Below are positions 1 through 64,000 of a stretch of 64,000 nucleotides of DNA, one piece after another. The notes under the pieces were generated by a model. The model was given only the letters and a program-made list of their open reading frames with translations. It searched no databases and was not told where the DNA came from. The stretch is from the NCBI GenBank assembly GCA_036704125.1, contig DATNQI010000059.1, positions 1 through 64,000 of the forward strand, given 5' to 3'. Source of the DNA: Pantanalinema sp. (GTDB lineage: Bacteria > Cyanobacteriota > Sericytochromatia > S15B-MN24 > UBA4093). The position numbers and the translations under genes were made by a program. Position 1 is the first letter of the stretch. Each line of letters opens with the position of its first letter.

Positions 1-28
1 GGGCCCTGACGTTGAAACGTCAGGGCCC
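1..28 (-). terminator. Hairpin downstream of the first lipoprotein gene
   Basis: A perfect 12-bp stem closes a TGAA tetraloop. It begins about 24 bases after the stop codon of the minus-strand lipoprotein gene, where a rho-independent terminator is expected. The bases that would show a U-tract lie outside the window, so termination is inferred from stem and position only. Confidence 0.65.
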
Positions 29-51
29 GCCTGCTTCTGAGAGCGTGGAGT

Positions 52-609
52 TCAGGTGCCGGGCACGATGGACTCGGTTTCGTGCGTGATCGTGCCATCG
101 GTGACCTCGAGGCTGCTGGTCCCCTCGGCCTTGAAGAGGCGGTCGATCAGCTTGACCGGCACGCTGGTGATGGTGGGGGTCAGGCTTCGATCGACCCTGA
201 TGGTGCGGTACGAGTTCGCGTCGGTCGTGGAGATGAGGTCGTCGGTCGCCTCGCTGGTGCCCTTGTAGGCGAAGGCCTTGATCCGGTACGTGGTCTTGCG
301 GTGCAGGCTCTTGAAGGTCACCGGCTTGTCGATCGCCGTGCTGCTCACGTCCGCCTGGACCTGGCTGGCGCCGTCCATGACGGGGCTTGGGGTGCCGCTG
401 GCGTCCAGGGTGTAGAGCTTGAGGGTCACGCGGGCGATGCTGGCCTTGGTGTAGGCCGTGAGGGTCGATTGGGTGCGAAGCCCGCCGTCCTGGACGGCGC
501 TCACCACCGAGAGGCTCGCGTCTCTCCCGGCGAGGTTGCCGGCCAGAGGGACGGCGCAGCCGGCGAGGAGCATGGCCGCGGCGCTCATTACAGCCCATTT
601 GAATTTCAT
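52..609 (-). CDS. Lipoprotein, paralogue of the upstream gene
   Basis: A 185-residue protein of unknown function. It opens with a basic n-region, a hydrophobic stretch and the lipobox LLAGC, so it should be exported by Sec and lipid-anchored at about Cys18. The mature part is beta-rich and carries the block TTYRIKAFAYKGTSEA, near-identical in type to NTRYRIKAYAYKATGEA in the upstream gene. Both end in an 'SSLEVTDGTI.../SSIVFDDGTL...' segment. The two genes are 30 bp apart on the same strand and look like a tandem duplication in one operon. The ATG at 609 has GGAG about ten bases upstream. A fibronectin-III-like or other beta-sandwich fold is possible but is only a guess. A hairpin at 1-28 follows the gene. 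Confidence 0.8.
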   Translation of the reverse strand: MKFKWAVMSAAAMLLAGCAVPLAGNLAGRDASLSVVSAVQDGGLRTQSTLTAYTKASIARVTLKLYTLDASGTPSPVMDGASQVQADVSSTAIDKPVTFKSLHRKTTYRIKAFAYKGTSEATDDLISTTDANSYRTIRVDRSLTPTITSVPVKLIDRLFKAEGTSSLEVTDGTITHETESIVPGT

Positions 610-639
610 CTGAGGTTCACTCCGTGACGCGAGGGGAAG

Positions 640-1218
640 CTACTGTCGGGGCTGGCCGGGTTCGATGACCTCGTCCACGTTGGTGAGGGTGCCGTCGTCG
701 AACACGATGCTGCTGGTGGCCTCGGCCCTGAAGGGCCGATCGGCGAGCTGGACCCTCAGCTCGCCCACGGTAGGCCGCTCGTCCGTATCGACCTGCACGT
801 CGAGGCTGGAGCTGGCCTCGAACGAGATCAGATCGCCTTCGGCCTCGCCGGTGGCCTTGTAGGCGTAGGCCTTGATCCGGTAGCGGGTGTTGGGGTGCAG
901 GTTGACGAAGCCGACCGGGGTGCCGAGGTCGGCCTTGAGGACGTCCTTGGTGATGGGGCGGCCGTTCGCATCCGCGATGGCGCTCTCGCCGGTGTCGTTG
1001 ACCCGGTAGAGCTTGAGCAGCAGGTGCACGACGTCGTCCTGGCCGTAAGGCATGATCCCTGCCGTCTGGGTGCGGTAGGCGCCGCTGGCCAGCTGGGTGC
1101 GGATCTGGAGGCTGGCCTTCCCCTCGGCGGGCCGGGTGGGCGTGCCGAAGGGAAGTTGGGCGCAGCCGGCGAGGGCCACGGCGGCGACGAGGGGCAGGAT
1201 CAGGCGGATGGCTGACAT
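640..1218 (-). CDS. Lipoprotein, first of a tandem paralogous pair
   Basis: A 192-residue predicted lipoprotein of unknown function. The start at 1218 is chosen because AAGGAG lies just upstream and because it gives a compact signal peptide ending in VALAGC; the frame is open further upstream but would add 35 residues ahead of the signal. The mature domain is predicted mainly beta strand and shares with the downstream gene the YRIKA(Y/F)AYK block and a final D(R/D)LF/RPFRAE...TSS segment. No catalytic motif or metal ligand set is visible. The pair probably forms a dicistronic operon. Duplicated small lipoproteins of this type could be surface-exposed or periplasmic structural proteins, but nothing in the sequence decides this. 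Confidence 0.8.
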   Translation of the reverse strand: MSAIRLILPLVAAVALAGCAQLPFGTPTRPAEGKASLQIRTQLASGAYRTQTAGIMPYGQDDVVHLLLKLYRVNDTGESAIADANGRPITKDVLKADLGTPVGFVNLHPNTRYRIKAYAYKATGEAEGDLISFEASSSLDVQVDTDERPTVGELRVQLADRPFRAEATSSIVFDDGTLTNVDEVIEPGQPRQ

Positions 1219-1351
1219 GGGATGGGTCTCCTTCGAGGAGTCGATCGGCCTTGCGGAGGAGGGCGCGTCGGCCGCCCCCGAGGGTGGGTGGCCAACAGGA
1301 CATGAGAGTGCTAATCGCAGCAAGCTTATTCAAGAGAAGCAATCGGCGACA

Positions 1352-1398
1352 AGAGGGCTAGCCCCCCGGTTTCGACACGCTCGAGAGGGCTAGCCCCC
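1352..1398. repeat. Pair of 15-bp direct repeats around GGGCTAGCCC
   Basis: The sequence AGAGGGCTAGCCCCC occurs at 1352-1366 and again at 1384-1398, one start 32 bases after the other. Each copy contains the 10-bp palindrome GGGCTAGCCC. They could be protein-binding sites for the divergent lipoprotein promoter region or remnants of an insertion junction; the sequence alone does not say which. Confidence 0.6.
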
Positions 1399-1418
1399 GC
1401 CCTGCTTCCTGCACGACG

Positions 1419-1446
1419 CGACGGACCGCCCTGAGGCGGTCCGTCG
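1419..1446. terminator. 12-bp hairpin beyond the RM operon
   Basis: A perfect inverted repeat (CGACGGACCGCC, loop CTGA) lies about 165 bp past the last minus-strand gene of the restriction operon. It has no U-run on either side. It could end that operon or shield it from the lipoprotein genes. Confidence 0.45.
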
Positions 1447-1612
1447 TGAGGGGGATGAGGGGAGATTTACGGGCGAGGGCTCGCCCAGCAGCCTCGCCTC
1501 TTCGAGAGCTGCTGCCACCCGCCGCCAGTCGCCCTTCTCTTCGAGGGTCCCCGGCGCGGTCCGCTGAGACCTGGAAGCCTGCTTGCAGTGAGCACGAGTG
1601 GAGCCCCAGGAT

Positions 1613-2386
1613 CTACGCAACCAAGTTATCCCTGATGCTGTGTCGCTTACTCCAGGGCACTGGCCGGATTCCGTATTGTCCAAGGGCCTCGGTGACGCCC
1701 GAGGGAATCTTGTGCTCGTCGTCGTTGAGAAATGCGATCAACTCCGCGTTCGGGGGGCGAACCTCCCGGGAGTCGACCCAGGCAAAAGCCAAGTTCTGAG
1801 CGGAGTCGCGAGCAGGCCGGTTGATGGCCTTGACGATTCTCTCGGGCTTTTTCTTGGAATGAGGGATCACGAAGTCGAAGTGGTGGCTGAACCCGCTCTT
1901 GCCAGTGAAGTTCACGGATGGCGCGTAACGGATGTCATTGTCTTCAAGCCACGCCTGCACGTCCTCCAAGAAGAGACTCTGCACCTGGCCAGCAGCCAGC
2001 ACGAATAGGTCGTTGACAGTCACCATGGCCTGAACCAGTGAGTGCTTGCGATGGGGAAAGTCTTCACGCGTAGCTTGGACGCAGAGGGCATCGTCCAGAA
2101 GTTGAACCCCATGGCCGTTGAGGATGGTCTGAAGCAAGGCGAGACGCTTGGGGGTCTTCAGTTCGCACCCCGACATGCGAAGATCATCGAGGGTGTAGCC
2201 ATCATCGGTCAGCCAGAATGTGCCGTTCTCTTCCTTGAGGTAGATTACCAAGCGATCGTTGTGCCGATCGAGAAACGGCGTCTGGATCTCCACCCACCCG
2301 TTGACATCACGCAACGCCGTCCGGTCTTTCAACCAGTCGGTGTAGGAAACGATCAGCCGTCGGGCCTCCGAGAGCATCAAACCCAC
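1613..2386 (-). CDS. DUF1828/DUF1829-like hypothetical protein
   Basis: A 257-residue protein. The N-terminal half has the pattern I recall for DUF1828: a polar helix, 'VEIQTPFLDRHNDRLVIYL', then FWLTDDGYTLDDLRMSG (about residues 55-75). The C-terminal half, from about residue 130, resembles DUF1829: strands around 'FTGKSGFSHHFDFVIP', a basic loop, and 'NLAFAWVDS'. The family has no established biochemical role and is often seen in accessory or phage-associated DNA (recollection, not searched). It is the last gene of the minus-strand restriction operon, and its start overlaps the preceding gene by 10 bp, which suggests translational coupling. An alternative ATG lies three codons in. The FWLTDDG segment and the C-terminal 'HFDFVIP' region superficially recall nuclease folds, but I cannot assign active-site residues. 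Confidence 0.75.
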   Translation of the reverse strand: MGLMLSEARRLIVSYTDWLKDRTALRDVNGWVEIQTPFLDRHNDRLVIYLKEENGTFWLTDDGYTLDDLRMSGCELKTPKRLALLQTILNGHGVQLLDDALCVQATREDFPHRKHSLVQAMVTVNDLFVLAAGQVQSLFLEDVQAWLEDNDIRYAPSVNFTGKSGFSHHFDFVIPHSKKKPERIVKAINRPARDSAQNLAFAWVDSREVRPPNAELIAFLNDDEHKIPSGVTEALGQYGIRPVPWSKRHSIRDNLVA

Positions 2387-2820
2387 CCTTGCTGCATGCG
2401 TGGAGGGAGCGTGATATTACAATACCCCATGAAATCGAGTAACGTCCGCTCAGTATCCTCGGGATTGGAGAAAACGTCTGGCAGGGGGAACGCCCACTTG
2501 TCGCCGTATCCCTCCCGGTAGAGGTGGATGTGGGGCGGTGGGACCTCGGTTCCATCCGGGTTATCGTGAGAGGGACCTCGCAGATCGACTCGCGCCAAGA
2601 TTAGCGAGACCCGACCTCGGTTCTGGAAGGTACGTCGCACCAGATCTATCCGGTAGCGCTTCACGTCAAGAACGAACTCTTCCTTGAGGTCGGTTGACTG
2701 CAAGGGGATCTGCACGGACGTGCCGTGCGCGGGATACTCCCACACCTTTTCATCGACCCTCTGTTTTTCGACTGCGAGGAGGGCGTCTGCGAAGGCTTGC
2801 GAAACGTGCTTGTCAGCCAT
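2377..2820 (-). CDS. Hypothetical protein, DUF6978-like
   Basis: A 147-residue soluble protein with no signal peptide. Recognisable blocks are an N-terminal helix, a central 'FVLDVKRYRIDLVRRTFQN' strand region, a 'PPHIHLYREGYGDKWAFPLP' block (about residues 105-125) and a short helical tail. This arrangement resembles the uncharacterised DUF6978 family as I remember it, which is reported beside DUF1828-type genes; the name is tentative. The gene sits between the DUF429 remnant (8-bp overlap upstream) and the DUF1828-like gene (10-bp overlap downstream), so all three should be translated from one message. The conserved HIH and nearby Asp/Glu residues could be catalytic or metal-binding, but there is no homologue evidence here. 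Confidence 0.65.
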   Translation of the reverse strand: MADKHVSQAFADALLAVEKQRVDEKVWEYPAHGTSVQIPLQSTDLKEEFVLDVKRYRIDLVRRTFQNRGRVSLILARVDLRGPSHDNPDGTEVPPPHIHLYREGYGDKWAFPLPDVFSNPEDTERTLLDFMGYCNITLPPRMQQGWV

Positions 2821-3022
2821 TTGGGAAAGACCTCCACAGTCTCGTAGTGCCCCGGTCGGGCAGGCCGATCGGGATGTCCACGGCGATGATTTCGTAGTGG
2901 CCGCTTACGACTTCTTTGAAGGTCCTGGCCAGGTGGATGGTCACGGACCCAGGCGGATCAGTGTCCTCCCAGGACGCCACTACCCAGCCGCTCGAGCAGC
3001 CATCAGCCCCCGCAAACCTCAT
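2813..3022 (-). pseudogene. Truncated DUF429 family gene (N-terminal remnant)
   Basis: This frame encodes about 69 residues. They begin MRFAGADGCSSGWVVA and include VDIPIGLPDRG, the first two conserved blocks of DUF429 (RNase H-like fold) proteins. Family members normally run to over 200 residues and continue with a CDxxAR-type motif. Here the frame instead reads GTTRLWRSFPNG and stops inside the start of the next gene. The ATG overlaps the stop of the upstream glycosylase gene in an ATGA arrangement, so the original gene was probably coupled to it. The missing C-terminal two thirds suggests a deletion that fused the remnant to the hypothetical gene downstream. A short functional peptide cannot be excluded. 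Confidence 0.65.
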
Positions 3023-3510
3023 GAACGGCCCGCCAGTTTCGCCAGCTCGAACCAAACGGCCTCGTCCCAAAACCCGCTCGCAGCCCCAGAGGTCGAGGGT
3101 GCCACGAAGATCTGGGTCGCCCCGATGTGGCACCCGGCCTGCAGCCCGAACTCGACCTTCTTGACCTGCAGGTAGGCCATCGTCGCCTGCTTCCCGTTGA
3201 AGCAGATCACCTTGGGTTGGGCCTCAAGGATCCGCTGCTCGAACCCCTCGCGGTCGTAGTCGGCCTTTTGCAGGGTGTGGTCCATCCCTGCCTTACCCTT
3301 CACCAGGTCGGTCAGGCCGATGCCGAACTCGGGCAGCTGGACGTACTCCTCGGGCTTGAGCTGTCGTGGGGTGAGGCCCGCCCGATGCAGGGTGCGCCAG
3401 AACTTGTTTCCGGGGCCTGCGTAATAAGCCTGGCGTCGGGCGGACTCCGTGCCGGCTGCCGTTCCACAAAACACGAGGTCAAGCCCAGGGTGCAGAAGGT
3501 CAGTCAGCAC
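3019..3510 (-). CDS. mug: Mug/TDG-family uracil/thymine-DNA glycosylase
   Basis: A 163-residue protein of the uracil-DNA glycosylase superfamily, which flips a damaged or mismatched base out of DNA and cuts the N-glycosidic bond. The first active-site block is FCGTAAGTESARRQ (about residues 14-27), followed by YYAGPGNKFWRTL, the typical Mug/TDG signature. The second block near the C-terminus is VAPSTSGAASGFW. Classical Mug has GINPG with a catalytic Asn in block one; here the equivalent is GTAAG, so the general-base residue differs. The start is GTG, two bases after the hsdS stop codon, which places the gene in the restriction operon. It could be a routine repair enzyme carried along, or it could act on modified or uracil-containing phage DNA. 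The context makes the second idea worth testing. Confidence 0.85.
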   Translation of the reverse strand: MLTDLLHPGLDLVFCGTAAGTESARRQAYYAGPGNKFWRTLHRAGLTPRQLKPEEYVQLPEFGIGLTDLVKGKAGMDHTLQKADYDREGFEQRILEAQPKVICFNGKQATMAYLQVKKVEFGLQAGCHIGATQIFVAPSTSGAASGFWDEAVWFELAKLAGRS

Positions 3511-3512
3511 GG

Positions 3513-5039
3513 TTACCCCCTTGCCTCGGTCAGCTCTCGTGGCTTCCGGCCCCGCCGCGCCTTGGGCACGACCGCCTCGGCCCTTTCGCCCCGGATGCGA
3601 TCAAGCAGAGCTGACGCGGGCTCGTCGTTGGGATCCTGGGGAACCAACTCGCCACGGAAGGCCTTGGCGAGGATGGACTGGGTTAGGGTTTCTAACCCAT
3701 CAAGAGTTATTCCGACCGTTTCCCTTACTTGGCCTCGGGACATCAGGGCTCTCTCAACCACGGCGACGATGTGGCGCTGCTCTTCGAGAGGTGGTACTGG
3801 TATCGTGAGCGCCCTCAACTTTGAGCCGTTGATGTTGGCTTGTCCCACCTGTTGGTTAATGTTTTCGCCCACCCAGGCGCGGCCGAACGGAGAGTTGATG
3901 TACATCGAGACAATCTGGGGGAGGCATCCCCGGACCCGGACCCTAATCAGGTAAGAAGCGAACGAAACAGGTCCGTCAGCGCCTTCGAATACGGCAGTCT
4001 TTCCAACTAGCTCAGGGCTGTTTGTCCGGTTGAACAAGATGTCCCCGGCCTCTAGGAATAGCTCAGGAAACTCATCGTGGTCTGCTGGGAGGTACTTCAG
4101 TCCTTCCATCAACAAGGTGCCGTCCACGATATTGCCCATCCTCAGGACTGGGATGCCGGACGGATCCTCGTAGGTCTTGGCTGACGATCCGTACTGGGTG
4201 AGCACCGCAAGTTCGTCTACAGTGGCCCAACACCACCCCTCGGGCAGCGACGGTAGACCGTCAGACTCGGGGGCAAGGGGATCTTCGTACTTCGCTCTTG
4301 ATGGGTCCTTCCCCTTCGTCCGTAGGTTCTTCTCCCACTTCCGATACCGCTCCTGGCGAATCCGATCCAGAAGGACCGACGCGGGCTCGACATCCGGGTT
4401 CTTCGCCCTCCACTCCGCCGTGAGGTCGCCCCGGAAGGCTGCGGCCAGCACCGATTGCCTGAAGCGGTCCAGAAGGGCGGGGATGGCATCCAGGGCTTCT
4501 CGGGCGCGGTGACTTCGGGCGGTCAGCTCCGTGATTTTGGTGACGATGTGGCGCTGCTCGTTGAGGGGAGCAACCCGAAGTTTGATCCCAGCCAAAGCCT
4601 TGAGGTAGATCCCCTTTTGGGCGGTACCCTTAGCTTCAGCTTCAAGTTGGGTTTGAATGATTGGGCTATCGAGCTGAAACTTGAGAAATTCTGGGATTAC
4701 TCCCTGAGGAGCCAGAACCGCAACGCTACGTTGGAGAGTAAATGGCTGGATACTATGAGGCACAATTGCAGTTCGCCCAATCGTTCCCACAATCGTTAGA
4801 AGTACATCGCCTGGACTAACTTGAGTTCGGGCGTGTTCAACCTTGAAGCTCTGCTCTGAGATAAACCGATACTTTGTAAATTGGATCTGCCCTTCATCGA
4901 TATTTCTTGCACTGAGCATCGGGAAGCCGAAATCGGCCTCCTTCGGGGGATTGTGCGATCCATCGACTAGCTTGGTAGTCAGTTCGCCCAGAGATGCTTC
5001 TGCCCAGCCAGTAGGAAGCTTTGTTGCTAGATCAGTCAT
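3513..5039 (-). CDS. hsdS: Type I restriction enzyme specificity subunit HsdS
   Basis: A 508-residue DNA-recognition subunit of the type I RM complex. It has the standard two-fold layout: target-recognition domain 1 at about residues 10-175, a helical spacer ending in 'LRQSVLAAAFRGDLT', target-recognition domain 2 at about 270-425, and a second helical spacer with 'LTQSILAKAFRGELVPQ'. The motifs 'PPLEEQRHIV' and 'APLNEQRHIV' mark the two homologous halves, and 'PASxLLDRIR' is repeated after each spacer. Each TRD reads one half of a bipartite target. The TRD1 coding part (about 4600-5030) is visibly AT-richer than the flanking genes, as expected for a domain exchanged by recombination. The ATG at 5039 follows the hsdM stop by six bases. 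Confidence 0.95.
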   Translation of the reverse strand: MTDLATKLPTGWAEASLGELTTKLVDGSHNPPKEADFGFPMLSARNIDEGQIQFTKYRFISEQSFKVEHARTQVSPGDVLLTIVGTIGRTAIVPHSIQPFTLQRSVAVLAPQGVIPEFLKFQLDSPIIQTQLEAEAKGTAQKGIYLKALAGIKLRVAPLNEQRHIVTKITELTARSHRAREALDAIPALLDRFRQSVLAAAFRGDLTAEWRAKNPDVEPASVLLDRIRQERYRKWEKNLRTKGKDPSRAKYEDPLAPESDGLPSLPEGWCWATVDELAVLTQYGSSAKTYEDPSGIPVLRMGNIVDGTLLMEGLKYLPADHDEFPELFLEAGDILFNRTNSPELVGKTAVFEGADGPVSFASYLIRVRVRGCLPQIVSMYINSPFGRAWVGENINQQVGQANINGSKLRALTIPVPPLEEQRHIVAVVERALMSRGQVRETVGITLDGLETLTQSILAKAFRGELVPQDPNDEPASALLDRIRGERAEAVVPKARRGRKPRELTEARG

Positions 5040-5045
5040 CGTCAG

Positions 5046-6485
5046 TTAGGCTTCCACATTTGTCGCCGGCTCTGCCAGCAACTTGCTCAGCGCCTCCATC
5101 TCCTCTAGCGCTGTCCGCAGGTTTTCCATGATCTCGGTGGCGATCACCTCTGGGGTGGGCAGGTCTTCGGAACTCTCAACGCTGTCATCCTTGAGCCACG
5201 AGATGTCGAGGTTCTCTCCCCGGGCCTTGATCTGCTCGCGAGTGAAGTAGCGGAACCGCCCTTGCTCGCCCTGGTAAACACGAGGACTCTGGCCAAGCGG
5301 ATTGTCGCCATAGGCCTCCTCGAAGGGCTTGAAGTGCTCGCGGGTCAGCGGGGTCCGCTTCCCGAACGAGGGCATATTGGTCCGCAGGTCGTAGACCCAG
5401 ACCCCCGGGGTGTTGCCCTTGTCGGTCTTGCCCCTAGTGAAGAACAGGACGTTGGTCTTGACCCCCTGGGCATAGAAGATGCCTGTGGGCAGCCGCAGGA
5501 TGGTGTGCAGGTCGCACTTGTCCATCAGGTCGGCGCGGATCTGGGCGCCGACGTTGTCCTCGAAGAGCACGTTGTCGGGCAGGACAACCGCCGCCCGGCC
5601 GCCCGGCTTCAGGCTGCGGTAGATGTGCTGAAGGAAGGCGAGCTGCTTGTTCGAGGTCGGGAAGGTGAAGTCGTCCCGAGTGGGAAGCCCTCCGCCTTTC
5701 TTGGTGCCGAAGGGCGGATTGGTGAGGATCACGTCCGCCTTCGGCAAGGCTGCGCCCTGGGGCGAGAGGGTGTCGCCCAGCAGGATGTCGCTCTGGATGT
5801 CGTGCAGCATCGCGTTCATGAGGGCGAGCCGATGGACCACAGGTCCAAGTTCCATGCCGTAGAAAGCCTCTCGGCGCTGGAACTCCTGCAGCTTCTCGCT
5901 CAAGTCGAAAAGGTCGTCGGTGATCTCCTTGATGTAGCGATCGGCGGCAACAAGGAAGCCTGCAGTTCCGGTTGCCGGATCCTGAACTCGCTCTCCTGCT
6001 TGTGGCTTCACCAGGGCAACCATGCTGTCGATAAGTGGCCGAGGCGTGAAGTATTGCCCCGCACCAGACTTGGCCTCGCTCATGTTCTTCTCAAGCAGGC
6101 CCTCGTAGAGGTCACCCAGGCCCTCGTGACGGGCGCTGTACCAGTCCAAGTCGTCGATCGAGTCGGTCAGCTTCTTCAGCGTGGTCGGCTTGGTCAGCAT
6201 CGTCGAGGCGTTGGCGAAAATCGCTTGCACTCGGCCCGACCCGTGAGAACCAAGATGGATCAACATCATTCGATAGAAGGTCAGCTGATCGATGCCATCC
6301 TTGCTATCCAGGTCCTGCCAACGATAGCCCTCGGGGAGCTGGTCCTCGGTGCCGACTTCCTGCGCCATCTTGAGAAAGAGCAGGTAGGTCAGTTCGGTAA
6401 CGTAGGCGAGGTACGAAACACCGTCGTCCCTAAGGACGTGGCAGAGGCTCCACAGCTTCTGGACGATATCCTGGGTCGTGCTCAT
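5046..6485 (-). CDS. hsdM: Type I restriction-modification methyltransferase subunit HsdM
   Basis: A 479-residue N6-adenine DNA methyltransferase. It has an N-terminal helical HsdM domain (about 5-130) with 'SYLAYVTELTYLLFLKMAQE'. The catalytic Rossmann fold follows: motif I is DPATGTAGFLVAA near residue 170 for S-adenosylmethionine, and motif IV is NPPFG near residue 253 for the target adenine. The C-terminal part (HFKPFEEAYGDN...) is characteristic of the family. With HsdS it methylates host sites, and with HsdR it forms the restriction complex. Six-base gaps separate it from hsdR upstream and hsdS downstream. Its length and motifs are normal, so it should be active. Confidence 0.96.
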   Translation of the reverse strand: MSTTQDIVQKLWSLCHVLRDDGVSYLAYVTELTYLLFLKMAQEVGTEDQLPEGYRWQDLDSKDGIDQLTFYRMMLIHLGSHGSGRVQAIFANASTMLTKPTTLKKLTDSIDDLDWYSARHEGLGDLYEGLLEKNMSEAKSGAGQYFTPRPLIDSMVALVKPQAGERVQDPATGTAGFLVAADRYIKEITDDLFDLSEKLQEFQRREAFYGMELGPVVHRLALMNAMLHDIQSDILLGDTLSPQGAALPKADVILTNPPFGTKKGGGLPTRDDFTFPTSNKQLAFLQHIYRSLKPGGRAAVVLPDNVLFEDNVGAQIRADLMDKCDLHTILRLPTGIFYAQGVKTNVLFFTRGKTDKGNTPGVWVYDLRTNMPSFGKRTPLTREHFKPFEEAYGDNPLGQSPRVYQGEQGRFRYFTREQIKARGENLDISWLKDDSVESSEDLPTPEVIATEIMENLRTALEEMEALSKLLAEPATNVEA

Positions 6486-6491
6486 CCGGTT

Positions 6492-9400
6492 CTATCCTGC
6501 ATCTTTCCAGACCTGCTCTTGCAGGTCGCCGAGTATCATTTCAAGCTGGCCCTCGAACATCTTGTCGATCCGGGCGAAGCCACCGCTGGCCTTGAACTGG
6601 CCGCGATCGAGGGCCTCGCGATCGACGATCGTCTCCTGCTTGAGCTGGCTACCGATCCGCTCGAGCCACTTCCGCTGGGGCTCGGTCCAGTAGCGGCTGG
6701 CGACGATCTTCTTGACGGCCCGCTCCACCCGCTCCGCGTAGGGCACGAGGGGCGAGCCCAGGGCTCGCTGGCGGATGAACCCGATGATCGAGGCTGCGAT
6801 GTCCTCGTTGGTCATCTCCTGCCAGGCCGTCTGAAGGGCTGCCTCATTGTACCCCGCCTGGTCCAGGGCCAGCTTCAGCTCCTTGAGCTGCGCGCGGGTC
6901 AGGTCGCGCGGGCGCTGGGTGACGATCGAAAGGGCGGGGATCAGGTTCATGTTGTCGCGGATGAACGCCGTGAACGACTCGAGGTAGTCCTCGGGACGGG
7001 TGGCGTTGCCGTAGCCTCGCTCCACTCGGCGCAGCTCATCCTCATGGTGGGAGATGAGGAGCGTGGGGCCGTCCCCGGTCCTCACCCGGTCGAGAAACAG
7101 GGCCAGGTCCTGGTGCGTCTTGAACCAGGTGGACGATCCTGCGGGCCCCTGCGACCTCAGGTGGGCGATCAGGGCGGCTGGGTTCATACCTGCAAGGGTC
7201 TCGAATCCTTCGTGACCCTTGAGCCTCTTGGCCTTGCGCTGGAGCTTGGCAAGCAGCTGGTCGTGGACCTCTTGCTGGGCCTGCGCGTGAGTCACCGATT
7301 TCAGCTCCTCGACGAGCTGCTCGAACGTGATCGTGGGGGTGGTGACCACCGGCTTCATGGTCGAGACCGGGGCCAGGGCCTTGTAGAGGTCCACCGCGTC
7401 GAAGATGCGGAAGCGATCTTTGCCGATGTCGTCGCACAGGCGGGTCGCGCGGCCCAGCATCTGCTCGTAGAGGATGCGGCTACGGACAAGGCGGATGAAG
7501 ACCAGGTTGACGATCTCGGGAACGTCGATGCCCGTGGTCAAGAGGTCCACCGTCACCACGACCTTGGGGTGCTGCTCGTTCTTGAAGCGGCGGATGAGCC
7601 CCAGCGGGTCGTCGGCCGAGCCCGTGATCTTGACGATGGCGTCGTCGTCGATCCCGCCGTGCTGCTCCTCGTAGGCCTCCTTGAGGAGCCTGACCACGAG
7701 GTCCGCATGGCTGTCGGTGGCGCAGAAGAGCAGCGTCTTTCCCGGTAGCGAAGGGTCGATGTGCCGCGCCAGCTCGCGGCAGACCACCCGGTTGAAGTTC
7801 TCGGTGACTACCTTCCGGTTGAAGGCGTCCACCTCGAGGGCGACCTCATCGGGCGCCTGAAGCAGATCCACGGTGTTGAGCCGGACGTTGTAGACCGGGA
7901 TCGGCTCGCCCACCTTCCAGACGATGCCGTCCTCGGCCAGGCCCGTGACGATGCGGATGGGTGGCTCATGGTCGACCAGATAGCCGTCGATGACCGCCTG
8001 GCGGTAGCTGTACTGGTACACCGGCGCGCCGAAGATCTCGGTGGTGTGCAGGGCGGGCGTGGCGGTCAGGCCGATCTTCACCGCGTCGAAGTGGTCGAGC
8101 ACCCGCCGGTACTTCGAGAAGTAGTCCTCCTCGCTGCGGAAGGTCAGCTCGGTCTCCGAGAGGTCCTTGTCGAGGTTGTAGCCCCGGTGGCACTCGTCGA
8201 TCACGATGCAGTCGTAGAGGTCCACGGGAAAGGGGCGGTCCTCGGTCGAGGGGTAGAGGATCCGCTTGACCATGCCCTGGACGGTGGCGATGTGCAGCCG
8301 GGTATCGGCATCGGGCACCATGTCGCCCATCCCCTTGACGTCGTAGATGTCGGAGAAGGTTTGAAGGTTCTCGAGCCGGACGTCCTTGAAGGCGTTGAGG
8401 GTCTGCTCCCCGAGCGCCGACCGGTCCACCAGGAACAGCACGCGACGGAAGCGCTTGGCCTTTGCGAGGCGGTAGATGAGGCCGATGCATGTGCGGGTCT
8501 TCCCCGTGCCGGTGGCCATCGCCACGAGCATCTCCCGCTGGCCTTGGATGATGGCCTGCTCGACGGCCCGGATGGCCTCCTTCTGGTAGTCTCGCAGGTC
8601 GAGGTAGGAGAAGGCCTCCGACGCGAGGGCCTCGTTGGAGCGATCGACGTCCTGCTCCAGGAGACCCAGCAAGCCTTGGGGGGTGTACCAGGCCTCGAGG
8701 GGATAGGGGTGGTTCTGAGCCCGCCGGGCATCCAGGAACCAGACCCCGCTCTTCTCCTTCAGTTGCCGCAGGAAAGGTCGCCCGTTGGTCGAGTAGAGGA
8801 ACGGGATCTTGTACTCGCCCCACGGTCCCCCCGGGGCGGCTTCACCCGCGGATGGCTTGTAGGTCTTGCTGTAGCGCTTCGCTTGACGGATGTAGGCGGC
8901 CACATCCTTGTTTCGGCGCTTTGCCTCCACCACCCCGAGGGGCAGGAGGCCCGCGAACAGGACGTAGTCTGCGGGCCCGCTCTCGGTCGGCCACTCGGCG
9001 ATGGCGAGGTTCTTGCCCTTCTGGGGGCGAACACCCTTGGCATAGGTGAGGTTCTGGGTATCGACCTCCCATCCGGCCTCGCGGAGTTGCTGGTCGATCA
9101 GGCGGCGGGTGTCCGCTTCGTCGATGTCGAGGTGCTGACCGGCCTCCACGGCCTGGGCAACGAGCTGCGAGATGGCCTCGGCGGGGCTGGAGGCAGCCTT
9201 GGCCTGCACGGCCTCGAGCTCGAGGGTGAGGCGCTGGCGTTCGGCCTGGAACTGCTCCTCGGCCTGCTTGGCGGCGGCCTCGAGTTGCTCGCGCTCGAGG
9301 GCGACGTGCTGCGCGCGGGCCTCGGCTTCGAGGCGCCGCAGGGCTTCCTCGCGGGCCGTGTCCTGGGCGGCGGTGGAGGCCTCGCGGGTCGCCGCAAGCT

Positions 9401-9887
9401 CCTGCTGCAGGCGCTCGATCTGCTCGGCCAGCTCGCGGGCCCCGTCGGCCGGCCGAGCAGGAAGCCTGAACGGCTCGGGCTTGAAGGCCCGCTCCTTGCC
9501 GAAGGCCTGGTGGAACCAGACCGCCAGGGCGCGGGCCATCCTCAGCTGGTGCAGGGCCTCGTCGTACTCGCCCCTGAGCGAGTGCGCGGCCCCGTTGCCG
9601 GCCTTGCGGATCCCGTGAAAGAGGTTGGCCACGTCGGGGGCCAGGACGTTCCGATCCCGCATCCGGTCGAGGATGTCCTTGAAGGAGTCCTCGGTCGAGG
9701 TGTAGAGGCCGATCCTTGCGGCGACCATTTGCGCCAGGATCTCGGCGTACTGGCGCAGCTTGATGAGGCAGGTGTTCGGGTCGTCGGCCAGGTAGCGCTC
9801 GGCCAGCGTGGCAGTGGTCACCAGGCGAGGCGAGTGCTCGGCCAGGAACGAGAAATTTGATTGGACCGTGGTCGTGCTGTCGCTCAT
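6492..9887 (-). CDS. hsdR: Type I restriction endonuclease/translocase subunit HsdR
   Basis: A 1131-residue motor and nuclease subunit. The N-terminus (about 1-130) is helical and resembles the DUF4145 domain, followed by a long charged coiled coil (about 145-250). The PD-(D/E)xK nuclease region has ADYVLF and VVEAKRR near residues 305-320. The superfamily 2 motor shows Walker A MATGTGKTRT near residue 455, DECHRGY near 562, GLTATPA, and 'LLTTGIDVPEIV...LGRATRL' toward residue 815. The C-terminal region matches the EcoEI R-type family. It pumps DNA past the complex using ATP and cuts far from the unmethylated target. It is the first gene of the operon and starts at 9887 about 40 bases after a strong promoter. 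All core motifs look intact. Confidence 0.95.
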   Translation of the reverse strand: MSDSTTTVQSNFSFLAEHSPRLVTTATLAERYLADDPNTCLIKLRQYAEILAQMVAARIGLYTSTEDSFKDILDRMRDRNVLAPDVANLFHGIRKAGNGAAHSLRGEYDEALHQLRMARALAVWFHQAFGKERAFKPEPFRLPARPADGARELAEQIERLQQELAATREASTAAQDTAREEALRRLEAEARAQHVALEREQLEAAAKQAEEQFQAERQRLTLELEAVQAKAASSPAEAISQLVAQAVEAGQHLDIDEADTRRLIDQQLREAGWEVDTQNLTYAKGVRPQKGKNLAIAEWPTESGPADYVLFAGLLPLGVVEAKRRNKDVAAYIRQAKRYSKTYKPSAGEAAPGGPWGEYKIPFLYSTNGRPFLRQLKEKSGVWFLDARRAQNHPYPLEAWYTPQGLLGLLEQDVDRSNEALASEAFSYLDLRDYQKEAIRAVEQAIIQGQREMLVAMATGTGKTRTCIGLIYRLAKAKRFRRVLFLVDRSALGEQTLNAFKDVRLENLQTFSDIYDVKGMGDMVPDADTRLHIATVQGMVKRILYPSTEDRPFPVDLYDCIVIDECHRGYNLDKDLSETELTFRSEEDYFSKYRRVLDHFDAVKIGLTATPALHTTEIFGAPVYQYSYRQAVIDGYLVDHEPPIRIVTGLAEDGIVWKVGEPIPVYNVRLNTVDLLQAPDEVALEVDAFNRKVVTENFNRVVCRELARHIDPSLPGKTLLFCATDSHADLVVRLLKEAYEEQHGGIDDDAIVKITGSADDPLGLIRRFKNEQHPKVVVTVDLLTTGIDVPEIVNLVFIRLVRSRILYEQMLGRATRLCDDIGKDRFRIFDAVDLYKALAPVSTMKPVVTTPTITFEQLVEELKSVTHAQAQQEVHDQLLAKLQRKAKRLKGHEGFETLAGMNPAALIAHLRSQGPAGSSTWFKTHQDLALFLDRVRTGDGPTLLISHHEDELRRVERGYGNATRPEDYLESFTAFIRDNMNLIPALSIVTQRPRDLTRAQLKELKLALDQAGYNEAALQTAWQEMTNEDIAASIIGFIRQRALGSPLVPYAERVERAVKKIVASRYWTEPQRKWLERIGSQLKQETIVDREALDRGQFKASGGFARIDKMFEGQLEMILGDLQEQVWKDAG

Positions 9888-9933
9888 CCGGCTCCCCGAT
9901 CGCCACTACCCAAGGCTCGCTTGGTTATTGGCA

Positions 9934-9962
9934 ATTATCGCCGGACAGGACAGTCAGATCAA
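9934..9962 (-). promoter_or_regulatory. Promoter of the hsdRMS operon
   Basis: Read on the minus strand, TTGATC (4 of 6 to the -35 consensus) and GATAAT (5 of 6 to the -10) are separated by exactly 17 bases. The implied start of transcription is near 9927, about 40 bases before hsdR. It lies in the 114-bp gap between lysC and hsdR, and it is the only strong promoter I see for the seven-gene minus-strand block. Confidence 0.65.
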
Positions 9963-10001
9963 GAGAGTCTTGTGTCGCAATCAGGTCAGGCGTCGGTCCG
10001 G

Positions 10002-11261
10002 TTATTGGACGTTCTGAGGGCTCGCCTGCGGAGCGCCGAGCGCGCCGAGGGCGAAGCGGCGGTGAAGGGCCCGCACGGCATCCTCGGCTCGGGAGCGGTC
10101 GATCACGCACGAGACCTTGATCTCGGAGGTCGAAATCATCTGGATGTTGATCCCCGCGTCGGAGAGGGCCTCGAACATGGCGGCCGCGGTGCCCGGGTGA
10201 TTGATCATGCCGGCGCCGACGATGGAGACCTTGGCCACGTCGCCGGCCGCGATGACGCCCGAGGCGCCGAGGCTCTCGGCGACCTCGTTGACGATCCGCC
10301 GGGCCGAGGCCAGGTCCCCCTCGGCGACGGTGAAGGCGATGTCGGTGCGATCCGAGCCGTGTGCCGCATGCTCGGTCTGGATGATCATGTCCACGTCGAT
10401 GTGCTGCTTGGCGAGCGCCCCGAAGAGCTGAGCGGCCACCCCGGGCCGGTCTGGGACCTGGAGGACGGCGAGCTTGGCCTGCTTGAGGTCCGCGGTGACG
10501 CCGGTGACCGGGTTCAACTGTTCCAACTGATCCACCCCCTTGACGACCGTCCCGGTCCCCTCGTTGAAGCTCGAGCGGACGCGCAGGAACAGCTTGGCGT
10601 GCTTGGCGTACTCGACCGAGCGCGGGTGCAGGACCTTGGCCCCAAGGCTTGCCAGCTCGAGCATCTCGTCGTAGGAGATCTCGGGGTGCATCCGGGCGTC
10701 GGGCACCATGCGCGGGTCGGCGGTGTAGACCCCGTCCACATCGGTGAAGATGTCGCAGAAGTCGGCCGAGAGGGCCGCCGCGACGGCCACCGCGGTCGTG
10801 TCCGAGCCGCCCCGGCCGAGGGTGGTGATGGCGCCCCCCTCGCTGACCCCCTGGAAGCCCGCGACCACCACGACGTAGCCCTCCGAGAGCAGGTCCTTCA
10901 TGCGCCGGGTGTCGATGGTCTTGATGGGCGCGTTGCGGTGCACCGGCTCGGTGGTGATCCCTGCCTGCCAGCCCGTGAGGCTCACGGCGCTCACCCCCTC
11001 CTCGATGAGGGCCTGGGCGAGCAGGGCGATGGAGACCTGCTCGCCGGTGGAGAGCAGCATGTCGACCTCGCGCGCGGAAGGTGAGCTCGAGATCTGGCTC
11101 ATCAGGGCGACGAGGCCGTCGGTGGTCTTGCCCATGGCGGAGACCGCGACGACGACGTCGTTGCCCTCGCGCCGCGTCTGGGCGACGCGGCGCGCGACGT
11201 GCCGGATCCGCTCCACGTCGCCGACGGATGAGCCGCCGAACTTCTGAACGATCAAGGCCAT
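10002..11261 (-). CDS. lysC: Aspartate kinase
   Basis: A 419-residue aspartokinase that phosphorylates aspartate to aspartyl-4-phosphate, the entry step to lysine, threonine, methionine and diaminopimelate. The N-terminus is MALIVQKFGGSSVG, the family signature. The kinase core includes 'LTGWQAGITT', 'VVVAGFQGVSEGGAITTLGRGGSDTTA' (split across the substrate site) and 'FTDVDGVYTADPR'. Two ACT regulatory domains fill the last 150 residues, with 'VSIVGAGMINHPGTAA' and 'ISTSEIKVSCVI' typical of feedback-sensitive monofunctional enzymes. The start at 11261 is preceded by AGAGGA. It follows thrB by 25 bases, which fits a threonine-branch operon. No homoserine dehydrogenase or threonine synthase is in the window. 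Confidence 0.97.
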   Translation of the reverse strand: MALIVQKFGGSSVGDVERIRHVARRVAQTRREGNDVVVAVSAMGKTTDGLVALMSQISSSPSAREVDMLLSTGEQVSIALLAQALIEEGVSAVSLTGWQAGITTEPVHRNAPIKTIDTRRMKDLLSEGYVVVVAGFQGVSEGGAITTLGRGGSDTTAVAVAAALSADFCDIFTDVDGVYTADPRMVPDARMHPEISYDEMLELASLGAKVLHPRSVEYAKHAKLFLRVRSSFNEGTGTVVKGVDQLEQLNPVTGVTADLKQAKLAVLQVPDRPGVAAQLFGALAKQHIDVDMIIQTEHAAHGSDRTDIAFTVAEGDLASARRIVNEVAESLGASGVIAAGDVAKVSIVGAGMINHPGTAAAMFEALSDAGINIQMISTSEIKVSCVIDRSRAEDAVRALHRRFALGALGAPQASPQNVQ

Positions 11262-11286
11262 GGGGTGATCCTCTCGAGACGGCCCG

Positions 11287-12201
11287 TCATGCGGCCGGAT
11301 GGATGGTGGCGCCCTGCGCGGCGATCGCACTGGGAAAGGCCCGAGCGGCGATCCCTTCCGTCGCCCAGGCCTCGGCCATCGCCAAGGCGACGGCCTCGCG
11401 GCGCTCGGAAGGACACCAGGCGAGCAAGGTGGGCCCGGCCCCGGAGAGGGTCACCCCCCACGCCCCGGCGTCGCGCGCCGCGCGCACCACCTCGGGCATG
11501 CCGGGGATCAGGGGCTCGCGGTAGGGCTGGTGGAGCCTGTCGGCGAGGGCCTCGGCCAGTAGCTCGCGGCGGCTCGAGAAGAGGGCGGTGACCAGCAGGG
11601 CCGCGCGCCCCACATTATAGACCGCATCGGCATGGGGAACAAGCGAGGGCAAGGCCGCGCGGGCCTTGGCGGTCGAGAGCTCGAAGGAGGGGACGGCGAC
11701 GGCGAGCCCCGGCGCGTCCATCACCGCGAGGCGCTCGGCCAGCAAGCCCCCCTCGCCCTGGACGGCGACGCAGACGCCCCCCAGAAGGGCGGGGGCCACG
11801 TTGTCCGGGTGGCCCTCGATCTCGGTGGCCAGCCGCAGCAGGTCGCCGGGCCCGAGCCTCTCGCCGAGCACCCGGTTGGCGGCGAGGAGCCCGCCGACCA
11901 CGGCGCTCGCGCTGGAGCCGAGGCCGCGCCCGAGCGGGATCGAAGCCTCGCACGCGACGGCCAGGGGGGGAAGCTCGGCGCCCACTTCGGCGGCGAGCCG
12001 CTGGGCCGCCACCCAGAAGAGGTTGCGCTCGCCCTCCAGCGCGGAGCCTGCGCCCTCGCCCGCCAGCCGGTAGGAGCCCGGCTGCCGCGGAGCCGTCTCG
12101 ACCCGGAAGCGGTTGCCGAAAGGCAAGGCAAGGCCCAGGCAGTCGAACCCGGGGCCCATGTTGGCGGAGGTCGCGGGGACGAGGACCTCGAAATCTGGCA
12201 T
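11287..12201 (-). CDS. thrB: Homoserine kinase
   Basis: A 304-residue GHMP-family kinase that converts homoserine to O-phosphohomoserine in threonine synthesis. It begins MPDFEVLVPATSANMGPGFD, the usual N-terminal block, and carries the ATP-binding loop PLGRGLGSSASAVVGG near residue 90. Further family blocks are 'EGHPDNVAPALLGG' and, near the end, 'GVTLSGAGPTLLA'. The start at 12201 is chosen because the family signature begins there, even though the frame is open ten codons upstream. It is the first gene of the thrB-lysC pair and is transcribed away from the sugar dehydrogenase homologue, with a 119-bp divergent region between them. Confidence 0.96.
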   Translation of the reverse strand: MPDFEVLVPATSANMGPGFDCLGLALPFGNRFRVETAPRQPGSYRLAGEGAGSALEGERNLFWVAAQRLAAEVGAELPPLAVACEASIPLGRGLGSSASAVVGGLLAANRVLGERLGPGDLLRLATEIEGHPDNVAPALLGGVCVAVQGEGGLLAERLAVMDAPGLAVAVPSFELSTAKARAALPSLVPHADAVYNVGRAALLVTALFSSRRELLAEALADRLHQPYREPLIPGMPEVVRAARDAGAWGVTLSGAGPTLLAWCPSERREAVALAMAEAWATEGIAARAFPSAIAAQGATIHPAA

Positions 12202-12320
12202 CCTACCGAGCCTTCCTGGGGCGACGCGCACCGGTTTTTTAGGCGCGCGCGCCCTTCGTTGCGCGCGGGGAAGATTGTACCATCTGAGCCGATCCGACCC
12301 CCGGATCCGGGAGGCCTTGA

Positions 12321-13658
12321 ATGCGCGTTTGCGTCATCGGGAGCGGCCGGCTGGGCCTGGCCATGGCCGCCTTCCTCGCCGAGATCGGCCACCGGGTGCG
12401 ATGCGTCGATGGAGACCAGGAGCGCCTCGATCGCCTGGAAAGAGGCGAGCTGAAGCTTCGCGAGCCCGGCCTCGAGGCCCTCATCGCCGTCAACCAGATG
12501 GCTGACAACCTTGAATTTTCGAGCGACCTGCCCGCGAGGGTCGCCGAGGCGGACGTGGTGGTGATCGCCGTCGAGCCCTCCATGCGCTCGAGCGGGGAGC
12601 CCGATCTCGGGGCGCTGCGCCGCATCGCCCAGGAGGTGGGGCGGGCCCTCTCGGGCGAGACCCTCGTCGCCCTCAAGGGCATGATCCCCGTCGGCTGCGC
12701 CGCCTGGGTGGGCATGTGGATCAACGAGGGGGCGAGGCTTTCTTTGCCCCACGGCAAGGCGCACCCCGCTCCGAGCGCCTTCGAGGTCGTCACCCTGCCC
12801 GGCCCCCTGCGCGCGGGCTCGGCCTTGCACGACGCCTTCCATCCGGATTGCCTGGTGGTGGGGGCGAGCGCCCCGCGCGCCATCGAGGGGGTGCGCAGGC
12901 TGTATGCCCCGCTGCTCGAGCGGCGCACCCCGCAAGGGGGAGAGGCCGTTCCCTTGGTCGCGACCGATCCGGCCACCGCGGAGCTCATCCCCTACGCCAC
13001 CACCGCCCTCATCGCCACCCGCGCGGCCTTCGCCGACGAGCTGGCGCAGCTGTGCGAGCGCTTCGGGGCGGATCCCGACGACCTGGCCCTCGGCCTGGGG
13101 CTCGATCGCCGCCTCGACGGCATCGGGGGGGGCTGGAGCTGGGGGGAGGCGGCCCCGACCGGCGAGGTGGCCTCCTTGATCCGGCTGGCCGAGGAGTACG
13201 GCGAGGCGCCCGGGGTGCTGAAAGCGGCGCATGCGACCCTGCTGCGGCGCCGGGGGACCGCCCTCACCAAGCTCCAGCGTCACCTGAAGGTGCTGAAAGG
13301 CCGCACCGTCGTGCTCATGGGCCTGGACCCGGGGCTCGACGACTGGCGCGACTCGCTCTCGATCGCGCTGGCCGAGGACCTGCTCGCGCGCGGCGTCAAG
13401 GTCCTGGCCTACGACCCCGAGGCCGCGAGCGAGGCCGCCCTGCGGTGCCCCGCCCTGCGCGTCGCGGCCTGCCCCTACGAGGCTGCCAAGGGGGCCGACG
13501 CCCTCGTCTTCGGCACCCGCGCGCTGCGCGGCGCGCTCGATCTCACCCGGCTGAGGGGCCAGGTGCGAACGGCCTTCCTGCTCGATGCGCGCAACGCGCT
13601 CTCGCCCGGCGAGGTACGCTCCGCCGGTTTCGCCTACGCCGGTCTCGGCCGGTCTTGA
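12321..13658 (+). CDS. UDP-glucose/GDP-mannose dehydrogenase homologue, catalytic Cys missing
   Basis: A 445-residue protein with the three-domain plan of the nucleotide-sugar dehydrogenases. It has an N-terminal NAD-binding fold (MRVCVIGSGRLGLAMAAFL), a central helical domain ('AELIPYATTALIATRAAFADELAQLCERFGAD' in two pieces) and a C-terminal UDP-binding fold ('GLDPGLDDWRDS', 'VKVLAYDPEA'). Normal enzymes carry GGSCFPKD with the thioester-forming cysteine. Here the matching segment (about residues 268-282) reads GGGWSWGEAAPTGEV, with neither Cys nor Lys. The NPEFLREG block is also degraded to LPGPLRAGSALHD. It may be an inactive or repurposed paralogue, perhaps regulatory or structural, within the polysaccharide locus it opens. 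GGGAGG upstream supports the ATG. The downstream gene starts 22 bases later. Confidence 0.8.
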   Translation: MRVCVIGSGRLGLAMAAFLAEIGHRVRCVDGDQERLDRLERGELKLREPGLEALIAVNQMADNLEFSSDLPARVAEADVVVIAVEPSMRSSGEPDLGALRRIAQEVGRALSGETLVALKGMIPVGCAAWVGMWINEGARLSLPHGKAHPAPSAFEVVTLPGPLRAGSALHDAFHPDCLVVGASAPRAIEGVRRLYAPLLERRTPQGGEAVPLVATDPATAELIPYATTALIATRAAFADELAQLCERFGADPDDLALGLGLDRRLDGIGGGWSWGEAAPTGEVASLIRLAEEYGEAPGVLKAAHATLLRRRGTALTKLQRHLKVLKGRTVVLMGLDPGLDDWRDSLSIALAEDLLARGVKVLAYDPEAASEAALRCPALRVAACPYEAAKGADALVFGTRALRGALDLTRLRGQVRTAFLLDARNALSPGEVRSAGFAYAGLGRS

Positions 13659-13680
13659 TAAGAGCCCCAAAGGAGGTCCC

Positions 13681-15171
13681 ATGCGCGTGCACCTGATCAA
13701 CCCCCCGGAGCTTGCGGGCTATATCAGCGATCGCGACAAGGCGGGCGGGCTGGGCACCATGTTCCCCATCAACCGCCGCTACCGCTACCGCGCCTTCACC
13801 CCGCCCCTCGACCTGATGTACGCGGCGGCGGTCGCCGAGCGCGAGGGGCACGAGGTGCGCCTCACCGACGCCTGCGCCGAGCGCCTCAAGCGCACGGACC
13901 TGCTCCTCTCCCTCGAGAAGGAGGCCCCCGACGCGGTGGGCGTCCGGCTGAGTCTGCCGACCCTCAAGGAGGACCTCTCGATCGCGAGGATGCTCAAGGC
14001 CGTCCTGCCCCGCGCCAAGGTCTTCGCCTTCGGCAACGTCATCCAGACGACCCACGCCCGCTGGCTCGACGACTGCGGCCTGGACGGGGTCCTGTTCGGG
14101 GAGCCGGAGGCCCTGGTGGCCGACTTCCTCGCAGGCAGGCACAACGCCCAGGTCTGGACCCCCAGGGTCCCCTTCGCGCCGGGCGGCTGGCTCCTTCAGG
14201 ACACGGCAGCGCTCGACGCCCTGCCCCATCCCGCCTGGCACCTGCTCGACATGCGGCGCTACAGCCCCGACGGCACGCCCAGCGGCGCGACCTACTACGT
14301 GCTGACCAGCCGCGGCTGCCCGAAGGCCTGCTCCATGTGCCCCTACTACGTCCACCAGGGCGGCCCATGGCGCGCGCGCTCCCTCGAGAGCGTGACGGCC
14401 GAGCTCGACCACCTCAAGGCCCTGGGGGCGCGCTTCCTTCAGGCGCGCGATCCCAACATCGGGCTGGTCAAGAAGCGCCTGCGGGCGATCGCCGAGGCCA
14501 TGACCCAGGGTGGGTACGGCTTCAAGTGGGTCATCGAGACGGACCTCGAGAGCCTGGACCCCGAGACCCTCGAGGTGCTCGCCAAGGGTGGCCTCAAGCG
14601 CCTGATGACGGGCATCGAGTCAGCGGACCCCACGATCCTGCGCGAGATCCACCAGCACCCGGATGCCCTCAAGCTGACCCTCAAGAACATCACGCGCTGC
14701 AAGGAGCTGGGCATCGAGCTGACGGGCTTCATGGTCGTCGGCTCCACCTCCGAGTCGTTCGAGAGCGTGGTCGCGACCGTCCGGATGGCCCAGCACCTGC
14801 CCATGAACTACTCGGTCTCCCTGATGACCCCGTACCTGGGCACCGTCTACCGGACCGAGGCCGAGGAGCTGGGCCACGTCGCGGACTCGGGGAACTACCA
14901 CGAGCTCGGCGGGACGGCCTGCGTGGTGCGGACCCGGTACCTGGACCGCCCCAAGGTGAAGCTCGCCTACCGCTGGGCCCAGGGCGAGCTGGAGTGGACC
15001 CTGCGCCGCCGCGCCCTCGACGAGGCCCGGGGTCTCGGCAAGGTCCTGCCTGCCCTGCGCCTGGCCAAGCACGTCGTCTGGCACGCCCCGACCAGCTGGC
15101 ACTTCGGGCTGGAGCGCGAGGCCGCGCGCAAGCGCGCGAACTCCAACCAGAACCTCGCGGGCGTGGGCTGA
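13681..15171 (+). CDS. Cobalamin-binding-type radical SAM protein
   Basis: A 496-residue protein with a B12-binding-like N-terminal domain (about 1-150: VHLINPPEL, 'PPLDLMYAAAVAEREGHEVRLTDA', 'GLDGVLFGEPE') followed by a radical SAM core. The iron-sulfur ligands are C213, C217 and C220 in RGCPKACSMC, the family CxxxCxxC. Later blocks are 'FKWVIETDLESLDPETLEVL', 'RLMTGIESADP' and 'ELTGFMVVGSTSES'. Such enzymes methylate or rearrange unactivated carbons. In a sugar locus, a likely substrate is a lipid carrier, a nucleotide sugar or a glycan, but the sequence does not decide. An AAAGGAGGT site sets the start at 13681. The stop overlaps the next gene's ATG by one base (TGATG), so the two are coupled. 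Confidence 0.88.
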   Translation: MRVHLINPPELAGYISDRDKAGGLGTMFPINRRYRYRAFTPPLDLMYAAAVAEREGHEVRLTDACAERLKRTDLLLSLEKEAPDAVGVRLSLPTLKEDLSIARMLKAVLPRAKVFAFGNVIQTTHARWLDDCGLDGVLFGEPEALVADFLAGRHNAQVWTPRVPFAPGGWLLQDTAALDALPHPAWHLLDMRRYSPDGTPSGATYYVLTSRGCPKACSMCPYYVHQGGPWRARSLESVTAELDHLKALGARFLQARDPNIGLVKKRLRAIAEAMTQGGYGFKWVIETDLESLDPETLEVLAKGGLKRLMTGIESADPTILREIHQHPDALKLTLKNITRCKELGIELTGFMVVGSTSESFESVVATVRMAQHLPMNYSVSLMTPYLGTVYRTEAEELGHVADSGNYHELGGTACVVRTRYLDRPKVKLAYRWAQGELEWTLRRRALDEARGLGKVLPALRLAKHVVWHAPTSWHFGLEREAARKRANSNQNLAGVG

Positions 15172-16388
15172 TGCGGATCGGCCTCTTGTGCCCCGAGTCG
15201 CTCGGCGCGGGGGGGATCGGCACCTACACCGGCACCCTGGCGCGCGCCCTGGCGCGCGAGGGTCACGACGTGCGGGTGATCCTGCCGGTGGGGCCGGTAC
15301 CCGAGGGGGAGGGGCCCTGCTATCACGGCCTCGCCTTTCCTGAGCGCTACCGCCTGCCCGCCTTCAACCGGGCGTGGGGCCTCTCGAGCGCGCTCTTGCC
15401 CTGGGCGCGCCATGCGGCCGAGGCGGTGCGGGCCCTGCACGCCGAGCATGCCTTCGACGTGCTCGAGGTGCCGGAGTGGCGGGCGGGCGGCCTCTTCCTG
15501 AGGCCGGGGCGGGACCTGCCTGCCCTGGTGGTGCGCCTCCACACCCACCTCTCCCTGGTGCGGCGGCTCAACGACCTGCCCATGACCGCGGATGCGCGGC
15601 TGGCCGCCTCGCTCGAGGCGAAGGCGGTGCGCCACGCCTCGATGGTGCTCGCCAACAGCGCCGCGCTCGCGGACGCGCTTGCGTGCGACTACCAGGTCCC
15701 CCGGCGCGCCATCGACGTGCTGCACCTGGGGGTGGACGTGGAGCGCTTCGCGCCCCGGCCGAGCGACGGCCTCAGGGGCACGCTCGGCCTCTCGGACGCG
15801 GACGTGCTCGCCCTCTTCGTCGGGCGCATCGAGCGCCGCAAGGGGATCGACACCCTGGTCGAGGCCTTCGTGGAGGCCTCGGCCTCGGTGCCGCGGCTGC
15901 ACCTGGCGGTGGCGGGCGGCGACACCGAGACCGCCCCGGACGGCACCAGCCTGCGTGCGCACCTCTGCCGGCGGCTGGAGCGCGCGGGTGCCGCCCACCG
16001 CGTCCACTGGCTCGGGCCGCGCGACCACCGCGAGCTGCCCGAGCTCTACGCCGGCTGCGACTTCTTCGTGGCGCCGAGCCGGCTCGAGCCCTTCGGTCTG
16101 GTGTACCTGGAGGCCATGGCCGCGGGCCGGCCGGTCATCGGGTGCGCGGCCGGCGGGGTCCCCGAGATCGTCCAGGACGGCCGGCAGGGCCTCCTGGTAC
16201 CGCCCCAGGACGCCGGCGCCCTCGCCGGGGCCCTCTGCGCGCTCGCTCTGGACCCACGGCGCCGCGAGGTCATGGGCCTGGGCGCCCGCGAGCGGGCCGA
16301 GGCCTTCGACCACCGCTCGCTCGCCACAAAGACCATCGCCTGCTACCGCGAGGCCCAGGCCCGCCACGCCCGAAGGAGGCATGCATGA
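15171..16388 (+). CDS. Glycosyltransferase family 4
   Basis: A 405-residue GT-B glycosyltransferase that transfers a sugar from a nucleotide donor to a growing glycan at the inner face of the membrane. The N-terminal Rossmann domain starts MRIGLLCPESLGAGGIGTY, with the glycine-rich acceptor loop. The C-terminal donor domain has VGRIERRKGIDTLVEAF near residue 217 and the E-x7-E type block 'PSRLEPFGLVYLEAMAAG' near residues 303-318, followed by GGVPEIV. These match GT4. The start overlaps the radical SAM stop by one base and the end overlaps the acyltransferase start by four (ATGA), so it belongs to one translational unit. The donor and acceptor sugars cannot be read from sequence. Confidence 0.92.
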   Translation: MRIGLLCPESLGAGGIGTYTGTLARALAREGHDVRVILPVGPVPEGEGPCYHGLAFPERYRLPAFNRAWGLSSALLPWARHAAEAVRALHAEHAFDVLEVPEWRAGGLFLRPGRDLPALVVRLHTHLSLVRRLNDLPMTADARLAASLEAKAVRHASMVLANSAALADALACDYQVPRRAIDVLHLGVDVERFAPRPSDGLRGTLGLSDADVLALFVGRIERRKGIDTLVEAFVEASASVPRLHLAVAGGDTETAPDGTSLRAHLCRRLERAGAAHRVHWLGPRDHRELPELYAGCDFFVAPSRLEPFGLVYLEAMAAGRPVIGCAAGGVPEIVQDGRQGLLVPPQDAGALAGALCALALDPRRREVMGLGARERAEAFDHRSLATKTIACYREAQARHARRRHA

Positions 16389-16999
16389 ACCTGCCTTCGC
16401 CCCTCCTGCGCCTCGTCCTCCCTTTCGCCTACTGGGACCGCCGCATCGCGGCTTGGCGAGAGCGGGCCCAGCGCCTGCTCCTGGAGCACGAGCACCGCGA
16501 CCGGCTGAGGCTCGATCCCGACGCCGAGCTCGAGCGCGGCGTCATCTGGCGGCTGGGCGACGCCGGGCGGGTCTCGATCGGCGCCCGGAGCCGGGTGCGG
16601 ACGGGGGCCGAGCTCAAGGTGGACGGCCGGCTCGTGCTCGGCCGGCGCGTCCTGGTCGGCGCCTGGTCCACCCTCTCGGTGCTGGATTCGCTCGAGATCG
16701 GCGACGATTGCCTCCTGGCCGAGCGGGTGAGCATCCGGGACCACGACCATCGCTTTGCCGATCCTTCGATGAACGTGGCCGAGCAGGGCTATGACGTGGC
16801 GCCGGTGCGGCTCGGGCGCAACGTGTGGCTCGGCTGCAACGTGACCGTGCTCAAGGGGGTGAGCCTCGGCGACTCCTGCGTGGTGGGGGCCAACGCCGTC
16901 GTCACCACGAGCTTCCCGGCGGGCTCGGTGCTCGCAGGCGTCCCTGCCCGCGTGATCAAGCGTCTGCCGATCGAGGAGGCCCATGTCAGCACCGACTAA
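16385..16999 (+). CDS. Hexapeptide-repeat acyltransferase
   Basis: A 204-residue left-handed beta-helix transferase of the maltose/galactoside acetyltransferase group, which moves acetyl from acetyl-CoA to a sugar hydroxyl or amine. Hexapeptide turns run from about residue 50 to 190: 'GVIWRLGDAGRVSIGARSRV', 'IGDDCLLAERVSIRDHDH', 'VRLGRNVWLGCNVTVLKGVS', 'IGDSCVVGANAVVTTSF' and 'AGVPARVIKRLP'. The histidine in IRDHDHRF is the expected catalytic region. The ATG at 16385 is chosen because GAAGGAGG lies 5-12 bases before it, inside the end of the glycosyltransferase gene. The last 17 bases overlap the flippase gene. It probably O-acetylates the polymer built by this locus. Confidence 0.88.
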   Translation: MNLPSPLLRLVLPFAYWDRRIAAWRERAQRLLLEHEHRDRLRLDPDAELERGVIWRLGDAGRVSIGARSRVRTGAELKVDGRLVLGRRVLVGAWSTLSVLDSLEIGDDCLLAERVSIRDHDHRFADPSMNVAEQGYDVAPVRLGRNVWLGCNVTVLKGVSLGDSCVVGANAVVTTSFPAGSVLAGVPARVIKRLPIEEAHVSTD

Positions 17000-18506
17000 G
17001 GTGGCCCGCCACACGGCCTTCAACTTCCTGACCATCGCCATCACCTCCCTTCTGGGGGTGGGGGTGACGGCGCTGGTCGCGCGCATGCTCGCCCCGGACC
17101 GGATGGGGGCCTACACCCTTCTGGTCTGGGGGGTGGGGATCGCGGGCCTCTTCGCCAACCTGGGCTACGTGACGGCCACCATGAAGTACATGGCCGAGGC
17201 CCTGGGGCGAGAGGACCCGTCCGAGGCCGCCGGGATGCTCGCGTTCTCGAGCCGGCAGGTGCTCGCCTGCGGCTTTGCGGTCTCGCTCCTGCTCGCCGGG
17301 ATCGGCCCGTGGGCCGCCACGGCCTTGGGGCGTCCGGAGCTCGCCACGGGCCTTGCGGTCGGTGGCGCCTCGGTCATCCCCATGGCCCTCTTGGCCCTCT
17401 ACACCGCGGCCTGCCAGGCTCTCCAGCGCTACGACCAGGTGGCGGCGGTCACCGGGGTCACGGCCCTTGCGTCACTCGCAGGCACGGTGCTCGCCCTGAC
17501 CCAGGGCGGGGGCCTCGCGGGGCTGCTCGGGGCGACGGGGTTCGCTTCGGCCCTGGGCGTGATGGTCTACCTGGTGCTGCTGTCGCGCTGGCGGCCGGGC
17601 TGGTGGGGCGCGGCGCTTCCTGCCGAGCAGCGCCTGGCCATGCGGCGCTACCAGGGGCCGGTCTTCGTCATGCTGGTGCTGGACGCGGTGGTCTGGCAGC
17701 GTTCGGAGGTCTTCTTCCTGGGGGCCTACGCGCCGGTGCGCGAGGTGGCCTTCTACGGGATGGCCTTCAGCCTCGCGACCATGGCCATGAAGCTCATCCC
17801 GGGCACCCTGGTGGGCCTCTTGATCCCCAGCATGTCGCGCGCGATGGGCCAGGGCGATCGCGAGGGGGTGGGCCGGATCTACCGCCAGAGCTGCCGCTAC
17901 ATGGCGATGCTCGCGATGCCGGTGGCGGTGGGCGGGACGCTGGTGGCTCCCGCCCTGGTGGCGGTGCTGTACGGGGCCGGGTACGAGCCGGTGGCGGGCC
18001 TGTTGGGGGCGCTTCTGGGCTTCAACGCCCTGGTGATGGTCTACGGCTTCCCGGCGTCGAGCGTGCTCTACAGCACGGACGCCCAGCGCCTCATGGTCCG
18101 GATCGGGCTGGGGGTATCGGCCCTTAATTTGCTCCTGGCGGGGGTGCTCATCCCACGGTACGGGGCCTGGGGGGCGGTGCTGGCCAACGGCCTCGCGCAG
18201 CTGGCGAGCCTCTACCCGGGCATCCGGGTGGCCCAGGCCCAGACCGGGGCGGGGGTCCCCGTCCGCAGCGTGCTGCACCTCTTGCTGGCGTCACTGGGGA
18301 TGGGGGTGCCGGTGTACGCGGTGGTGCGCGCCTGCCCGCCTCTCTTGGCCCTTTGCCTCGCCCCGGTGCTGGGCATGCTCGCCTTCTCGCTCATCCTGTG
18401 GCTCACCGGGGCCGTCGCCCCCGAGGACCGCGCGGCCCTCAGGGCGATCGCCTCGAGGGTCCCCGGCCTGCGCTTGATTCCCCGCCCCCCGGTGGGGCGG
18501 GGCTAG
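16983..18506 (+). CDS. Wzx-like polysaccharide flippase (MOP family)
   Basis: A 507-residue integral membrane protein with about 12-14 hydrophobic segments and a short cytoplasmic N-terminus. The opening 'VARHTAFNFLTIAITSLLGVGVTALVARML', a later 'FLGAYAPVREVAFYGMAFSLATMAMKLIPG' and the polysaccharide-synthesis C-terminal pattern identify the oligosaccharidyl-lipid flippase superfamily. It would move undecaprenyl-linked repeat units from the inner to the outer face of the membrane. GGAGG at 16975 sets the ATG at 16983, 17 bases inside the acyltransferase gene. It is the last gene of the plus-strand arm. A G+C hairpin covers its final codons and an attC-like element starts seven bases after its stop. 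No Wzy polymerase is evident nearby. Confidence 0.9.
   Translation: MSAPTKVARHTAFNFLTIAITSLLGVGVTALVARMLAPDRMGAYTLLVWGVGIAGLFANLGYVTATMKYMAEALGREDPSEAAGMLAFSSRQVLACGFAVSLLLAGIGPWAATALGRPELATGLAVGGASVIPMALLALYTAACQALQRYDQVAAVTGVTALASLAGTVLALTQGGGLAGLLGATGFASALGVMVYLVLLSRWRPGWWGAALPAEQRLAMRRYQGPVFVMLVLDAVVWQRSEVFFLGAYAPVREVAFYGMAFSLATMAMKLIPGTLVGLLIPSMSRAMGQGDREGVGRIYRQSCRYMAMLAMPVAVGGTLVAPALVAVLYGAGYEPVAGLLGALLGFNALVMVYGFPASSVLYSTDAQRLMVRIGLGVSALNLLLAGVLIPRYGAWGAVLANGLAQLASLYPGIRVAQAQTGAGVPVRSVLHLLLASLGMGVPVYAVVRACPPLLALCLAPVLGMLAFSLILWLTGAVAPEDRAALRAIASRVPGLRLIPRPPVGRG
18480..18502. repeat. 23-bp hairpin, left copy of an inverted pair
   Basis: A self-complementary sequence (CCCCGCCCC, 5-base loop, GGGGCGGGG) spans the last codons of the flippase gene. 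Its exact reverse complement occurs at 18660-18682, so the two form a 23-bp inverted repeat around the intergenic region. It has no U-run after it. It may end transcription of the plus-strand arm or bound a mobile segment. Confidence 0.65.
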
Positions 18507-18513
18507 GGTGAAC

Positions 18514-18580
18514 GTCTAACGAACTGTTCAATCAAGCCGCTTACAGCGGCCACCACAACACATGCCTGGTTTTGTTGGAT
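18514..18580 (+). repeat. attC-like site (integron recombination site candidate)
   Basis: The 67-bp element starts GTCTAAC and ends GTTGGAT. These fit the RYYYAAC and GTTRRRY core-site consensus of integron attC sites, seven bases after the flippase stop. The ends can pair with several G-T wobbles, and a hairpin GCCGCT-TAC-AGCGGC sits in the middle. Its reverse complement is about three quarters identical to the element at 44890-44958. No integrase gene is in the window. Alternatives are a dispersed palindromic repeat or a family-specific terminator. Confidence 0.5.
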
Positions 18581-18659
18581 GTGAGGGGTGGGGGGATAAA
18601 ATCAAGTTCCTCGTGCCCCCGGCTGGAGACTCGGAGCGGTTAGATCCCCCCACCCCCGA

Positions 18660-18682
18660 CCCCGCCCCACCGGGGGGCGGGG
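18660..18682. repeat. 23-bp hairpin, right copy of the inverted pair
   Basis: Exact reverse complement of 18480-18502 and itself self-complementary. It lies 35 bases past the stop of the minus-strand sugar-phosphate transferase gene, so it may end that operon. It has no U-tract. Confidence 0.65.
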
Positions 18683-18717
18683 GGATTCAGGCTGGCGTGA
18701 ACTCAGGCACCACTTTT

Positions 18718-19287
18718 CTACTTGATTCCCTCGCCCGTGAGGAGCACGATCGGCGTCTTGAAGAGGATCAAGAGGTCCAGCCCCAGGCCGATGCGTTCGG
18801 CGTACGCGCGGTCGTAGCCGAGCTTGGTCGGGATGTCCAGGTCGTCGCGGCCGTGGATCTGGGCCCAGCCCGAGAGGCCGGGCAGCACCGAGAGCACCCG
18901 GGCCTTGTCGTCCTCGCTCCACTCGCTCTCCACGATGCTCGGCACCTCGGGCCGCGGCCCGATGAAGCTCATGTCCCCCTTGAGGATGTTGAAGAGCTGG
19001 GGCAGCTCGTCGATCGAGGTGCGGCGCAAGAAGGCGCCGAGCTTCGTGATCCGGTGGTCGCCCACCTGGGTGAGCACCGGCCCCGCCTCGCCGCCCTTTC
19101 GCATGGTCCGGAACTTGAAGATGGTGAAGGGCCTGCCGCCCCTGCCCATCCGCGCTTGGGTGAAGATCGGGCTTCCCGGCGAGTCGAGGGGGATCGCGAT
19201 CGCCACCAAGAGAAGCACGGGGCTCGCGAGCACCAGCAGGATCAAGGCGCCGAGGATGTCGGCTGCGCGCTTGACGAGGCGGTACAC
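18718..19287 (-). CDS. Initiating undecaprenyl-phosphate sugar-1-phosphate transferase
   Basis: A 189-residue small phosphoglycosyltransferase of the PglC/WcaJ type, which transfers a sugar-1-phosphate from a UDP-sugar to undecaprenyl phosphate and so starts the lipid-linked glycan. One N-terminal membrane helix (about residues 10-35, with a conserved 'SPVLLLVAIAI') is followed by FTQARMGRGGRPFTIFKFRTM. The catalytic Asp-Glu pair region 'LRRTSIDELPQLFNILKGD' is followed by 'SFIGPRPE'. The length fits the minimal monotopic family without the Rossmann extension. It is the last gene of the minus-strand arm, three bases after the aminotransferase. With the dehydratase and aminotransferase it suggests a diamino- or amino-sugar first residue. 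Confidence 0.93.
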   Translation of the reverse strand: MYRLVKRAADILGALILLVLASPVLLLVAIAIPLDSPGSPIFTQARMGRGGRPFTIFKFRTMRKGGEAGPVLTQVGDHRITKLGAFLRRTSIDELPQLFNILKGDMSFIGPRPEVPSIVESEWSEDDKARVLSVLPGLSGWAQIHGRDDLDIPTKLGYDRAYAERIGLGLDLLILFKTPIVLLTGEGIK

Positions 19288-19290
19288 GGC

Positions 19291-20469
19291 CTACCTCCGG
19301 TAGCGGTCGGCGACCGAGAGCACCCGCTCGCAGACCGCCTCGATCTGCTCCAAGGAGAGCCTGGGCGAGAGGGGCAGCGAGATCATGCGGCGGTAGCTGT
19401 CCTCGGCCACGGGGAAGTCCCCCACCTTGAGGCCCAGCTCGCGCCGGTAGACGGGGTGGTACGAGGCCGGGATGAAGTGGACCGAGGTCTGGACGCCCAG
19501 CTCCTTGAGCGCCTCGATGAAGGCGTCGCGGTCGATGGTGAGCGCCTCGGGCCGCACGCGGATCATGAAGAGGTGCCAGGCGTGCATGTCGCCGCGCGCC
19601 TCGTCGGCGATAGGAGGCAGCTCGAGGGCCGGGTGGTCCTTGAAGGCCTCGAAGTAGCGCGCAACGTACCGGCGCCGCGTCGCCTGCATGTCCTCGAAGC
19701 GCGCGAACTGCGCCAGGCCCAGGGCGGCGGCCAGGTCGGCCATGTTGTACTTGTAGCCGGCCTCCTCGACCTCGTAGAACCAGGAGCCCGCCCCCGAGTA
19801 GCGCTTCCAGGCGTTGCGGCTCATGCCGTGCAGGCCGAGCACCCGGATCCGGTCGGCGGCCTCGTCGTGGTTGGTGGTGAGCATGCCCCCCTCGCCGGTG
19901 GCGAGGTTCTTGGTGGCGTAGAACGAGAAGGCGGTGTAGTCGGCCAGCGACCCCACCGGCCTGCCCTTGTAGAAGGTGCCCAGCGCGTGCGCGGCGTCGT
20001 CGGTGACGACCAGGTCCCTGTCGCGAGCGAGCGCCATCAGGGGGTCCATGTCCACCGGGTTGCCGGCGTAGTGGACCGGGGAGATGCCCTTGGTCCTGGT
20101 GGTCAGGACCTTCTCGACGCCCTCGGCCGAGAGGTTGAGGCTCAAGGGATCCACGTCGGCGAGCACGGGCTTCGCGCCCACGTGCAGGATGGTGTTGAGG
20201 GTCGCGCAGAAGGTCAAAGGCGTGGTGACGACCTCGTCGCCCGGCCCGATGCCGCTCGCCAGGTGCGCCAGGTGCAAGGCGGCGGTGCAGGAGTTGAGCG
20301 CGATCCCGTGCCGGGCCTGGACGTAGCCTGCGATCGCGGCCTCGAAGGCCTTGGTCTTGGGGCCCATGGTGATCCAGCCGCTCTTGAGCACCTCGGTGAC
20401 GGCGGCGATCTCGGCGTCCCCGATGAGGGCCGGCGAGAAGGGGATTTGCGTGGCGGCGGCGTCGATCAT
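19291..20469 (-). CDS. DegT/DnrJ/EryC1-family sugar aminotransferase
   Basis: A 392-residue PLP-dependent aminotransferase that converts UDP-4-keto-6-deoxy sugars to 4-amino sugars. Family blocks are SGWITMGPKTKAFE near residue 32, 'ALNSCTAALHLA' for PLP phosphate binding, 'VTDDAAHALG' (Asp for the pyridine nitrogen) and SFYATKNLATGEGGM, with the Schiff-base lysine at about residue 187. 'HLFMIRV' and 'SVHFIPASYHP' near the C-terminus are also typical. It overlaps the dehydratase by four bases, and the enzymes catalyse consecutive steps as PglF and PglE do. Whether it makes a bacillosamine-, perosamine- or other 4-amino sugar cannot be decided. Confidence 0.93.
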   Translation of the reverse strand: MIDAAATQIPFSPALIGDAEIAAVTEVLKSGWITMGPKTKAFEAAIAGYVQARHGIALNSCTAALHLAHLASGIGPGDEVVTTPLTFCATLNTILHVGAKPVLADVDPLSLNLSAEGVEKVLTTRTKGISPVHYAGNPVDMDPLMALARDRDLVVTDDAAHALGTFYKGRPVGSLADYTAFSFYATKNLATGEGGMLTTNHDEAADRIRVLGLHGMSRNAWKRYSGAGSWFYEVEEAGYKYNMADLAAALGLAQFARFEDMQATRRRYVARYFEAFKDHPALELPPIADEARGDMHAWHLFMIRVRPEALTIDRDAFIEALKELGVQTSVHFIPASYHPVYRRELGLKVGDFPVAEDSYRRMISLPLSPRLSLEQIEAVCERVLSVADRYRR

Positions 20470-22322
20470 GATTCACTCCCTGGAGAGGCGATGGGTTCGG
20501 GGAAGCCGTCCCGGGCGATGACCGAGTCGAGGACGGCGCGGACCTGGGTCTCGGACTGGAGGCCGATCGCCTCCTGGAGGCGCGAGAGGATCCCGGCCCA
20601 CCAGTGGGGGTCGGGAGGGTGCTGGGCCTTGGCCGCGAAGACCTGGGGATGCTCGGTGGGGCGGGTGCCCTCCGAGGTGATGAGCAGCTCCTCGTACAGC
20701 TTCTCGCCGGGCCGGATGCCGCTGAAGACGATCTCGACGTCGTCCTCGCGCAGCCCCGAGAGCTTGATCATGTTGCGGGCGAGATCGAGGATCTTGACCG
20801 GCACGCCCATGTCGAGCATCAGGACCTCGCCCGAGCGCCCGAGGGTCGCCGCCTGGAGCACCAGGGTGACGGCCTCGGGGATGGTCATGAAGTAGCGGGT
20901 CATGTCGGGGTGGGTGACGGTGATGGGGCCGCCCTGGGCGATCTGGCGCCGGAAGAGGGGCACCACGCTGCCGCTGGAGCCCAGCACGTTGCCGAACCGG
21001 ACGGCGACGAACTTGGTCGCGCTCTTGGTCGCGAGGTCCTGGATGATGAGCTCGGCGCAGCGCTTGGTCTTGCCCATGACGTTGGTGGGGCGCACCGCCT
21101 TGTCGGTCGAGATGAGGACGAAGTGCGAGACCCCCGACGCGTGGGCCACCTCGGCCAGGTTGCGGCTGCCGAACACGTTGTTGCCGGCGGCCTCGACCGG
21201 GTTGGCCTCCATCAGGGGGACGTGCTTGTGGGCGGCCGCGTGCAGGACGACCTCGGGCCGCTCGGTGGCAAAGACCTCCTCGACCCGGCGTCGGTCGCGC
21301 ATGTCGGCGATCACGGGCACCACCGGCAGGCCGGGGAAGTTCGCGCAGAGCTCCTGCTCGATGTGGTAGATGGGGTTCTCGGCCTGGTCGAAGAGCACCA
21401 GCGCCGAGGGACCCAGCGCGGCGATCTGCCGGCACAGCTCGGACCCGATGGAGCCTCCCGCGCCCGAGACGAGCACGCGCCTGCCCGGAAGGTAGGTGAG
21501 GAGCCGCTCGTCCACCACCACCGGGTCGCGGCCCAGGAGGTCCTCGATCTGGATGTCGCGCAGGTGGCTGATCGAGACGGTGCCCTGGACGATCTCCTGC
21601 AGGGCGGGGATGGTCTGGACCCTGGCGGGGGTCGCCGCGCAGAGGCGCAGCATCTCCTTCTGGACCCGCTGGGGGGCCGAGGGCATGGCGACCACCACCA
21701 GGTCGATCCCGAGGCGCTCGACCAGTGAGGCGATCGCCGTGCGGTCGCCGAGCACCTCGATGCCGTGGATGCGCAGGCCGCGCTTCTCCTTTCGGTCGTC
21801 CACGAAGCCCACCGGCGCAAGCCCCCCCTCGGGGTGGCGCAGGATGTCGCGCGCGAGCATCTCGCCGGCGTCCCCCGCCCCCACGATGAGGGTGCGGGTG
21901 ATGCTCGACTGCCTGGGGCCGGGGGTGACCTCGGCCCAGTAGCGCATGCCGAAGCGAACCCCCCCCAGCATGATGACGCTCAGGAGGGCCTCGATGAAGA
22001 CGATGGAGCGCGGGAAGCTCGCGTTGCTCGAGACGTAGAGCAGCAAGGAGAAGATGGCGCTGCCCGAGACCACCGCCAGGGCGATCGCCATGGCCTCGCG
22101 CACCCCGATGTAGCGCCAGACGTGGCGGTACATGCCGAAGAGGAAGTTCACGACCATCCGAAGCAGGGGCAGGGCCGCGAAGAAGATCCAGAACTGGGAG
22201 ATGTGGGCGACGGGGATCACCCCGTCGAAGCGCAGGTAGAACGCCCCCAGGTAGGCGACGGCCGCCACCCCCAGGTCGAAGAGGGGGATGAGCCCTCGCA
22301 GGCTACGGACGAACGGGGCCAT
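20466..22322 (-). CDS. FlaA1/CapD-type nucleotide-sugar 4,6-dehydratase
   Basis: A 618-residue membrane-anchored dehydratase of the PglF/WbpM/CapD group. Four hydrophobic helices occupy about residues 8-115. A soluble region follows with a first Rossmann-like domain (TLIVGAGDAGEMLARD) and the catalytic short-chain dehydrogenase domain: NAD motif VSGAGGSIGSELCRQ near residue 285, 'HAAAHKHVPLMEANPVEA', and TDKAVRPTNVMGKTKR, where Met replaces the usual Tyr as in most large family members. It would convert UDP-GlcNAc to UDP-4-keto-6-deoxy-GlcNAc for the downstream aminotransferase, with which it shares a four-base overlap. It also overlaps the methyltransferase upstream by 20 bases. Confidence 0.94.
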   Translation of the reverse strand: MAPFVRSLRGLIPLFDLGVAAVAYLGAFYLRFDGVIPVAHISQFWIFFAALPLLRMVVNFLFGMYRHVWRYIGVREAMAIALAVVSGSAIFSLLLYVSSNASFPRSIVFIEALLSVIMLGGVRFGMRYWAEVTPGPRQSSITRTLIVGAGDAGEMLARDILRHPEGGLAPVGFVDDRKEKRGLRIHGIEVLGDRTAIASLVERLGIDLVVVAMPSAPQRVQKEMLRLCAATPARVQTIPALQEIVQGTVSISHLRDIQIEDLLGRDPVVVDERLLTYLPGRRVLVSGAGGSIGSELCRQIAALGPSALVLFDQAENPIYHIEQELCANFPGLPVVPVIADMRDRRRVEEVFATERPEVVLHAAAHKHVPLMEANPVEAAGNNVFGSRNLAEVAHASGVSHFVLISTDKAVRPTNVMGKTKRCAELIIQDLATKSATKFVAVRFGNVLGSSGSVVPLFRRQIAQGGPITVTHPDMTRYFMTIPEAVTLVLQAATLGRSGEVLMLDMGVPVKILDLARNMIKLSGLREDDVEIVFSGIRPGEKLYEELLITSEGTRPTEHPQVFAAKAQHPPDPHWWAGILSRLQEAIGLQSETQVRAVLDSVIARDGFPEPIASPGSES

Positions 22323-23037
22323 CGGGTCGGATCACTCCCAGCAGGTGCCCCCGCAGGGGCGGCAGGGCCTCGAGGGCCCGGCACAGGGTCCAGCTCAAAG
22401 GGGCCAGGCGGCGGCCCAGGGCGGGTAGGAGGGTGTGGGGTTTCAGGCGCAGCTCGCACCCGGGGAAGAGGTGTTCGATCCGCTCCCGGGTCAGGGGCAC
22501 CAGGTTGGAGTTGCGCGGGTCGGTGAGGCGCATGTCGTACCAGACGATGGCGCCTCCCGGCGAGAGCACCCGCAGCATCTCGTCGGCGAGGCGCTGCTGC
22601 ACCCCGAGGTCCAGGATCGACGAGAAGACGGTCGATTGCATCACCAGGTCGAAGGAGCCCGAGGCGAAGGGCAGGACCCCGCCGTCGATCAGCTCGAAGC
22701 GCAGGTGGGGCGAGAGGTCGCGGGCCTTGCCGAGGCGATCGCTCAGCACGTCCACCCCGACCAGGTGCTCGGAGCGCGCTCCGTAGCGCAGCATCTGGCG
22801 CAGGTCGTCGCCCATGCCGCAGCCCACGTCGAGCACCGTCACCCCGTCGAGATCGGCGAAGCCCTCCTCGCCGAGAAGGGCGAGCAGGTCGCGCTCGCGG
22901 CGCTGGAGCCGATAAAGGTTGCCCGGCTTCATGATCGAGTAGAAGTCGGCCGGCAGGCGGCGCGCGCGCTCGGCGTAGACCCGCTCGACGCGCGCGACCT
23001 CTTGGTCCTGGGGCATGGAAGCGTCCTCTTGCGTCAT
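22303..23037 (-). CDS. SAM-dependent methyltransferase
   Basis: A 244-residue class I methyltransferase. The SAM-binding motif VLDVGCGMGDDLRQML lies near residue 68, followed by LVGVDVLSDRL (the acidic ribose-binding residue), 'FELIDGGVLPFASGSFDLVMQSTV' split over motif II, and 'LRVLSPGGAIVWYDMR'. Substrate-binding regions are not diagnostic. It is the first gene of the minus-strand sugar operon and overlaps the dehydratase by 20 bases, so a nucleotide sugar or glycan methylation role is likely. Two starts are plausible: ATG 23037 with GAAGG upstream, or ATG 23016 with GAGGA upstream. The difference is seven residues. Confidence 0.87.
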   Translation of the reverse strand: MTQEDASMPQDQEVARVERVYAERARRLPADFYSIMKPGNLYRLQRRERDLLALLGEEGFADLDGVTVLDVGCGMGDDLRQMLRYGARSEHLVGVDVLSDRLGKARDLSPHLRFELIDGGVLPFASGSFDLVMQSTVFSSILDLGVQQRLADEMLRVLSPGGAIVWYDMRLTDPRNSNLVPLTRERIEHLFPGCELRLKPHTLLPALGRRLAPLSWTLCRALEALPPLRGHLLGVIRPDGPVRP

Positions 23038-23360
23038 GGTTTCAAACCTTCCCCACCATCTGAATCTTCCCCCCTCGAGCGCGATCGAAACGGGGCTTGC
23101 GGCAGGCGGAGCGGGGATCCGTCAGGTTCGATTCTAGCACGATCGGCGGCTAGCCGGGGCTTCGCCGACGGGCGAGCGCATTTTTTCCGTAGACAGGCGA
23201 GATTATGGGGGGATTGTCGACTTGTCGGCAAAAAAATCGTTTCGAAGCGCGCGACTCAAATAAGTTCCGGGATATTGCGCGCGAGGGCGTGAATTGTTAG
23301 AGTAATTCCAGCAACGATGCCGCCCATCGTTTCTTATTCGCCCTGATGGAGGAGAACTTA
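23038..23360. other. 323-bp divergent intergenic region
   Basis: No gene is visible. It separates the minus-strand sugar operon from the small basic protein and is more AT-rich than its surroundings over 23215-23340. A weak plus-strand promoter candidate is TTGCGC (23275-23280), 17 bases, then TAGAGT (23298-23303), about 50 bases before the gene start. The promoter of the methyltransferase should lie in the left part, but I see no strong match. Confidence 0.5.
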
Positions 23361-23696
23361 ATGCCTCGTACCAAGTCCGCCACCGCGACCAAGCCCAAGA
23401 AGGCTGCCGCTTCCTCCGCCAAGGTCGCGGCTTCGAAGCGCTCGCGTCGCTCGCCTTACGAGCTGGTCCAGGAGCTGCGCGCGAAGCGCGACGCGCTTCA
23501 GGCCTCGATGGATGCCCGCATCGCGAAGCTCGATCAGCGTATCAACGCGCTCGAATCCAAGCATGAGCACAAGATCAAGGTTTCCGAGCTGCTCGCGAGC
23601 CGCTCGGCCGAGGAGCTCGAGAAGGAGCTGGAGGCCCTGCGCACCCAGCAGTCCCTGCTGCGCAAGGCCCTCAAGCAAGGCGCGAAGCCCCAATAA
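23361..23696 (+). CDS. Small basic coiled-coil protein
   Basis: A 111-residue hypothetical protein. The first 35 residues are rich in Lys, Ala, Ser and Thr ('PKKAAASSAKVAASKRSRR'), like histone H1-type or other nucleic-acid-binding tails. Residues about 38-110 are predicted to be one long heptad-rich helix ('LVQELRAKRDALQASMDARI', then KLDQRINALE and later ELEKELEAL). GGAGGAGAA just before ATG 23361 sets the start, and a strong terminator follows, so it is a monocistronic and probably well-expressed gene. A nucleoid-associated or inclusion-associated structural protein is possible, but there is no family match I can name. Confidence 0.8.
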   Translation: MPRTKSATATKPKKAAASSAKVAASKRSRRSPYELVQELRAKRDALQASMDARIAKLDQRINALESKHEHKIKVSELLASRSAEELEKELEALRTQQSLLRKALKQGAKPQ

Positions 23697-23712
23697 CTTC
23701 GAAGTAAAAAAC

Positions 23713-23749
23713 GCCCCCCGGAAGCAAGATGCTTCCGGGGGGCATTTTT
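23713..23749. terminator. Rho-independent terminator
   Basis: A 14-bp perfect stem (GCCCCCCGGAAGCA), a three-base loop and ATTTTT follow the small basic gene. A run of A before the stem gives a U-tract on the other strand too. It can therefore serve the convergent MFS gene, whose stop codon lies at its right edge. Confidence 0.9.
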
Positions 23750-24968
23750 ACTGCGCTTGCGGCGAAAGCCGCGTCTTTTTTCCCTCGATCGAAACCGCCG
23801 CGGCGAGCACGAGGCCCGAGGCGAAGAGGACGGCCCCGCCCGCTCCGAAGCACCACACGGGGCCCCTGCCCAGGAGCGGCGGGGTCAGCACCGCCCCGAC
23901 CAGGGCCCCCAGCGTCGAGATGCCCGCGACCAGCCCGATCACCCGGCCCCTGAGCGCCTCGGGCGACACCAGCATCGTGAGGGCGTTCTGGGCGGGGTAG
24001 GCGAAGGCGAAGCCGATCCCGTCGATCACGCTGAGGAAGAGCACCACCTCGATCCGCTCGGTCATGGCGTAGGAGGCGACGAGCAGCGACGAGAACAGCG
24101 TCCCCCACACCACCAGCCGCGCCGGCCCCGTCGAGTCGATCAGGCGACCGGCGACGCCCGCGAGCACGATGGCCGGCAGGGCGAAGGCCGTCCAGCTCAT
24201 GCTGATGAGCCAGGTGCTGGCCCCCAGGTCCTTGAGGTAGAGGGCCCAGACCGATTCGTAAAGCCCCATGGCGAAGCCGCCCGCGAGTGCTCGGGCCGCA
24301 AGCCCCGTGAAGAGGGCCCAGCGCACCTCGGCCCAGCCCGCGCCGCTCATCGCCTGCTCTCGGTGACGCTCCCGGGCCGCCGCGCGGCCGGCGCCCGGCA
24401 GCCGGGCCGTCAGGAGGGCGCCGCCCAGGCACAGAACGGCGAGGGCGACGAAGGGCGAGGCGAGGCCGCACAGCGAGGCGAGCGCGCCGCCGATGGCGGG
24501 CCCCACCAGCATGCCGCCGTTCTGCGCCACCGTCAGGTGGGCCAGGCGCCTCCCGCGCTCGCCCTCGGGCGCGCGATCGGCCACGTACGCGAGTGCCGCC
24601 GGGGTGAAGCAGGCGCCTGCGATCCCCTCGATGCCCCGCAGCACGACGAAGGCCTCGGGCGAGCGGAAGACGAGGAAGCCCAGGGAGGCCAGGGCGTAGG
24701 CGGCGAGCCCCGCGAACATGAGCCCCCGGCGGCCGAAGCGGTCCGAGAGCCAGCCGGCGGGGTACTGGCAGACGAGGCTGGTCGCCATGTAGGCGCCGAC
24801 CATCAGGCCGACGAAGTGGAGGTCGGCCCCTTGCTCGCTGGCGTAGAGGGGCAGGACCGGCAGGACGGCCGTGATGCCGAGCGACTGGACGAGGACGAGC
24901 CACCAGACGAGCCCCTCGGGGCCGCGGGGAAGGGCGGCCGTCAGGCGGCCGAGCAGTTGCGCAATCAC
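23748..24968 (-). CDS. Major facilitator superfamily transporter
   Basis: A 406-residue 12-helix transporter. The cytoplasmic loop motif WLSDRFGRRGLM between helices 2 and 3 is the MFS signature A, repeated in weaker form as 'VAGRLIDSTGPARLV' in the second half. Helix 4 has 'VVLRGIEGIAGACFTPAALAYVAD' in two pieces, resembling drug:H+ antiporters (DHA1 group) or sugar-efflux proteins. Helix 5 carries 'GGMLVGPAIGGAL', close to motif C of antiporters. The substrate is not predictable. It stands alone, converging on the small basic gene with a shared terminator. The start at 24968 gives a short N-terminal cytoplasmic arm. Confidence 0.9.
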   Translation of the reverse strand: MIAQLLGRLTAALPRGPEGLVWWLVLVQSLGITAVLPVLPLYASEQGADLHFVGLMVGAYMATSLVCQYPAGWLSDRFGRRGLMFAGLAAYALASLGFLVFRSPEAFVVLRGIEGIAGACFTPAALAYVADRAPEGERGRRLAHLTVAQNGGMLVGPAIGGALASLCGLASPFVALAVLCLGGALLTARLPGAGRAAARERHREQAMSGAGWAEVRWALFTGLAARALAGGFAMGLYESVWALYLKDLGASTWLISMSWTAFALPAIVLAGVAGRLIDSTGPARLVVWGTLFSSLLVASYAMTERIEVVLFLSVIDGIGFAFAYPAQNALTMLVSPEALRGRVIGLVAGISTLGALVGAVLTPPLLGRGPVWCFGAGGAVLFASGLVLAAAVSIEGKKTRLSPQAQ

Positions 24969-24992
24969 GCCCTCATCTTACGCCATGCGGCG

Positions 24993-25319
24993 CTACGGGT
25001 GATACTCGGCGTCGCGGGTCAGGTCGACGGCGTGCCCTTCCTCGATCTCGCGCTCGCGCGCGAGCCGGGTATAGCCCGGCTGTTCGGTGTCGTAGCCCAT
25101 GGTCTCCGCTTCGTCCGAGACGTGGAAGCCCTCGTCCTCGATCGCCTGCTGGAGCGCCATGTCCCCGGTGCGCATGGCGTCGAAGGTGACGAAGAGGCGC
25201 GAGCGACTGGTGTCGAGGATGGCCGACGCCACCCCCCGCTCCTGCTCGAGGCGCTCGACCAGGCGCTCCGCCGCGTCGAGGGCGGGATGCTCCTTGAGCT
25301 GGAAGGTGATGTCCGCCAT
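24993..25319 (-). CDS. Small HMA-like protein without the metal-binding CxxC
   Basis: A 108-residue cytoplasmic protein. The first 75 residues fit a ferredoxin-like beta-alpha-beta-beta-alpha-beta pattern: ITFQLKEH, 'ALDAAERLVERLEQ', 'VASAILDTSRSRLFVTFD' and 'DMALQQAIEDEGFHV'. The spacing resembles heavy-metal-associated domains, but no cysteines are present. The C-terminal 35 residues are acidic and mixed polar. The start at 25319 is set by AAAGGGG nine bases upstream; the same frame continues open upstream by chance. It is transcribed away from the amino acid ABC transporter and faces a strong inverted repeat. The function is unknown. It could be a sensor or regulatory domain related to ACT/HMA folds. 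Confidence 0.75.
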   Translation of the reverse strand: MADITFQLKEHPALDAAERLVERLEQERGVASAILDTSRSRLFVTFDAMRTGDMALQQAIEDEGFHVSDEAETMGYDTEQPGYTRLAREREIEEGHAVDLTRDAEYHP

Positions 25320-25380
25320 GGTGATCCCCTTTCCGTAGGCATGACGTGGCTGCGCCGAGAGAGGATCGTAGCGCCCCGAT

Positions 25381-25415
25381 CCGGTCATGCCAAGCGGCGG
25401 GCGTGGCATGACCGG
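25381..25415. promoter_or_regulatory. 12-bp inverted repeat, likely operator
   Basis: CCGGTCATGCCA and TGGCATGACCGG are perfect inverses separated by 11 bases. A third half-site GGCATGAC is at 25338-25345. A -10-like TATAAG is at 25438-25443, just right of the palindrome, so a dimeric regulator bound here could control the transporter operon, the divergent small gene or both. Confidence 0.55.
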
Positions 25416-25490
25416 GATGCTCGGGCGCTTTTTGGGGTATAAGGGCCTCCGTGCCTCGCCCCCTCGCTTGTCTGGAGGTTCCCCCCGGAA

Positions 25491-26936
25491 TTGAAGAACG
25501 CGCTCTCGGTCGGCTTTCTGGCCGTCATTCTGCTCGCCTGCTCGCTGTTTCCCGGCGCCGCCCATGCGGCGCCCCTGCGCTGGGGGATGGACCTGGAGGG
25601 GGGAGCCCCCTATACCTTCGCCGACCCGAAGCACCCCGACCGGATCATCGGCTACGAGAAGGAGCTGGCCGATGCGCTCGGCAAGCGACTCGGCCGCGCC
25701 ATGGAGCCCGTCCAGACCAACTGGGACAGCCTCATCCCGGCCCTCGACCGCGGCACCTTCGACCTGGTCATCAACGGGATCGAGCTGACCGACGAGCACA
25801 AGCGCGGCGCCCTCTTCAGCCGTCCCTACTACGTCTTCCAGCAGCAGATCGTGGTGCGGAAGGACGACAGCCGCGTCCAGGTCTTCGACGACCTGAAGGG
25901 CAAGCGGGTCGGCACCCTCACGGGCTCGGCCGCCCACCGGATGCTCGACCGGCTGGGCGGGGTCGACGAGAAGCTCTACTCCGACATGTTCGCCATCTAC
26001 CAGGACCTGGCCATCGGCCGCCTGGAAGCGGTCTTCGTCGACCGGCCCATGGCGGTCTTCTACGCCAGGGACAACGCGAGGCTTCGCTTCGTGGACCCGC
26101 CCGTCGGCGAGGGCTACTACGCGATCGCCCTGCGCAAGGGGGACGAGGCCCTCAAGCGCCAGGTCGACGGTGCCCTCGACGGCATGATCGCGGACGGCAC
26201 CCTCGAGAAGATCCTGCGGGGCTGGCAGATGTGGACCCCCGCCCAGGCGAAGCTGGTGGCCTTCCACGACACCCAGCCCGTCGCCCCCGACAAGGGGGCG
26301 TCCTGGAGGCGCTTCTTGCCCATGCTGGCCGAGGGGGCGGTCATGACCGTCAAGATCTCGGTGCTCGCGATGCTGCTGGCCATGGCCTGCGGGATGCTGC
26401 TCGCCTTGATGCGGATCTACGGCCCGGCGCCCCTGCGCTTCTTCGCCACGGCCTACGTGGAGATCGTCAGGGGCACCCCCCTCTTGATCCAGCTCTACCT
26501 GCTGTACTACGGCCTGCCGACCCTGGGCATCCAGCTGGACGCCTTCGTCGCGGGCGTTCTGGGGCTCGGCCTCAACTACGCGGCCAACGAGGCCGAGAAC
26601 TACCGCGCGGGCATCCAGGCGGTGCCCAAGGGCCAGTCCGAGGCGAGCCTGGCTCTGGGGCTCAGCCGTTTCCAGCTGCTGCGCCACGTGGTGCTGCCCC
26701 AGTCGCTGCAGGTGGCGATCCCGCCGGTGACCAACGACTTCATCGCCCTGTTCAAGGACTCGTCGATCGTCTCGGTGATCACCCTGGTGGAGCTGACCAA
26801 GGCCTACGGGATGCTCGCCTCGGCGACCTACGACTACATCGGGCTGGGCCTGGTCACCGCCCTGATCTACCTGGTCATCTCATACCCGGCGGCGCTGTTC
26901 GCCCGCTGGACCGAGAACCGGCTGCGTCGCGCGTGA
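25491..26936 (+). CDS. Polar amino acid ABC transporter, binding protein fused to permease
   Basis: A 481-residue fusion. A signal peptide ending near AHA (residue 26) is followed by a type II solute-binding domain (about 27-250, with '[21 protein letters not shown]', '[15 protein letters not shown]' and '[12 protein letters not shown]'). The permease domain (about 268-478) has five predicted helices, '[17 protein letters not shown]' at its start and the ABC-interaction loop EAEN...[18 protein letters not shown]. Such fusions are known for glutamine/arginine-type uptake systems. The start is TTG at 25491 with GGAGG 12 bases upstream, somewhat distant. The ATPase gene follows after 16 bases, completing an importer. 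The exact amino acid cannot be told from the sequence. Confidence 0.92.
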
Positions 26937-26952
26937 CGAGAGGAGAAGCGGC

Positions 26953-27735
26953 TTGATCGTCGTCGAGAACGTTCACAAGGCCTTCGGGGCGACCCGCATC
27001 CTCCAGGGGGTGGATCTGCGGGTCGGGGCGGGCGAGAAGATCGTCCTCTTGGGTCCGAGCGGCTCGGGCAAGAGCACCCTTCTGCGCTGCCTCAACCGCC
27101 TCGAGGAGATCGATGCGGGCGCCATCCGCGTCTTCGGGCGCGACCTGCACGGCCCCAAGGCCGACGTGCGCGGCATCCGCCAGGAGGTCGGGATGGTCTT
27201 CCAGGGCTTCCACCTCTTTCCGCACCTCTCGGTCCTCGAGAACGTCTGCCTTGCGCCGGTGCAGGTCCGCGGCCTGAGCCGATCCGAGGCCCAGAGCCAG
27301 GCGCGCGAGCTGCTCTCGCGGGTCGGGATGGCCCACAAGGCCGCGGCCTATCCTTCCCAGCTGTCGGGGGGCCAGCAGCAGCGGGTCGCCATCGCGCGCG
27401 CGCTGGCCATGCGCCCGAGGGTCATGCTCTTCGACGAGCCCACCTCGGCGCTCGACCCGGAGATGGTGCACGAGGTGCTGACGGTCATCAACGACATCGC
27501 CCGCGGCGGCATGACCATGCTGGTGGTGACCCACGAGATGGGGTTCGCCCGCAAGGTGGCCGACCGGGTGCTGTTCATGGACCAGGGCCGCATCGTGGAG
27601 GACACCGACCCGGAGACCTTTTTCACCCGGCCCGAGACCGATCGCGCGCGGGCCTTCATTGCGCACCTCACCCGCTCTGCGACAGAGCGCTTGCGCGGCA
27701 CCGGCCTGCTGAGCCTTGCGTCCGAGCCGGTGTAA
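26953..27735 (+). CDS. Polar amino acid ABC transporter ATPase
   Basis: A 260-residue ABC ATPase of the GlnQ/HisP group. Walker A is GPSGSGKST (about residues 34-42), the Q-loop is '[15 protein letters not shown]', the signature is [15 protein letters not shown] near residue 138, and Walker B is [12 protein letters not shown] near 158. The H-loop is VVTHEMGF. All catalytic elements are present. The C-terminal 25 residues, after the usual end near 'RAFIAHL', are not typical. The start is TTG with AGGAGAAG just upstream. It pairs with the fused binding protein-permease 16 bases before it to form a complete importer; the permease would act as a homodimer. Confidence 0.94.
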
Positions 27736-27808
27736 ATTACGCTTGAGACGGATCCCGCCTCGCGGCATGATGGGCGAGTCACCATCCCATTCCCTTTCAG
27801 GAGAAGCC

Positions 27809-29119
27809 ATGCACCTCGAAGCCGACTGGAAGCAACGCGCCGTCACCCCCGCCGAGGCGATCGCCTGCGTCCGCAGCGGGATGAACGTCTTCCTTCACGG
27901 CGCGGCGGCGAGCCCCCTCTCGCTGGAGGAGGCCCTCTGCGCGCGCGAAGACCTCTCGAGCGTCAAGCTCTACCACATCCACAAGAACGGCCCGGCGCTG
28001 TTCACCGATCCCTCGCACTCGGAACGCTTCCGCTCCTTCTCCCTCTTCGCGGGCGCGAACGTGCGTGCGGCCATCGACGAGGGCCGGGCGGATTTCGTGC
28101 CGATCTTCCTCTCGGACATCCCCTGGCTCTTCGAGTCGGCCCAGGTGCCCCTGGACGTGGCGGTGGTGCAGCTCTCGTATCCCGACGCGCACGGCTACTG
28201 CTCGCTCGGCACCTCGGTGGACACGGCCAAGGCCGCCGTCGCCTCGGCGCGAATCGTGGTCGCCGAGATCAACCGCCGCATGCCCCGCACCCACGGCAAC
28301 AGCTTCGTGCACCTGAGTGAGGTGGACGCCTTCGTCCTGACGGACCGCCCCCTGGCCGGGCACGAGCCCGCCGTGATCGGGCCGGTGGAGCGCGCGATCG
28401 GCGAGGAGATCGCCTCGGTCATCGAGGACGGCTCCACCCTGCAGCTCGGCATCGGGGCCATCCCCGACGCGGTCCTCGCCGCCCTCAAGAACAAGCACGA
28501 GCTCGGGATCCACTCCGAGATGTTCTCGGACGGGGTGGTGGACCTGGTCGAGGCCGGCGTCATCACCAACCGCCTCAAGGCCGTCCACCCGGGGCGGCTC
28601 GTCACCAGCTTCGTCAACGGCTCCCAGCGCCTCTTCGACTTCGTCGACGACAACCCCGCCGTCGAGTTCCATCCGTGCGACTACACCAACGACACGGCCC
28701 TCATCCGCCGGCACGACAAGATGATCGCGATCAACAGCGCCATCGAGATCGACCTGACGGGCCAGGTCTGCGCCGACTCCATGGGGACGCGGATCTACAG
28801 CGGGATCGGCGGCCAGATGGACTTCATTCGCGGGGCGGCCCTGTCGCGCGGCGGCAAGCCGATCATCGCCCTGCCCTCCACCGCCAAGAAGGGCACCGTC
28901 TCGCGCATCGCGGCCACCCTCAAGCCGGGGGCCGGGGTGGTGACGACCCGCGGCCACGTCCACTGGGTCGCCACCGAGTACGGCATGGTCAACCTGCACG
29001 GCCTGAGCCTGCGCGAGCGGGGCGAGGCCCTGGTCTCGATCGCCCACCCGGACTTCCGCGCCGAGCTGAAGGCGACCCTCAAGGAGCGCCGGCTCGTCGA
29101 CATGGCCGTCCGCGGCTAG
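27809..29119 (+). CDS. Acetyl-CoA hydrolase/CoA-transferase family protein
   Basis: A 436-residue family I CoA-transferase of the 4-hydroxybutyrate/butyrate CoA-transferase group. It moves CoA between acyl groups (typically acetyl-CoA and another carboxylate) through a glutamyl-CoA intermediate. The catalytic region GIHSEMFSDG gives Glu237 as the likely nucleophile. Other conserved blocks are 'LQLGIGAIPDAVL', NSAIEIDLTGQVCADS and YSGIGGQMDFIRGAA near residue 332, then ALPSTAKKG. CAGGAGAAG sets the ATG at 27809. The gene is downstream of the ABC importer after a 73-base gap and may be read from the same message. The true acyl partner is unknown; propionate, succinate and 4-hydroxybutyrate are all seen in the family. 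Confidence 0.9.
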   Translation: MHLEADWKQRAVTPAEAIACVRSGMNVFLHGAAASPLSLEEALCAREDLSSVKLYHIHKNGPALFTDPSHSERFRSFSLFAGANVRAAIDEGRADFVPIFLSDIPWLFESAQVPLDVAVVQLSYPDAHGYCSLGTSVDTAKAAVASARIVVAEINRRMPRTHGNSFVHLSEVDAFVLTDRPLAGHEPAVIGPVERAIGEEIASVIEDGSTLQLGIGAIPDAVLAALKNKHELGIHSEMFSDGVVDLVEAGVITNRLKAVHPGRLVTSFVNGSQRLFDFVDDNPAVEFHPCDYTNDTALIRRHDKMIAINSAIEIDLTGQVCADSMGTRIYSGIGGQMDFIRGAALSRGGKPIIALPSTAKKGTVSRIAATLKPGAGVVTTRGHVHWVATEYGMVNLHGLSLRERGEALVSIAHPDFRAELKATLKERRLVDMAVRG

Positions 29120-29125
29120 AAAAAA

Positions 29126-29161
29126 CGAAGCGGGGGGCGCCACCAGGCGCCCCCCGCTTCG
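29126..29161 (-). terminator. Rho-independent terminator between convergent genes
   Basis: A 16-bp stem (CGAAGCGGGGGGCGCC with an ACCA loop) lies between the CoA-transferase and FKBP genes. On the minus strand it is followed by a run of U, so it ends the FKBP transcript. It may also stop the plus-strand message, where there is no U-run. Confidence 0.85.
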
Positions 29162-29172
29162 CGTGAACGGGC

Positions 29173-29610
29173 TTACTTGACGTCGAGGAGCTCGACCTCG
29201 AAGATCAGGGTCGCCTTGGGCGGGATCACGCCGCCGGCGCCGCGATCGCCGTAGCCCAGCTGGGGCGGGATGTAGAGCTTGCGCTTGCCGCCGACCTTCA
29301 TGCCGGCGACGCCCTCGTCCCAGCCCTTGATGACCATGCCCTGGCCGAGGGCGAACTCGAAGGGCTGCTTGCGGTCGAGGGAGCTGTCGAACTTGGTGCC
29401 GTCCTCGAGCCAGCCGGTGTAGTGGACCGACACGAGGTCGCCGGTCTTGGCGACCTTGCCCGAGCCGACGACCAGGTCATCGTACTTGAGGCCCGAGGCG
29501 GTGGCGACGGCCTTGGTGGAAGGTTGGTTCTCCATCTTGTCTCCTCCGCGACAGCCGACCACGCCGAGGGCGGCCAGCATCGTCGCGACAACGATTACCT
29601 TGAATTTCAC
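29173..29610 (-). CDS. FKBP-type peptidyl-prolyl isomerase, lipoprotein
   Basis: A 145-residue periplasmic or outer-membrane-anchored isomerase that speeds cis-trans turnover of Xaa-Pro bonds during folding. The signal peptide ends in a lipobox-like VVGC, with Cys20 as anchor. The FKBP domain (about 40-145) has [18 protein letters not shown], '[18 protein letters not shown]', '[16 protein letters not shown]' and the final [16 protein letters not shown], all standard active-site segments. The start is GTG at 29610 with AGGAAAGGA upstream, chosen because it begins the signal peptide; the frame is open far upstream but without sense. It is divergent from the asparaginase gene. Confidence 0.94.
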
Positions 29611-29652
29611 GGCGAATGGTTCCTTTCCTGGATCATGCCTGAGGCGCTTCAG

Positions 29653-29658
29653 TATAAT
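29653..29658 (+). promoter_or_regulatory. -10 element for the asparaginase gene
   Basis: A perfect TATAAT lies in the divergent gap between the FKBP and asparaginase genes, about 67 bases before the asparaginase start. No good -35 is 16-18 bases upstream, so the promoter assignment rests on the -10 hexamer and position. Confidence 0.4.
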
Positions 29659-29724
29659 CGAAGAACCCTCGCCCATGCGAGTATCCGCCTTCCGCCCCCG
29701 ACTCGAAAGGATCCCGGCCCGAGC

Positions 29725-30720
29725 GTGAAACGCCTGCTCTTGCTCCACACCGGCGGCACCCTGGGCATGCGCCCGAGCGACCTCGCGGGGGCCCTGTGCC
29801 CGCCGGACGACGCGGCCGAGCTGCTGGCGGGCCTGCCCGAGGCCCGCTCGGTCGCCGACGTGGAGGCGCGCACCCTCTACAACCTCGACAGCTCCAACTC
29901 GGGCATCCGCGAGTGGCAGCTTTTGGCCGGGGTGATCGAGGCCGAGATGGACGCCTACGACGGCTTCGTCGTCGTTCACGGCACCGACACCATGGTCTAC
30001 ACGGCCTCGGCCCTGTCGTACATGCTCTCCAACCTGCCCAAGCCGGTGATCCTGACCGGGGCCCAGCGCCCCATCTCGGAGCTGAGGACCGATGCGCGCA
30101 ACAACCTGATCTCCGCGCTCGAGCTCGCCACCATGGACGTGAGCGAGGTCGGCATCTTCTTCGACCACGCCCTCTATCGCGGCAACCGGGCCAAGAAGGT
30201 GAGCATCCACGAGTTCGACGCCTTCGCCTCGCCCAACTTCCCCACTTTGGCCGACGTGGGCCTCAACGTGACGCTGCGCACCGATGCCATCCGGCGCCCG
30301 TCGGGCCTCTTTCGGGTCCACCGGGACTTCTCGGACAAGGTGCTCGCCATCCGCGTGACGCCCGGGATGGACGCCGAGCTCCTGATGCCCCTGGCCGAGG
30401 GGCGCGCCGAGGCGATCGTGCTCGAGGCCTTCGGCGCGGGCAACGTGCCCATCGCCGAGAAGAGCCTCATCCCCTTCATCGAGCGCGCGACCGAAAGCGG
30501 CAAGCTGGTCGCGATCGCAAGCCAGGCCCTCTCGGGCGCGGTGGACCTCGGGCTCTACGAGTGCGGCGCGCGCGCCGCACAGGCAGGGGCCGTCTCGTGC
30601 GGCGACATGACGGTCGAGGCCGCCACCGTCAAGCTCATGTTCCTCCTGGGCCAGCTCGGCTCGGCGCAGCGCGCGGCCAAGAACCTGGGGGTCCCGCTCG
30701 CCGGCGAGATAACCGCCTAG
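29725..30720 (+). CDS. ansA: Type I L-asparaginase
   Basis: A 331-residue cytoplasmic asparaginase that hydrolyses L-asparagine to aspartate and ammonia. The N-terminal threonine motif is [12 protein letters not shown] (Thr12 likely the nucleophile) and the second catalytic block is [15 protein letters not shown] with Thr87, Asp88. '[20 protein letters not shown]' and '[14 protein letters not shown]' are further family segments. There is no signal peptide, which fits the low-affinity cytoplasmic class. The GTG at 29725 is chosen because the family's first strand begins right after it; an AAAGGA is about 14 bases upstream, rather far. A hairpin with a T-run follows. Confusion with glutaminase-asparaginase is possible only for substrate range. 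Confidence 0.93.
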
Positions 30721-30735
30721 CGCCTTGCCTTACTT

Positions 30736-30765
30736 CTGATTTTATCTGAAATCAGGTCATTTTTT
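30736..30765 (+). terminator. Rho-independent terminator after asparaginase
   Basis: CTGATTT and AAATCAG form a 7-bp stem with a 6-base loop, followed within a few bases by TTTTTT. It lies 16 bases past the asparaginase stop. The stem is AT-rich and short, so it is a modest terminator. Confidence 0.65.
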
Positions 30766-30774
30766 GCGGTTTTA

Positions 30775-30804
30775 TTCACGATCGGCTCATCCTTGTGCTA
30801 TTTT
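30775..30804 (+). promoter_or_regulatory. Possible promoter of the GGDEF-EAL gene
   Basis: TTCACG (4 of 6) and TATTTT (4 of 6) are 18 bases apart, about 48 bases before the start codon, in the AT-rich gap after the asparaginase terminator. It is the best match in the gap but weak. Confidence 0.35.
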
Positions 30805-30852
30805 AGGGTCACCAAGGCGTAAGAATGCATTACTTCGTGAAGAGACGTGACG

Positions 30853-32340
30853 ATGAATCGACCTACCGGCAATTCTCCCGATTCACTCGATGAGCACGTC
30901 GAGCGCCTGATGGAGCGTCTGGGGGCGTCTCTTGACCCCGAGGCGCTGCGCCAGGCGCTGCGCTCGGAGCTCTCGACCTTCGCCTCGGGCCTGGAGCGGA
31001 CGCTGCGCGAGGAGAGCCGTGCGGCCCTCCAGCGCATGTCGAGCGCCGACGCCCTGACCGGCCTGCCGAACCGTGCCCTCTTCCAGCACCGGCTGCGCCA
31101 GGTCCTGACCGAGCCCCAGCGCGGCGGGAGCGAGACCGGTCTTCTTCTGCTGGATCTCGATCGCTTCAAGGTCATCAACGACACCCTCGGGCACGCCACC
31201 GGCGACATGCTGATCCGCGCGATCGCCGAGCGCCTCCTGGGGGCCCTCGGCCCCACGGACCACATCGCCCGGATCGGAGGCGACTCGTTCGCCGTCATCC
31301 GGCCCCGGCTCTCGGGGCCCGAGGAGGCGGTGAGCCTGGCGGGCGCGCTCCTCGCGGCCCTCGCAGAACCCCTGCTCGTCGAGGGCCACGAGCTCTTCGT
31401 CACGGCGAGCATCGGCTACGCCGTCTTTCCCTCGGACGGCGACGAGGCGGTGGCGCTCAACCGCAACGCCGAGACGGCCATGTACCGGGCCAAGGAGCAC
31501 CGCAACTTCGCGATGCGCTACGAGAGCGCCATGGGCGAGGCCGCCCTGGAGCGGCTCTCGCTCGAAAGCCAGCTCCACAAGGCCCTGGACCGCGGCGAGT
31601 TCCTGCTGCACTACCAGCCCCAGGTGGACCTGCGCACGGGGCGGGTGGTGGGGGCTGAGGCCCTCATCCGCTGGCGGCACCCGGAGCTCGACCTGGTCTC
31701 GCCCGCCAGGTTCATCCCCCTGGCCGAGGATACCGGCCTGATCCTGCCCATGACCGACTGGGCGATCAGGACGGCCTGCGAGCAGGCCAAGGCCTGGCAG
31801 GATCTGGGCCTCGCGCCCATCCGGGTGGCGGTGAACCTCTCGGGCTCCTACTTCCGCCAGCCGAACGTCGCCGAGCGCGTCCAGGAGGTGCTCGCCGAGT
31901 TCGAGCTGCCCGCGAGCACCCTGGACCTGGAGCTGACCGAGAGCATCTTCATGGGCGACCTGGACTCCACCCTCGCCACCCTCAAGGCGCTGCGGGAGAT
32001 GGGGGTCAGCGTCTCCATCGACGACTTCGGCACGGGATACAGCTCGCTGAGCTACCTCAAGCGCTTCCCCATCGGGATGCTCAAGATCGATCAGTCCTTC
32101 GTCCGGGACGTGCCGCGCGACGCCGACAGCGCCGCCATCGTCCAGACGATCGTCCTCCTTGCTCACAGCCTCAACATGGGCGTCATCGCCGAGGGGGTAG
32201 AGACCGCCGAGCAGCAGGCGTTCCTCGAGGGGCTCGGCTGCGACGAGGTCCAGGGCTTCCACATCAGCCGGCCGCTGAGCGTGGAGGCGCTGACCCACCT
32301 GCTGGGACAGGAGCTGGAGGAGCGCCGCCGGGCCTTCTGA
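30853..32340 (+). CDS. Diguanylate cyclase/phosphodiesterase (GGDEF-EAL), GGDSF variant
   Basis: A 495-residue soluble cyclic-di-GMP protein. A helical N-terminus (about 1-65) precedes a GGDEF domain (about 66-225) with 'DALTGLPNRALFQHRL' and 'LLDLDRFKVINDTLGH', but the signature reads IGGDSFAVI, replacing Glu with Ser at the fourth position. The EAL domain (about 240-485) is well kept: GAEALIRWRHP, 'LELTESIFM', SIDDFGTGYSSLSYL, LKIDQSF and AEGVET, which include the metal and water-activating residues. The EAL half should hydrolyse c-di-GMP, while the GGDEF half may only bind GTP and regulate. No membrane or PAS sensor is present. ATG 30853 is preferred over GTG 30847 because GAAGAG is eight bases upstream. 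Confidence 0.92.
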   Translation: MNRPTGNSPDSLDEHVERLMERLGASLDPEALRQALRSELSTFASGLERTLREESRAALQRMSSADALTGLPNRALFQHRLRQVLTEPQRGGSETGLLLLDLDRFKVINDTLGHATGDMLIRAIAERLLGALGPTDHIARIGGDSFAVIRPRLSGPEEAVSLAGALLAALAEPLLVEGHELFVTASIGYAVFPSDGDEAVALNRNAETAMYRAKEHRNFAMRYESAMGEAALERLSLESQLHKALDRGEFLLHYQPQVDLRTGRVVGAEALIRWRHPELDLVSPARFIPLAEDTGLILPMTDWAIRTACEQAKAWQDLGLAPIRVAVNLSGSYFRQPNVAERVQEVLAEFELPASTLDLELTESIFMGDLDSTLATLKALREMGVSVSIDDFGTGYSSLSYLKRFPIGMLKIDQSFVRDVPRDADSAAIVQTIVLLAHSLNMGVIAEGVETAEQQAFLEGLGCDEVQGFHISRPLSVEALTHLLGQELEERRRAF

Positions 32341-32359
32341 GCCCCCGGGCCTCGGCCCC

Positions 32360-32407
32360 CAAGACGAAGCCCCGCCGGATCGCACTCCGGCGGGGCTTCT
32401 CGTCTTG
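32360..32407. terminator. Hairpin between the GGDEF-EAL and chemoreceptor genes
   Basis: AAGCCCCGCCGGA pairs with TCCGGCGGGGCTT over 13 bp, and an outer CAAGACG/CGTCTTG extends the structure. Both flanking genes end here. No long U-run follows, but the position between two stops supports a bidirectional terminator. Confidence 0.7.
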
Positions 32408-32410
32408 AGA

Positions 32411-34489
32411 TCAGGCCTTGAGCATGGGGACCGTCGCCCCGGCTGCCGGGACGCGGGCCTCGGCCTCGTGCGCGGCGTCCAGCTTGAAGAAGGCGATGGC
32501 GTCGAGCAGGGCCGAGGCCTGGAGCTGGAGCCCGCCCGAAGCCTGGGCGATGAGCCGGGTGGCCTCGGCCGCCTCCGTGGAGGCCCTGCTGACGTTCTCG
32601 GCGGCGAGCACGATGCGCTCGCCCCCCTTCTTCTGCTCGGCGGTGGCCTCGGAGACCTGGTGGGTCATCCGGTTCATGACGTCGGTGGCCCGGGCGATCT
32701 GCTCGGTGCCGACGGCCTCCTCGCGGGTGGCCGAGGTGACCTGCTGGGTCAGGTGGCTCATGTTGGCCACCGCCCCGGTGATCTGCTCGGCGGCGTGGGC
32801 CTGCTCCTGGGCGGCCTGGGCGATCTGGGCCATCAGCTCGCCGGCGCGCTCCACCGAGCCGACGATGGCGCTCAGCGACTGGCCGGCCGCCTGCGCCAGG
32901 TCGACGCCCTCGCGGATGACCTTCTCGCCGCGATCGCTCGACTCGATGGCGAGCGTGGTCTCGCGCTGGATGCCCTTGATGAGGGTCGCGATCTCGCCGG
33001 TGGCCCGGGCCGAGCGCTCGGCGAGCTTGCGCACCTCGTCGGCGACCACGGCGAAGCCTCGGCCGGCCTCGCCGGCGCGGGCCGCCTCGATGGCGGCGTT
33101 GAGGGCCAGCAGGTTGGTCTGCTCGGCGATGTCGTCGATCACCTCGACGATGGCGCCGATCTCGCCCGAGCGCTTGCCCAGCCCCTCGATGGCCTGGACC
33201 ACCTCGCCCATCACCTGGCTGACGTTGGTCATGCCCGAGACGGTCTTCTCGACGGCCTGCTGTCCCTCGCGGGCGGCCTCGTTGGCGTGGCTCGCGACCC
33301 GGTGGGTCTCCTCGATGTTGCGGGCGACCTGCTGGATGCTCGCGGCCATCTCCTCGATGGCCGCCGAGGTCTCGCCGACGGCCGAGCCGAGGTTGTCGGA
33401 GTTCCCGGCCACGTGGCGGATGCTCGCCATCATCTCCTCGATGGCGCTGGAGGTGTCGTCGACGCTCTGGGCGAGGGTCTGGGCGTTGCCCGCGACCTGC
33501 TGGATGCTGGCCGCCATCTCCTCCATGGAGCTCGAGGTCTCGTCGGCCGCCACCGCCTGGCTCTGGGAGGCGCGGCTCATCTCCTCGGCGCTCGCGCTGA
33601 TCTCGCTGACGCCGGCCTCCACCACGTGGGCGCTGGTGCGGACAGCCCCGACCACCTGGCGCAGGCTCTCGACCATCCGCCGCAGGCCCGCGGCCATCTG
33701 GCCGATCTCGTCCGAGCTGCGGACCTCGATGTCCTGGCTGAGGTCACCGTGGGAGACGGCGTCGACGACCCGGACCATGCGATCGAGCGGGCGAAGCGCG
33801 CGGCGTAGCAGCCAGAAGACGAAGGCGCTCGTGAGGAGCCCGACCACCAGCGAGGCCGCGGCCATGGTGAGGACGAAGCCCCGGATCTGGGCATCCAGGC
33901 GGGCCTTGGAGAAGCCGACCCGGAAGGATCCCCAGTGCTTCCCTTCCACCGTGATGGGGCTCGAGATGTCCCAGGCCCACTCGCCGGTGTCGCGGTGGTA
34001 GAGCTGGACGAGGCCCTCGGGGTCGGTGTTGCGCGCGGCCTTGAGGCCGTTCTCGTCGTCGAAGCGCCGCTTGGAGCGCGCGGGGTTGTTGTGGGTCCCG
34101 ATGTAGCCGTTGCGATCGGCCGCGGCGGCGAAGAGGATGTCGGGATCCTTCAGGAAGACGTCCTGGACCCGGGGCAGGGCCAGGTCGGTGAAAGCGACGA
34201 ACCGCGTCCGGAACTTGGAGGTCTCGGCGCCTGCGATCGTCTCGTAGCGCTCGTCGAAGGCGTCCTCCGCCGTGAGTTTCTTGTCCCGGATGCCCGTCGT
34301 GAGCAGCTCGGCCACGATGGTTGCCCCCTGGCGGGCCATCCCCTTCCCCTTGAGCAGGAGGTTGTGCTCCATCTTCGAGGCGGCGGTCGTGATGAAGAAC
34401 GCGCACAGCGCAGTCATCAGCACGCTCATTCCGAGCACCAGGAAGGCGGCAATCCTGAGGGACAGGTTGTTCTTGAGGTGGCGAATCAT
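32411..34489 (-). CDS. Methyl-accepting chemotaxis protein
   Basis: A 692-residue chemoreceptor. One membrane helix lies at about residues 12-35, a periplasmic sensor follows to about 203, then a second helix (about 204-230), a HAMP domain ('[23 protein letters not shown]') and a long cytoplasmic coiled coil. The signaling tip is '[21 protein letters not shown]' in two parts plus [17 protein letters not shown], the invariant kinase-contact hairpin. Between HAMP and tip, three tandem repeats of about 28 residues occur ([51 protein letters not shown]). The sensor region contains 'NGYIGTHN', suggesting a dCache- or sCache-like small-ligand domain. No che genes are nearby, so it is an orphan receptor. 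Confidence 0.95.
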
Positions 34490-34611
34490 GTGCGTATCCC
34501 CATCTAGGCGTCGAAAGCCATCGAACGCTTGAACGACGGATCCATCATACGGGATCTCCAGAAAGCCTGTTGAGCGTGGATATTACGGAGCCTGCGGGGG
34601 GGCGATGAGCT

Positions 34612-34617
34612 ATAATG
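34612..34617 (+). promoter_or_regulatory. -10 element upstream of prfC
   Basis: A perfect TATAAT lies 53 bases before the prfC start in the divergent gap with the chemoreceptor gene. The region 17 bases upstream is G-rich and has no recognisable -35. The call rests on the hexamer and position. Confidence 0.4.
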
Positions 34618-34669
34618 GGGGCAGCACGCGCATGCCCGGGCCAGGCTCGGCTGTCACCAGGAGGCTGGA

Positions 34670-36244
34670 TTGTCGCTCTCCCTGTCCGATGAGGTCCGGC
34701 GTCGCCGGACGTTCGCCATCATCTCCCACCCCGACGCGGGTAAGACCACCCTCACCGAGAAGCTCCTGCTGTACGGAGGCGCCATCCACATGGCGGGCTC
34801 GGTCAAGGCGCGCCGCGCCCAGCGCCACGCCACCTCGGACTGGATGGAGCTCGAGCGGCAGCGCGGCATCTCGATCACCTCGAGCGTCATGCAGTTCCCG
34901 TACGAGGGCCTCGAGGTCAACCTGCTCGACACCCCGGGCCACGAGGACTTCTCCGAGGACACCTACCGGACCCTGACGGCCGTGGACTCCGCGGTCATGC
35001 TGATCGACGCGGCCAAGGGCGTCGAGGCGCAGACCAAGAAGCTGTTCCAGGTCTGCCGCCTGCGCGAGATCCCCATCTTCACGTTCATCAATAAGCTCGA
35101 TCGCTTCGGCCGCGATCCCCTGGACCTGATGGACGAGCTGGAGAAGGTGCTCGGCATCCGCTCGTGTCCCATGAACTGGCCCATCGGCATGGGCTCGGAC
35201 TTCAAGGGCGTCTTCGTGCGCGCCACCCGCAAGATCCACCTCTTCAAGGCCACCGACCACGGCCAGCGCCAGGGCACCTCCGACGTGATCGCCCTGGACG
35301 ATCCGGCCCTGCCCGAGATCCTGGGCGCGGCGCTCCATGCCCAGCTGCTCGAGGACATCGAGATGCTCGAGATCGCAGGCGATCCGTTCGACCTGGAGCG
35401 GGTGCTGGCCGGGCAGCTGAGCCCGCTGTTCTTCGGCTCGGCCATGACCAACTTCGGCGTGCAGATCTTCCTGGACGACTTCGTGAAGATCGCCCCCTCA
35501 CCGGTGCCCCGCGAGACCAGCGACGGGCCCGTGGCGCCCGACCTGGAGCGCTTCAGCGGCTTCATCTTCAAGATCCAGGCCAACATGAACCCCGCCCACC
35601 GCGACTGCATGGCCTTCATGCGGGTCTGCTCGGGCAAGTTCACCCGGGGCATGACGGTCAAGCACGCGCGGACCAACCGCGACATGCGCCTGGCCAACAG
35701 TCACCAGCTGCTGGCGCAGGACCGGGCGGTGGTCGAGGAGGCCTATCCCGGCGACATCGTGGCGCTGTTCGACTCCGGCAACTTCCGGATCGGCGACACC
35801 CTGTGCGAGGGCAAGGCCTTCGAGTACCGGGGGATCCCGCGCTTCATGCCCGAGCACTTCGCCCAGGTGCGCCTCAAGGACCCCTCGAAGCGCAAGCAGC
35901 TCAAGAAGGGCCTCGACCAGCTCGCCGGGGAGGGTGCGGTCCAGGTCTTCTACCGGCCCCAGGTCGGCGACCAGGAGGCCATCCTCGGCGCGGTGGGCGT
36001 GCTCCAGTTCGAGGTCATGCAGCACCGCCTCAAGGCGGAGTACGGGGTCGACATCATCCTCGATCGCATGGGGGTCGAGCTGGCGCGCTGGGTGACGAAC
36101 CCGGACTTCGACTACCGGACGATCAAGGACGCGGTGTGCGTGGTCGATCGCGACGAGCAGCCGGTACTCCTCTTCCGCGACCAGTGGATGATGCGCTTCG
36201 TGCAGGAGCGAAACCCGAACCTGGTCCTCACGGAGATCAGCTAG
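34670..36244 (+). CDS. prfC: Peptide chain release factor 3
   Basis: A 524-residue translational GTPase that removes RF1/RF2 from the ribosome after termination. G1 is AIISHPDAGKTTLTEKLL, G3 is DTPGHEDFSEDTYRTL (the 'FSEDTYRTL' being typical of RF3), and G4 is NKLDR. An RF3-specific segment is seen at 'MNWPIGMGSDFKGV'. Domains II and III follow: 'SGKFTRGMTVKHARTNRDMRL' and 'AVGVLQFEVMQHRLKAEYGV'. The length is normal. The start is TTG at 34670, supported by AGGAGG five bases before it. It is monocistronic with a terminator 6 bases after the stop. Confidence 0.97.
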   Translation: MSLSLSDEVRRRRTFAIISHPDAGKTTLTEKLLLYGGAIHMAGSVKARRAQRHATSDWMELERQRGISITSSVMQFPYEGLEVNLLDTPGHEDFSEDTYRTLTAVDSAVMLIDAAKGVEAQTKKLFQVCRLREIPIFTFINKLDRFGRDPLDLMDELEKVLGIRSCPMNWPIGMGSDFKGVFVRATRKIHLFKATDHGQRQGTSDVIALDDPALPEILGAALHAQLLEDIEMLEIAGDPFDLERVLAGQLSPLFFGSAMTNFGVQIFLDDFVKIAPSPVPRETSDGPVAPDLERFSGFIFKIQANMNPAHRDCMAFMRVCSGKFTRGMTVKHARTNRDMRLANSHQLLAQDRAVVEEAYPGDIVALFDSGNFRIGDTLCEGKAFEYRGIPRFMPEHFAQVRLKDPSKRKQLKKGLDQLAGEGAVQVFYRPQVGDQEAILGAVGVLQFEVMQHRLKAEYGVDIILDRMGVELARWVTNPDFDYRTIKDAVCVVDRDEQPVLLFRDQWMMRFVQERNPNLVLTEIS

Positions 36245-36250
36245 CCAAGA

Positions 36251-36285
36251 AATCGCCCCCCTCGAAGTGAGGGGGGCGATTCTCT
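36251..36285. terminator. Terminator between prfC and RNase D genes
   Basis: AATCGCCCCCCTC and its complement form a 13-bp stem with a GAAGT loop, followed by TCTCTT on the plus strand and preceded by A-rich sequence. Both genes stop within a few bases of it, so it probably works in both directions. Confidence 0.8.
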
Positions 36286-37490
36286 TACACCGTCAAGAGG
36301 CGCAGGGTGTGGCTCTTGGGGTCCCAGCCCAGGGCCGAGCGGCCCTCGAGGATGGCGCGCAGCCGCTCGCCCAAGAGCGAGCCGCGCCAGCCTTCCAGGA
36401 AGGACAGGCTGAGCGACTCGCCCCGGCGGTAGGCCTCGGCGAGGCGCTGCAGGTCGCCGTTGGTCGCGAGCAGGGAGGCTGCGATCCCGGACTCGGCCGC
36501 GACCGTGTGGGTGACGGCCTGCAAGAGGTCCGCCAAAGCGAGGGTCGCCTCGTCGGGCGGGGGCGAGGGGGGCTCGGCCAGGGGGTACTCGGCGCGCGGG
36601 CGCGCGAGGGCGCGGGTGACCAGGTCCACCAGCTCGTCGCCGTAGCGGTCCAGGTCGCGGGGCTGGATGCCGCGCAGGTTGCGAAGCTGCTGCGCGCGCT
36701 TGGGCGAGCGGCGGGCGATCTCGACCAGCATCTCGTCCTTGAGGATGGAGCCGCGGGGCCTGTCGCGGCGCTGCGCCTCGCTCTCGCGCCACATGGCGAG
36801 CTCGCGCAGCACGCACAGGCCGCTCGAGTCCAGAGCACCCTTGCCGCGCACGCGGGTGTAGAGGGTCTCGGGGTTCTCGCGGGCCTGCTGCTGGGCGGCG
36901 ACCGCCGACACGAGCTTCGTGCACTCCTGCTCGGCCCACTCCAGGCGGCCCGCCTGGCTCAGGGCGGCCTTCACCCGGTCGTAGACCGCCAGCAGGTGTC
37001 GCACGTCGTCCAGGGCGTAGGTGAGCTGGGCCTCGGTCAGGGGGCGCAGGGACCAGTCGGTCATGCTCTCGCCCTTGGGAAGCTTGATCTTGAGGACCGC
37101 CTCGACCAGCGCCCCGTAGCCCGGCTTGGCGCCGTAGCCGACCAGACCCGCGGCGAGCTGGGTGTCGAACATGGAGGGCATCAGCTCGCCGGTCAGGGCG
37201 CTGAGGACCTCGAGGTCCTGCTCGGCGGCGTGGAAGACCTTGAGGATGGCCGGATCGCGCAGCAGCGCGACGAAGGGGTCGCTGTCCATCCGGCCGAGCC
37301 TGCCGTAGTCGATGGCGGCGACCACGCCGTCGCGGCTGGCCACCTGGACGAGCTCCAGGCGCGGCGCGTAGCTGCGCTCGCGGATGAACTCGGTGTCGAG
37401 GGCGAGCACGTCGCAGCCCCGCAGGTCGTCGCAGAGGGCGGCGAGGCCGTGCGGGGTGTCGATGAAGCGGATCTCGGAGTTGGGTACCAT
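36285..37490 (-). CDS. rnd: Ribonuclease D
   Basis: A 401-residue 3'-5' exoribonuclease that trims tRNA precursors and other small RNAs. The DEDD nuclease domain (about 1-190) has LALDTEFIRERSYAP (Exo I), 'VFHAAEQDLEVL' (Exo II) and 'LTYALDDVRHLLAVYD' (Exo III), with the ligand set of the DEDDy class. An HRDC helical domain (about 215-290, 'LRELAMWRESEAQRRDRPRG', 'LRNLRGIQP') and a second HRDC-like segment at the C-terminus follow. The start ATG at 37490 is the first in frame. It is divergent from recQ and converges on prfC. The catalytic residues look complete. Confidence 0.94.
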   Translation of the reverse strand: MVPNSEIRFIDTPHGLAALCDDLRGCDVLALDTEFIRERSYAPRLELVQVASRDGVVAAIDYGRLGRMDSDPFVALLRDPAILKVFHAAEQDLEVLSALTGELMPSMFDTQLAAGLVGYGAKPGYGALVEAVLKIKLPKGESMTDWSLRPLTEAQLTYALDDVRHLLAVYDRVKAALSQAGRLEWAEQECTKLVSAVAAQQQARENPETLYTRVRGKGALDSSGLCVLRELAMWRESEAQRRDRPRGSILKDEMLVEIARRSPKRAQQLRNLRGIQPRDLDRYGDELVDLVTRALARPRAEYPLAEPPSPPPDEATLALADLLQAVTHTVAAESGIAASLLATNGDLQRLAEAYRRGESLSLSFLEGWRGSLLGERLRAILEGRSALGWDPKSHTLRLLTV

Positions 37491-37604
37491 CTCAAAGCCT
37501 TCCTAGTAGAGGGATCAGTCCATGAACCCACGCCGCAAATGCCCGTGTCAAGGCCGCTCGGGGGATGGCGGACAAACGCATCGAACTTATGTTTAAATGA
37601 ACCC

Positions 37605-39833
37605 ATGCGAGTTGAAACCGAGATCGATTCCAGCCTCCTCGACCTGCTGCGCCGCCACTGGGGCTACGACAGCTTCCTGCCCAACCAGGCCGAGGCCGTC
37701 CGGAGCGTCATGGAGCGGCGCGACTGCCTCGTCATCCTGCCCACGGGCGGCGGCAAGTCCATGTGCTACCAGCTGCCGGCGCTCGCGCTCGACGGCATGG
37801 CGGTGGTCGTCTCGCCCCTCCTGGCCCTCATGAAGGACCAGGTGGACGCGCTCCTGTCCAACGGGATCGCGGCCGCCACCCTCAACAGCAGCCTCTCGGC
37901 CGACGAGAAGCGCCGCACCTACCAGGCGATCCGAGAGGGAGCGATCAAGCTGCTCTACCTCTCGCCCGAGCGCCTCGCAGCCCCCGACGTCCACGATCTG
38001 CTCAAGAGCACGCCCATCAGCTTCTTCGCCGTGGACGAGGCGCACTGCGTCAGCCAGTGGGGCCACGAGTTCCGCCCCGACTACCGCAACCTCGCGAGGC
38101 TCCGCGAGTGGTTCCCCGAGGTGGGGATCCACGCCTACACCGCCACCGCGACCGAGGCGGTGCGCGAGGACGTGGTGCGGGCGCTCGGCATGAACGACGC
38201 CCTGACGCTGGTGGGCAGCTTCGATCGGCCCAACCTCCTCTACCGGGCCGAGTACCGCAAGGACATGCTCGCCCAGGTGCGCGCCGTGCTCGATCGCCAC
38301 GCCGGCGAGGCCGGGGTCATCTACTGCATCCGCCGCGCCGACGTGGAGAGCCTGTGCGAGACGCTGCAGGGCCTCGGCTACAAGGCCCTGCCCTATCACG
38401 CGGGGCTTTCCACCGAGACCCGTCGCCACAACCAGGAGGCCTTCTCGACCGAGCGGGTGGATCTGATCGTGGCGACCGTCGCCTTCGGCATGGGGATCGA
38501 TCGCTCCAACGTGCGCTTCGTCATCCACACGGGCATGCCCAAGGCCATCGAGAACTACCAGCAGGAGGCGGGCCGCGCGGGCCGCGATCGCCTCGAGGCC
38601 GAGTGCGTGCTCCTGTACGGGGCCGCCGACCCCATGGCCTGGCGCACCATCCAGGGCGAGCCTCGCAGCGACTACGACCGGCTCGCGCTCGACAAGATCA
38701 ACGAGATGTACCGCTTCTGCCGGACGCTCACCTGCCGCCACCGCTTCCTGGTGGGCTACTTCGGCCAGGAGTTCGAGGGCGACAACTGCGGGGCGTGCGA
38801 CGTCTGCCTCGGCGAGCACGCCGTGCTTCCCGACTCGCTGGTGGTCGCCCAGAAGATCCTCTCGTGCGTGGCCCGGGTCAAGGAGCGCTTCGGCGCCCGC
38901 TACGTGGCCGAGGTCCTCAAGGGCTCGAAGACCGCCAAGGTCCTCCAGAACGGCCACGACCAGCTCACGACCTACGGCCTCTTGGCCGAGTACCAGCTCA
39001 CGGACATCGGCGACTGGATCGATCAGCTGACCGGGCTCGACTTTCTCGTGCGCGAGGGCGAGTTCCACACCCTGCGCCTGACGGCCGGGGGCTGGGCCCT
39101 GCTCAAGGGTGAGGCGAGCGTGCAGCTCACCCTGCCGCGCCAGGTCGAGCGCAAGGCGCCCGCCCGGCGCTCGGGGGCCGAGGGGGTCGCCCTCTCGCCG
39201 CAGGAGGAGAGCCTGTTCCAGGAGCTCAGGACGTGGCGGCGCGCGATCGCCCAGGAGCGCGGCGTGCCGCCCTACCTCATCCTCGGGGATGCGACCCTCA
39301 AGGAGCTCGCGCACCACCGGCCCGGATCGAGCCTCGCCCTGCGCGGCATCAAGGGCATCGGCGAGGCCAAGGCGCGGGACCTGGGCGATCGCCTCCTCGA
39401 GATCATCGCCCACCAGGCCCAGGCCCTCGGGCTGAGCCCCGCTGTCGAGGCGCCCTTGGTCTCGCTGCCCAGGGCCTCGGTGCCTGCCCCCGAGCCCGCC
39501 GCGGAGCGTCCCGGCCGCCCCAACCCCCAGCGCGAGGCGGCCTTCGAGGCCTTCCGGGCGGGATCGACGGTGGACGAGGTGGTCTCGCGCACGGGGCGCG
39601 CCGCGAGCACCGTCGAGGGCTACTTGCTCGAGTTCGTCCAGGATGAGAACGTCACGCGCCCCGAGCCCTGGCTCAGCCGGGCGACTTACGCCCGGGTGGT
39701 CGAGGCGGCGGCTCGTCTTCAGGCCGAGCGCCTCAAGCCCATCTACGAGGACCTGGGCGAGCGGGTCTCCTACGGGGACATTCGCCTGGCTCTCGCCATC
39801 CGGGCGAACCAGGCGCACGCAGGTGATGCCTGA
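37605..39833 (+). CDS. recQ: ATP-dependent DNA helicase RecQ
   Basis: A 742-residue 3'-5' helicase for recombination and fork repair. SF2 motifs are present: PTGGGKSMCYQLPAL near residue 45, VDEAHCVSQWGHEFRPDY near 140, 'YTATATE', 'VATVAFGMGIDRSNVRFVIH' and QEAGRAGRDRLEAECVLLY. The RecQ-specific zinc cysteines follow in 'CRTLTCRHRF' and 'CGACDVCLG'. An RQC winged helix lies at about 410-500, an HRDC domain near 530-610, and a C-terminal helix-turn-helix domain ('EAFRAGSTVDEVVSRTGRA') closes the protein. The ATG at 37605 is chosen from homology to the family N-terminus; no strong ribosome-binding site precedes it, and another ATG eight bases upstream is out of frame. A bidirectional terminator follows. 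Confidence 0.95.
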   Translation: MRVETEIDSSLLDLLRRHWGYDSFLPNQAEAVRSVMERRDCLVILPTGGGKSMCYQLPALALDGMAVVVSPLLALMKDQVDALLSNGIAAATLNSSLSADEKRRTYQAIREGAIKLLYLSPERLAAPDVHDLLKSTPISFFAVDEAHCVSQWGHEFRPDYRNLARLREWFPEVGIHAYTATATEAVREDVVRALGMNDALTLVGSFDRPNLLYRAEYRKDMLAQVRAVLDRHAGEAGVIYCIRRADVESLCETLQGLGYKALPYHAGLSTETRRHNQEAFSTERVDLIVATVAFGMGIDRSNVRFVIHTGMPKAIENYQQEAGRAGRDRLEAECVLLYGAADPMAWRTIQGEPRSDYDRLALDKINEMYRFCRTLTCRHRFLVGYFGQEFEGDNCGACDVCLGEHAVLPDSLVVAQKILSCVARVKERFGARYVAEVLKGSKTAKVLQNGHDQLTTYGLLAEYQLTDIGDWIDQLTGLDFLVREGEFHTLRLTAGGWALLKGEASVQLTLPRQVERKAPARRSGAEGVALSPQEESLFQELRTWRRAIAQERGVPPYLILGDATLKELAHHRPGSSLALRGIKGIGEAKARDLGDRLLEIIAHQAQALGLSPAVEAPLVSLPRASVPAPEPAAERPGRPNPQREAAFEAFRAGSTVDEVVSRTGRAASTVEGYLLEFVQDENVTRPEPWLSRATYARVVEAAARLQAERLKPIYEDLGERVSYGDIRLALAIRANQAHAGDA

Positions 39834-39853
39834 TTCCTGAGCCGAGGGCCCAC

Positions 39854-39890
39854 CAAAAAAACCGGCCCCCCTTGGGGAGCCGGTTTTTTT
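39854..39890. terminator. Bidirectional terminator after recQ
   Basis: A GC-rich stem (ACCGGC...GCCGGT with an inner C-run/G-run) has seven A before it and seven T after it. It therefore has U-tracts on both strands and serves recQ and the convergent carboxypeptidase gene. Confidence 0.88.
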
Positions 39891-39891
39891 G

Positions 39892-41103
39892 CTACGAGCG
39901 GGTGCGCGGGCTGTCCGCCACGTCGATCAGGTAAAGCAGGTTGTCCTTCCACTGCTTCCAGTCGGTGTCGACCTGGGAGTAGGGCGGGTTGAAGCGCGGA
40001 TCCTGGAGCTCGGCGGCGAAGGCCAGGATGCCGTGGGCGTTGTACTGCCAGGTGGCCATGTCCGCGTAGGTCGGGTAGATGGTGCGGTTGATGGTGCCGT
40101 AGCGGTAGCCAAGGGGCTTGGCGATGCGATCGCCGATCTTGCGGAAGGTCGCTTCGTCCTTGGTGGGCGTGCTGGTGTTGCCGGGCGGCCAGAGGAACAT
40201 GCCGCCGTAGCAGTGGATGTCCAGCGAGACGGTGAACTTCTCGCGGGCGCACAGGTCGCGGATCGCCTGCGACTCGGGCTCCGAGAAGGGGGCGCTGCCG
40301 CGGAAGTCGTCGGCCGACGAATCGGAGTTGCCCTGCTCGAAGTGGTCGTCGGCGTTGCGGTTGGTGTCCACCCCGCGGGTGCCGTCTCCGTTGTTGCGGG
40401 CGTTCTTGCGCCACATGGCGCTGCCGCCCTCGACCATGGTGCGGCCGTCCGGGTTCAGCACCGGCACGATCCAGATGTCGCGGGTGTCCACCAGCTTGGT
40501 GATGGCCGCGTCCTTGCCGTACTGCTCGGTCAAGAGGTGGAGGAGGCGCATGTTGAGTTCGACCGGGGGCAGCTCACGGGCGTGCTGGCCCGAGGTGATG
40601 AGCAGCGCGGGCTGGGTGCCCTGGGGCTGGGAAGTGACGTGGACGGCGGTGAGGGGGCGGTCCTGGAGCGATTTGCCGATGGTCTCGAGGCGCACGATCG
40701 AGGGGTACGCCGCCGCCACCTGCTTGACGTCGCTCATCACGTCTTCGACCGACTTGTAGCCTGTGGGCATCCCCACGCCCCGGATGCTGGGGGCCTGGAT
40801 CACCTCGTAGCGGATGCCGAGGCGCTTGAGGGCCTCTTCGCCCTTGGCCGAGGCCAGGGCGTCGACCGTGCCCGCCGCGCGGTCCACGTTCTCGAAGAGG
40901 TCCACCCCGGCACGCGAGGCCGCCGTGAGCTCCGAGACGTCACGGAAGTGGATCCGAACCTGGCTACGCGGGGCCTGGCTCTCGGCGGCGCGCTGGGCGT
41001 TGCTGCGCTCGGCGTCGTTGTTGCCGAGCTGGAGGGCGCTGCTGCAGCCGGCGAGTGCCGCCAGGCTGAGCGTGAGACCGAGGAGCGCTGAGAAGCGTTT
41101 CAT
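39892..41103 (-). CDS. M14-family zinc carboxypeptidase, lipoprotein
   Basis: A 403-residue predicted lipoprotein (lipobox LAALAGC, Cys near 20) with a zinc carboxypeptidase domain from about residue 110. The metal ligands are His and Glu in GQHARELPPVE and a His in LDIHCYGG. The substrate-binding blocks are 'VLNPDGRTMVEGG' and GVDTNRNADDHF, and the general-base Glu is in FAAELQDP. A propeptide-like segment precedes the catalytic part. The enzyme should remove C-terminal residues from peptides outside the cytoplasm, for nutrition or wall turnover. Start choice is ambiguous: ATG 41103 with GGAAGA, or GTG 41115 with AAAGG upstream. It lies 80 bases downstream of a subtilase on the same strand, which suggests shared secretion of proteolytic enzymes. 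Confidence 0.9.
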   Translation of the reverse strand: MKRFSALLGLTLSLAALAGCSSALQLGNNDAERSNAQRAAESQAPRSQVRIHFRDVSELTAASRAGVDLFENVDRAAGTVDALASAKGEEALKRLGIRYEVIQAPSIRGVGMPTGYKSVEDVMSDVKQVAAAYPSIVRLETIGKSLQDRPLTAVHVTSQPQGTQPALLITSGQHARELPPVELNMRLLHLLTEQYGKDAAITKLVDTRDIWIVPVLNPDGRTMVEGGSAMWRKNARNNGDGTRGVDTNRNADDHFEQGNSDSSADDFRGSAPFSEPESQAIRDLCAREKFTVSLDIHCYGGMFLWPPGNTSTPTKDEATFRKIGDRIAKPLGYRYGTINRTIYPTYADMATWQYNAHGILAFAAELQDPRFNPPYSQVDTDWKQWKDNLLYLIDVADSPRTRS

Positions 41104-41183
41104 GTTCTTCCGCACGTTGACCTTTCCGATTTAAATCGAGGTTAAAGGATAATCTAATCTTAACACGAGCGTCCCGGCGAGGG

Positions 41184-42434
41184 CTACTTGCCGAAGACGG
41201 CCCCGATGGCGTCCACGGCCCCGTGGCCGTAAGCGTCATCCTTGCCCGGGGCGCCGAGGTCCCGGGCCGTCTTGTAGAGCTGCTGCTTGATCTGCTCCGG
41301 GGTCCAGTCCGGGTGGCGGGCGGCGATCAGGGCCGCCACGCCCGAAACGTAGGGGGCGGCGAAGGAGGTACCGCTGTGGTAGCCGTAGCCGCCGCCGAAC
41401 CAGGCGAGAGCCTTGGTGCCGGGGGCGGCGAGATCGACGGCGGGCCCTCGGCTCGAGTCCTCGGCGAGCTTGGCTGCGCCCTGGGTGTCGTCGAGGTTCG
41501 AGACCGCGACCACCCGGGGATCGCTGGCGGGGAAGAGGACCGTGTCGGGTAGCTGGTCGCCCTCGTTGCCCGCGGCGACCACCACCAGGCTTCCCTTCGC
41601 CTCGGCGTAGGCGATCGCCTCGCTCACGGCCTTGATGGCCTCGGCGTGGGCCTTGGGGTCCGAGGGGGAGAGCTCCCACTGCAGCTTGGGGTCGAGGAAG
41701 TTGGAGCCGATGCTGACGTTGATGATCCGAGCACCGTGGTCGGCCGCGTAGCGGATGCCGTCGGCGAGCTGAGGCAGGAACTTGTCGTCATCCCAGTCCT
41801 GGATCTTGATGGGCAGGATCTTGACGCCCTTGGCCACGCTGTCGGCAGTGTCCGAGCCCGCGATGAGCGAGGCGACGGCGGTGCCGTGCCCCTCCTCGTC
41901 GTCCGCGGTGTCGGTCCCCTTGGTGCCGGTGTTGTAGCCTTCGAGCAGCCTTCCTTCGAGGATGCGGCTCTTGGGGGCCACCCCCGAGTCGATGACGGCG
42001 ACCGTCACGCGGAACTGGTCGAGCTCGCTGAAGCCGTCGTCGGTGTAGAGGACGGTGTTCTTCTTGCCGCCTACCGTGACGCGATCGGCCAGGCTGAGCG
42101 CCTGCTCCGCGCCCAGGTGGGCGATCTTGCTCTCGGTGCGCAGCGCGCCCTTGAAGTAGGAGAGGGTGGCGCCGTCGCTCGTGATCACGCTCGGCATCTT
42201 GTCCTTGGCGGCCTGCGCCTTGAGGGCGGCGAGGTTCGCCTCGTTGTCCAGCATGCGCCTGGCGGGCTTGAGCTCGAGCGCGGGCGCGGCGCTTGCCGGC
42301 CGGGCCTGGCGGGCCGTGAGCTTCAGGGCGTCCTGGGCGAGAGAAAGCCTTTGCTGCGTTGCGGGCTTGGCCTGGGAAGGACGCTGGGTCGGGGCCGTGG
42401 CGGGGGCCTTGGCCACCCGGGTGTCTGCGCGCAT
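41184..42434 (-). CDS. Subtilisin-like serine protease (S8), no obvious signal peptide
   Basis: A 416-residue S8 peptidase. The catalytic triad is visible: Asp in TVAVIDSGVAP (about residue 148), His in EEGHGTAVASLIAG (about 184) and Ser in SGTSFAAPYVSGVAAL (about 355), with the oxyanion Asn in VVAAGNEGD. The first 70 residues are Ala/Pro/Gln-rich and low in complexity ('ATAPTQRPSQAKPATQQRL'), with no hydrophobic core, so a Sec signal is absent in this start choice. AAGGAG before ATG 42434 supports the start. It may be cytoplasmic or use another export route. A similar protease gene with a lipobox is at 50694. The M14 carboxypeptidase gene follows downstream. Confidence 0.92.
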   Translation of the reverse strand: MRADTRVAKAPATAPTQRPSQAKPATQQRLSLAQDALKLTARQARPASAAPALELKPARRMLDNEANLAALKAQAAKDKMPSVITSDGATLSYFKGALRTESKIAHLGAEQALSLADRVTVGGKKNTVLYTDDGFSELDQFRVTVAVIDSGVAPKSRILEGRLLEGYNTGTKGTDTADDEEGHGTAVASLIAGSDTADSVAKGVKILPIKIQDWDDDKFLPQLADGIRYAADHGARIINVSIGSNFLDPKLQWELSPSDPKAHAEAIKAVSEAIAYAEAKGSLVVVAAGNEGDQLPDTVLFPASDPRVVAVSNLDDTQGAAKLAEDSSRGPAVDLAAPGTKALAWFGGGYGYHSGTSFAAPYVSGVAALIAARHPDWTPEQIKQQLYKTARDLGAPGKDDAYGHGAVDAIGAVFGK

Positions 42435-42556
42435 GCGAATCTCCTTGGACGCTCTCTCGACGATCCGATAGCATCCTTATCGCCTCATCGAGGCCGCAGA
42501 TTCTTATACGCGCACCAAGAAAAAATTAAATTGTATGGTTGGCCGGTGTGCGCCGC

Positions 42557-43642
42557 TCATTCTTCCTCGGTCCATTCGAGTAGCTTACGGCGCAGATCGT
42601 CCTTGCTCGGGAGAAACAACCGATACTCGCGCGCATGGATGTTTGCCCCCTCGGGGAGGGTGATTTCGACGAGCGCGTCGTGCTTCTTTTTGCAAAGGAT
42701 GATGCCGATCGTCGGTCCTTCTTCGGGCAGCTTGACGTGCCGGTCGTAGTAGTTGACGTACATCTGCATCTGGCCGAGGTCCTGGTGGGTGAGCTTCCCG
42801 ATCTTCAGGTCCACGAGGACGAAGCAGCGCATGAGGCGATTGTAGAACACGAGGTCGACGTAGAAGTGCTCGTCGTCGAAGGTGAAGCGTCGCTGGCGCC
42901 CCTCAAACAGGAAGCCCTTGCCGAGTTCCAGGAGGAAGTGCTCCAGCTTGTCGATGATGCCGGATTCGAGCTCGGACTCCGAGTAGCTCGGGCGCTGATC
43001 CAGCCCGAGGAACTCCAGCACGTAGGGCTCTTTGAGCAGATCGGTCGGCTTGGCGACGACCTGACCCTCGATCGAGAGCGCGCGAACTGCGTCCTTGTCG
43101 CGCGACAGCGCGAGCCGCTCGTAGAGGCTCGTATCGTACTGGCGGCGCAGTTCGCGCAGCGACCAGCCTTGATTCGTGGCCTCGATCTCGTAGAAATCAC
43201 GTTCCGCGGGGTCGCCGATCCCGATGAGGAAGGCGTAGTGCGACCAGCCCAGGGTAAACGGGCGATGCATCGTGGGCGAGTATTCTGTAGACGGTGTCTG
43301 GGAAACCCCAGCAACACCAATGCTCTCCGAAATCCCAGACACTGTCTGGGATTTCGGAGAGCGATCCTGGTAGGCAACGTAAAACCGCCGGAACAGCCTC
43401 AGATTCTCGACCGAATAGCCCCGCCCGAACTCCGCTACCAAAGCCTTGGAAAGCGAAGGAAGCACACCCCGGCCATACTCGGCCCGCTCCTCCCCGCCCT
43501 GCTCATGCAGAACGATCCGCCGACCGATCTCGAAGTTGGTGAGCACCGCCAGTGCGTTGACCTGGCGCGCGGCGCTGGTGCGAGCGGCCTGGAGCAGTGC
43601 GCGGATCTCGGCGACGAGGGACGAGGCGTCGGGTAGGCTCAT
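42557..43642 (-). CDS. YhcG/DUF1016-type PD-(D/E)xK nuclease family protein
   Basis: A 361-residue protein of the DUF1016 (YhcG) family. The N-terminal helical domain (about 1-95) has 'NALAVLTNFEIGRRIV' and 'ENLRLFRRFYVAYQ'. A central 'LGWSHYAFLIGI...ERDFYEIEATNQGWSLRELRRQ' set (split here) is diagnostic. The nuclease fold lies at about 230-300 with DEHFYVDLVFYN and CFVLVDLKIGKL, the likely Asp and Lys of the active site. The linker at about 95-130 holds SQTVSGISESIG and SQTPS, short repeats typical of this family's variable region; the DNA there is a perfect palindrome. Family members are linked to recombination and defence contexts, but the function is not settled. The ATG at 43642 lies eight bases after the GNAT stop. 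Confidence 0.88.
   Translation of the reverse strand: MSLPDASSLVAEIRALLQAARTSAARQVNALAVLTNFEIGRRIVLHEQGGEERAEYGRGVLPSLSKALVAEFGRGYSVENLRLFRRFYVAYQDRSPKSQTVSGISESIGVAGVSQTPSTEYSPTMHRPFTLGWSHYAFLIGIGDPAERDFYEIEATNQGWSLRELRRQYDTSLYERLALSRDKDAVRALSIEGQVVAKPTDLLKEPYVLEFLGLDQRPSYSESELESGIIDKLEHFLLELGKGFLFEGRQRRFTFDDEHFYVDLVFYNRLMRCFVLVDLKIGKLTHQDLGQMQMYVNYYDRHVKLPEEGPTIGIILCKKKHDALVEITLPEGANIHAREYRLFLPSKDDLRRKLLEWTEEE
43322..43362. repeat. Perfect 41-bp palindrome inside the DUF1016 gene
   Basis: Twenty bases from 43322 are followed by a single C at 43342 and then their exact reverse complement to 43362. It encodes the SQTVSGISES linker on the minus strand, and the plus strand in another frame also reads SQTLSGISES. 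A related partial copy of TGTCTGGGA occurs near 43295. It may be an intragenic palindromic element, a recombination hotspot or a simple slippage product. Confidence 0.9.
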
Positions 43643-43650
43643 GCGGCGCC

Positions 43651-44091
43651 TCAGAGCGTCTCGAGCTTGCGGGTCATGCGGCGGTGGGGGATGTCCGCGT
43701 CCATGAAGATCGGGCCCTCGGCGACGAAGCCGAGCTTCTCGTAGAGGGGCATGGCCTCGAGCTGGCTGTCGAGCACGGCCTCGGTGAAGCCCTCGCGCCG
43801 CGCGTACTCCATCAGGAGCCTGACCAGCTTGCTTGCGATCCCCTTGCCGCGGTGAGGCTTCAGGGTGGCGACCCGGCCGATCTTGACCCGGCTGGCGTCG
43901 AGGGAGATGAGCCGGGCGGTCGCGACCGGCGTGTCGTCCTCGCTCGCGAGCACGTGCCATGCGATCCCGTCGTAGTCGTCGATCTCGAGATCGAGCGGGA
44001 CGCCCTGCTCATGGACGAAGACGGCCTCGCGGATGCGCAGCGCGTCGCGGACCTGGGGATCGGTGCCGGCGAAGAGGTCGAGGCTCAGCAT
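43651..44091 (-). CDS. GNAT-family N-acetyltransferase
   Basis: A 146-residue acetyltransferase of the ElaA/YjcF-like GNAT group. The fold elements are visible: 'DALRIREAVFVHEQGVP' (helix after strand 1, with the HEQG motif typical of this subfamily), 'VATARLISLDASRVKIGRVATL', the acetyl-CoA loop KPHRGKGIASKLVRLLME (R/Q-x-x-G-x-G/A) and 'AMPLYEKLGFVAEGPIFMD' near the C-terminus. The acceptor is unknown; small amines or an aminoglycoside-like compound are possible. The gene lies between ccdA (four bases upstream) and the DUF1016 gene, and its stop probably serves as part of the latter's ribosome-binding region. Confidence 0.92.
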   Translation of the reverse strand: MLSLDLFAGTDPQVRDALRIREAVFVHEQGVPLDLEIDDYDGIAWHVLASEDDTPVATARLISLDASRVKIGRVATLKPHRGKGIASKLVRLLMEYARREGFTEAVLDSQLEAMPLYEKLGFVAEGPIFMDADIPHRRMTRKLETL

Positions 44092-44095
44092 GGGG

Positions 44096-44851
44096 CTACC
44101 GGCTCAGCTTCTCTTCGATCCCGAGCAGGGCCTGGCCTGCGGGCGAGCTCTGGAGGACGTTGGCCAGGATCGAGAGGTTGTTGGAGAAGATCAGGACGCC
44201 GACGGCGACGAGCAGGAGGCCGCTTGCGATCTCGACCTTGCGCATGTGCTGCTTGATGCGGTTGAACAGCGAGAAGAAGGCGTTGATGGCCAGGGCCGTC
44301 GCGAAGAAGGGGACCCCCAGGCCGAGCGAGTAGGCCAAGAGCAGGGCGATCCCCTGGTTCAGCGTCTCGGACTGGCTCGCGTAGGTGAGGATCGCAGCCA
44401 GGATCGGCCCGATGCACGGGGTCCAGCCGAAGGCGAAGGCCAGGCCTACCAGGATCGCGCCGAAGAAGCCGGCAGGCTTCGCCGCCACCTGGAAGCGCTT
44501 CTCCATGTACAGGGCCTTGATCTTGAAGAGGCCCATGGTGTGGAGGCCGAAGAGGATGATCACCACCCCCGCGATCTGCGAGAGCAGGGTCAGCTTCTGG
44601 TTGAGGACCTGGCCGAAGGCCGTCGCCGTCGCGCCCAGGGCCACGAACACGATCGAGAAGCCCAGGATGAAGCCCAGCGAGTTGACGATCACCTTGCGCC
44701 GGGTGGCGGCGTCGGCGCCGTCACGCATCTGATCGCTGGACACCCCCGAGATGTACGAGAGGTAGCCGGGCACCAGGGGCAGGACGCAGGGCGAGAGGAA
44801 CGAGATGAGGCCCGCCAGAAAGGCGGTCGGCAGGGAGATCGTCGCGTTCAT
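44096..44851 (-). CDS. ccdA: Cytochrome c biogenesis/thiol-reduction membrane protein CcdA
   Basis: A 251-residue membrane protein with six hydrophobic helices. It carries electrons from cytoplasmic thioredoxin to the outer face of the membrane for reduction of apocytochrome c or other thiol proteins. The reactive cysteines are in helix 1 (FLSPCVLPLVPGYL, about Cys22) and helix 4 (GWTPCIGPILAA, about Cys146), both followed by Pro as in the family. There is no periplasmic DsbD alpha or gamma domain, so it is the short CcdA form. The start at 44851 begins the first helix quickly. The attC-like element is about 40 bases upstream, between it and the exonuclease gene on the same strand. Confidence 0.94.
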   Translation of the reverse strand: MNATISLPTAFLAGLISFLSPCVLPLVPGYLSYISGVSSDQMRDGADAATRRKVIVNSLGFILGFSIVFVALGATATAFGQVLNQKLTLLSQIAGVVIILFGLHTMGLFKIKALYMEKRFQVAAKPAGFFGAILVGLAFAFGWTPCIGPILAAILTYASQSETLNQGIALLLAYSLGLGVPFFATALAINAFFSLFNRIKQHMRKVEIASGLLLVAVGVLIFSNNLSILANVLQSSPAGQALLGIEEKLSR

Positions 44852-44889
44852 GGGGTTCCTTCTTGCGAGGGGACTTCGAATCTAAGAGC

Positions 44890-44958
44890 ATCTAACAAGA
44901 CCAGGCATGTTATGCCGTTGGCCGCCGTGGGCGGCTCGAAGGAACAGTCTTGTTAGGC
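44890..44958 (-). repeat. attC-like site, second copy
   Basis: On the minus strand this 69-bp element reads GCCTAAC...GTTAGAT, matching both core-site consensuses (RYYYAAC and GTTRRRY). It lies 34 bases after the exonuclease stop. Its outer arms (CTAACAAGAC/GTCTTGTTAG) pair perfectly and contain an inner GCCGCC-CAC-GGCGGC hairpin. It is homologous to 18514-18580 across most of its length, in the same orientation relative to the preceding gene. Flanks TCTAAGAGC and GCTCTAAGA nearly extend the stem. No integrase is nearby. Confidence 0.55.
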
Positions 44959-44992
44959 GCTCTAAGAAAGGTACGACATCCCCCCTGAAGCG

Positions 44993-45565
44993 TCAATTTT
45001 GGCGTATCCAGCCCTTCAAAAGGCTCTTCCCTTCGGAAATTGCCATCGCTTCCATCTTCAGCCAGATCTCGGCCGTCGCCCTGGCGTCGCCCAGGGCCCG
45101 GTGGCGGTCCTTGGCGCTCAGGCTCACGCCGAAGTGACTGACCAGCGCGTCCAGGTTGTGCTTGCCGAGCCGGGGCAGCAGCAGGCGCGCCACGCGCAGG
45201 GTGTCCAGGTGGGCGTGGGGCAGCGGCGCCTCGGTCACGAGCGTGGCCTGGAAGTCGAGGAAGCTGCGATCGAAGGGGGCGTTGTGGGAGATCAAAGGCG
45301 AGTCGCCGCAGAAGTCGAGGAACTGCGGCAGGACCTGGTCGAAGCGCGGGGCCGAGGCCACCATGGCATCCGAGATGCCGTGGATGCGCTGGACGAAGTA
45401 GGGGATCGAGCGCTCGGGGTGGACCAGGGTGGCGTAGGTCCCGGCGAGGCGCCCGTCCTCGATCGCCACGGCGCCGATCTCGACGATGCGATCGCCCTTG
45501 GCGGGGGACATGCCGGTGGTCTCCAGGTCGACGACGACCCAGCGCTTGCGAGAAGTGGTCTGCAT
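44993..45565 (-). CDS. DnaQ-like 3'-5' exonuclease
   Basis: A 190-residue DEDDh exonuclease similar to DNA polymerase III epsilon. Exo I is VVVDLETTGMSPAKGDRI (Asp13, Glu15), Exo II is 'LISHNAPFDRSFLDFQ' and Exo III is 'HRALGDARATAEIWLKM', with the His of the DEDDh class. There is no C-terminal polymerase-binding extension or helicase/BRCT fusion, so it is a stand-alone proofreading or general DNA/RNA trimming enzyme. The ATG at 45565 directly precedes the first strand. It is divergent from rsmG and is followed by the attC-like element and ccdA. Confidence 0.93.
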   Translation of the reverse strand: MQTTSRKRWVVVDLETTGMSPAKGDRIVEIGAVAIEDGRLAGTYATLVHPERSIPYFVQRIHGISDAMVASAPRFDQVLPQFLDFCGDSPLISHNAPFDRSFLDFQATLVTEAPLPHAHLDTLRVARLLLPRLGKHNLDALVSHFGVSLSAKDRHRALGDARATAEIWLKMEAMAISEGKSLLKGWIRQN

Positions 45566-45666
45566 GGGGCCATGATACCCTCAAGCGGGCGATCCTGCAT
45601 GGTAAGATCTCCGCTTGTCCCCCCTCAAACTAGCCGCAGGCGCTAATCTCACCCGACGAGGACCCT

Positions 45667-46392
45667 ATGGAACCCTGGCAACTCCTGACGACCCAGGCCG
45701 CCGAGTGGGGCGTGCCCCTCGACCCCGCGCAGGTCGACGCCCTCAAGCGCTTCTACGCCCTTTTGATCGAGGGCAATCAGCGCGCCAACCTCACCCGCAT
45801 CACCGACGAGCGCGAGGCGGTGGTCAAGCACTTCCTGGACTCCCTCTCGGTGCTGCGCGCCTTCTCGGCCGAGGACCGAAAGGCGCCGCTGCGCTTCATC
45901 GACGTGGGGGCGGGCGCCGGCTTCCCGGGGATCCCGCTCATGGCCCTGGTCGGCGCCTGGTCGGGGACCCAGCTGGAGGCCACCCGCAAGAAGGTCGACT
46001 TCATGAGCGAGGCGATCGAGGCCCTCGGCCTGAACGGCCGGGCGCTGCACGGCCGCGCCGAGGAGCTCGCCCAGACCCCCGAGCACCGCGAGCAGTACGA
46101 TCTGGTCTTCGGCCGGGCGGTGGCGGAGCTGAACGTGCTCTGCGAGCTGTGCCTGCCCTTCCTCAAGCTGGGAGGGCGCTTCGTGGCCATGAAGGGGGCG
46201 GGGGCCGACGACGAGGTCGCGCGCGCCCAGAAGGCCCTCAAGACGCTCGGCGGCGAGATCCGCGGGATCGTGAAGTTTTCTCTCCCCGAGGGGTTCGGCG
46301 AGCGGGCGCTGGTCGTGGTGGAGAAGGTTGCGCCAACGCCCAAAGCCTACCCTCGGCGGGCCGGACAGCCGGCTGCCAAGCCGTTATGTTAA
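45667..46392 (+). CDS. rsmG: 16S rRNA (guanine(527)-N7)-methyltransferase RsmG
   Basis: A 241-residue methyltransferase that modifies G527 in the 530 loop of 16S rRNA; loss gives low-level streptomycin resistance in other bacteria. The family N-terminus 'LKRFYALLIEGNQRANLTRITDE' is followed by VVKHFLDSLSVLRA and the SAM-binding motif DVGAGAGFPGIPLMAL near residue 80. 'ATRKKVDFMSEAIEALGL' and 'DLVFGRAVAELNVLCELCLP' complete the set. The C-terminus 'VVVEKVAPTPKAYPRRAG' is the usual end. GACGAGGA is upstream of the ATG. Next downstream is a 120-base gap. Confidence 0.95.
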   Translation: MEPWQLLTTQAAEWGVPLDPAQVDALKRFYALLIEGNQRANLTRITDEREAVVKHFLDSLSVLRAFSAEDRKAPLRFIDVGAGAGFPGIPLMALVGAWSGTQLEATRKKVDFMSEAIEALGLNGRALHGRAEELAQTPEHREQYDLVFGRAVAELNVLCELCLPFLKLGGRFVAMKGAGADDEVARAQKALKTLGGEIRGIVKFSLPEGFGERALVVVEKVAPTPKAYPRRAGQPAAKPLC

Positions 46393-46512
46393 GCAACATC
46401 AACTTGATGACGCGCGGATAATTTTTCAGGGGGCACGGGTATAGGAGGCACAGGACGCCAGGGGCGCTGAAACGGCGCGCCCACGGGAATCGCCAGGATT
46501 GGAGTGTGTGGG

Positions 46513-46911
46513 ATGAAAAATTTTTCGGTCGTTCAAGAGCACTTCCGGAAGCTGCGTTGTGCGCACTGCAACGAAGCTTTCACGCCCGAAGGCGTCAAGC
46601 TCCTGCGCGAGGAAAAGGATTACTGGGTCGTCCGCGTCCACTGCACCGAGTGTAACCAGCCCGCGGGCGTGGCCATCGTCGGCGTCGAGTACGAGTCCGC
46701 CGAGGCGAGCACCACTCCGAGCGAGGCGAGCCGCGAGGGTTCGAGCCAGCCCCAGGTGAGCCGGGTTCGCGGCATCTTCTCGTCGCGCCGCGAGGAAGAG
46801 AAGTTCTCCGGCCTGCCCCCCATCTCGTCGGACGAGGTGCTGGACGCCCACCACTTCTTCGCGAAGCTCGGCAGCGACTGGATGGACCAGATCCCCAAGA
46901 AGACCCGCTAG
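46513..46911 (+). CDS. Hypothetical protein with two CxxC motifs (zinc ribbon)
   Basis: A 132-residue protein of unknown function. The first 55 residues contain LRCAHCNEAF and VHCTECNQPAG, two CxxC pairs about 30 apart that would hold a zinc ion in a ribbon fold. A Ser/Glu-rich linker (about 60-95) follows, and the C-terminal 30 residues ('SSDEVLDAHHFFAKLGSDWM') look helical. The ATG at 46513 has GGAG eight bases upstream; an in-frame GTG at 46504 is too close to the site. It lies between rsmG and a very long hairpin. Zinc ribbons of this kind often bind nucleic acid or partner proteins, but nothing more can be said. Confidence 0.8.
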   Translation: MKNFSVVQEHFRKLRCAHCNEAFTPEGVKLLREEKDYWVVRVHCTECNQPAGVAIVGVEYESAEASTTPSEASREGSSQPQVSRVRGIFSSRREEEKFSGLPPISSDEVLDAHHFFAKLGSDWMDQIPKKTR

Positions 46912-46917
46912 TCATCC

Positions 46918-46970
46918 CCTCTCAACGCAAGGACGCCCGGCCATCGGCCGGGCGTCCTTGCGTTGAGAGG
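46918..46970. terminator. 25-bp perfect hairpin between convergent genes
   Basis: A flawless 25-bp stem with a three-base ATC loop fills the gap between the zinc-ribbon gene and the convergent cNMP-binding gene. There is no U-run on either side, which is unusual for a terminator, but the position after both stop codons supports that role. Confidence 0.75.
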
Positions 46971-47942
46971 CTAGAGGTCGTCGATCGCCCCGGCGCGGCG
47001 CTTCATCTCCTTGCTCTGATCCGCCTGCATGGTCCAGCTGCGGCTCGCGGCGATGCGGCCCAGGTTGTTGCGCAGCTTGCGGCCGATCTCGGGCATGGCC
47101 CTGGTCAGGCGCTGGTAGTCGTCGAATGGGAAGTTGAGGAGCTTGGCGTCCGAGACGGCCACCACGTCCGCCGTGCGCTCGGGCTGCTTGTAGACCAGCG
47201 CCATCTCGCCGAAGACCTGGCCGGCACCGAGCCGCGCCACCGGCATGGCCTGGCCGTCCTTGGGGATCTGCACCTCGCAGTGGCCGTGGACGATCAGGTA
47301 GAAGGAGTCGGCCGGCGACCCCTGATGGACGATCGGTTGACCGGACTGGGCGGTGAAGGGAAGGGCGATCGCCTCGAGGGCCTTCAGCTCCTCCGGCTTG
47401 AGCCCGGCGAAGATGGTGGCGGCCTTCATGGCGTCGTGGTTGCTCGCCTGAGGGGCCTTCGCGGGCTCCTCGATGGCGCGAAGCACTCCGGTTCCCGCCT
47501 GGTTGGGGAGGGTGCTCCAGACCCGGCCCGCGACGATCTTGCCCAGGTTGCTGCGGAACTTGGTGCCGATCGCGGGGTGCTGCTGGGAAAGGCGCTCGTA
47601 GTCCGAGTAGGAAAAGCGCAAGAGCACCGCCTCGCTGGCCGCGAGCACGTCGGCCTGGCGCAGGGGCTGGGCGTAGAGCAGGGGCATCTCACCGACCAGC
47701 TGGCCCGAGCCGACCTGGGCGATGGGGGTGGCGGGGACGCCCTTGCCCTGGGGCAGGAGGATCTCGAGCTGGCCCGCGGCGACCAGGTAGAAGCAGTCGG
47801 CCTTTTCCCCCGTCTTGAGGATGGGATCGCCCGGCTGGAAGACGTGCTTGGTGGCGATCTTGAAGAACGCCGTCATCTCCTCGGGGGTCAGCCCCTGCAG
47901 GGCGGGCAGCCTGGAGAGGCGATCGAAGTTGACGTTGGCCAT
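46971..47942 (-). CDS. Protein with two cyclic-nucleotide-binding domains
   Basis: A 323-residue protein with tandem cNMP-binding folds. Domain 1 (about 10-130) has 'LQGLTPEEMTAFFKIATKHVF', 'PILKTGEKADCFYLVAAGQLEI' (split), and SGQLVGEMPLLYAQPLRQADV where GEM-P replaces the GE(L/I)ALL phosphate-binding cassette. Domain 2 (about 175-300) has 'QSGQPIVHQGSPADSFYLIV' and GQVFGEMALVYKQPERTADV, with an Arg in the cassette position. Each is followed by a matching helix ('IGTKFRSNLGKIVA', 'IGRKLRNNLGRIAA'), indicating an internal duplication. No DNA-binding or enzymatic domain is present. It could act as a stand-alone cAMP/cGMP sensor. The start at 47942 has GGAGG about 12 bases upstream. Confidence 0.88.
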   Translation of the reverse strand: MANVNFDRLSRLPALQGLTPEEMTAFFKIATKHVFQPGDPILKTGEKADCFYLVAAGQLEILLPQGKGVPATPIAQVGSGQLVGEMPLLYAQPLRQADVLAASEAVLLRFSYSDYERLSQQHPAIGTKFRSNLGKIVAGRVWSTLPNQAGTGVLRAIEEPAKAPQASNHDAMKAATIFAGLKPEELKALEAIALPFTAQSGQPIVHQGSPADSFYLIVHGHCEVQIPKDGQAMPVARLGAGQVFGEMALVYKQPERTADVVAVSDAKLLNFPFDDYQRLTRAMPEIGRKLRNNLGRIAASRSWTMQADQSKEMKRRAGAIDDL

Positions 47943-48105
47943 GGGCGCGCGCGCGAGCCTCCTCGTGAGGGTGGGGGAATCTCCGAGAGGATCATACCGT
48001 CGCTTGTTCAATTCGTAACCCACCGAGCGGGTGATCGCGTGACCGCGCGCACCGCCCCGCGCGCCGTACCTGGCTTAGCCTTGGAGCGTGGCGTCGGAGG
48101 CACTC

Positions 48106-49692
48106 ATGCGCAATATCACTCGCTGGCTCGTCCTCGTGGCCGCCGCGGCGATCGCCGCGGGGCCCCTCGCGCCTGTCGAGGCCAGGGTCCGCCCCCGGGC
48201 CGAGGCCGCGCGGGTCGCGCGCCCCGTCGCGGACCCCGCCGTGGTCACCGGCATCTACTGGCGCGACGGCAGGCTCGAGATCGAGGGCGATCGCCCCCTC
48301 CAGGCGCGCCTGCTCAAGCTCGAGGCGCCCCACCGGGTGGTGATCGACCTGTTCGGGGCCGAGCTCGCCGATCCGGCGCTTTGCCAGACCCTCTCCATCC
48401 AGGAGGGCCCCTTCGCCCAGCTGCGGGTCGCGCTCCACCCCGAGGAGGGCTTCATCCGCTTCGTCCTGGACTGCACCGCCGAGGCCGACGTCCGGCTCAG
48501 CCAGCAGCAGGAGGGGCAGACCCTCAGCCTGGCGCGCGTGTCGCCCGACCCTGCCAGAGCGCCCCGGCCCGAGCAGGGCTCGCGCGTCACCCGCACCCCG
48601 ATCGAGGCCCACGGCCCCGCCGCGCCGCGGGTCTTCCTGGAGCACGGCCCGGCCGTGCCCGACTCCTTCTGGGTCTACGGCCCCGCCCTGCCCGCGGACT
48701 GGCCCGAGGCCCTGAGCGAGCGCCAGCTCTACGGTCCCGCCCAGCCCGCGCCCAGCCCCTCGCCCACCCCCGAGGCTCTCGTCTCGCTCGAGACCGTCGC
48801 GCGCGCCCAGCGCCTCGACTCCCTCACCCTCCGGCGCAAGCGCGGGCAGGTCTTCCTGCGCCTGGCCTGCGATCGGGCCCTCTCCTACGAGGTCGAGCAG
48901 GAGTGGGCGCCCTCCAAGCTCACCGTCCGGGTTCCCGGGGGCAGCTTCGCGGGTCGCCTGCCCGGGCTGGTCGACGGGGTCGAGGCCCTCGGCGTGGAGA
49001 AGGAGGGCAAGGACTGGCTCCTTCACCTGACCCTGCCGCGCGGCCTCTACGCCTACGACGCCCAGGCGAAGGACGGCGGCAAGGTGCTGGAGCTGAGCTG
49101 GCGCCGGCAGGACGTGGCGGGCGGCAAGCCCACGGTCATCGTGGACGCGGGGCACGGGGGGGACGATCCCGGGGCCATCGGCCCGGGGGGTACCAAGGAG
49201 GCCCACGTCACCCTCGCCATGGCCAGGGCGGTGCGCGAGGCGCTCGAGGCCCGGGGCGACCTGAACGTCGTCATGACGCGCACCACCGACTCTTCGGTGG
49301 ATCTGGCCTCGAGGGCCCGCCTGGTGGACACCCTCAAGCCCGCCCTCTTCGTCAGCCTGCACGGCAACTCCTGCGAGTCGGCCGAGATCGGGGGCCTCGA
49401 GACGTACTATCGCAACGAGGTGAGCCGGCCTCTGGCGCGCCACTTGCACAGCGCGATCGCACGGATCCTCGGCCGCCCGGATCGCGGCGTTCGCCAGGCG
49501 CGCCTCTACGTCCTGCGCAGCCAGAGCGTGCCGTCGGTGCTGGTCGAGTCGGCCTACCTCTCCAACCCGGACGAGGAGAAGCTGCTCGCGAGCGAATCCT
49601 TCCAGAAGGAGCTGGGCTCGGCGGTGGCCAAGGGGATCCTGGGTTACCTCTCGCAGACCCCCGTGGCGGAGCTACCGAGCCGGGCCGAGTAG
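48106..49692 (+). CDS. N-acetylmuramoyl-L-alanine amidase with AMIN-like N-terminus
   Basis: A 528-residue exported cell-wall hydrolase. A signal peptide (about 1-28) is followed by one or two AMIN-like beta domains (about 45-150 and 235-335, e.g. 'RVVIDLFGAELADPALC', 'LTVRVPGGSFAGRLPG') separated by a Pro-rich linker. The amidase_3 catalytic domain (about 340-520) has zinc ligands and catalytic Glu in VIVDAGHGGDDPGA (His350), KEAHVTLAMA, 'LFVSLHGNSCES' and VESAYLSNPDEE. It cleaves the bond between MurNAc and the stem peptide during septation or turnover. GGAGG five bases before ATG 48106 sets the start rather than the GTG six codons upstream. Its end overlaps the convergent TIM-barrel gene by 21 bases. 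Confidence 0.93.
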   Translation: MRNITRWLVLVAAAAIAAGPLAPVEARVRPRAEAARVARPVADPAVVTGIYWRDGRLEIEGDRPLQARLLKLEAPHRVVIDLFGAELADPALCQTLSIQEGPFAQLRVALHPEEGFIRFVLDCTAEADVRLSQQQEGQTLSLARVSPDPARAPRPEQGSRVTRTPIEAHGPAAPRVFLEHGPAVPDSFWVYGPALPADWPEALSERQLYGPAQPAPSPSPTPEALVSLETVARAQRLDSLTLRRKRGQVFLRLACDRALSYEVEQEWAPSKLTVRVPGGSFAGRLPGLVDGVEALGVEKEGKDWLLHLTLPRGLYAYDAQAKDGGKVLELSWRRQDVAGGKPTVIVDAGHGGDDPGAIGPGGTKEAHVTLAMARAVREALEARGDLNVVMTRTTDSSVDLASRARLVDTLKPALFVSLHGNSCESAEIGGLETYYRNEVSRPLARHLHSAIARILGRPDRGVRQARLYVLRSQSVPSVLVESAYLSNPDEEKLLASESFQKELGSAVAKGILGYLSQTPVAELPSRAE

Positions 49693-50529
49693 CGGCTTCG
49701 GCGCGAGGCTCTCCAGGCGATCCGCGGTATCGAGCAATCGATCCAGGCTCACCCCCCGCGCCTCCAGGGTCATGGGCAGCGCCCTCCACTCGGGGTGCTG
49801 GCCGAGCAGCTCCTCGATCCAGCCCGACTCGGTCGGCAGGCGATGGTCCTGGCCGCTGCGGTCGGTCTCGTGGAGCCGCAGGGCCGTGAGGTGCGGCGCG
49901 ATCGCGGCGAGGAGGGCCTCCGCGCCCTCGTAGCCGGAGCCCGAGGCCCGTGCCGAGGCCAGGGCGTGACCCAGGTCGGCCTGCACCCCCAGGAAGGGCA
50001 CCTGGAGGGCCTGGATCATCCCGCTGATCTCGTCCGCGTCGCCGAGCAGCATGGCCGGGTGGCGCATGTCGCTGTTGGTCAAGGCGAGCGACATGCCGCG
50101 CGCGTCGGCCACGTTCGCGAGGCGATCCAGCGATCGCATGAGCGCGTCGAGGGCGAGCTCGCGCGGCACGCTGCGGCTCGCGCGGGTCTGGTCCAGCGTC
50201 TCTTCGAGGGCGAAGCCCGGCATGAGGCTCAGGCGCGTGACCCCGAGCTCCGCCGCGCGCGTCATCACCTCCTCCACCAGCCGGATCGAGCGCAGCCGGA
50301 AGTCCTCGTCGAGGGCGGCGAGGTTGGCGCGCGGGGCGTCCGAGAAGGCGTGGTGCACCGTGAGGTCGCACCCGGCTTCCTGCAAGGGGCGCATGACCGC
50401 CGGATCGCAGAGCAGGGCCGGGATGCCGGGCAGGGCGATGCGCCGGTGCGCGGCGAGCCGGAAGACCTCGAGGGTCTCGGCGAGGCCCATGGCCGGAGCG
50501 AGGCTGCGAGCAGAGAGGAAAAGGGGCAT
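49672..50529 (-). CDS. Xylose isomerase-like TIM-barrel protein
   Basis: A 285-residue protein of the AP endonuclease 2/sugar isomerase-like TIM-barrel superfamily. The pattern 'ADLGHALASARASGS' near residue 185, 'LRLHETDRSGQDHRLP' near 215 and 'PMTLEARGVSLDRLLD' near 255 fits the C-terminal barrel segments with metal-binding Asp, His and Glu. Mid-protein blocks 'VEEVMTRAAELGVTRLSLMPG' and 'SLALTNSD' agree. Typical substrates are sugars, inosose or DNA abasic sites, and no subgroup signature is clear. It overlaps the amidase gene's 3' end by 21 bases in convergent orientation. ATG 50529 is the first in frame with a GAGGT-like site upstream. Confidence 0.85.
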   Translation of the reverse strand: MPLFLSARSLAPAMGLAETLEVFRLAAHRRIALPGIPALLCDPAVMRPLQEAGCDLTVHHAFSDAPRANLAALDEDFRLRSIRLVEEVMTRAAELGVTRLSLMPGFALEETLDQTRASRSVPRELALDALMRSLDRLANVADARGMSLALTNSDMRHPAMLLGDADEISGMIQALQVPFLGVQADLGHALASARASGSGYEGAEALLAAIAPHLTALRLHETDRSGQDHRLPTESGWIEELLGQHPEWRALPMTLEARGVSLDRLLDTADRLESLAPKPLLGPAR

Positions 50530-50607
50530 CGGGACCTCCTGGTGGTCCCATGGTCGGCCAAGGCCGCCCGGGCGTCAAGGCACCCCCTTCCGAGATTTCG
50601 CTCAAAA

Positions 50608-50624
50608 TTAACACCGGCTTAACC
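50608..50624. promoter_or_regulatory. TTAACA-N5-TTAACC direct repeat
   Basis: Two near-identical hexamers lie exactly 11 bases apart in the divergent region upstream of the S8 lipoprotein gene. This is the geometry of PhoP/OmpR-family boxes. A PhoB-type regulator gene is at 57215. The link is inference. Confidence 0.4.
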
Positions 50625-50693
50625 GCTTGCGCGTCAGGCGCGCCCCGCCTGGGCGGATAACTCCTGGGTAGGGGTTTTAGGAGATTCAGAGCC

Positions 50694-51941
50694 GTGACCA
50701 AGGATGAGCGCCAATTGAGCCTCCATCGCTTGACCGCCATCTTGGCGGGGCTCGTCCTGATCCTGACCGGGTGCGGGGCCCCCAACACCAGCGCCATCTC
50801 TTACAACCGCTCGATGCAGACCAAGGCCCAGAGCCTCGCGGTCCGCTCCAGCCGGGTGATCGTCAAGTTCCGCGCCACCGCCACCGACCAGCAGGTCAAG
50901 AGCGTCTCGCGCTTCGTGGCCGCGAGCATCCCGAGCCTCGGCATCTCGGTGCTCAACGTCGGCACCAAGGACGCGAGCACCCAGCTCGCCGCGCTGGCGA
51001 GCACCGGCGCGGTCGAGTACTCCGAGCCCGACTACGTCTCGAAGACCCAGGTCACCACCAACGACCCCGGCCTCGGCCAGCAGTACGGCCACCGCGCCAT
51101 CAACGTCTCGCGCGCCTGGGACGTGACCATGGGCGATCCGAGCGTCGTGGTCGCCGTGGTGGACACCGGCATCGACCTCAACCATCCCGACCTGCGCGAT
51201 CGCCTCGTCTCGGGCGTCAGCTTCGTTCCCGGCACCTCGGGCCCCATGGACGACAACGGCCACGGCACCCACGTGGCGGGCATCATCGCCGCCACCGGCA
51301 ACAACGGCCAGGGCGTGGTCGGCGTGGCTCCCAACTGCCGCCTGATGCCCGTCAAGGTGCTCGACACCAACGGCGAGGGCAACACCAGCGACATCGTCTC
51401 GGGCATCGTCTGGGCCACCGAGCACGGCGCGCGGGTCATCAACCTCAGCCTGGGCGGCGGCGGGGGCGGCAAGGCCCTCGAGAGCGCCGTGGCCTACGCC
51501 CAGCGCAAGGGCACCGTGGTGGTCGCCGCCATGGGCAACGACGGCAGCAACCTCCAGGCCTACCCGGCCTCCTACCCCGGCGTGATCGCCGTCGGCTCGG
51601 TGGACGAGGGCGACAGGCGCTCGGACTTCTCCAACTTCGGCCGCTGGATCAGCGTCACGGCCCCGGGCGGCGAGATCTACTCGACCATGCCCACCTACCG
51701 CACCACCCTCATGGACGAGGACCCGGGCGCTGACATCGGCTACGGCACCCTCTCGGGCACCTCGATGGCCACCCCCTACGTGGCGGGCCTGGTGGCGCTC
51801 ATCTGCTCGGCCAACCCCCGCATCGCCCCGGCCGCGGTCAAGACCCTTCTCGAGCGCAGCGCCACCGATCTTCAGACCCCCGGCTACGACTCGTTCACGG
51901 GCTACGGCCGGATCGACGCCGCCAAGGCCCTGGGCCGGTAG
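50694..51941 (+). CDS. Subtilisin-like serine protease (S8), lipoprotein
   Basis: A 415-residue exported protease. The signal peptide ends in the lipobox LILTGC (Cys27), so it should be membrane-anchored. A propeptide-like domain (about 50-115, 'RVIVKFRATATDQQVKSVSR' and ending 'EYSEPDYV') precedes the catalytic domain: Asp in VAVVDTGIDLNHPD (about 157), His in DNGHGTHVAGIIAATG (about 190), Asn in AAMGNDGSN and Ser in SGTSMATPYVAGLVAL (about 357). The set is complete, matching true subtilases (thermitase-like). GTG 50694 has AGGAG ten bases upstream. The divergent region carries an 11-bp-spaced TTAAC direct repeat. It likely degrades extracellular or surface proteins, with a self-cleaved propeptide. 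Confidence 0.94.
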   Translation: MTKDERQLSLHRLTAILAGLVLILTGCGAPNTSAISYNRSMQTKAQSLAVRSSRVIVKFRATATDQQVKSVSRFVAASIPSLGISVLNVGTKDASTQLAALASTGAVEYSEPDYVSKTQVTTNDPGLGQQYGHRAINVSRAWDVTMGDPSVVVAVVDTGIDLNHPDLRDRLVSGVSFVPGTSGPMDDNGHGTHVAGIIAATGNNGQGVVGVAPNCRLMPVKVLDTNGEGNTSDIVSGIVWATEHGARVINLSLGGGGGGKALESAVAYAQRKGTVVVAAMGNDGSNLQAYPASYPGVIAVGSVDEGDRRSDFSNFGRWISVTAPGGEIYSTMPTYRTTLMDEDPGADIGYGTLSGTSMATPYVAGLVALICSANPRIAPAAVKTLLERSATDLQTPGYDSFTGYGRIDAAKALGR

Positions 51942-52017
51942 CCCATCGGATAAGGCCAGGCTCGGTGTTGTCGGGTGTTCTGTTTTTGGTCAGGATTAAC
52001 GAAATGTTTCGCGGCGG

Positions 52018-52046
52018 TTGCGTCCGGGAGCCCGCTGTGCTACATT
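52018..52046 (+). promoter_or_regulatory. Promoter of the initiator tRNA gene
   Basis: TTGCGT (52018-52023), 17 bases, then TACATT (52041-52046). The predicted transcript start falls at or just before the first base of the mature tRNA, so a very short or absent 5' leader is implied. The -35 and -10 matches are moderate. Confidence 0.45.
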
Positions 52047-52051
52047 TAATT

Positions 52052-52125
<74 letters not shown>

Positions 52126-52128
52126 CTC

Positions 52129-52167
52129 AAGCAGAGGCCGCCGTTTTCGGCGGCCTCTGCTTTTTTT
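52129..52167 (+). terminator. Rho-independent terminator after tRNA-fMet
   Basis: AAGCAGAGGCCGCCG pairs with its exact complement across a TTTT loop, and the 15-bp stem runs into a stretch of seven T. It begins four bases after the tRNA, so the transcript ends immediately beyond it. Confidence 0.93.
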
Positions 52168-52251
52168 GCGCCGTCGCGTCGGAACTTCGGCCCCGCGACG
52201 CGGGGCCATGTCCTCCGGTGCGCGGGCCGTGCATTCGCGATCGCCGCGCGA

Positions 52252-52257
52252 TATAAT
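52252..52257 (+). promoter_or_regulatory. -10 element upstream of tamB
   Basis: TATAAT lies 94 bases before the tamB start, just after the tRNA terminator. There is no good -35 at 16-18 bases. The leader so implied is about 87 bases. Confidence 0.4.
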
Positions 52258-52350
52258 CAGAGGCGCCTGACGAGACCGTTCCTCCCTGGTCGCCCGCGGT
52301 GGCCAACGGTCGTGATCCGCCTGGTTTTGTCGGGCCCCCCAAGAGGCGCC

Positions 52351-55300
52351 GTGAAAGAGACCCAAGACCTCGCGCCCTCGACGCCGCCGCCGGCCTCCAG
52401 GGTGTCGCTCATAACCGTCATCAGCCGCGTGTTGCTGATCCTCACCTGCCTTCTGGGCGGGGTGCTGACGGTTGCGGGGATCTCCTTCTACCAGTCGCGC
52501 CACGCCCTGCTCCATGAGGGGGTCAGGGCGGTCGAGGCGGGCGTCTCGCTCGCGCTCGGGGTGCCCGTCTCCGTCGGCAAGGTCGAGGGGCCCTACTGGG
52601 ATGGCCTGACGATCCGCGACGTCAAGATCTACGGCTCGCACCGCAAGGGAGCGCCGGTCATCGCCGAGGCGCCCCTCATCCGGGCCTCGTACTCGATCAT
52701 CGAGATCCTTCGCCTCGGCAAGCGCCCTGTCATGGTGGACGTCTACCGGCCGCGCTTCTTCCTCTCGCGCTCAGCCACGGGCTCGCTCGATTACGTCCCG
52801 ACCTTCGCGCAGGGCCCTGCCGGCCCCACCAAGCTCCCCGACCTGCCTCCCATCCGGGTCCGCGTCCACGACGGCAGCGCCGCCTGGCGCGACCATGCCA
52901 TGTACCGCGTGGCCGACTTCAGGGCCGAGGCGCGCGACCTCTCGGGGCAGGTGGACATCGTCGACAAGGTGCTCAAGTTCCAGGCCTCGGCCCGAGAGGC
53001 CCCCGCGCGCCTCAGCGCCCATGGCGCGATCCACCTGGAGCGCATGAGCGGCCGGATCGACGCCGAGGTGCAGGCCCTTCCCACGGCGCGCTGGGTCAAC
53101 TACCTGGCCTCGTCGCCCGACTTCCTCATCACCGGCGGCGCCGCCCGGGTGGGCGCCCGCATCCAGTGGGAGAGCCCCGAGAACCTCACTCTGAAGGGTG
53201 ACGTGCAGGTCACCGACGCCTCCCTTGACGCGCGCGGCGTTCGCCTGCCGGTGCAGGACGTCCAGGCCCGCGCCACCTTCGACCTGAACGAGGTGGTGGT
53301 GAGCGAGGCGAGCGGCGCCATGGCGGGCAACCGCTTCTCGGCGACCGGCAGGGTGCTCGACCTGGGCAAGCCCGCCATGCGCCTGCGCTTCACGGGCGGC
53401 GCCCCCCGGGTCGACGTGGCGACCCTGATCCCCCTGGTTCCGGATCTCGCCTCTTACGGCATCAACGGCCTCGCGCAGGGGACCGCGGTGGTGAGCGGCA
53501 CCACCCTGCGCCCGGTCGTGGACGCCAAGGCGACCATGGCCGAGGGGCGCGTGCTCGAGCAGGTCGCGCGCGACGTGTCCGCCGACATCCACTACGAGGG
53601 GATGGACGTCACCCTCCCGCGCTGGCAGGCGACACTCAACGGCGGAACGGTCACCGGCCGCTCGAGCTTCACTCTCGAGGAGAACCCCAGGCTCACGACC
53701 GAGGCCCGCTGGGCGGGGGTGGACGTCCCCGAGACCCTTTCGCGCTACGTGAAGGACGTGCCGAGCGTTACAGGTAAGCTCGAGGGCCAGGTCAGCGTCA
53801 CGGGCACCACCCTGAGGCCCGTGGCGACCGGCTCGGTCCGGATCGCGGACGCCCGCTACGCCGCCCAGGGTTTCTCGGCCGCCCGGGCTTCCTTCGCCTA
53901 CGCCGATCACCGCTGGCGCGTCCCCGAGGGCGAGGTCGGGCTCGGCGAGGGCCTGCTGCGCTTCTCGGCCAACGGCACCGAGACGGGCGTCTTCGCGGGC
54001 CGCTTCGACGCGCAGTCCCTGCCCCTCGAGGCCCTCGGTCCCCTCGGCGTCGAGGCCCCGGTCACGGGCAGCGCCGCGGCGAGCGGCTCGTTCGCGGGCG
54101 ACTGGACCCGCATCGCCGAGATCCGCGCCCGCGGCGAGGCCGCGCTCCGCTCGGCCAGCATCGCCAAGCAGCCTATCGAGGAGGCCACGGCGAGCTGGGC
54201 GGTCGCGGGCGGCCAGCTTCAGCTGTCGGGAGTGGCTGCGGCCCTCGCGGACGGGGCGGTGGCGGGCAGCGCCATGATCGACCTGGCGGCGCCTTCGAGC
54301 AAGCTGCCGCGCCTGCGGGCGGACTTCACCGCCAAGGGCCTGGAGCTCGCGCGGGTCGAGCCCCTGCAGGCCGAGCTCGCCTCTCAGGCCGGCGAGCTGA
54401 AGGGCCGCGTCTCGGCCACCGGCAGCGTCGAGAGTGACGGGACGGCCTGGCGCATGCAGGCCGAGGCGCTCGGCACCGAGATCGACGCGGCGCGCCTCGG
54501 GCACCTGCAGCGCGTCTCGGGGCCCGTCTACTTCGGCCACCAGCACCTGACGTTCCCCGAGCTGGCCATCCGCCTGCCCAGGGGGGTGGGCGCGACCGTG
54601 CGAGGGTCGCTGGCCTTCGACCGGCCGGTGCCCGCCGCCGACCTGGAGGTGAGCATCCAGGACGCGAGCGCCAAGGACCTCATGACGGCCCTCCACTGGG
54701 AGCAGTTGCTGCGCGGGACCTGGATCGACCGCCGTTTCGGCGAGAAGGAGCCCGAGGGGCCGCCCACGGAGGTAGCGACCCTCGCCGACGACGTGCCTCC
54801 GAGCACCGGCGGCTCCGTCTCCTTGAAGGAGCTGATCGCCCACTGGGAGCGCCGTCACCTGGAGCCCCTGAGCGTCGGGGAGGACTTCGCCGGCTCCAAG
54901 CTGCCCTTCTGGCAGGCGGTGGATGGCCGCTTCAACCTGGATCTCGCCTACCAGGGCCTCGTGAGCGAGCCCGAGGTGCGCGTGCGCGCCCGCCTCAAGG
55001 ACGGAGTGGTCTACGGCCACCCCATGCGTAACGCCAGCCTGACGGCGGTCTACCGCAACCAGCGCCTCTACGTGCCGGTCTTCGACTTGTTCGAGGCTCC
55101 GGCCGCGGGCGCTGCCTCGGAGACCGGGGCCGCCCTCCAGGCGCGCGGAGTGCTCGGCCAGGACGGCACCCTCGCCATCTACGGCAGCAACCTGGACTTG
55201 AGCTGGGTCAACCCCTACCTGCGCGCCCAGGAGCTCGCGCTCTCGGGTCGCGGCGGCTTCACCCTGCTCGCGAAGGGGGATCTGGCCGACCCGCGCTTCG

Positions 55301-57072
55301 AGATCGTCGCCGAGGTGGGCAACGGCGCCATCGGGCCTTCGAGCGGAAAGCCCAAGGAGGACGAGGAGAACCGCTTCACCTTCACCCGGGCCGACGCCAA
55401 GGCCTCGTACTACCGGGGGCGCGTGACCATCGAGAGCTCCAAGGTCGTCAAGGACGGCCACGAGGCCCACATCTCGGGTGAGCTCCCCGTCATTCCCGCC
55501 CTCGCCGGGAACTCGCTCGACGTGGCCCTCGACCTCAAGGACGAGAGCCTCGCCATCGTCACGGCCCTCACCCGAGGCGAGATCCTGTGGAAGGGCGGCC
55601 CTGGCAGCGTCACGCTCAAGCTGGGCGGGACGCTCGAGACCCCCGAGCTCTCGGGCAACATCGACCTGAGGGGGGTGACGATCCGCGAGCGCAACCTCAA
55701 GAACGACATCCACGAGATCCGCGCGCTGGCGACCATCTCGACCAAGGCCATCTCGATCGAGCGGGCGTCGGCCCTCTACGGCAAGGGAACCCTGCTTGCG
55801 ACCGGCCAGGTCATGCTCAAGCAGTTCCAGCCCGACAAGCTGCGCTTGCAGGCGATCGCGCGCCAGACCCACCTGGAGATGACGAGCGGCCTCTACAGCG
55901 GAATGGTCGATGCCTCGCTGGAGATCGGGGGGACGGTTCGCCGGCCGGTCATCGGGGGGACGGTCGCCATGAGCCGCGGTACCGTGGACCTGGAGGCGAT
56001 GATGGGGGCCGAGGGCGGCGGGAGCGCCGCGGCCGCCGGCCCCGCGGTGCCCATCGAGATCAAGGACCTGAACCTGCGCATCCACGACGGGATCACGGTG
56101 CTCGGCAACAAGGCCGTGATTGCCCTGGGGGATGCGCGCATGTTCGAGGCGGGGATCGACGGCGGCCTGCTCGTGAACGGCATGCTCGACGCGCCCCAGG
56201 CGCGGGGCACGATCAACGTGCGAAGCGGGACCTTCGTGCCCCTCAACAGCCCCTTCGACATCGTGGGCGGGACCATCGAGTTCCTGGGGCAGGGGGTGAC
56301 CCCCGACGCGGCGACCGAGGGTTTCGACGACCTGCTGCCCTCCTTCGGGATCGCGCAGGGGGACTCCAAGCTGCCCAACGCGCGCCTCAACGTCGTCGCC
56401 AAGGGCCAGGTCTACGACTACAACCCGCTGGACTTCCCGAATCCCGAGGCGAACCGCAACGGAGGGATGCTCGAGGTCAAGGCGACGGTCACCGGCAGCC
56501 TCCAGAACATGGAGCGCAAGTTCGAGTGCACCAACATCCAGAACCTCTCCCAGGACCGCATCGAGAAGGTGCTCGGCAAGGAGTACCTGGTCACGGGCAT
56601 CATCGGCGGCGGCATCATGCAGAGCGGCGACGACGGCAAGAAGGACGACAGGACCAGGGCCATCGTGACCACCGAGGTCTCGGGCTTCCTCTCGACGGCG
56701 AGCCGTCGCTTCTTCACCCCCGTGACCTCGGGCCTGCAGAGCTTCCTGCCGCTCGAGTCCTTCGGTTTCGATCTGGTCTCGATGGTCGGCAACGCCGAGA
56801 AGATGGCGATCTTCTCGGGGCTGGGCCTCAGCCCCTCCATGTACACGGAAACCAAGCCCCTCTTCGGCGGAGTCTCCCTCTCGGGTCGCTACACCTTCCG
56901 CACCGACGGCAAGAACGTTTACCAGGCGGGCTTGAACTACCGGTTCAACGAGTTCCTGTCGCTGCAGGCGGGAGTGGACAACAACGAGATCCAGGGAGCG
57001 CAGAAGCCGTACCTCGAGAACCTGGGTGGCGCCAACCCCTCGGCCACCCTGAACTGGCAACGTCGCTTCTAG
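52351..57072 (+). CDS. tamB: TamB-like translocation/assembly module protein
   Basis: A 1573-residue AsmA/TamB-family protein. One N-terminal membrane helix (about residues 18-43, in 'VSLITVISRVLLILTCLLGG') anchors it in the inner membrane. The rest is an extended beta-taco body across the periplasm with many repeated strands such as 'GTTLRPV' and 'RFSATGRVLDLG'. The C-terminal DUF490/TamB domain contains 'NIDLRGVTIRERNLKND', 'INVRSGTFVPLNSPFDIVGG' and 'IQNLSQDRIEKVLGKEYL', and the protein ends with strands closing in Phe ('LNWQRRF'). TamB proteins move phospholipid or help insert outer-membrane proteins, so this supports a diderm envelope. GTG 52351 is chosen since GAGG precedes it; a GTG at 52312 is also in frame. 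Confidence 0.93.
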   Translation: MKETQDLAPSTPPPASRVSLITVISRVLLILTCLLGGVLTVAGISFYQSRHALLHEGVRAVEAGVSLALGVPVSVGKVEGPYWDGLTIRDVKIYGSHRKGAPVIAEAPLIRASYSIIEILRLGKRPVMVDVYRPRFFLSRSATGSLDYVPTFAQGPAGPTKLPDLPPIRVRVHDGSAAWRDHAMYRVADFRAEARDLSGQVDIVDKVLKFQASAREAPARLSAHGAIHLERMSGRIDAEVQALPTARWVNYLASSPDFLITGGAARVGARIQWESPENLTLKGDVQVTDASLDARGVRLPVQDVQARATFDLNEVVVSEASGAMAGNRFSATGRVLDLGKPAMRLRFTGGAPRVDVATLIPLVPDLASYGINGLAQGTAVVSGTTLRPVVDAKATMAEGRVLEQVARDVSADIHYEGMDVTLPRWQATLNGGTVTGRSSFTLEENPRLTTEARWAGVDVPETLSRYVKDVPSVTGKLEGQVSVTGTTLRPVATGSVRIADARYAAQGFSAARASFAYADHRWRVPEGEVGLGEGLLRFSANGTETGVFAGRFDAQSLPLEALGPLGVEAPVTGSAAASGSFAGDWTRIAEIRARGEAALRSASIAKQPIEEATASWAVAGGQLQLSGVAAALADGAVAGSAMIDLAAPSSKLPRLRADFTAKGLELARVEPLQAELASQAGELKGRVSATGSVESDGTAWRMQAEALGTEIDAARLGHLQRVSGPVYFGHQHLTFPELAIRLPRGVGATVRGSLAFDRPVPAADLEVSIQDASAKDLMTALHWEQLLRGTWIDRRFGEKEPEGPPTEVATLADDVPPSTGGSVSLKELIAHWERRHLEPLSVGEDFAGSKLPFWQAVDGRFNLDLAYQGLVSEPEVRVRARLKDGVVYGHPMRNASLTAVYRNQRLYVPVFDLFEAPAAGAASETGAALQARGVLGQDGTLAIYGSNLDLSWVNPYLRAQELALSGRGGFTLLAKGDLADPRFEIVAEVGNGAIGPSSGKPKEDEENRFTFTRADAKASYYRGRVTIESSKVVKDGHEAHISGELPVIPALAGNSLDVALDLKDESLAIVTALTRGEILWKGGPGSVTLKLGGTLETPELSGNIDLRGVTIRERNLKNDIHEIRALATISTKAISIERASALYGKGTLLATGQVMLKQFQPDKLRLQAIARQTHLEMTSGLYSGMVDASLEIGGTVRRPVIGGTVAMSRGTVDLEAMMGAEGGGSAAAAGPAVPIEIKDLNLRIHDGITVLGNKAVIALGDARMFEAGIDGGLLVNGMLDAPQARGTINVRSGTFVPLNSPFDIVGGTIEFLGQGVTPDAATEGFDDLLPSFGIAQGDSKLPNARLNVVAKGQVYDYNPLDFPNPEANRNGGMLEVKATVTGSLQNMERKFECTNIQNLSQDRIEKVLGKEYLVTGIIGGGIMQSGDDGKKDDRTRAIVTTEVSGFLSTASRRFFTPVTSGLQSFLPLESFGFDLVSMVGNAEKMAIFSGLGLSPSMYTETKPLFGGVSLSGRYTFRTDGKNVYQAGLNYRFNEFLSLQAGVDNNEIQGAQKPYLENLGGANPSATLNWQRRF

Positions 57073-57100
57073 GCCTTAAGACCTCCTTAGCGATTTCTTG

Positions 57101-57135
57101 TCAAGGTTAAGGCCCAGTGATAGAATCAAGGTTAA
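57101..57135. promoter_or_regulatory. Direct repeats TCAAGGTTAA upstream of the response regulator
   Basis: The 10-mer TCAAGGTTAA occurs at 57101-57110 and 57126-57135, 25 bases apart, both followed by G. Nearby TTAAGA (57076) and TTAGCG (57087) are 11 bases apart. Such repeats upstream of an OmpR-type regulator gene could be its own binding sites, giving autoregulation. Confidence 0.4.
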
Positions 57136-57214
57136 GAAACCCGCCTGAGGTGGGTAAAATGCTCGTGCGCGGGCTTTTTCACCGAGCGACTCACGCGCTT
57201 GCAAAGGAGTGGCA

Positions 57215-57904
57215 ATGGCCGAGAAGATTCTGCTTGTCGACGACGAAGAGATGATCGTCGAGTCCATCGAGTTCGCTCTCATGCAAGAGGGTTACGAGGT
57301 CGTCAAGGCCCACGATGGACAGGAGGCCCTCCAGCAAGTCCAGCTCGCGAAGCCCAACCTGATCGTCCTGGACCTCATGCTGCCCAAGCTGAGCGGCCTC
57401 GAGGTCTGCCGTCTCTTGCGCCGCGAGCAGAACGACATCCCCATCATCATGCTCACCGCCAAGGGCGAGGAGATCGACCGCGTCATCGGCCTCGAGGTCG
57501 GCGCCGACGATTACCTGATCAAGCCCTTCAGCCTCCGCGAGCTGGTCGCCCGCATCAAGGCCCTGCTGCGCCGCAGCAAGCCCAGCGACGTCGAGAGCAA
57601 GAGCAAGGTCTTCCAGCACGGCGACCTGATGATCAACCTCTCCGAGCACCGCGTGATGGTCGGCGATCGCGAGGTCGAGCTCTCGCCCAAGGAGTTCAAG
57701 ATCCTCGCCATGCTCATGGGCACGCCGGGTCGCGTCTTCTCCCGCGAGGAGCTGCTGGAGCAGGTCTGGGGCCTGGACTTCTACGGCGACACCAAGACCG
57801 TCGACGTCCACATCCGCTGGCTGCGCGAGAAGATCGAGGAGGACCCCTCGAACCCCAAGTTCATCCAGACCGTTCGCGGCTTCGGCTACCGCCTGGGCGC
57901 CTAG
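57215..57904 (+). CDS. OmpR/PhoB-type response regulator
   Basis: A 229-residue two-component regulator. The receiver domain (about 1-120) opens MAEKILLVDDEE (acidic pocket), has the phospho-acceptor Asp53 in VLDLMLPKLSG, Thr in IIMLTAKGE and Lys in LIKPFSLREL. The OmpR-type winged helix (about 128-229) has VELSPKEFKILAMLMG, 'GRVFSREELLEQVWG' and 'TVDVHIRWLREKIEEDPSNP', then GFGYRLGA at the end. All phosphorylation residues are intact. It resembles PhoB/WalR/RpaB-type regulators. No histidine kinase gene is adjacent. ATG 57215 has AAAGGAG upstream. Direct repeats in the 140-base leader may be its operator. Confidence 0.93.
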   Translation: MAEKILLVDDEEMIVESIEFALMQEGYEVVKAHDGQEALQQVQLAKPNLIVLDLMLPKLSGLEVCRLLRREQNDIPIIMLTAKGEEIDRVIGLEVGADDYLIKPFSLRELVARIKALLRRSKPSDVESKSKVFQHGDLMINLSEHRVMVGDREVELSPKEFKILAMLMGTPGRVFSREELLEQVWGLDFYGDTKTVDVHIRWLREKIEEDPSNPKFIQTVRGFGYRLGA

Positions 57905-57920
57905 CCCCCGGTCGCCACGC

Positions 57921-58961
57921 ATGCCGCCGCGTCCGCAGAAGCAAGGGGGCGCCGAGCGCGACAACCTGACGGTCTGGAGTGGCCAGTCCGGTTGGCACGA
58001 AGCCTATACCCTCAAGGTGAGCGACCCCCGGCAGGGGGTCGCCCTTTGGCTGCGCTACGTCCTGGTCGCCCCCGTCGAGGGGGAGGCCTTCGTCGAGCTG
58101 TGGGGCATCGCCTTCAACGGCGCCGGCACGCACAAGCACATCATCATCCGCGAGGTGCGCCCCTTCGAGCAGGCGCGCTTCGACCGCCGCCCCTTCGCCT
58201 TCCAGATCGAGCGCGCCGTCCTGACCCACAAGAGCGCCCGCGGCCGGATCGAGGGCGACGGCCAGCGCCTCGCGTGGGTCATGCACTGGGAGGGGGCTGC
58301 CACCTCCTTTCGGCCCTACCCGCTCAAGGCCTTCTACGACTCCGGCCTCATCGCCTCCAAGGTCCTGGTCCCCAACCCGGATCTGCGCATCAGCGGCGAG
58401 GTCCTCTTCAACAAGCGGCGCATCGAGCTGAACGGGGCGGTCGGCGTCCAGCTCCATTCCTGGGGGCCTCGCCTGCCGCGGGGCTCGGCCTGGGCCCACT
58501 GCGCCACCTTCCGCGAGGATCCCGACGCCTCCTTCGAGGCGATCGCGACCGATCCCGGCGGCCTCCTGCAACCTCGCCTGAACGCCTTCCGCTTCTGCTA
58601 CGACGGCGAGGAGCACGTCGTCAACGACCTGCGCCAGCTGCTCGGCGCCAAGGGGCGCTACGACCCGAACGGCTGGTACTTCGACGTGATCCGGGGCGAT
58701 CGCCGCTTCGAGGGCACCATCGAGGTGCCCTACGGTCGCACGGCAGGCCTCGCCTACCAGGATCCCTCCGGTGAGAGCGCCTACGCCTACAACACCCAGC
58801 TCGCCAACATGACCCTTGCGGTCTATCGCAAGCAGGGCAACGCCTGGAAGCAGGAGCGCGAGCTCAGCGCCGAGGCGTCCTGCGGCCTCGAGGTCCTCAC
58901 CCGCACCCCGGATCCGGAGATCCCGCTGGCGATCCAGGATTCGGTCGAGCTGGATGGTTAA
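57921..58961 (+). CDS. Hypothetical beta-rich protein, possibly calycin/AttH-like
   Basis: A 346-residue protein, mostly beta strand by eye. The opening 'NLTVWSGQSGWHEAYTLKV' and central 'VGVQLHSWGPRLPRGSAWAHC' resemble the AttH/Svf1 or carotenoid-hydratase (CrtC) group of lipocalin-like proteins, in which two such domains bind or act on lipophilic molecules. This match is from memory and weak. There is no signal peptide and no clear catalytic set. It starts 16 bases after the response regulator and may be in its operon, although I see no good ribosome-binding site before ATG 57921. The frame ends just before the rplS leader. Confidence 0.65.
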   Translation: MPPRPQKQGGAERDNLTVWSGQSGWHEAYTLKVSDPRQGVALWLRYVLVAPVEGEAFVELWGIAFNGAGTHKHIIIREVRPFEQARFDRRPFAFQIERAVLTHKSARGRIEGDGQRLAWVMHWEGAATSFRPYPLKAFYDSGLIASKVLVPNPDLRISGEVLFNKRRIELNGAVGVQLHSWGPRLPRGSAWAHCATFREDPDASFEAIATDPGGLLQPRLNAFRFCYDGEEHVVNDLRQLLGAKGRYDPNGWYFDVIRGDRRFEGTIEVPYGRTAGLAYQDPSGESAYAYNTQLANMTLAVYRKQGNAWKQERELSAEASCGLEVLTRTPDPEIPLAIQDSVELDG

Positions 58962-58968
58962 GATCAGG

Positions 58969-58997
58969 TTGCATCTCATTTTTGACTGTGATAAACT
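58969..58997 (+). promoter_or_regulatory. Promoter of the rplS operon
   Basis: TTGCAT (58969-58974) and TAAACT (58992-58997) are 17 bases apart, about 85 bases before rplS. The implied leader of about 78 bases contains a CCGGC/GCCGG hairpin (59028-59045), which could be part of a ribosomal-protein leader control element. Confidence 0.45.
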
Positions 58998-59081
58998 TCC
59001 AGATCGCAGTACCTGTTTGCCACTGACCGGCTTCATGGCCGGCTCCGCATCTAAGTCGGATCCCTATCTAAGGAGACACCA

Positions 59082-59456
59082 ATGAGCACCCGCCTGATTG
59101 CGCGCGACGTCATCAACGAGATCGAGAAAGCCCAGCTCAAGGAGTCGGTGCCTGCGATCAACCCCGGCGACACCGTCAAGGTCTACGCCAAGATCGTTGA
59201 GGGCGGCAAGGAGCGCATCCAGGGCTACGAAGGCGTCGTCATCAAGCGCCGCGGCTCGGGCCTCAACCAGACCGTGACCGTCCGCCGCATCTTCCAGGGT
59301 GTGGGCGTCGAGCGCGTGTTCCTGCTGCACTCGCCCCGCATCGACAAGATCGAGGTGCTGCGCCGCGGTGACGTCCGTCGTGCCAAGCTCTACTACCTCC
59401 GCGGCCTGCAGGGCAAGGCTGCCCGCATCAAGGAGAAGGCGCGCAACGCCAAGTAG
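59082..59456 (+). CDS. rplS: 50S ribosomal protein L19
   Basis: A 124-residue ribosomal protein at the 30S-50S interface. The family patterns are '[20 protein letters not shown]', [21 protein letters not shown] (two adjacent blocks), '[20 protein letters not shown]' and '[20 protein letters not shown]', ending [15 protein letters not shown]. The length is a little above average because of a short basic tail. AAGGAGA lies nine bases before the ATG. A large hairpin follows before rbgA, which may separate expression of the two. Confidence 0.98.
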
Positions 59457-59470
59457 GCCTCAATGCCTTC

Positions 59471-59516
59471 CGAGCCCCGGAGCGTATGCCGTCAGGCGCA
59501 GTCGCTCCGGGGCTCG
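59471..59516 (+). other. Hairpin between rplS and rbgA
   Basis: CGAGCCCCGGAGCG pairs perfectly with its complement across an 18-base loop. There is no U-run. It may attenuate transcription or protect the rplS message, allowing lower expression of the GTPase downstream. Confidence 0.55.
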
Positions 59517-59543
59517 CCCTATCTACTCAGTCAGGAACGCACC

Positions 59544-60425
59544 ATGACCGATCCCCATCGCGACGAAGACGAGGAGAAGCCCTCCTCCCCCTATCCCACC
59601 GTCCAGTGGTTCCCGGGGCACATCGCCAAGGCCCAGCGCGAGCTTCGCGAGAGGCTCCAGATCATCGACTTCGTGCTGGAGCTGGTGGACGCGCGCATCC
59701 CGGCGAGCAGCCGCTTCGGCCAGACGACCGAGCTCATCAAGGGCAAGCCCTCGATCGTGGTGCTGACCAAGACCGACCTGGCCGACCCCGCGCGCACCCA
59801 GGCCTGGATCAAGCTGCTGCGCAGCCAGGGGCAGCCCGCGATCGCCATGAACTCGCTCAAGGGCGAGGGGATCTCTGCGCTCAAGCAGGAGATCACCCGG
59901 CTCAACGAGGTGGTGCAGGCCAAGGTCAAGGCTCGCGGCCGCCTGCCGCGCCCCGCGCGGATCATGGTGGTGGGCCTGCCGAACGTGGGGAAGAGCTCGC
60001 TCATCAACCGCCTGACCAAGACCGGCCGCGCCAGGACCGGGGACAAGCCGGGCGTGACCCGGGCCGTCTCCTGGATCCGCATCGGCAAGGACCTGGAGCT
60101 GATGGACACCCCCGGCATCATCCCGCCCAAGCTCGGCGAGCCCATCGTCGCGCTCAAGCTCGCCATGACCGGCGGGGTGGGCAGCCAGGCCTACGACCCG
60201 ATCGAGGTCGCGCGCTTCGCCATCGGGATCCTGCAGGAGCACGCCCCTTCGACCCTCGCGGCGTTCGGCCCGGAGCCCAGCCTCGAGGTCATCGGCCGCA
60301 AGCGCGGCTTCCTCAAGCAGGGCGACCAGGTCGATCACGAGCGCACGGCCCGCACCTTCCTCTCGGACCTGCGCGGCGGAGCCCTCGGGCCGCTCACCCT
60401 GGACGACCCGGCCTCCTTCGCTTGA
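59544..60425 (+). CDS. rbgA: Ribosome biogenesis GTPase RbgA (YlqF)
   Basis: A 293-residue circularly permuted GTPase needed for late 50S subunit assembly. The motif order is permuted: G4 (VLTKTDLAD) comes first, followed by G5-like MNSLKGEG, G1 GLPNVGKSSLINRL, G2 region KPGVTRAVSW and G3 DTPGIIPPKL. The N-terminal 'VQWFPGHIAKAQRELRERL' and C-terminal RNA-binding helical domain are typical of YlqF. The start at 59544 is chosen for the MTDPHRDEDEE N-terminus with AGGAA upstream; the frame is open for 27 codons further but over the hairpin. Placement after rplS is the classic Gram-positive-type order. Confidence 0.96.
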   Translation: MTDPHRDEDEEKPSSPYPTVQWFPGHIAKAQRELRERLQIIDFVLELVDARIPASSRFGQTTELIKGKPSIVVLTKTDLADPARTQAWIKLLRSQGQPAIAMNSLKGEGISALKQEITRLNEVVQAKVKARGRLPRPARIMVVGLPNVGKSSLINRLTKTGRARTGDKPGVTRAVSWIRIGKDLELMDTPGIIPPKLGEPIVALKLAMTGGVGSQAYDPIEVARFAIGILQEHAPSTLAAFGPEPSLEVIGRKRGFLKQGDQVDHERTARTFLSDLRGGALGPLTLDDPASFA

Positions 60426-60460
60426 ACGCGGGGCCGCTTCCGGCCCTCCTCGAAACGCGA

Positions 60461-60466
60461 TATACT
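60461..60466 (+). promoter_or_regulatory. -10 element upstream of rpiB
   Basis: TATACT (5 of 6) lies 51 bases before rpiB in the 91-base gap after rbgA. The -35 region is poor. It suggests a separate promoter for the rpiB-glyA-wecA-wecB genes. Confidence 0.4.
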
Positions 60467-60516
60467 GTCATCCGTACGCTGAACGCCGGCGCACGCTGGC
60501 ACCAGGAGGACTAGAA

Positions 60517-60954
60517 TTGCGCATCGCGCTCGGTAGCGACCACGCCGGCTTCGACCTCAAGGAAGCCCTCGAGGCCTGGCTCCTCTCCCAAGGCCACGTC
60601 GTCTCGGATCTGGGCTGCCACGACACCACCCGCACCGACTACCCCCCCATCGCCCATGCGCTCGCCCGCGAGATCACCTCCGGGCGCGCCGAGCGCGGCG
60701 TCCTGGTCTGCGGATCGGGGATCGGGGTCTCGATCGCGGCCAACCGCATCGAGGGGGCCCGCGCGGCCCTGGTCAACGAGCCCGTTTCGGCCCGCCTCGC
60801 CCGCGAGCACAACGATGCCAACATCGTCTGCCTCGGCGCGCGCCTGGTGGGCCCCGACATGGCCCAAGAAATCCTGCGGGTCTTCCTGGAGACCCCCTTC
60901 GAGGGGGGGCGCCACGAGGCCCGCGTCGCCATGATCGACGCCGTCACGCTCTAA
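60517..60954 (+). CDS. rpiB: Ribose-5-phosphate isomerase B
   Basis: A 145-residue RpiB/LacAB-family isomerase that interconverts ribose-5-phosphate and ribulose-5-phosphate. The family opening 'MRIALGSDHAGFDLKEAL' is intact, with Asp in SDHAG. Cys in 'GVLVCGSGIGVSIAANRI' is the catalytic Cys of most RpiB enzymes. 'NDANIVCLGARLVGPDMA' and 'FEGGRHEARVAMID' follow. The start is TTG at 60517 with AGGAGGA upstream. It is followed by glyA after 18 bases. Confidence 0.96.
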   Translation: MRIALGSDHAGFDLKEALEAWLLSQGHVVSDLGCHDTTRTDYPPIAHALAREITSGRAERGVLVCGSGIGVSIAANRIEGARAALVNEPVSARLAREHNDANIVCLGARLVGPDMAQEILRVFLETPFEGGRHEARVAMIDAVTL

Positions 60955-60972
60955 CTGTACGAGGATTCAGCT

Positions 60973-62241
60973 TTGAACGAGTTTCCGCACCTTCGCCAGG
61001 CCGACCCCGACATCGCCGCCCTCATCGACCAGGAGCTGGGCCGCCAGCGCGGCAACCTCGAGCTCATCGCCTCCGAGAACTTCACCAGCCAGGCGGTGAT
61101 GGAGGCCATGGGCACGGTGCCCACCAACAAGTACGCCGAGGGCTATCCCGGCAAGCGCTACTACGGCGGCTGCGAGTACGTCGACGGCATCGAGACCCTG
61201 GCCATCGAGCGCGCCAAGCAGCTCTTCGGGGCCGAGCACGCCAACGTCCAGCCCCACTCGGGCGCCAACGCCAACACCGCGGTCTTCGTGGCGGCCCTCA
61301 AGCCCGGCGACACGGTGCTCGGCATGAACCTCGCCCACGGCGGCCACCTCACCCACGGCAGCCCCGTCAACTTCTCGGGCCTCTTCTACAACATCGTGCC
61401 CTACGGCGTGGACCCCGAGACCGAGCGCATCGACTACGAGGCCCTCGAGCAGCTCGCCCAGGAGCACAAGCCCAAGCTGATCATCGCGGGGGCCTCGGCC
61501 TACTCGCGCGTCATCGACTTCGCGCGCTTCCGGGCGATCGCCGACTCCGTCGGCGCCCTCCTGATGGTCGACATGGCCCACATCGCGGGTCTGGTGGCGG
61601 CCGGGCTGCACCCGAGCCCCGTGCCGCACGCCCACTTCGTCACCACCACCACCCACAAGACCCTGCGCGGCCCGCGCGGCGGCATGATCCTCTGCACCGC
61701 GGAGTGGGCCAAGGCCGTCGACAAGGCGGTCTTCCCCGGCACCCAGGGCGGCCCGCTCATGCACGTCATCGCGGCCAAGGCCGTCGCCCTCAAGGAGGCC
61801 CTGGAGCCCGCCTTCGCCGACTACCAGCGCCAGGTGATCGCCAACGCCAAGCGCCTGGCCGAGCGCCTTTCCAAGGAGGGCCTGCGCATCGTCTCGGGCG
61901 GCACCGACAACCACCTCTTCAGCCTGGACGTCCGCTCGGTCAGCCTCACGGGCAAGGCCGCGAGCGCCCTGATGGACGAGGTGGGGATCACCGTCAACAA
62001 GAACACCATCCCCAACGACCCCGAGAGCCCGTTCGTCACCTCGGGCGTCCGCATCGGCACCCCCGCCGTGACCACCCGCGGCATGAAGGAGCCCGAGATG
62101 GACCGGATCGCCGAGGCGATCGCGAGTCTGCTGCGGGATCCCGAGAGCCCGATGGTCCGCACCCAGGTCGAGCGGACGGTGGCCAGCCTCTGCGCCGCCT
62201 TCCCCCTGTACGAGGGCGCTCCGGCAGCGAGCGTGAAGTAA
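60973..62241 (+). CDS. glyA: Serine hydroxymethyltransferase
   Basis: A 422-residue PLP enzyme that converts serine and tetrahydrofolate to glycine and 5,10-methylene-THF. The N-terminal '[20 protein letters not shown]' and '[20 protein letters not shown]' are invariant blocks. The Schiff-base lysine is in [15 protein letters not shown], near residue 229, and the C-terminal '[16 protein letters not shown]' is also standard. The length is normal. The start is TTG at 60973 with a GAGGA site. The pair rpiB-glyA, followed by cell-wall/lipid-linked sugar genes, matches Firmicutes-type order. Stop and next start are separated by seven bases. Confidence 0.98.
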
Positions 62242-62248
62242 GGCTGTC

Positions 62249-63325
62249 GTGACCGATTACTGGCTGCTCGTCGTTGCCCTGTCCGTGATGGCCCCCTGGC
62301 TGGCCACGGACATCCTCATCCCGTGGGTCGTCCGCCTCGCCTACAAGATCGGCAAGGTGGACCAACCGGATGCGCGCAAGGTCCACACCATCCCCATCCC
62401 CCGCCTCGGGGGCGTGGCCATCTTCGCGGGCTTCTTCATCGGGCTGCTGGCCCTCGAGCTGCTGGTGCCCGGCGAGCTCTTCGCCCTCGAGGGGCCGCTG
62501 CGCGGGGTGCTGGTCGGCGGGGCCCTGATGTTCCTGGTGGGCATCGTCGACGACCTCAAGCCCCTCAACGCCAAGCTGAAGTTCGCCCTCCAGATCCTCG
62601 CGGCGCTGGCGGCCTACACCTACGGGGTGCGGATCGAGTTCGTCTCGAACCCCTGGGCGAGCGGCCTGTACTTCCTGCCGGGCATCGTCCCGGCGGCGGT
62701 GACGGTCTTCTACCTGGTCGGCATCACCAACACCATCAACCTGATCGACGGCCTGGACGGGCTGGCGGGCGGGGTCAGCCTGATCGCGGCGGGCACCATC
62801 GGGATCATCGCCCTCCAGACCAACCAGCCCATCGCGGGCCTGATGGCCCTCGCCCTGGCCGGGGCGACCATCGGCTTTCTGCGCTACAACTTCAACCCGG
62901 CCAAGATCTTCATGGGGGACGGCGGGGCGCTCTTCTTGGGCTTCACCCTCGCCTCCATCTCGATCATGGGGGTGCTCAAGCTGGTGGCGGCGGTGGCCTT
63001 CGCCCTGCCCCTCTTGATCCTGGGCGTGCCCATCCTGGACACGGCCTTCGCCATCCTGCGGCGGGCCTGGAACCGCAAGCCCATCTTCAGCCCGGACCGC
63101 GGCCACCTTCACCACCGCCTGCTGGACGCGGGGCTGACCCAGCGCCGCGCGGTGCTCGTCATCTACGGCATCTGCCTGACGCTCGCGGGCACCGCCCTCT
63201 GGCTCGCCGGGGTGCAGGGCGGCTACCCGGTGCTGCTGGCAGGCGCCTGTTTCCTGGCGTACGGCATCTTCCGTCTCTACCGCGCTTCGCGCCTCACGGC
63301 CACCAAGGAATCCAAAGGTGAGTAA
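62249..63325 (+). CDS. wecA: Undecaprenyl-phosphate GlcNAc-1-phosphate transferase (WecA/TagO-like)
   Basis: A 358-residue polytopic enzyme of the MraY/WecA group with about 10-11 helices. It transfers GlcNAc-1-phosphate from UDP-GlcNAc to undecaprenyl phosphate. The cytoplasmic signature motifs are '[16 protein letters not shown]' near residue 45, '[18 protein letters not shown]' with the Asp-Asp pair, '[14 protein letters not shown]', '[18 protein letters not shown]' and '[20 protein letters not shown]' near the C-terminus, which favours WecA/TagO over MraY. The start is GTG at 62249 with AAGG upstream. It overlaps the following epimerase gene by eight bases. Together with wecB this suggests ManNAc-containing glycan or teichoic-type synthesis. 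Confidence 0.94.
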
Positions 63326-64000
63326 ACCCACTGTTCTCTGCGTCTTCGGCACCCGCCCCGAGGCCATCAAGATGGCGCCGGTGGTCCTTGCGATCGCTGC
63401 TTGCCACGACCTCGACCTCAAGGTCTGCGTCACCGCCCAGCACCGCCAGATGCTCGACCAGGTGCTCGACCTGTTCGGCATCGTCCCGGACGCCGACCTG
63501 GACCTGATGCAGCCGGGCCAGACCCTGCCGGATCTGACGGGCCGGGTCCTCACCCAGCTCACCCCGGTCCTCAAGGACCTGAAGCCCCGGCTGGTGCTGG
63601 TCCACGGCGACACCACCACCACCATGGCAAGCAGCCTGGCCGCCTTCTACGAGCGGATCCCGGTGGGCCACGTGGAGGCGGGCCTGCGCACCGACGACCT
63701 CTACAACCCCTTCCCCGAGGAGATGAACCGGCGCGTGGCCAGCCAGCTCACGCGCCTGCACTTCGCCCCGACCTCGACCGCGGTCGCGAACTTGCGGCAC
63801 GACGGGATCGCCCCCGAGGGGATCTTCCTGACGGGCAACACCGTCATCGACGCCCTGCTCGAGACCGCGCTCAAGATCGAGGCCGCCCCCGCGCCTCGCC
63901 GGACGATCCTCGTGACGGCCCACCGCCGCGAGAACTGGGGCGAGCCCCTGCGGGACATCTGCTGGGCGGTGCGGGATCTCGTCGCGCGCAACCCCGACAT
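63318..64000 (+). CDS. wecB: UDP-N-acetylglucosamine 2-epimerase (non-hydrolysing), 3' end outside the window
   Basis: A partial gene of 227 codons that runs off the right edge. The encoded protein begins [19 protein letters not shown] (GTG start), the epimerase signature. '[18 protein letters not shown]' and '[19 protein letters not shown]' follow, then [15 protein letters not shown] and '[15 protein letters not shown]'. The His-Arg-Arg-Glu-Asn motif near residue 205 is the catalytic region. The enzyme makes UDP-ManNAc from UDP-GlcNAc. It starts eight bases inside wecA, so translation is coupled. The full length in other bacteria is about 370-380 residues, so about 40% is missing here. Confidence 0.95.

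Follow-up and report, generated by a model that had tools for sequence, protein, structure and literature searches.

The 41-bp perfect palindrome inside a DUF1016/YhcG nuclease gene of the window (the whole stretch of DNA analysed, 64,000 nucleotides from Pantanalinema sp.) belongs to a family trait of DUF1016 genes, and we read it as the cognate site of the protein that it helps to encode, most likely an autoregulatory operator (with a probability of roughly 0.7). From the symmetry of the sites, the joint change of their two arms and the couplings between protein residues and site letters, we infer that each DUF1016 protein very probably binds the palindrome of its own gene as a dimer. Given such binding, repression is the likely purpose of the site, since the site is confined to the own gene and copies of it lie upstream of some genes.

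Consistently with the original prediction, the palindrome lies within a gene whose product matches both domains of the family (Table 1), passing the curated Pfam cut-offs for PF17761 DUF1016_N (E 7.5e-37; 126.9 bits vs 32.8) and for PF06250 YhcG_C (E 2.3e-51; 174.2 bits vs 32.5). Its arms (43322-43341 and 43343-43362) are 20 nt each and 100% complementary around a single base, which makes it the longest perfect palindrome (0 or 1 central base) of the window, the next ones having arms of 10 and 9 nt. The codons involved encode ...SQTVSGISES..., and the opposite strand does read SQTLSGISES, within a plus-strand ORF (43294-43542), as a trivial consequence of the symmetry. In 3000 synonymous recodings of the window gene the odd-dyad arm never exceeded 9 nt, against the 20 observed, which disposes of chance codon use; the palindrome is real and far beyond chance. 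A second, decayed site is centred 48 nt (16 codons) from the main dyad and keeps 6 of 13 pairs. The protein residues that carry the recognition code described below (79, 82, 83, 134, 137 and 162) are all encoded outside the palindrome.

Table 1 Coordinates in the window of the DUF1016 gene, its palindromic sites and the codons of the putative DNA-reading elements.
Feature	Position	Strand	Basis or remark
DUF1016/YhcG nuclease gene, 361 aa	42557-43642	-	ORF, Pfam PF17761 and PF06250, translation
41-bp perfect palindrome, codons 94-107	43322-43362		dyad base 43342 = base 1 of codon 101 (Val)
Putative binding-site core, dyad ±9 bp, containing CCCAGACAxTGTCTGGG	43333-43351		family-wide arm co-change and coupling to protein residues
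Decayed second site, centre 43294	43281-43307		6/13 pairs, one half retained
Codons of helix 78-94, putative recognition helix	43361-43411	-	residues 79, 82, 83 track outer letters k=7, 8, 5
Codons of helix 133-139 (WSHY motif)	43226-43246	-	residues 134, 137 track inner letters k=3, 4
Codons of residues 162-163, start of helix 162-170	43154-43159	-	track k=1-3
PD-(D/E)XK nuclease domain, EndoMS/NucS-like fold	42581-43042	-	Pfam, structure match, invariant D263 and K280

Several features of the surroundings were noted in passing. A 146-aa ORF on the same strand lies upstream (43651-44091), with its end 8 bp from the DUF1016 start; by eye it resembles a GNAT acetyltransferase, and it may share a transcript with the DUF1016 gene. 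Two similar intergenic stretches with inverted repeats, one in the window (~44883-44969) and one at another locus of the same genome (L002, ~942-1021), each lie near a DUF1016 copy and are built as TCTAACAA ... GGCGGC ... TTGTTAGGCGCTCT or in complement order; read by eye, they look like a dispersed repeat. The DUF1016 copy at L002 (~1350-1750, contig C19 of the window's own genome) is a remnant of a second gene, in which the perfect palindrome ATTTGTGCAGGCGTCGCCTGCACAAAT is retained and fused to a C-terminal fragment, the DNA-binding domain being absent.

DUF1016 genes were gathered from relatives of the window genome, from phylum samples of three further genomes, from viral contigs, and from 80 named records, archaea among them, the loci fetched being part of the matches listed (50 of 60 listed; 77 and 53 among the matches listed; 21 of 21; 80 of 584). 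The 334 loci yielded 319 DUF1016 ORFs, or 305 after removal of exact duplicates; eight whose linker region was too short and one whose linker was a duplicate were then removed, leaving 296, and removal of one wrong-frame ORF (L042_+_356) left 295 distinct genes. A linker dyad, defined as a best odd dyad with at least 10 of 13 pairs, was present in 270 of the 295, in bacteria as well as archaea, against 43 of 1470 windows taken elsewhere in these genes, 18 of 589 ORFs in the flanks and 1594 of 29500 synonymous shuffles, a control rate of 3-5%. These dyads are near-perfect, span ~19-27 bp, lie in the same linker and are centred on codon base 1 in 260 of the 270 genes, usually with AATT at the outer ends. 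Their sequences differ widely (e.g., AATTGTCCAGACAGTGTCTGGACAATT, AATTGTGAAACAGGGTGTTTCACAATT and TTCTGCCACCATTGGTGGCAGAA), with 177 distinct half-arms among 281 sites. The linker palindrome is thus a family trait of DUF1016, contrary to the possibility, raised beforehand, that other genes of the family would show none; the 25 genes that stay below 10 of 13 pairs count against the own-site reading. The repeated QT-S units expected in the family were also found, E. coli yhcG having three in tandem.

The core of the site, SAGACANTGTCTS, was matched at 39 places in 28 genomes, 28 of them in DUF1016 genes and 11 elsewhere (21 lay in linkers of DUF1016 genes already collected, and the 18 others comprised 7 in DUF1016 genes and the same 11 outside). 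When arms were compared by eye, only one of the 11 non-DUF1016 places was symmetric beyond the 13-bp core: at ~1235 of locus L158 (CAGACATTGTCTG), longer arms make a 19-mer palindrome, within a reading frame that has no DUF1016 match. In all 12 genomes whose DUF1016 gene carries GTCCAACAGNCTGTTGGAC, every exact copy fell within a DUF1016 gene (places matched by eye), one per genome and two in G554, and no copy with one mismatch was found in them; at 2-3 mismatches there were 53 places vs 30 for a control pattern, so that weaker sites elsewhere are possible. In the window genome, the sole exact match to the 17-bp core was the window palindrome itself, with 7 places at up to three mismatches vs 5 for the control. 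A search of 11 genomes with GTGACGCANTGCGTCAC at up to two mismatches returned the expected sites and scattered near matches, mostly in G499 (11 places vs 5 for the control, including two extra one-mismatch places).

A dispersed palindromic element was rejected on these counts, 28 of the 39 core matches being in DUF1016 genes and L158 being the sole extended exception; of the intragenic palindromic element first proposed, the intragenic part holds. A related explanation, in which the palindrome is a selfish repeat or a mutational artefact (template switching that perfects quasi-palindromes) in an unconstrained linker, seems very improbable to us. It would suit the low-confidence linker of the structural model, the repeated QT-S units and the L158 19-mer, which has the same core in a gene unmatched to DUF1016; however, the codon phase is fixed, exact or extended copies are otherwise confined to DUF1016 genes, residues outside the palindrome predict its letters and similar sites lie upstream of some genes. 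Rickettsia palindromic elements are likewise in-frame palindromes in protein genes, but in the available part of their description (PMC4316617) they measure ~100-150 nt and are inserted in many genes, whereas the DUF1016 site is confined to one family and apparently self-read.

Codon logos, sister pairs and couplings were derived from the 281 genes with a best codon-base-1 dyad of at least 9 of 13 pairs. Among 127 independent sister pairs, at distances k=1-9 from the dyad, paired double changes (189) outnumbered one-sided changes (119) and unpaired double changes (35), while controls in which one arm was slid by one or two codons gave 3-8 paired double changes. This co-change peaked at k=3-8 and was less marked both at k=1-2 and at k=9-13, and sites sometimes differed between sister proteins more than 90% identical. 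The departures from pairing bear on whether an RNA stem in the coding sequence (for translation control, RNA processing or as a guide) is the object of selection. Perfect arms would give a strong stem and the weaker co-change at the two innermost positions is loop-like, but G.U-compatible departures were not favoured: G-C to G-U occurred in 2/254 and U-A to U-G in 12/279, vs 8/337 and 23/535 for the A.C kind, and one-sided departures comprised 17 G.T vs 40 A.C, an excess that may reflect codon composition, so that our claim is limited to G.U not being favoured. The selected object is therefore more likely DNA than an RNA stem; the protein residues that predict the letters also argue against an mRNA hairpin, which we hold to be most improbable.

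Protein columns that track changes of the palindrome, corrected for divergence, were in order 83, 79, 134, 82 and 137. By mutual information corrected for column averages, the couplings outside the linker were 79-k7 (z 9.1), 137-k4 (8.4), 134-k3 (7.9), 162-k3 (7.9), 83-k5 (6.6), 82-k8 (5.4) and 163-k1/k2 (5.3); any other outside position reached at most 3.3, and the helix neighbours of 79, 82 and 83 scored 0.3-2.5. In leave-clade-out prediction, with a single residue as predictor of a letter and training restricted to sequences that share 55% identity or less with the one tested, the best columns exceeded the baseline for k4 (column 137, 0.77 vs 0.27), k5 (83, 0.90 vs 0.75), k7 (79, 0.63 vs 0.25) and k8 (82, 0.71 vs 0.50). 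For k3 the best column was 162 (0.75), with 298 close behind (0.73), and for k1 column 191 equalled 162 as a predictor; no reader column clearly led for k6 and k9.

The resulting code is simple in single-site genes, in which Arg79 goes with G (80/81), Trp82 with T (35/35), Glu82 with C (24/25), Tyr83 with A (69/69), Gly134 with C (33/33) and Arg137 with C (31/33); Thr and Ser at 79, Lys at 82 and Thr at 134 are ambiguous. The window protein agrees with this code at k3, k4 (with one training gene only) and k5 and disagrees at k8, where Arg82 predicts G and the site has C, Glu79 being uninformative. Replication slippage that varies the linker, which had been suggested for the palindrome, is at most part of the explanation: the linker does vary in length, as in a 78-nt in-frame deletion in one E. 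coli allele, but arms that change together and letters predicted by outside residues are not the product of slippage alone.

Some genes carry more than one site. In 52 such genes, sites within a gene mismatched by 5-19% at k1-5, vs 38-54% between genes, and by 35-49% at k6-9, vs 48-68% between genes; on our reading of this difference between inner and outer letters, the extra tandem sites may be fossil sites. The idea that, of several sites, the cognate one comes first was tried and not retained, the upstream helix fitting the first site best in 21 genes vs 12, with 19 ties, which is a trend only. Nor did we retain the notion that paralogues in one genome must differ: among the few same-genome pairs there was no added site divergence. 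Both results count against the own-site reading.

E. coli yhcG, unreached with a distant Pseudomonadota query, was obtained through plasmid records. Its three tandem sites have 13, 10 and 12 of 13 pairs, and it occurs as two alleles that are near-identical except for a segment spanning the recognition helix and the sites. Allele 1 has K79, R82, Q83, S134 and V137 with CGCCAGACA as its first site, and allele 2 has R79 and W82, the others as in allele 1, with GTGCAGACA; the code taken from the previously collected genes and applied by hand predicts k3, k4, k5, k7 and k8 correctly (5/5) in each. In strain LD91-1, the second site of allele 2 is still CGCCAGACA. The allele-1 segment was matched in 3915 of 5426 genomes (3385 over at least 80% of the segment) and that of allele 2 in 468 of 5426 (462 over at least 80%). 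Judged from these sequences, helix and palindrome are evidently swapped as one cassette between the alleles.

Rearranged copies of yhcG were also observed. The second and third palindromic units have been lost through two distinct deletions, one of 78 nt that preserves the frame (L339) and another annotated as frameshifted (L338). In four truncated copies (L337, L345, L340 and L347) the match ends at nt 406 or starts near nt 385, breakpoints that lie in or beside the third palindrome and adjoin transposase genes.

The exchange between alleles raises the possibility that the enzyme nicks or cuts its own gene at the site, and that subsequent repair exchanges the cassette, inserts or removes units and makes specificity more diverse. 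This explanation overlaps with an operator insofar as both begin with binding of the own site; the odds that we give to the explanations overlap, and their sum need not be 1. We consider it fairly unlikely. Helix and palindrome were exchanged jointly between alleles otherwise near-identical, L339 lost two units, breaks at nt 385/406 fall beside the third palindrome near transposase genes, the nuclease residues are conserved, and sites can differ between proteins more than 90% identical. A gene cut at its own site should disappear, however; the breaks, of which few were read, are explicable by ordinary recombination and IS activity, and the upstream copies of the site suit regulation better. 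An extended version, which we hold to be unlikely, would make these genes self-reading and self-rewriting: the nuclease would act at its own palindrome and repair would exchange the cassette of helix and palindrome, making new matched pairs and leaving old palindromes behind as tandem units.

Dyads upstream of the genes bear on autoregulation, the preferred purpose of the site. Within 100 nt upstream a dyad was present in 13 of 252 genes, vs 1/245, 4/247 and 1/245 in control stretches; 5 of the 13 (L075, L092, L099, L141 and L218) are unlike the linker site of their own gene, and an upstream dyad matching the gene's own half-site was found in 5 of 246 genes vs one downstream. When leader or first codons were scanned, an upstream dyad was present in 6 of the 33 genes whose linker site is weak or lost, vs 13 of 253 others (Fisher p 0.013). 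Four of the six (L107, L111, L115 and L124) are close relatives of one kind, and these are therefore not six independent cases; the other 27 of the 33 have no upstream dyad either, which counts against the own-site reading. In L130, whose linker site is lost, TCCGAGACA lies upstream and agrees, compared by hand, with the residues of its protein at 4 of 5 coded positions. The upstream site of L107, read by eye, directly follows a TATGAT box and precedes GGAG and ATG. Upstream dyads that replace a weak linker site point to autoregulation.

The window protein as modelled by AlphaFold (mean pLDDT 86.8) has its reading residues close to where helices 78-94, 133-139 and 162-170 begin, and its linker, modelled with low confidence, is probably disordered. 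The nuclease domain matches EndoMS/NucS (PDB 5gke, 2vld; Z 11.8 over 107-110 residues, 14-18% identity); the match is limited to model residues 217-343, the N-terminal domain of DUF1016 being unmatched there. D263 and K280, which do not vary among 110 aligned sequences, are on our reading of the motif the putative PD-(D/E)XK catalytic residues. The nuclease context that had been suggested for the palindrome is relevant. The N-terminal domain of the YhcG family is without confident fold matches in the available part of an earlier survey (PMC1189080). With an isolated model of this domain (L208, pLDDT 91.5), a second structural aligner placed DNA-binding domains of ParB, Noc and Spo0J in the top 11 rows (Z 9.2-7.2, where 8-9 is middling for a helical model), followed by Raf1 (Z 6.5), and Foldseek gave no significant match for the N-domain model (best E 0.29 for Raf1, 0.32 for ParB). 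We propose, on the basis of these models, that DUF1016_N is a ParB/Noc-like DNA-binding domain.

According to the available part of Jalal et al. 2020 (PMC7383237), ParB makes its contacts from alpha4, alpha6 and alpha8, residues 173 and 201 contacting half-site bases 1 and 6. As in ParB-parS and Noc-NBS, the DUF1016 palindrome would be read by three elements, with helices from 78, 133 and 162 as counterparts, and residues 173 (recognition helix) and 201 (later element) would be comparable to DUF1016 79/82 and 134/137; the comparison is one of division of labour, not of exact residue registers. The differences are that no ParB CTPase domain was found in the window protein, that a PD-(D/E)XK nuclease is attached in DUF1016, and that its dyad is odd. 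Moreover, parS is largely common, whereas DUF1016 has 177 distinct half-arms among 281 sites, and its site is usually in its own codons. An intragenic parS occurs in B. subtilis spo0J.

This likeness bears on whether the palindrome is a parS-like place of loading or tethering, for instance to keep the nuclease in an inactive state or to label the gene as self, and not an operator. The ParB/Noc-like domain and the restriction of the exact site to each genome's DUF1016 gene or genes are in its favour, as is the place of the family in PADLOC under PDC-S02, which we take to mean a candidate single-gene defence (HMM PDLC04807 matches the window protein with E 5.6e-133). A Pfam scan of the window protein returned PF17761 and PF06250 only, with no CTP-binding ParB domain, and the upstream sites speak for regulation; we consider such a role quite unlikely.

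In the autoregulatory reading, two copies of DUF1016_N would bind the dyad symmetrically, the helix before the linker (79, 82, 83) reading the outer letters and residues 134, 137 and 162/163 after it reading the inner ones. Its location in the linker codons would be explained by the linker's tolerance of almost any sequence and by the constant co-transfer of site and gene. A dimer bound ~300 nt inside the frame, or upstream in some relatives, would block transcription, and this may limit the amount of a potentially harmful nuclease.

Neither autoregulation nor autorepression by nucleases is new in kind. I-TevI and other T4 intron endonucleases are autorepressors, as stated in the available part of PMC2988022, and I-TevI would resemble DUF1016 as a site-specific nuclease that binds a copy of its recognition site and thereby represses its own gene; it is an intron-encoded GIY-YIG enzyme with an operator over the promoter, whereas DUF1016 is a PD-(D/E)XK enzyme (PF06250) with a site mostly inside the frame. 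In the parts available of PMC4316617, PMC1913061, PMC11341870, PMC7383237, PMC7022226, PMC12704722, PMC1189080 and PMC2988022, no DUF1016 palindrome or operator is described, most subscription papers and bioRxiv lying outside the search, and no tested function for DUF1016/YhcG is named in the literature searched, within the same limits. What is new is a family-wide site that lies in the own codons of a gene and co-evolves with a readable code, for which no precedent was found in the parts of the literature covered.

If this reading is right, DUF1016, a widespread but little-studied family of bacteria and archaea, would be given a DNA-binding mode, a recognition code that can be read, and a probable regulatory circuit. 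Symmetry at the level of DNA would shape the protein sequence throughout the family, motifs such as QTVSG or VQQAVGQL being shadows of binding sites. Protein-DNA pairs, each held in one gene, would form a large natural set of binders with differing sites. With the two E. coli alleles, two amino-acid changes would allow the code to be tested.
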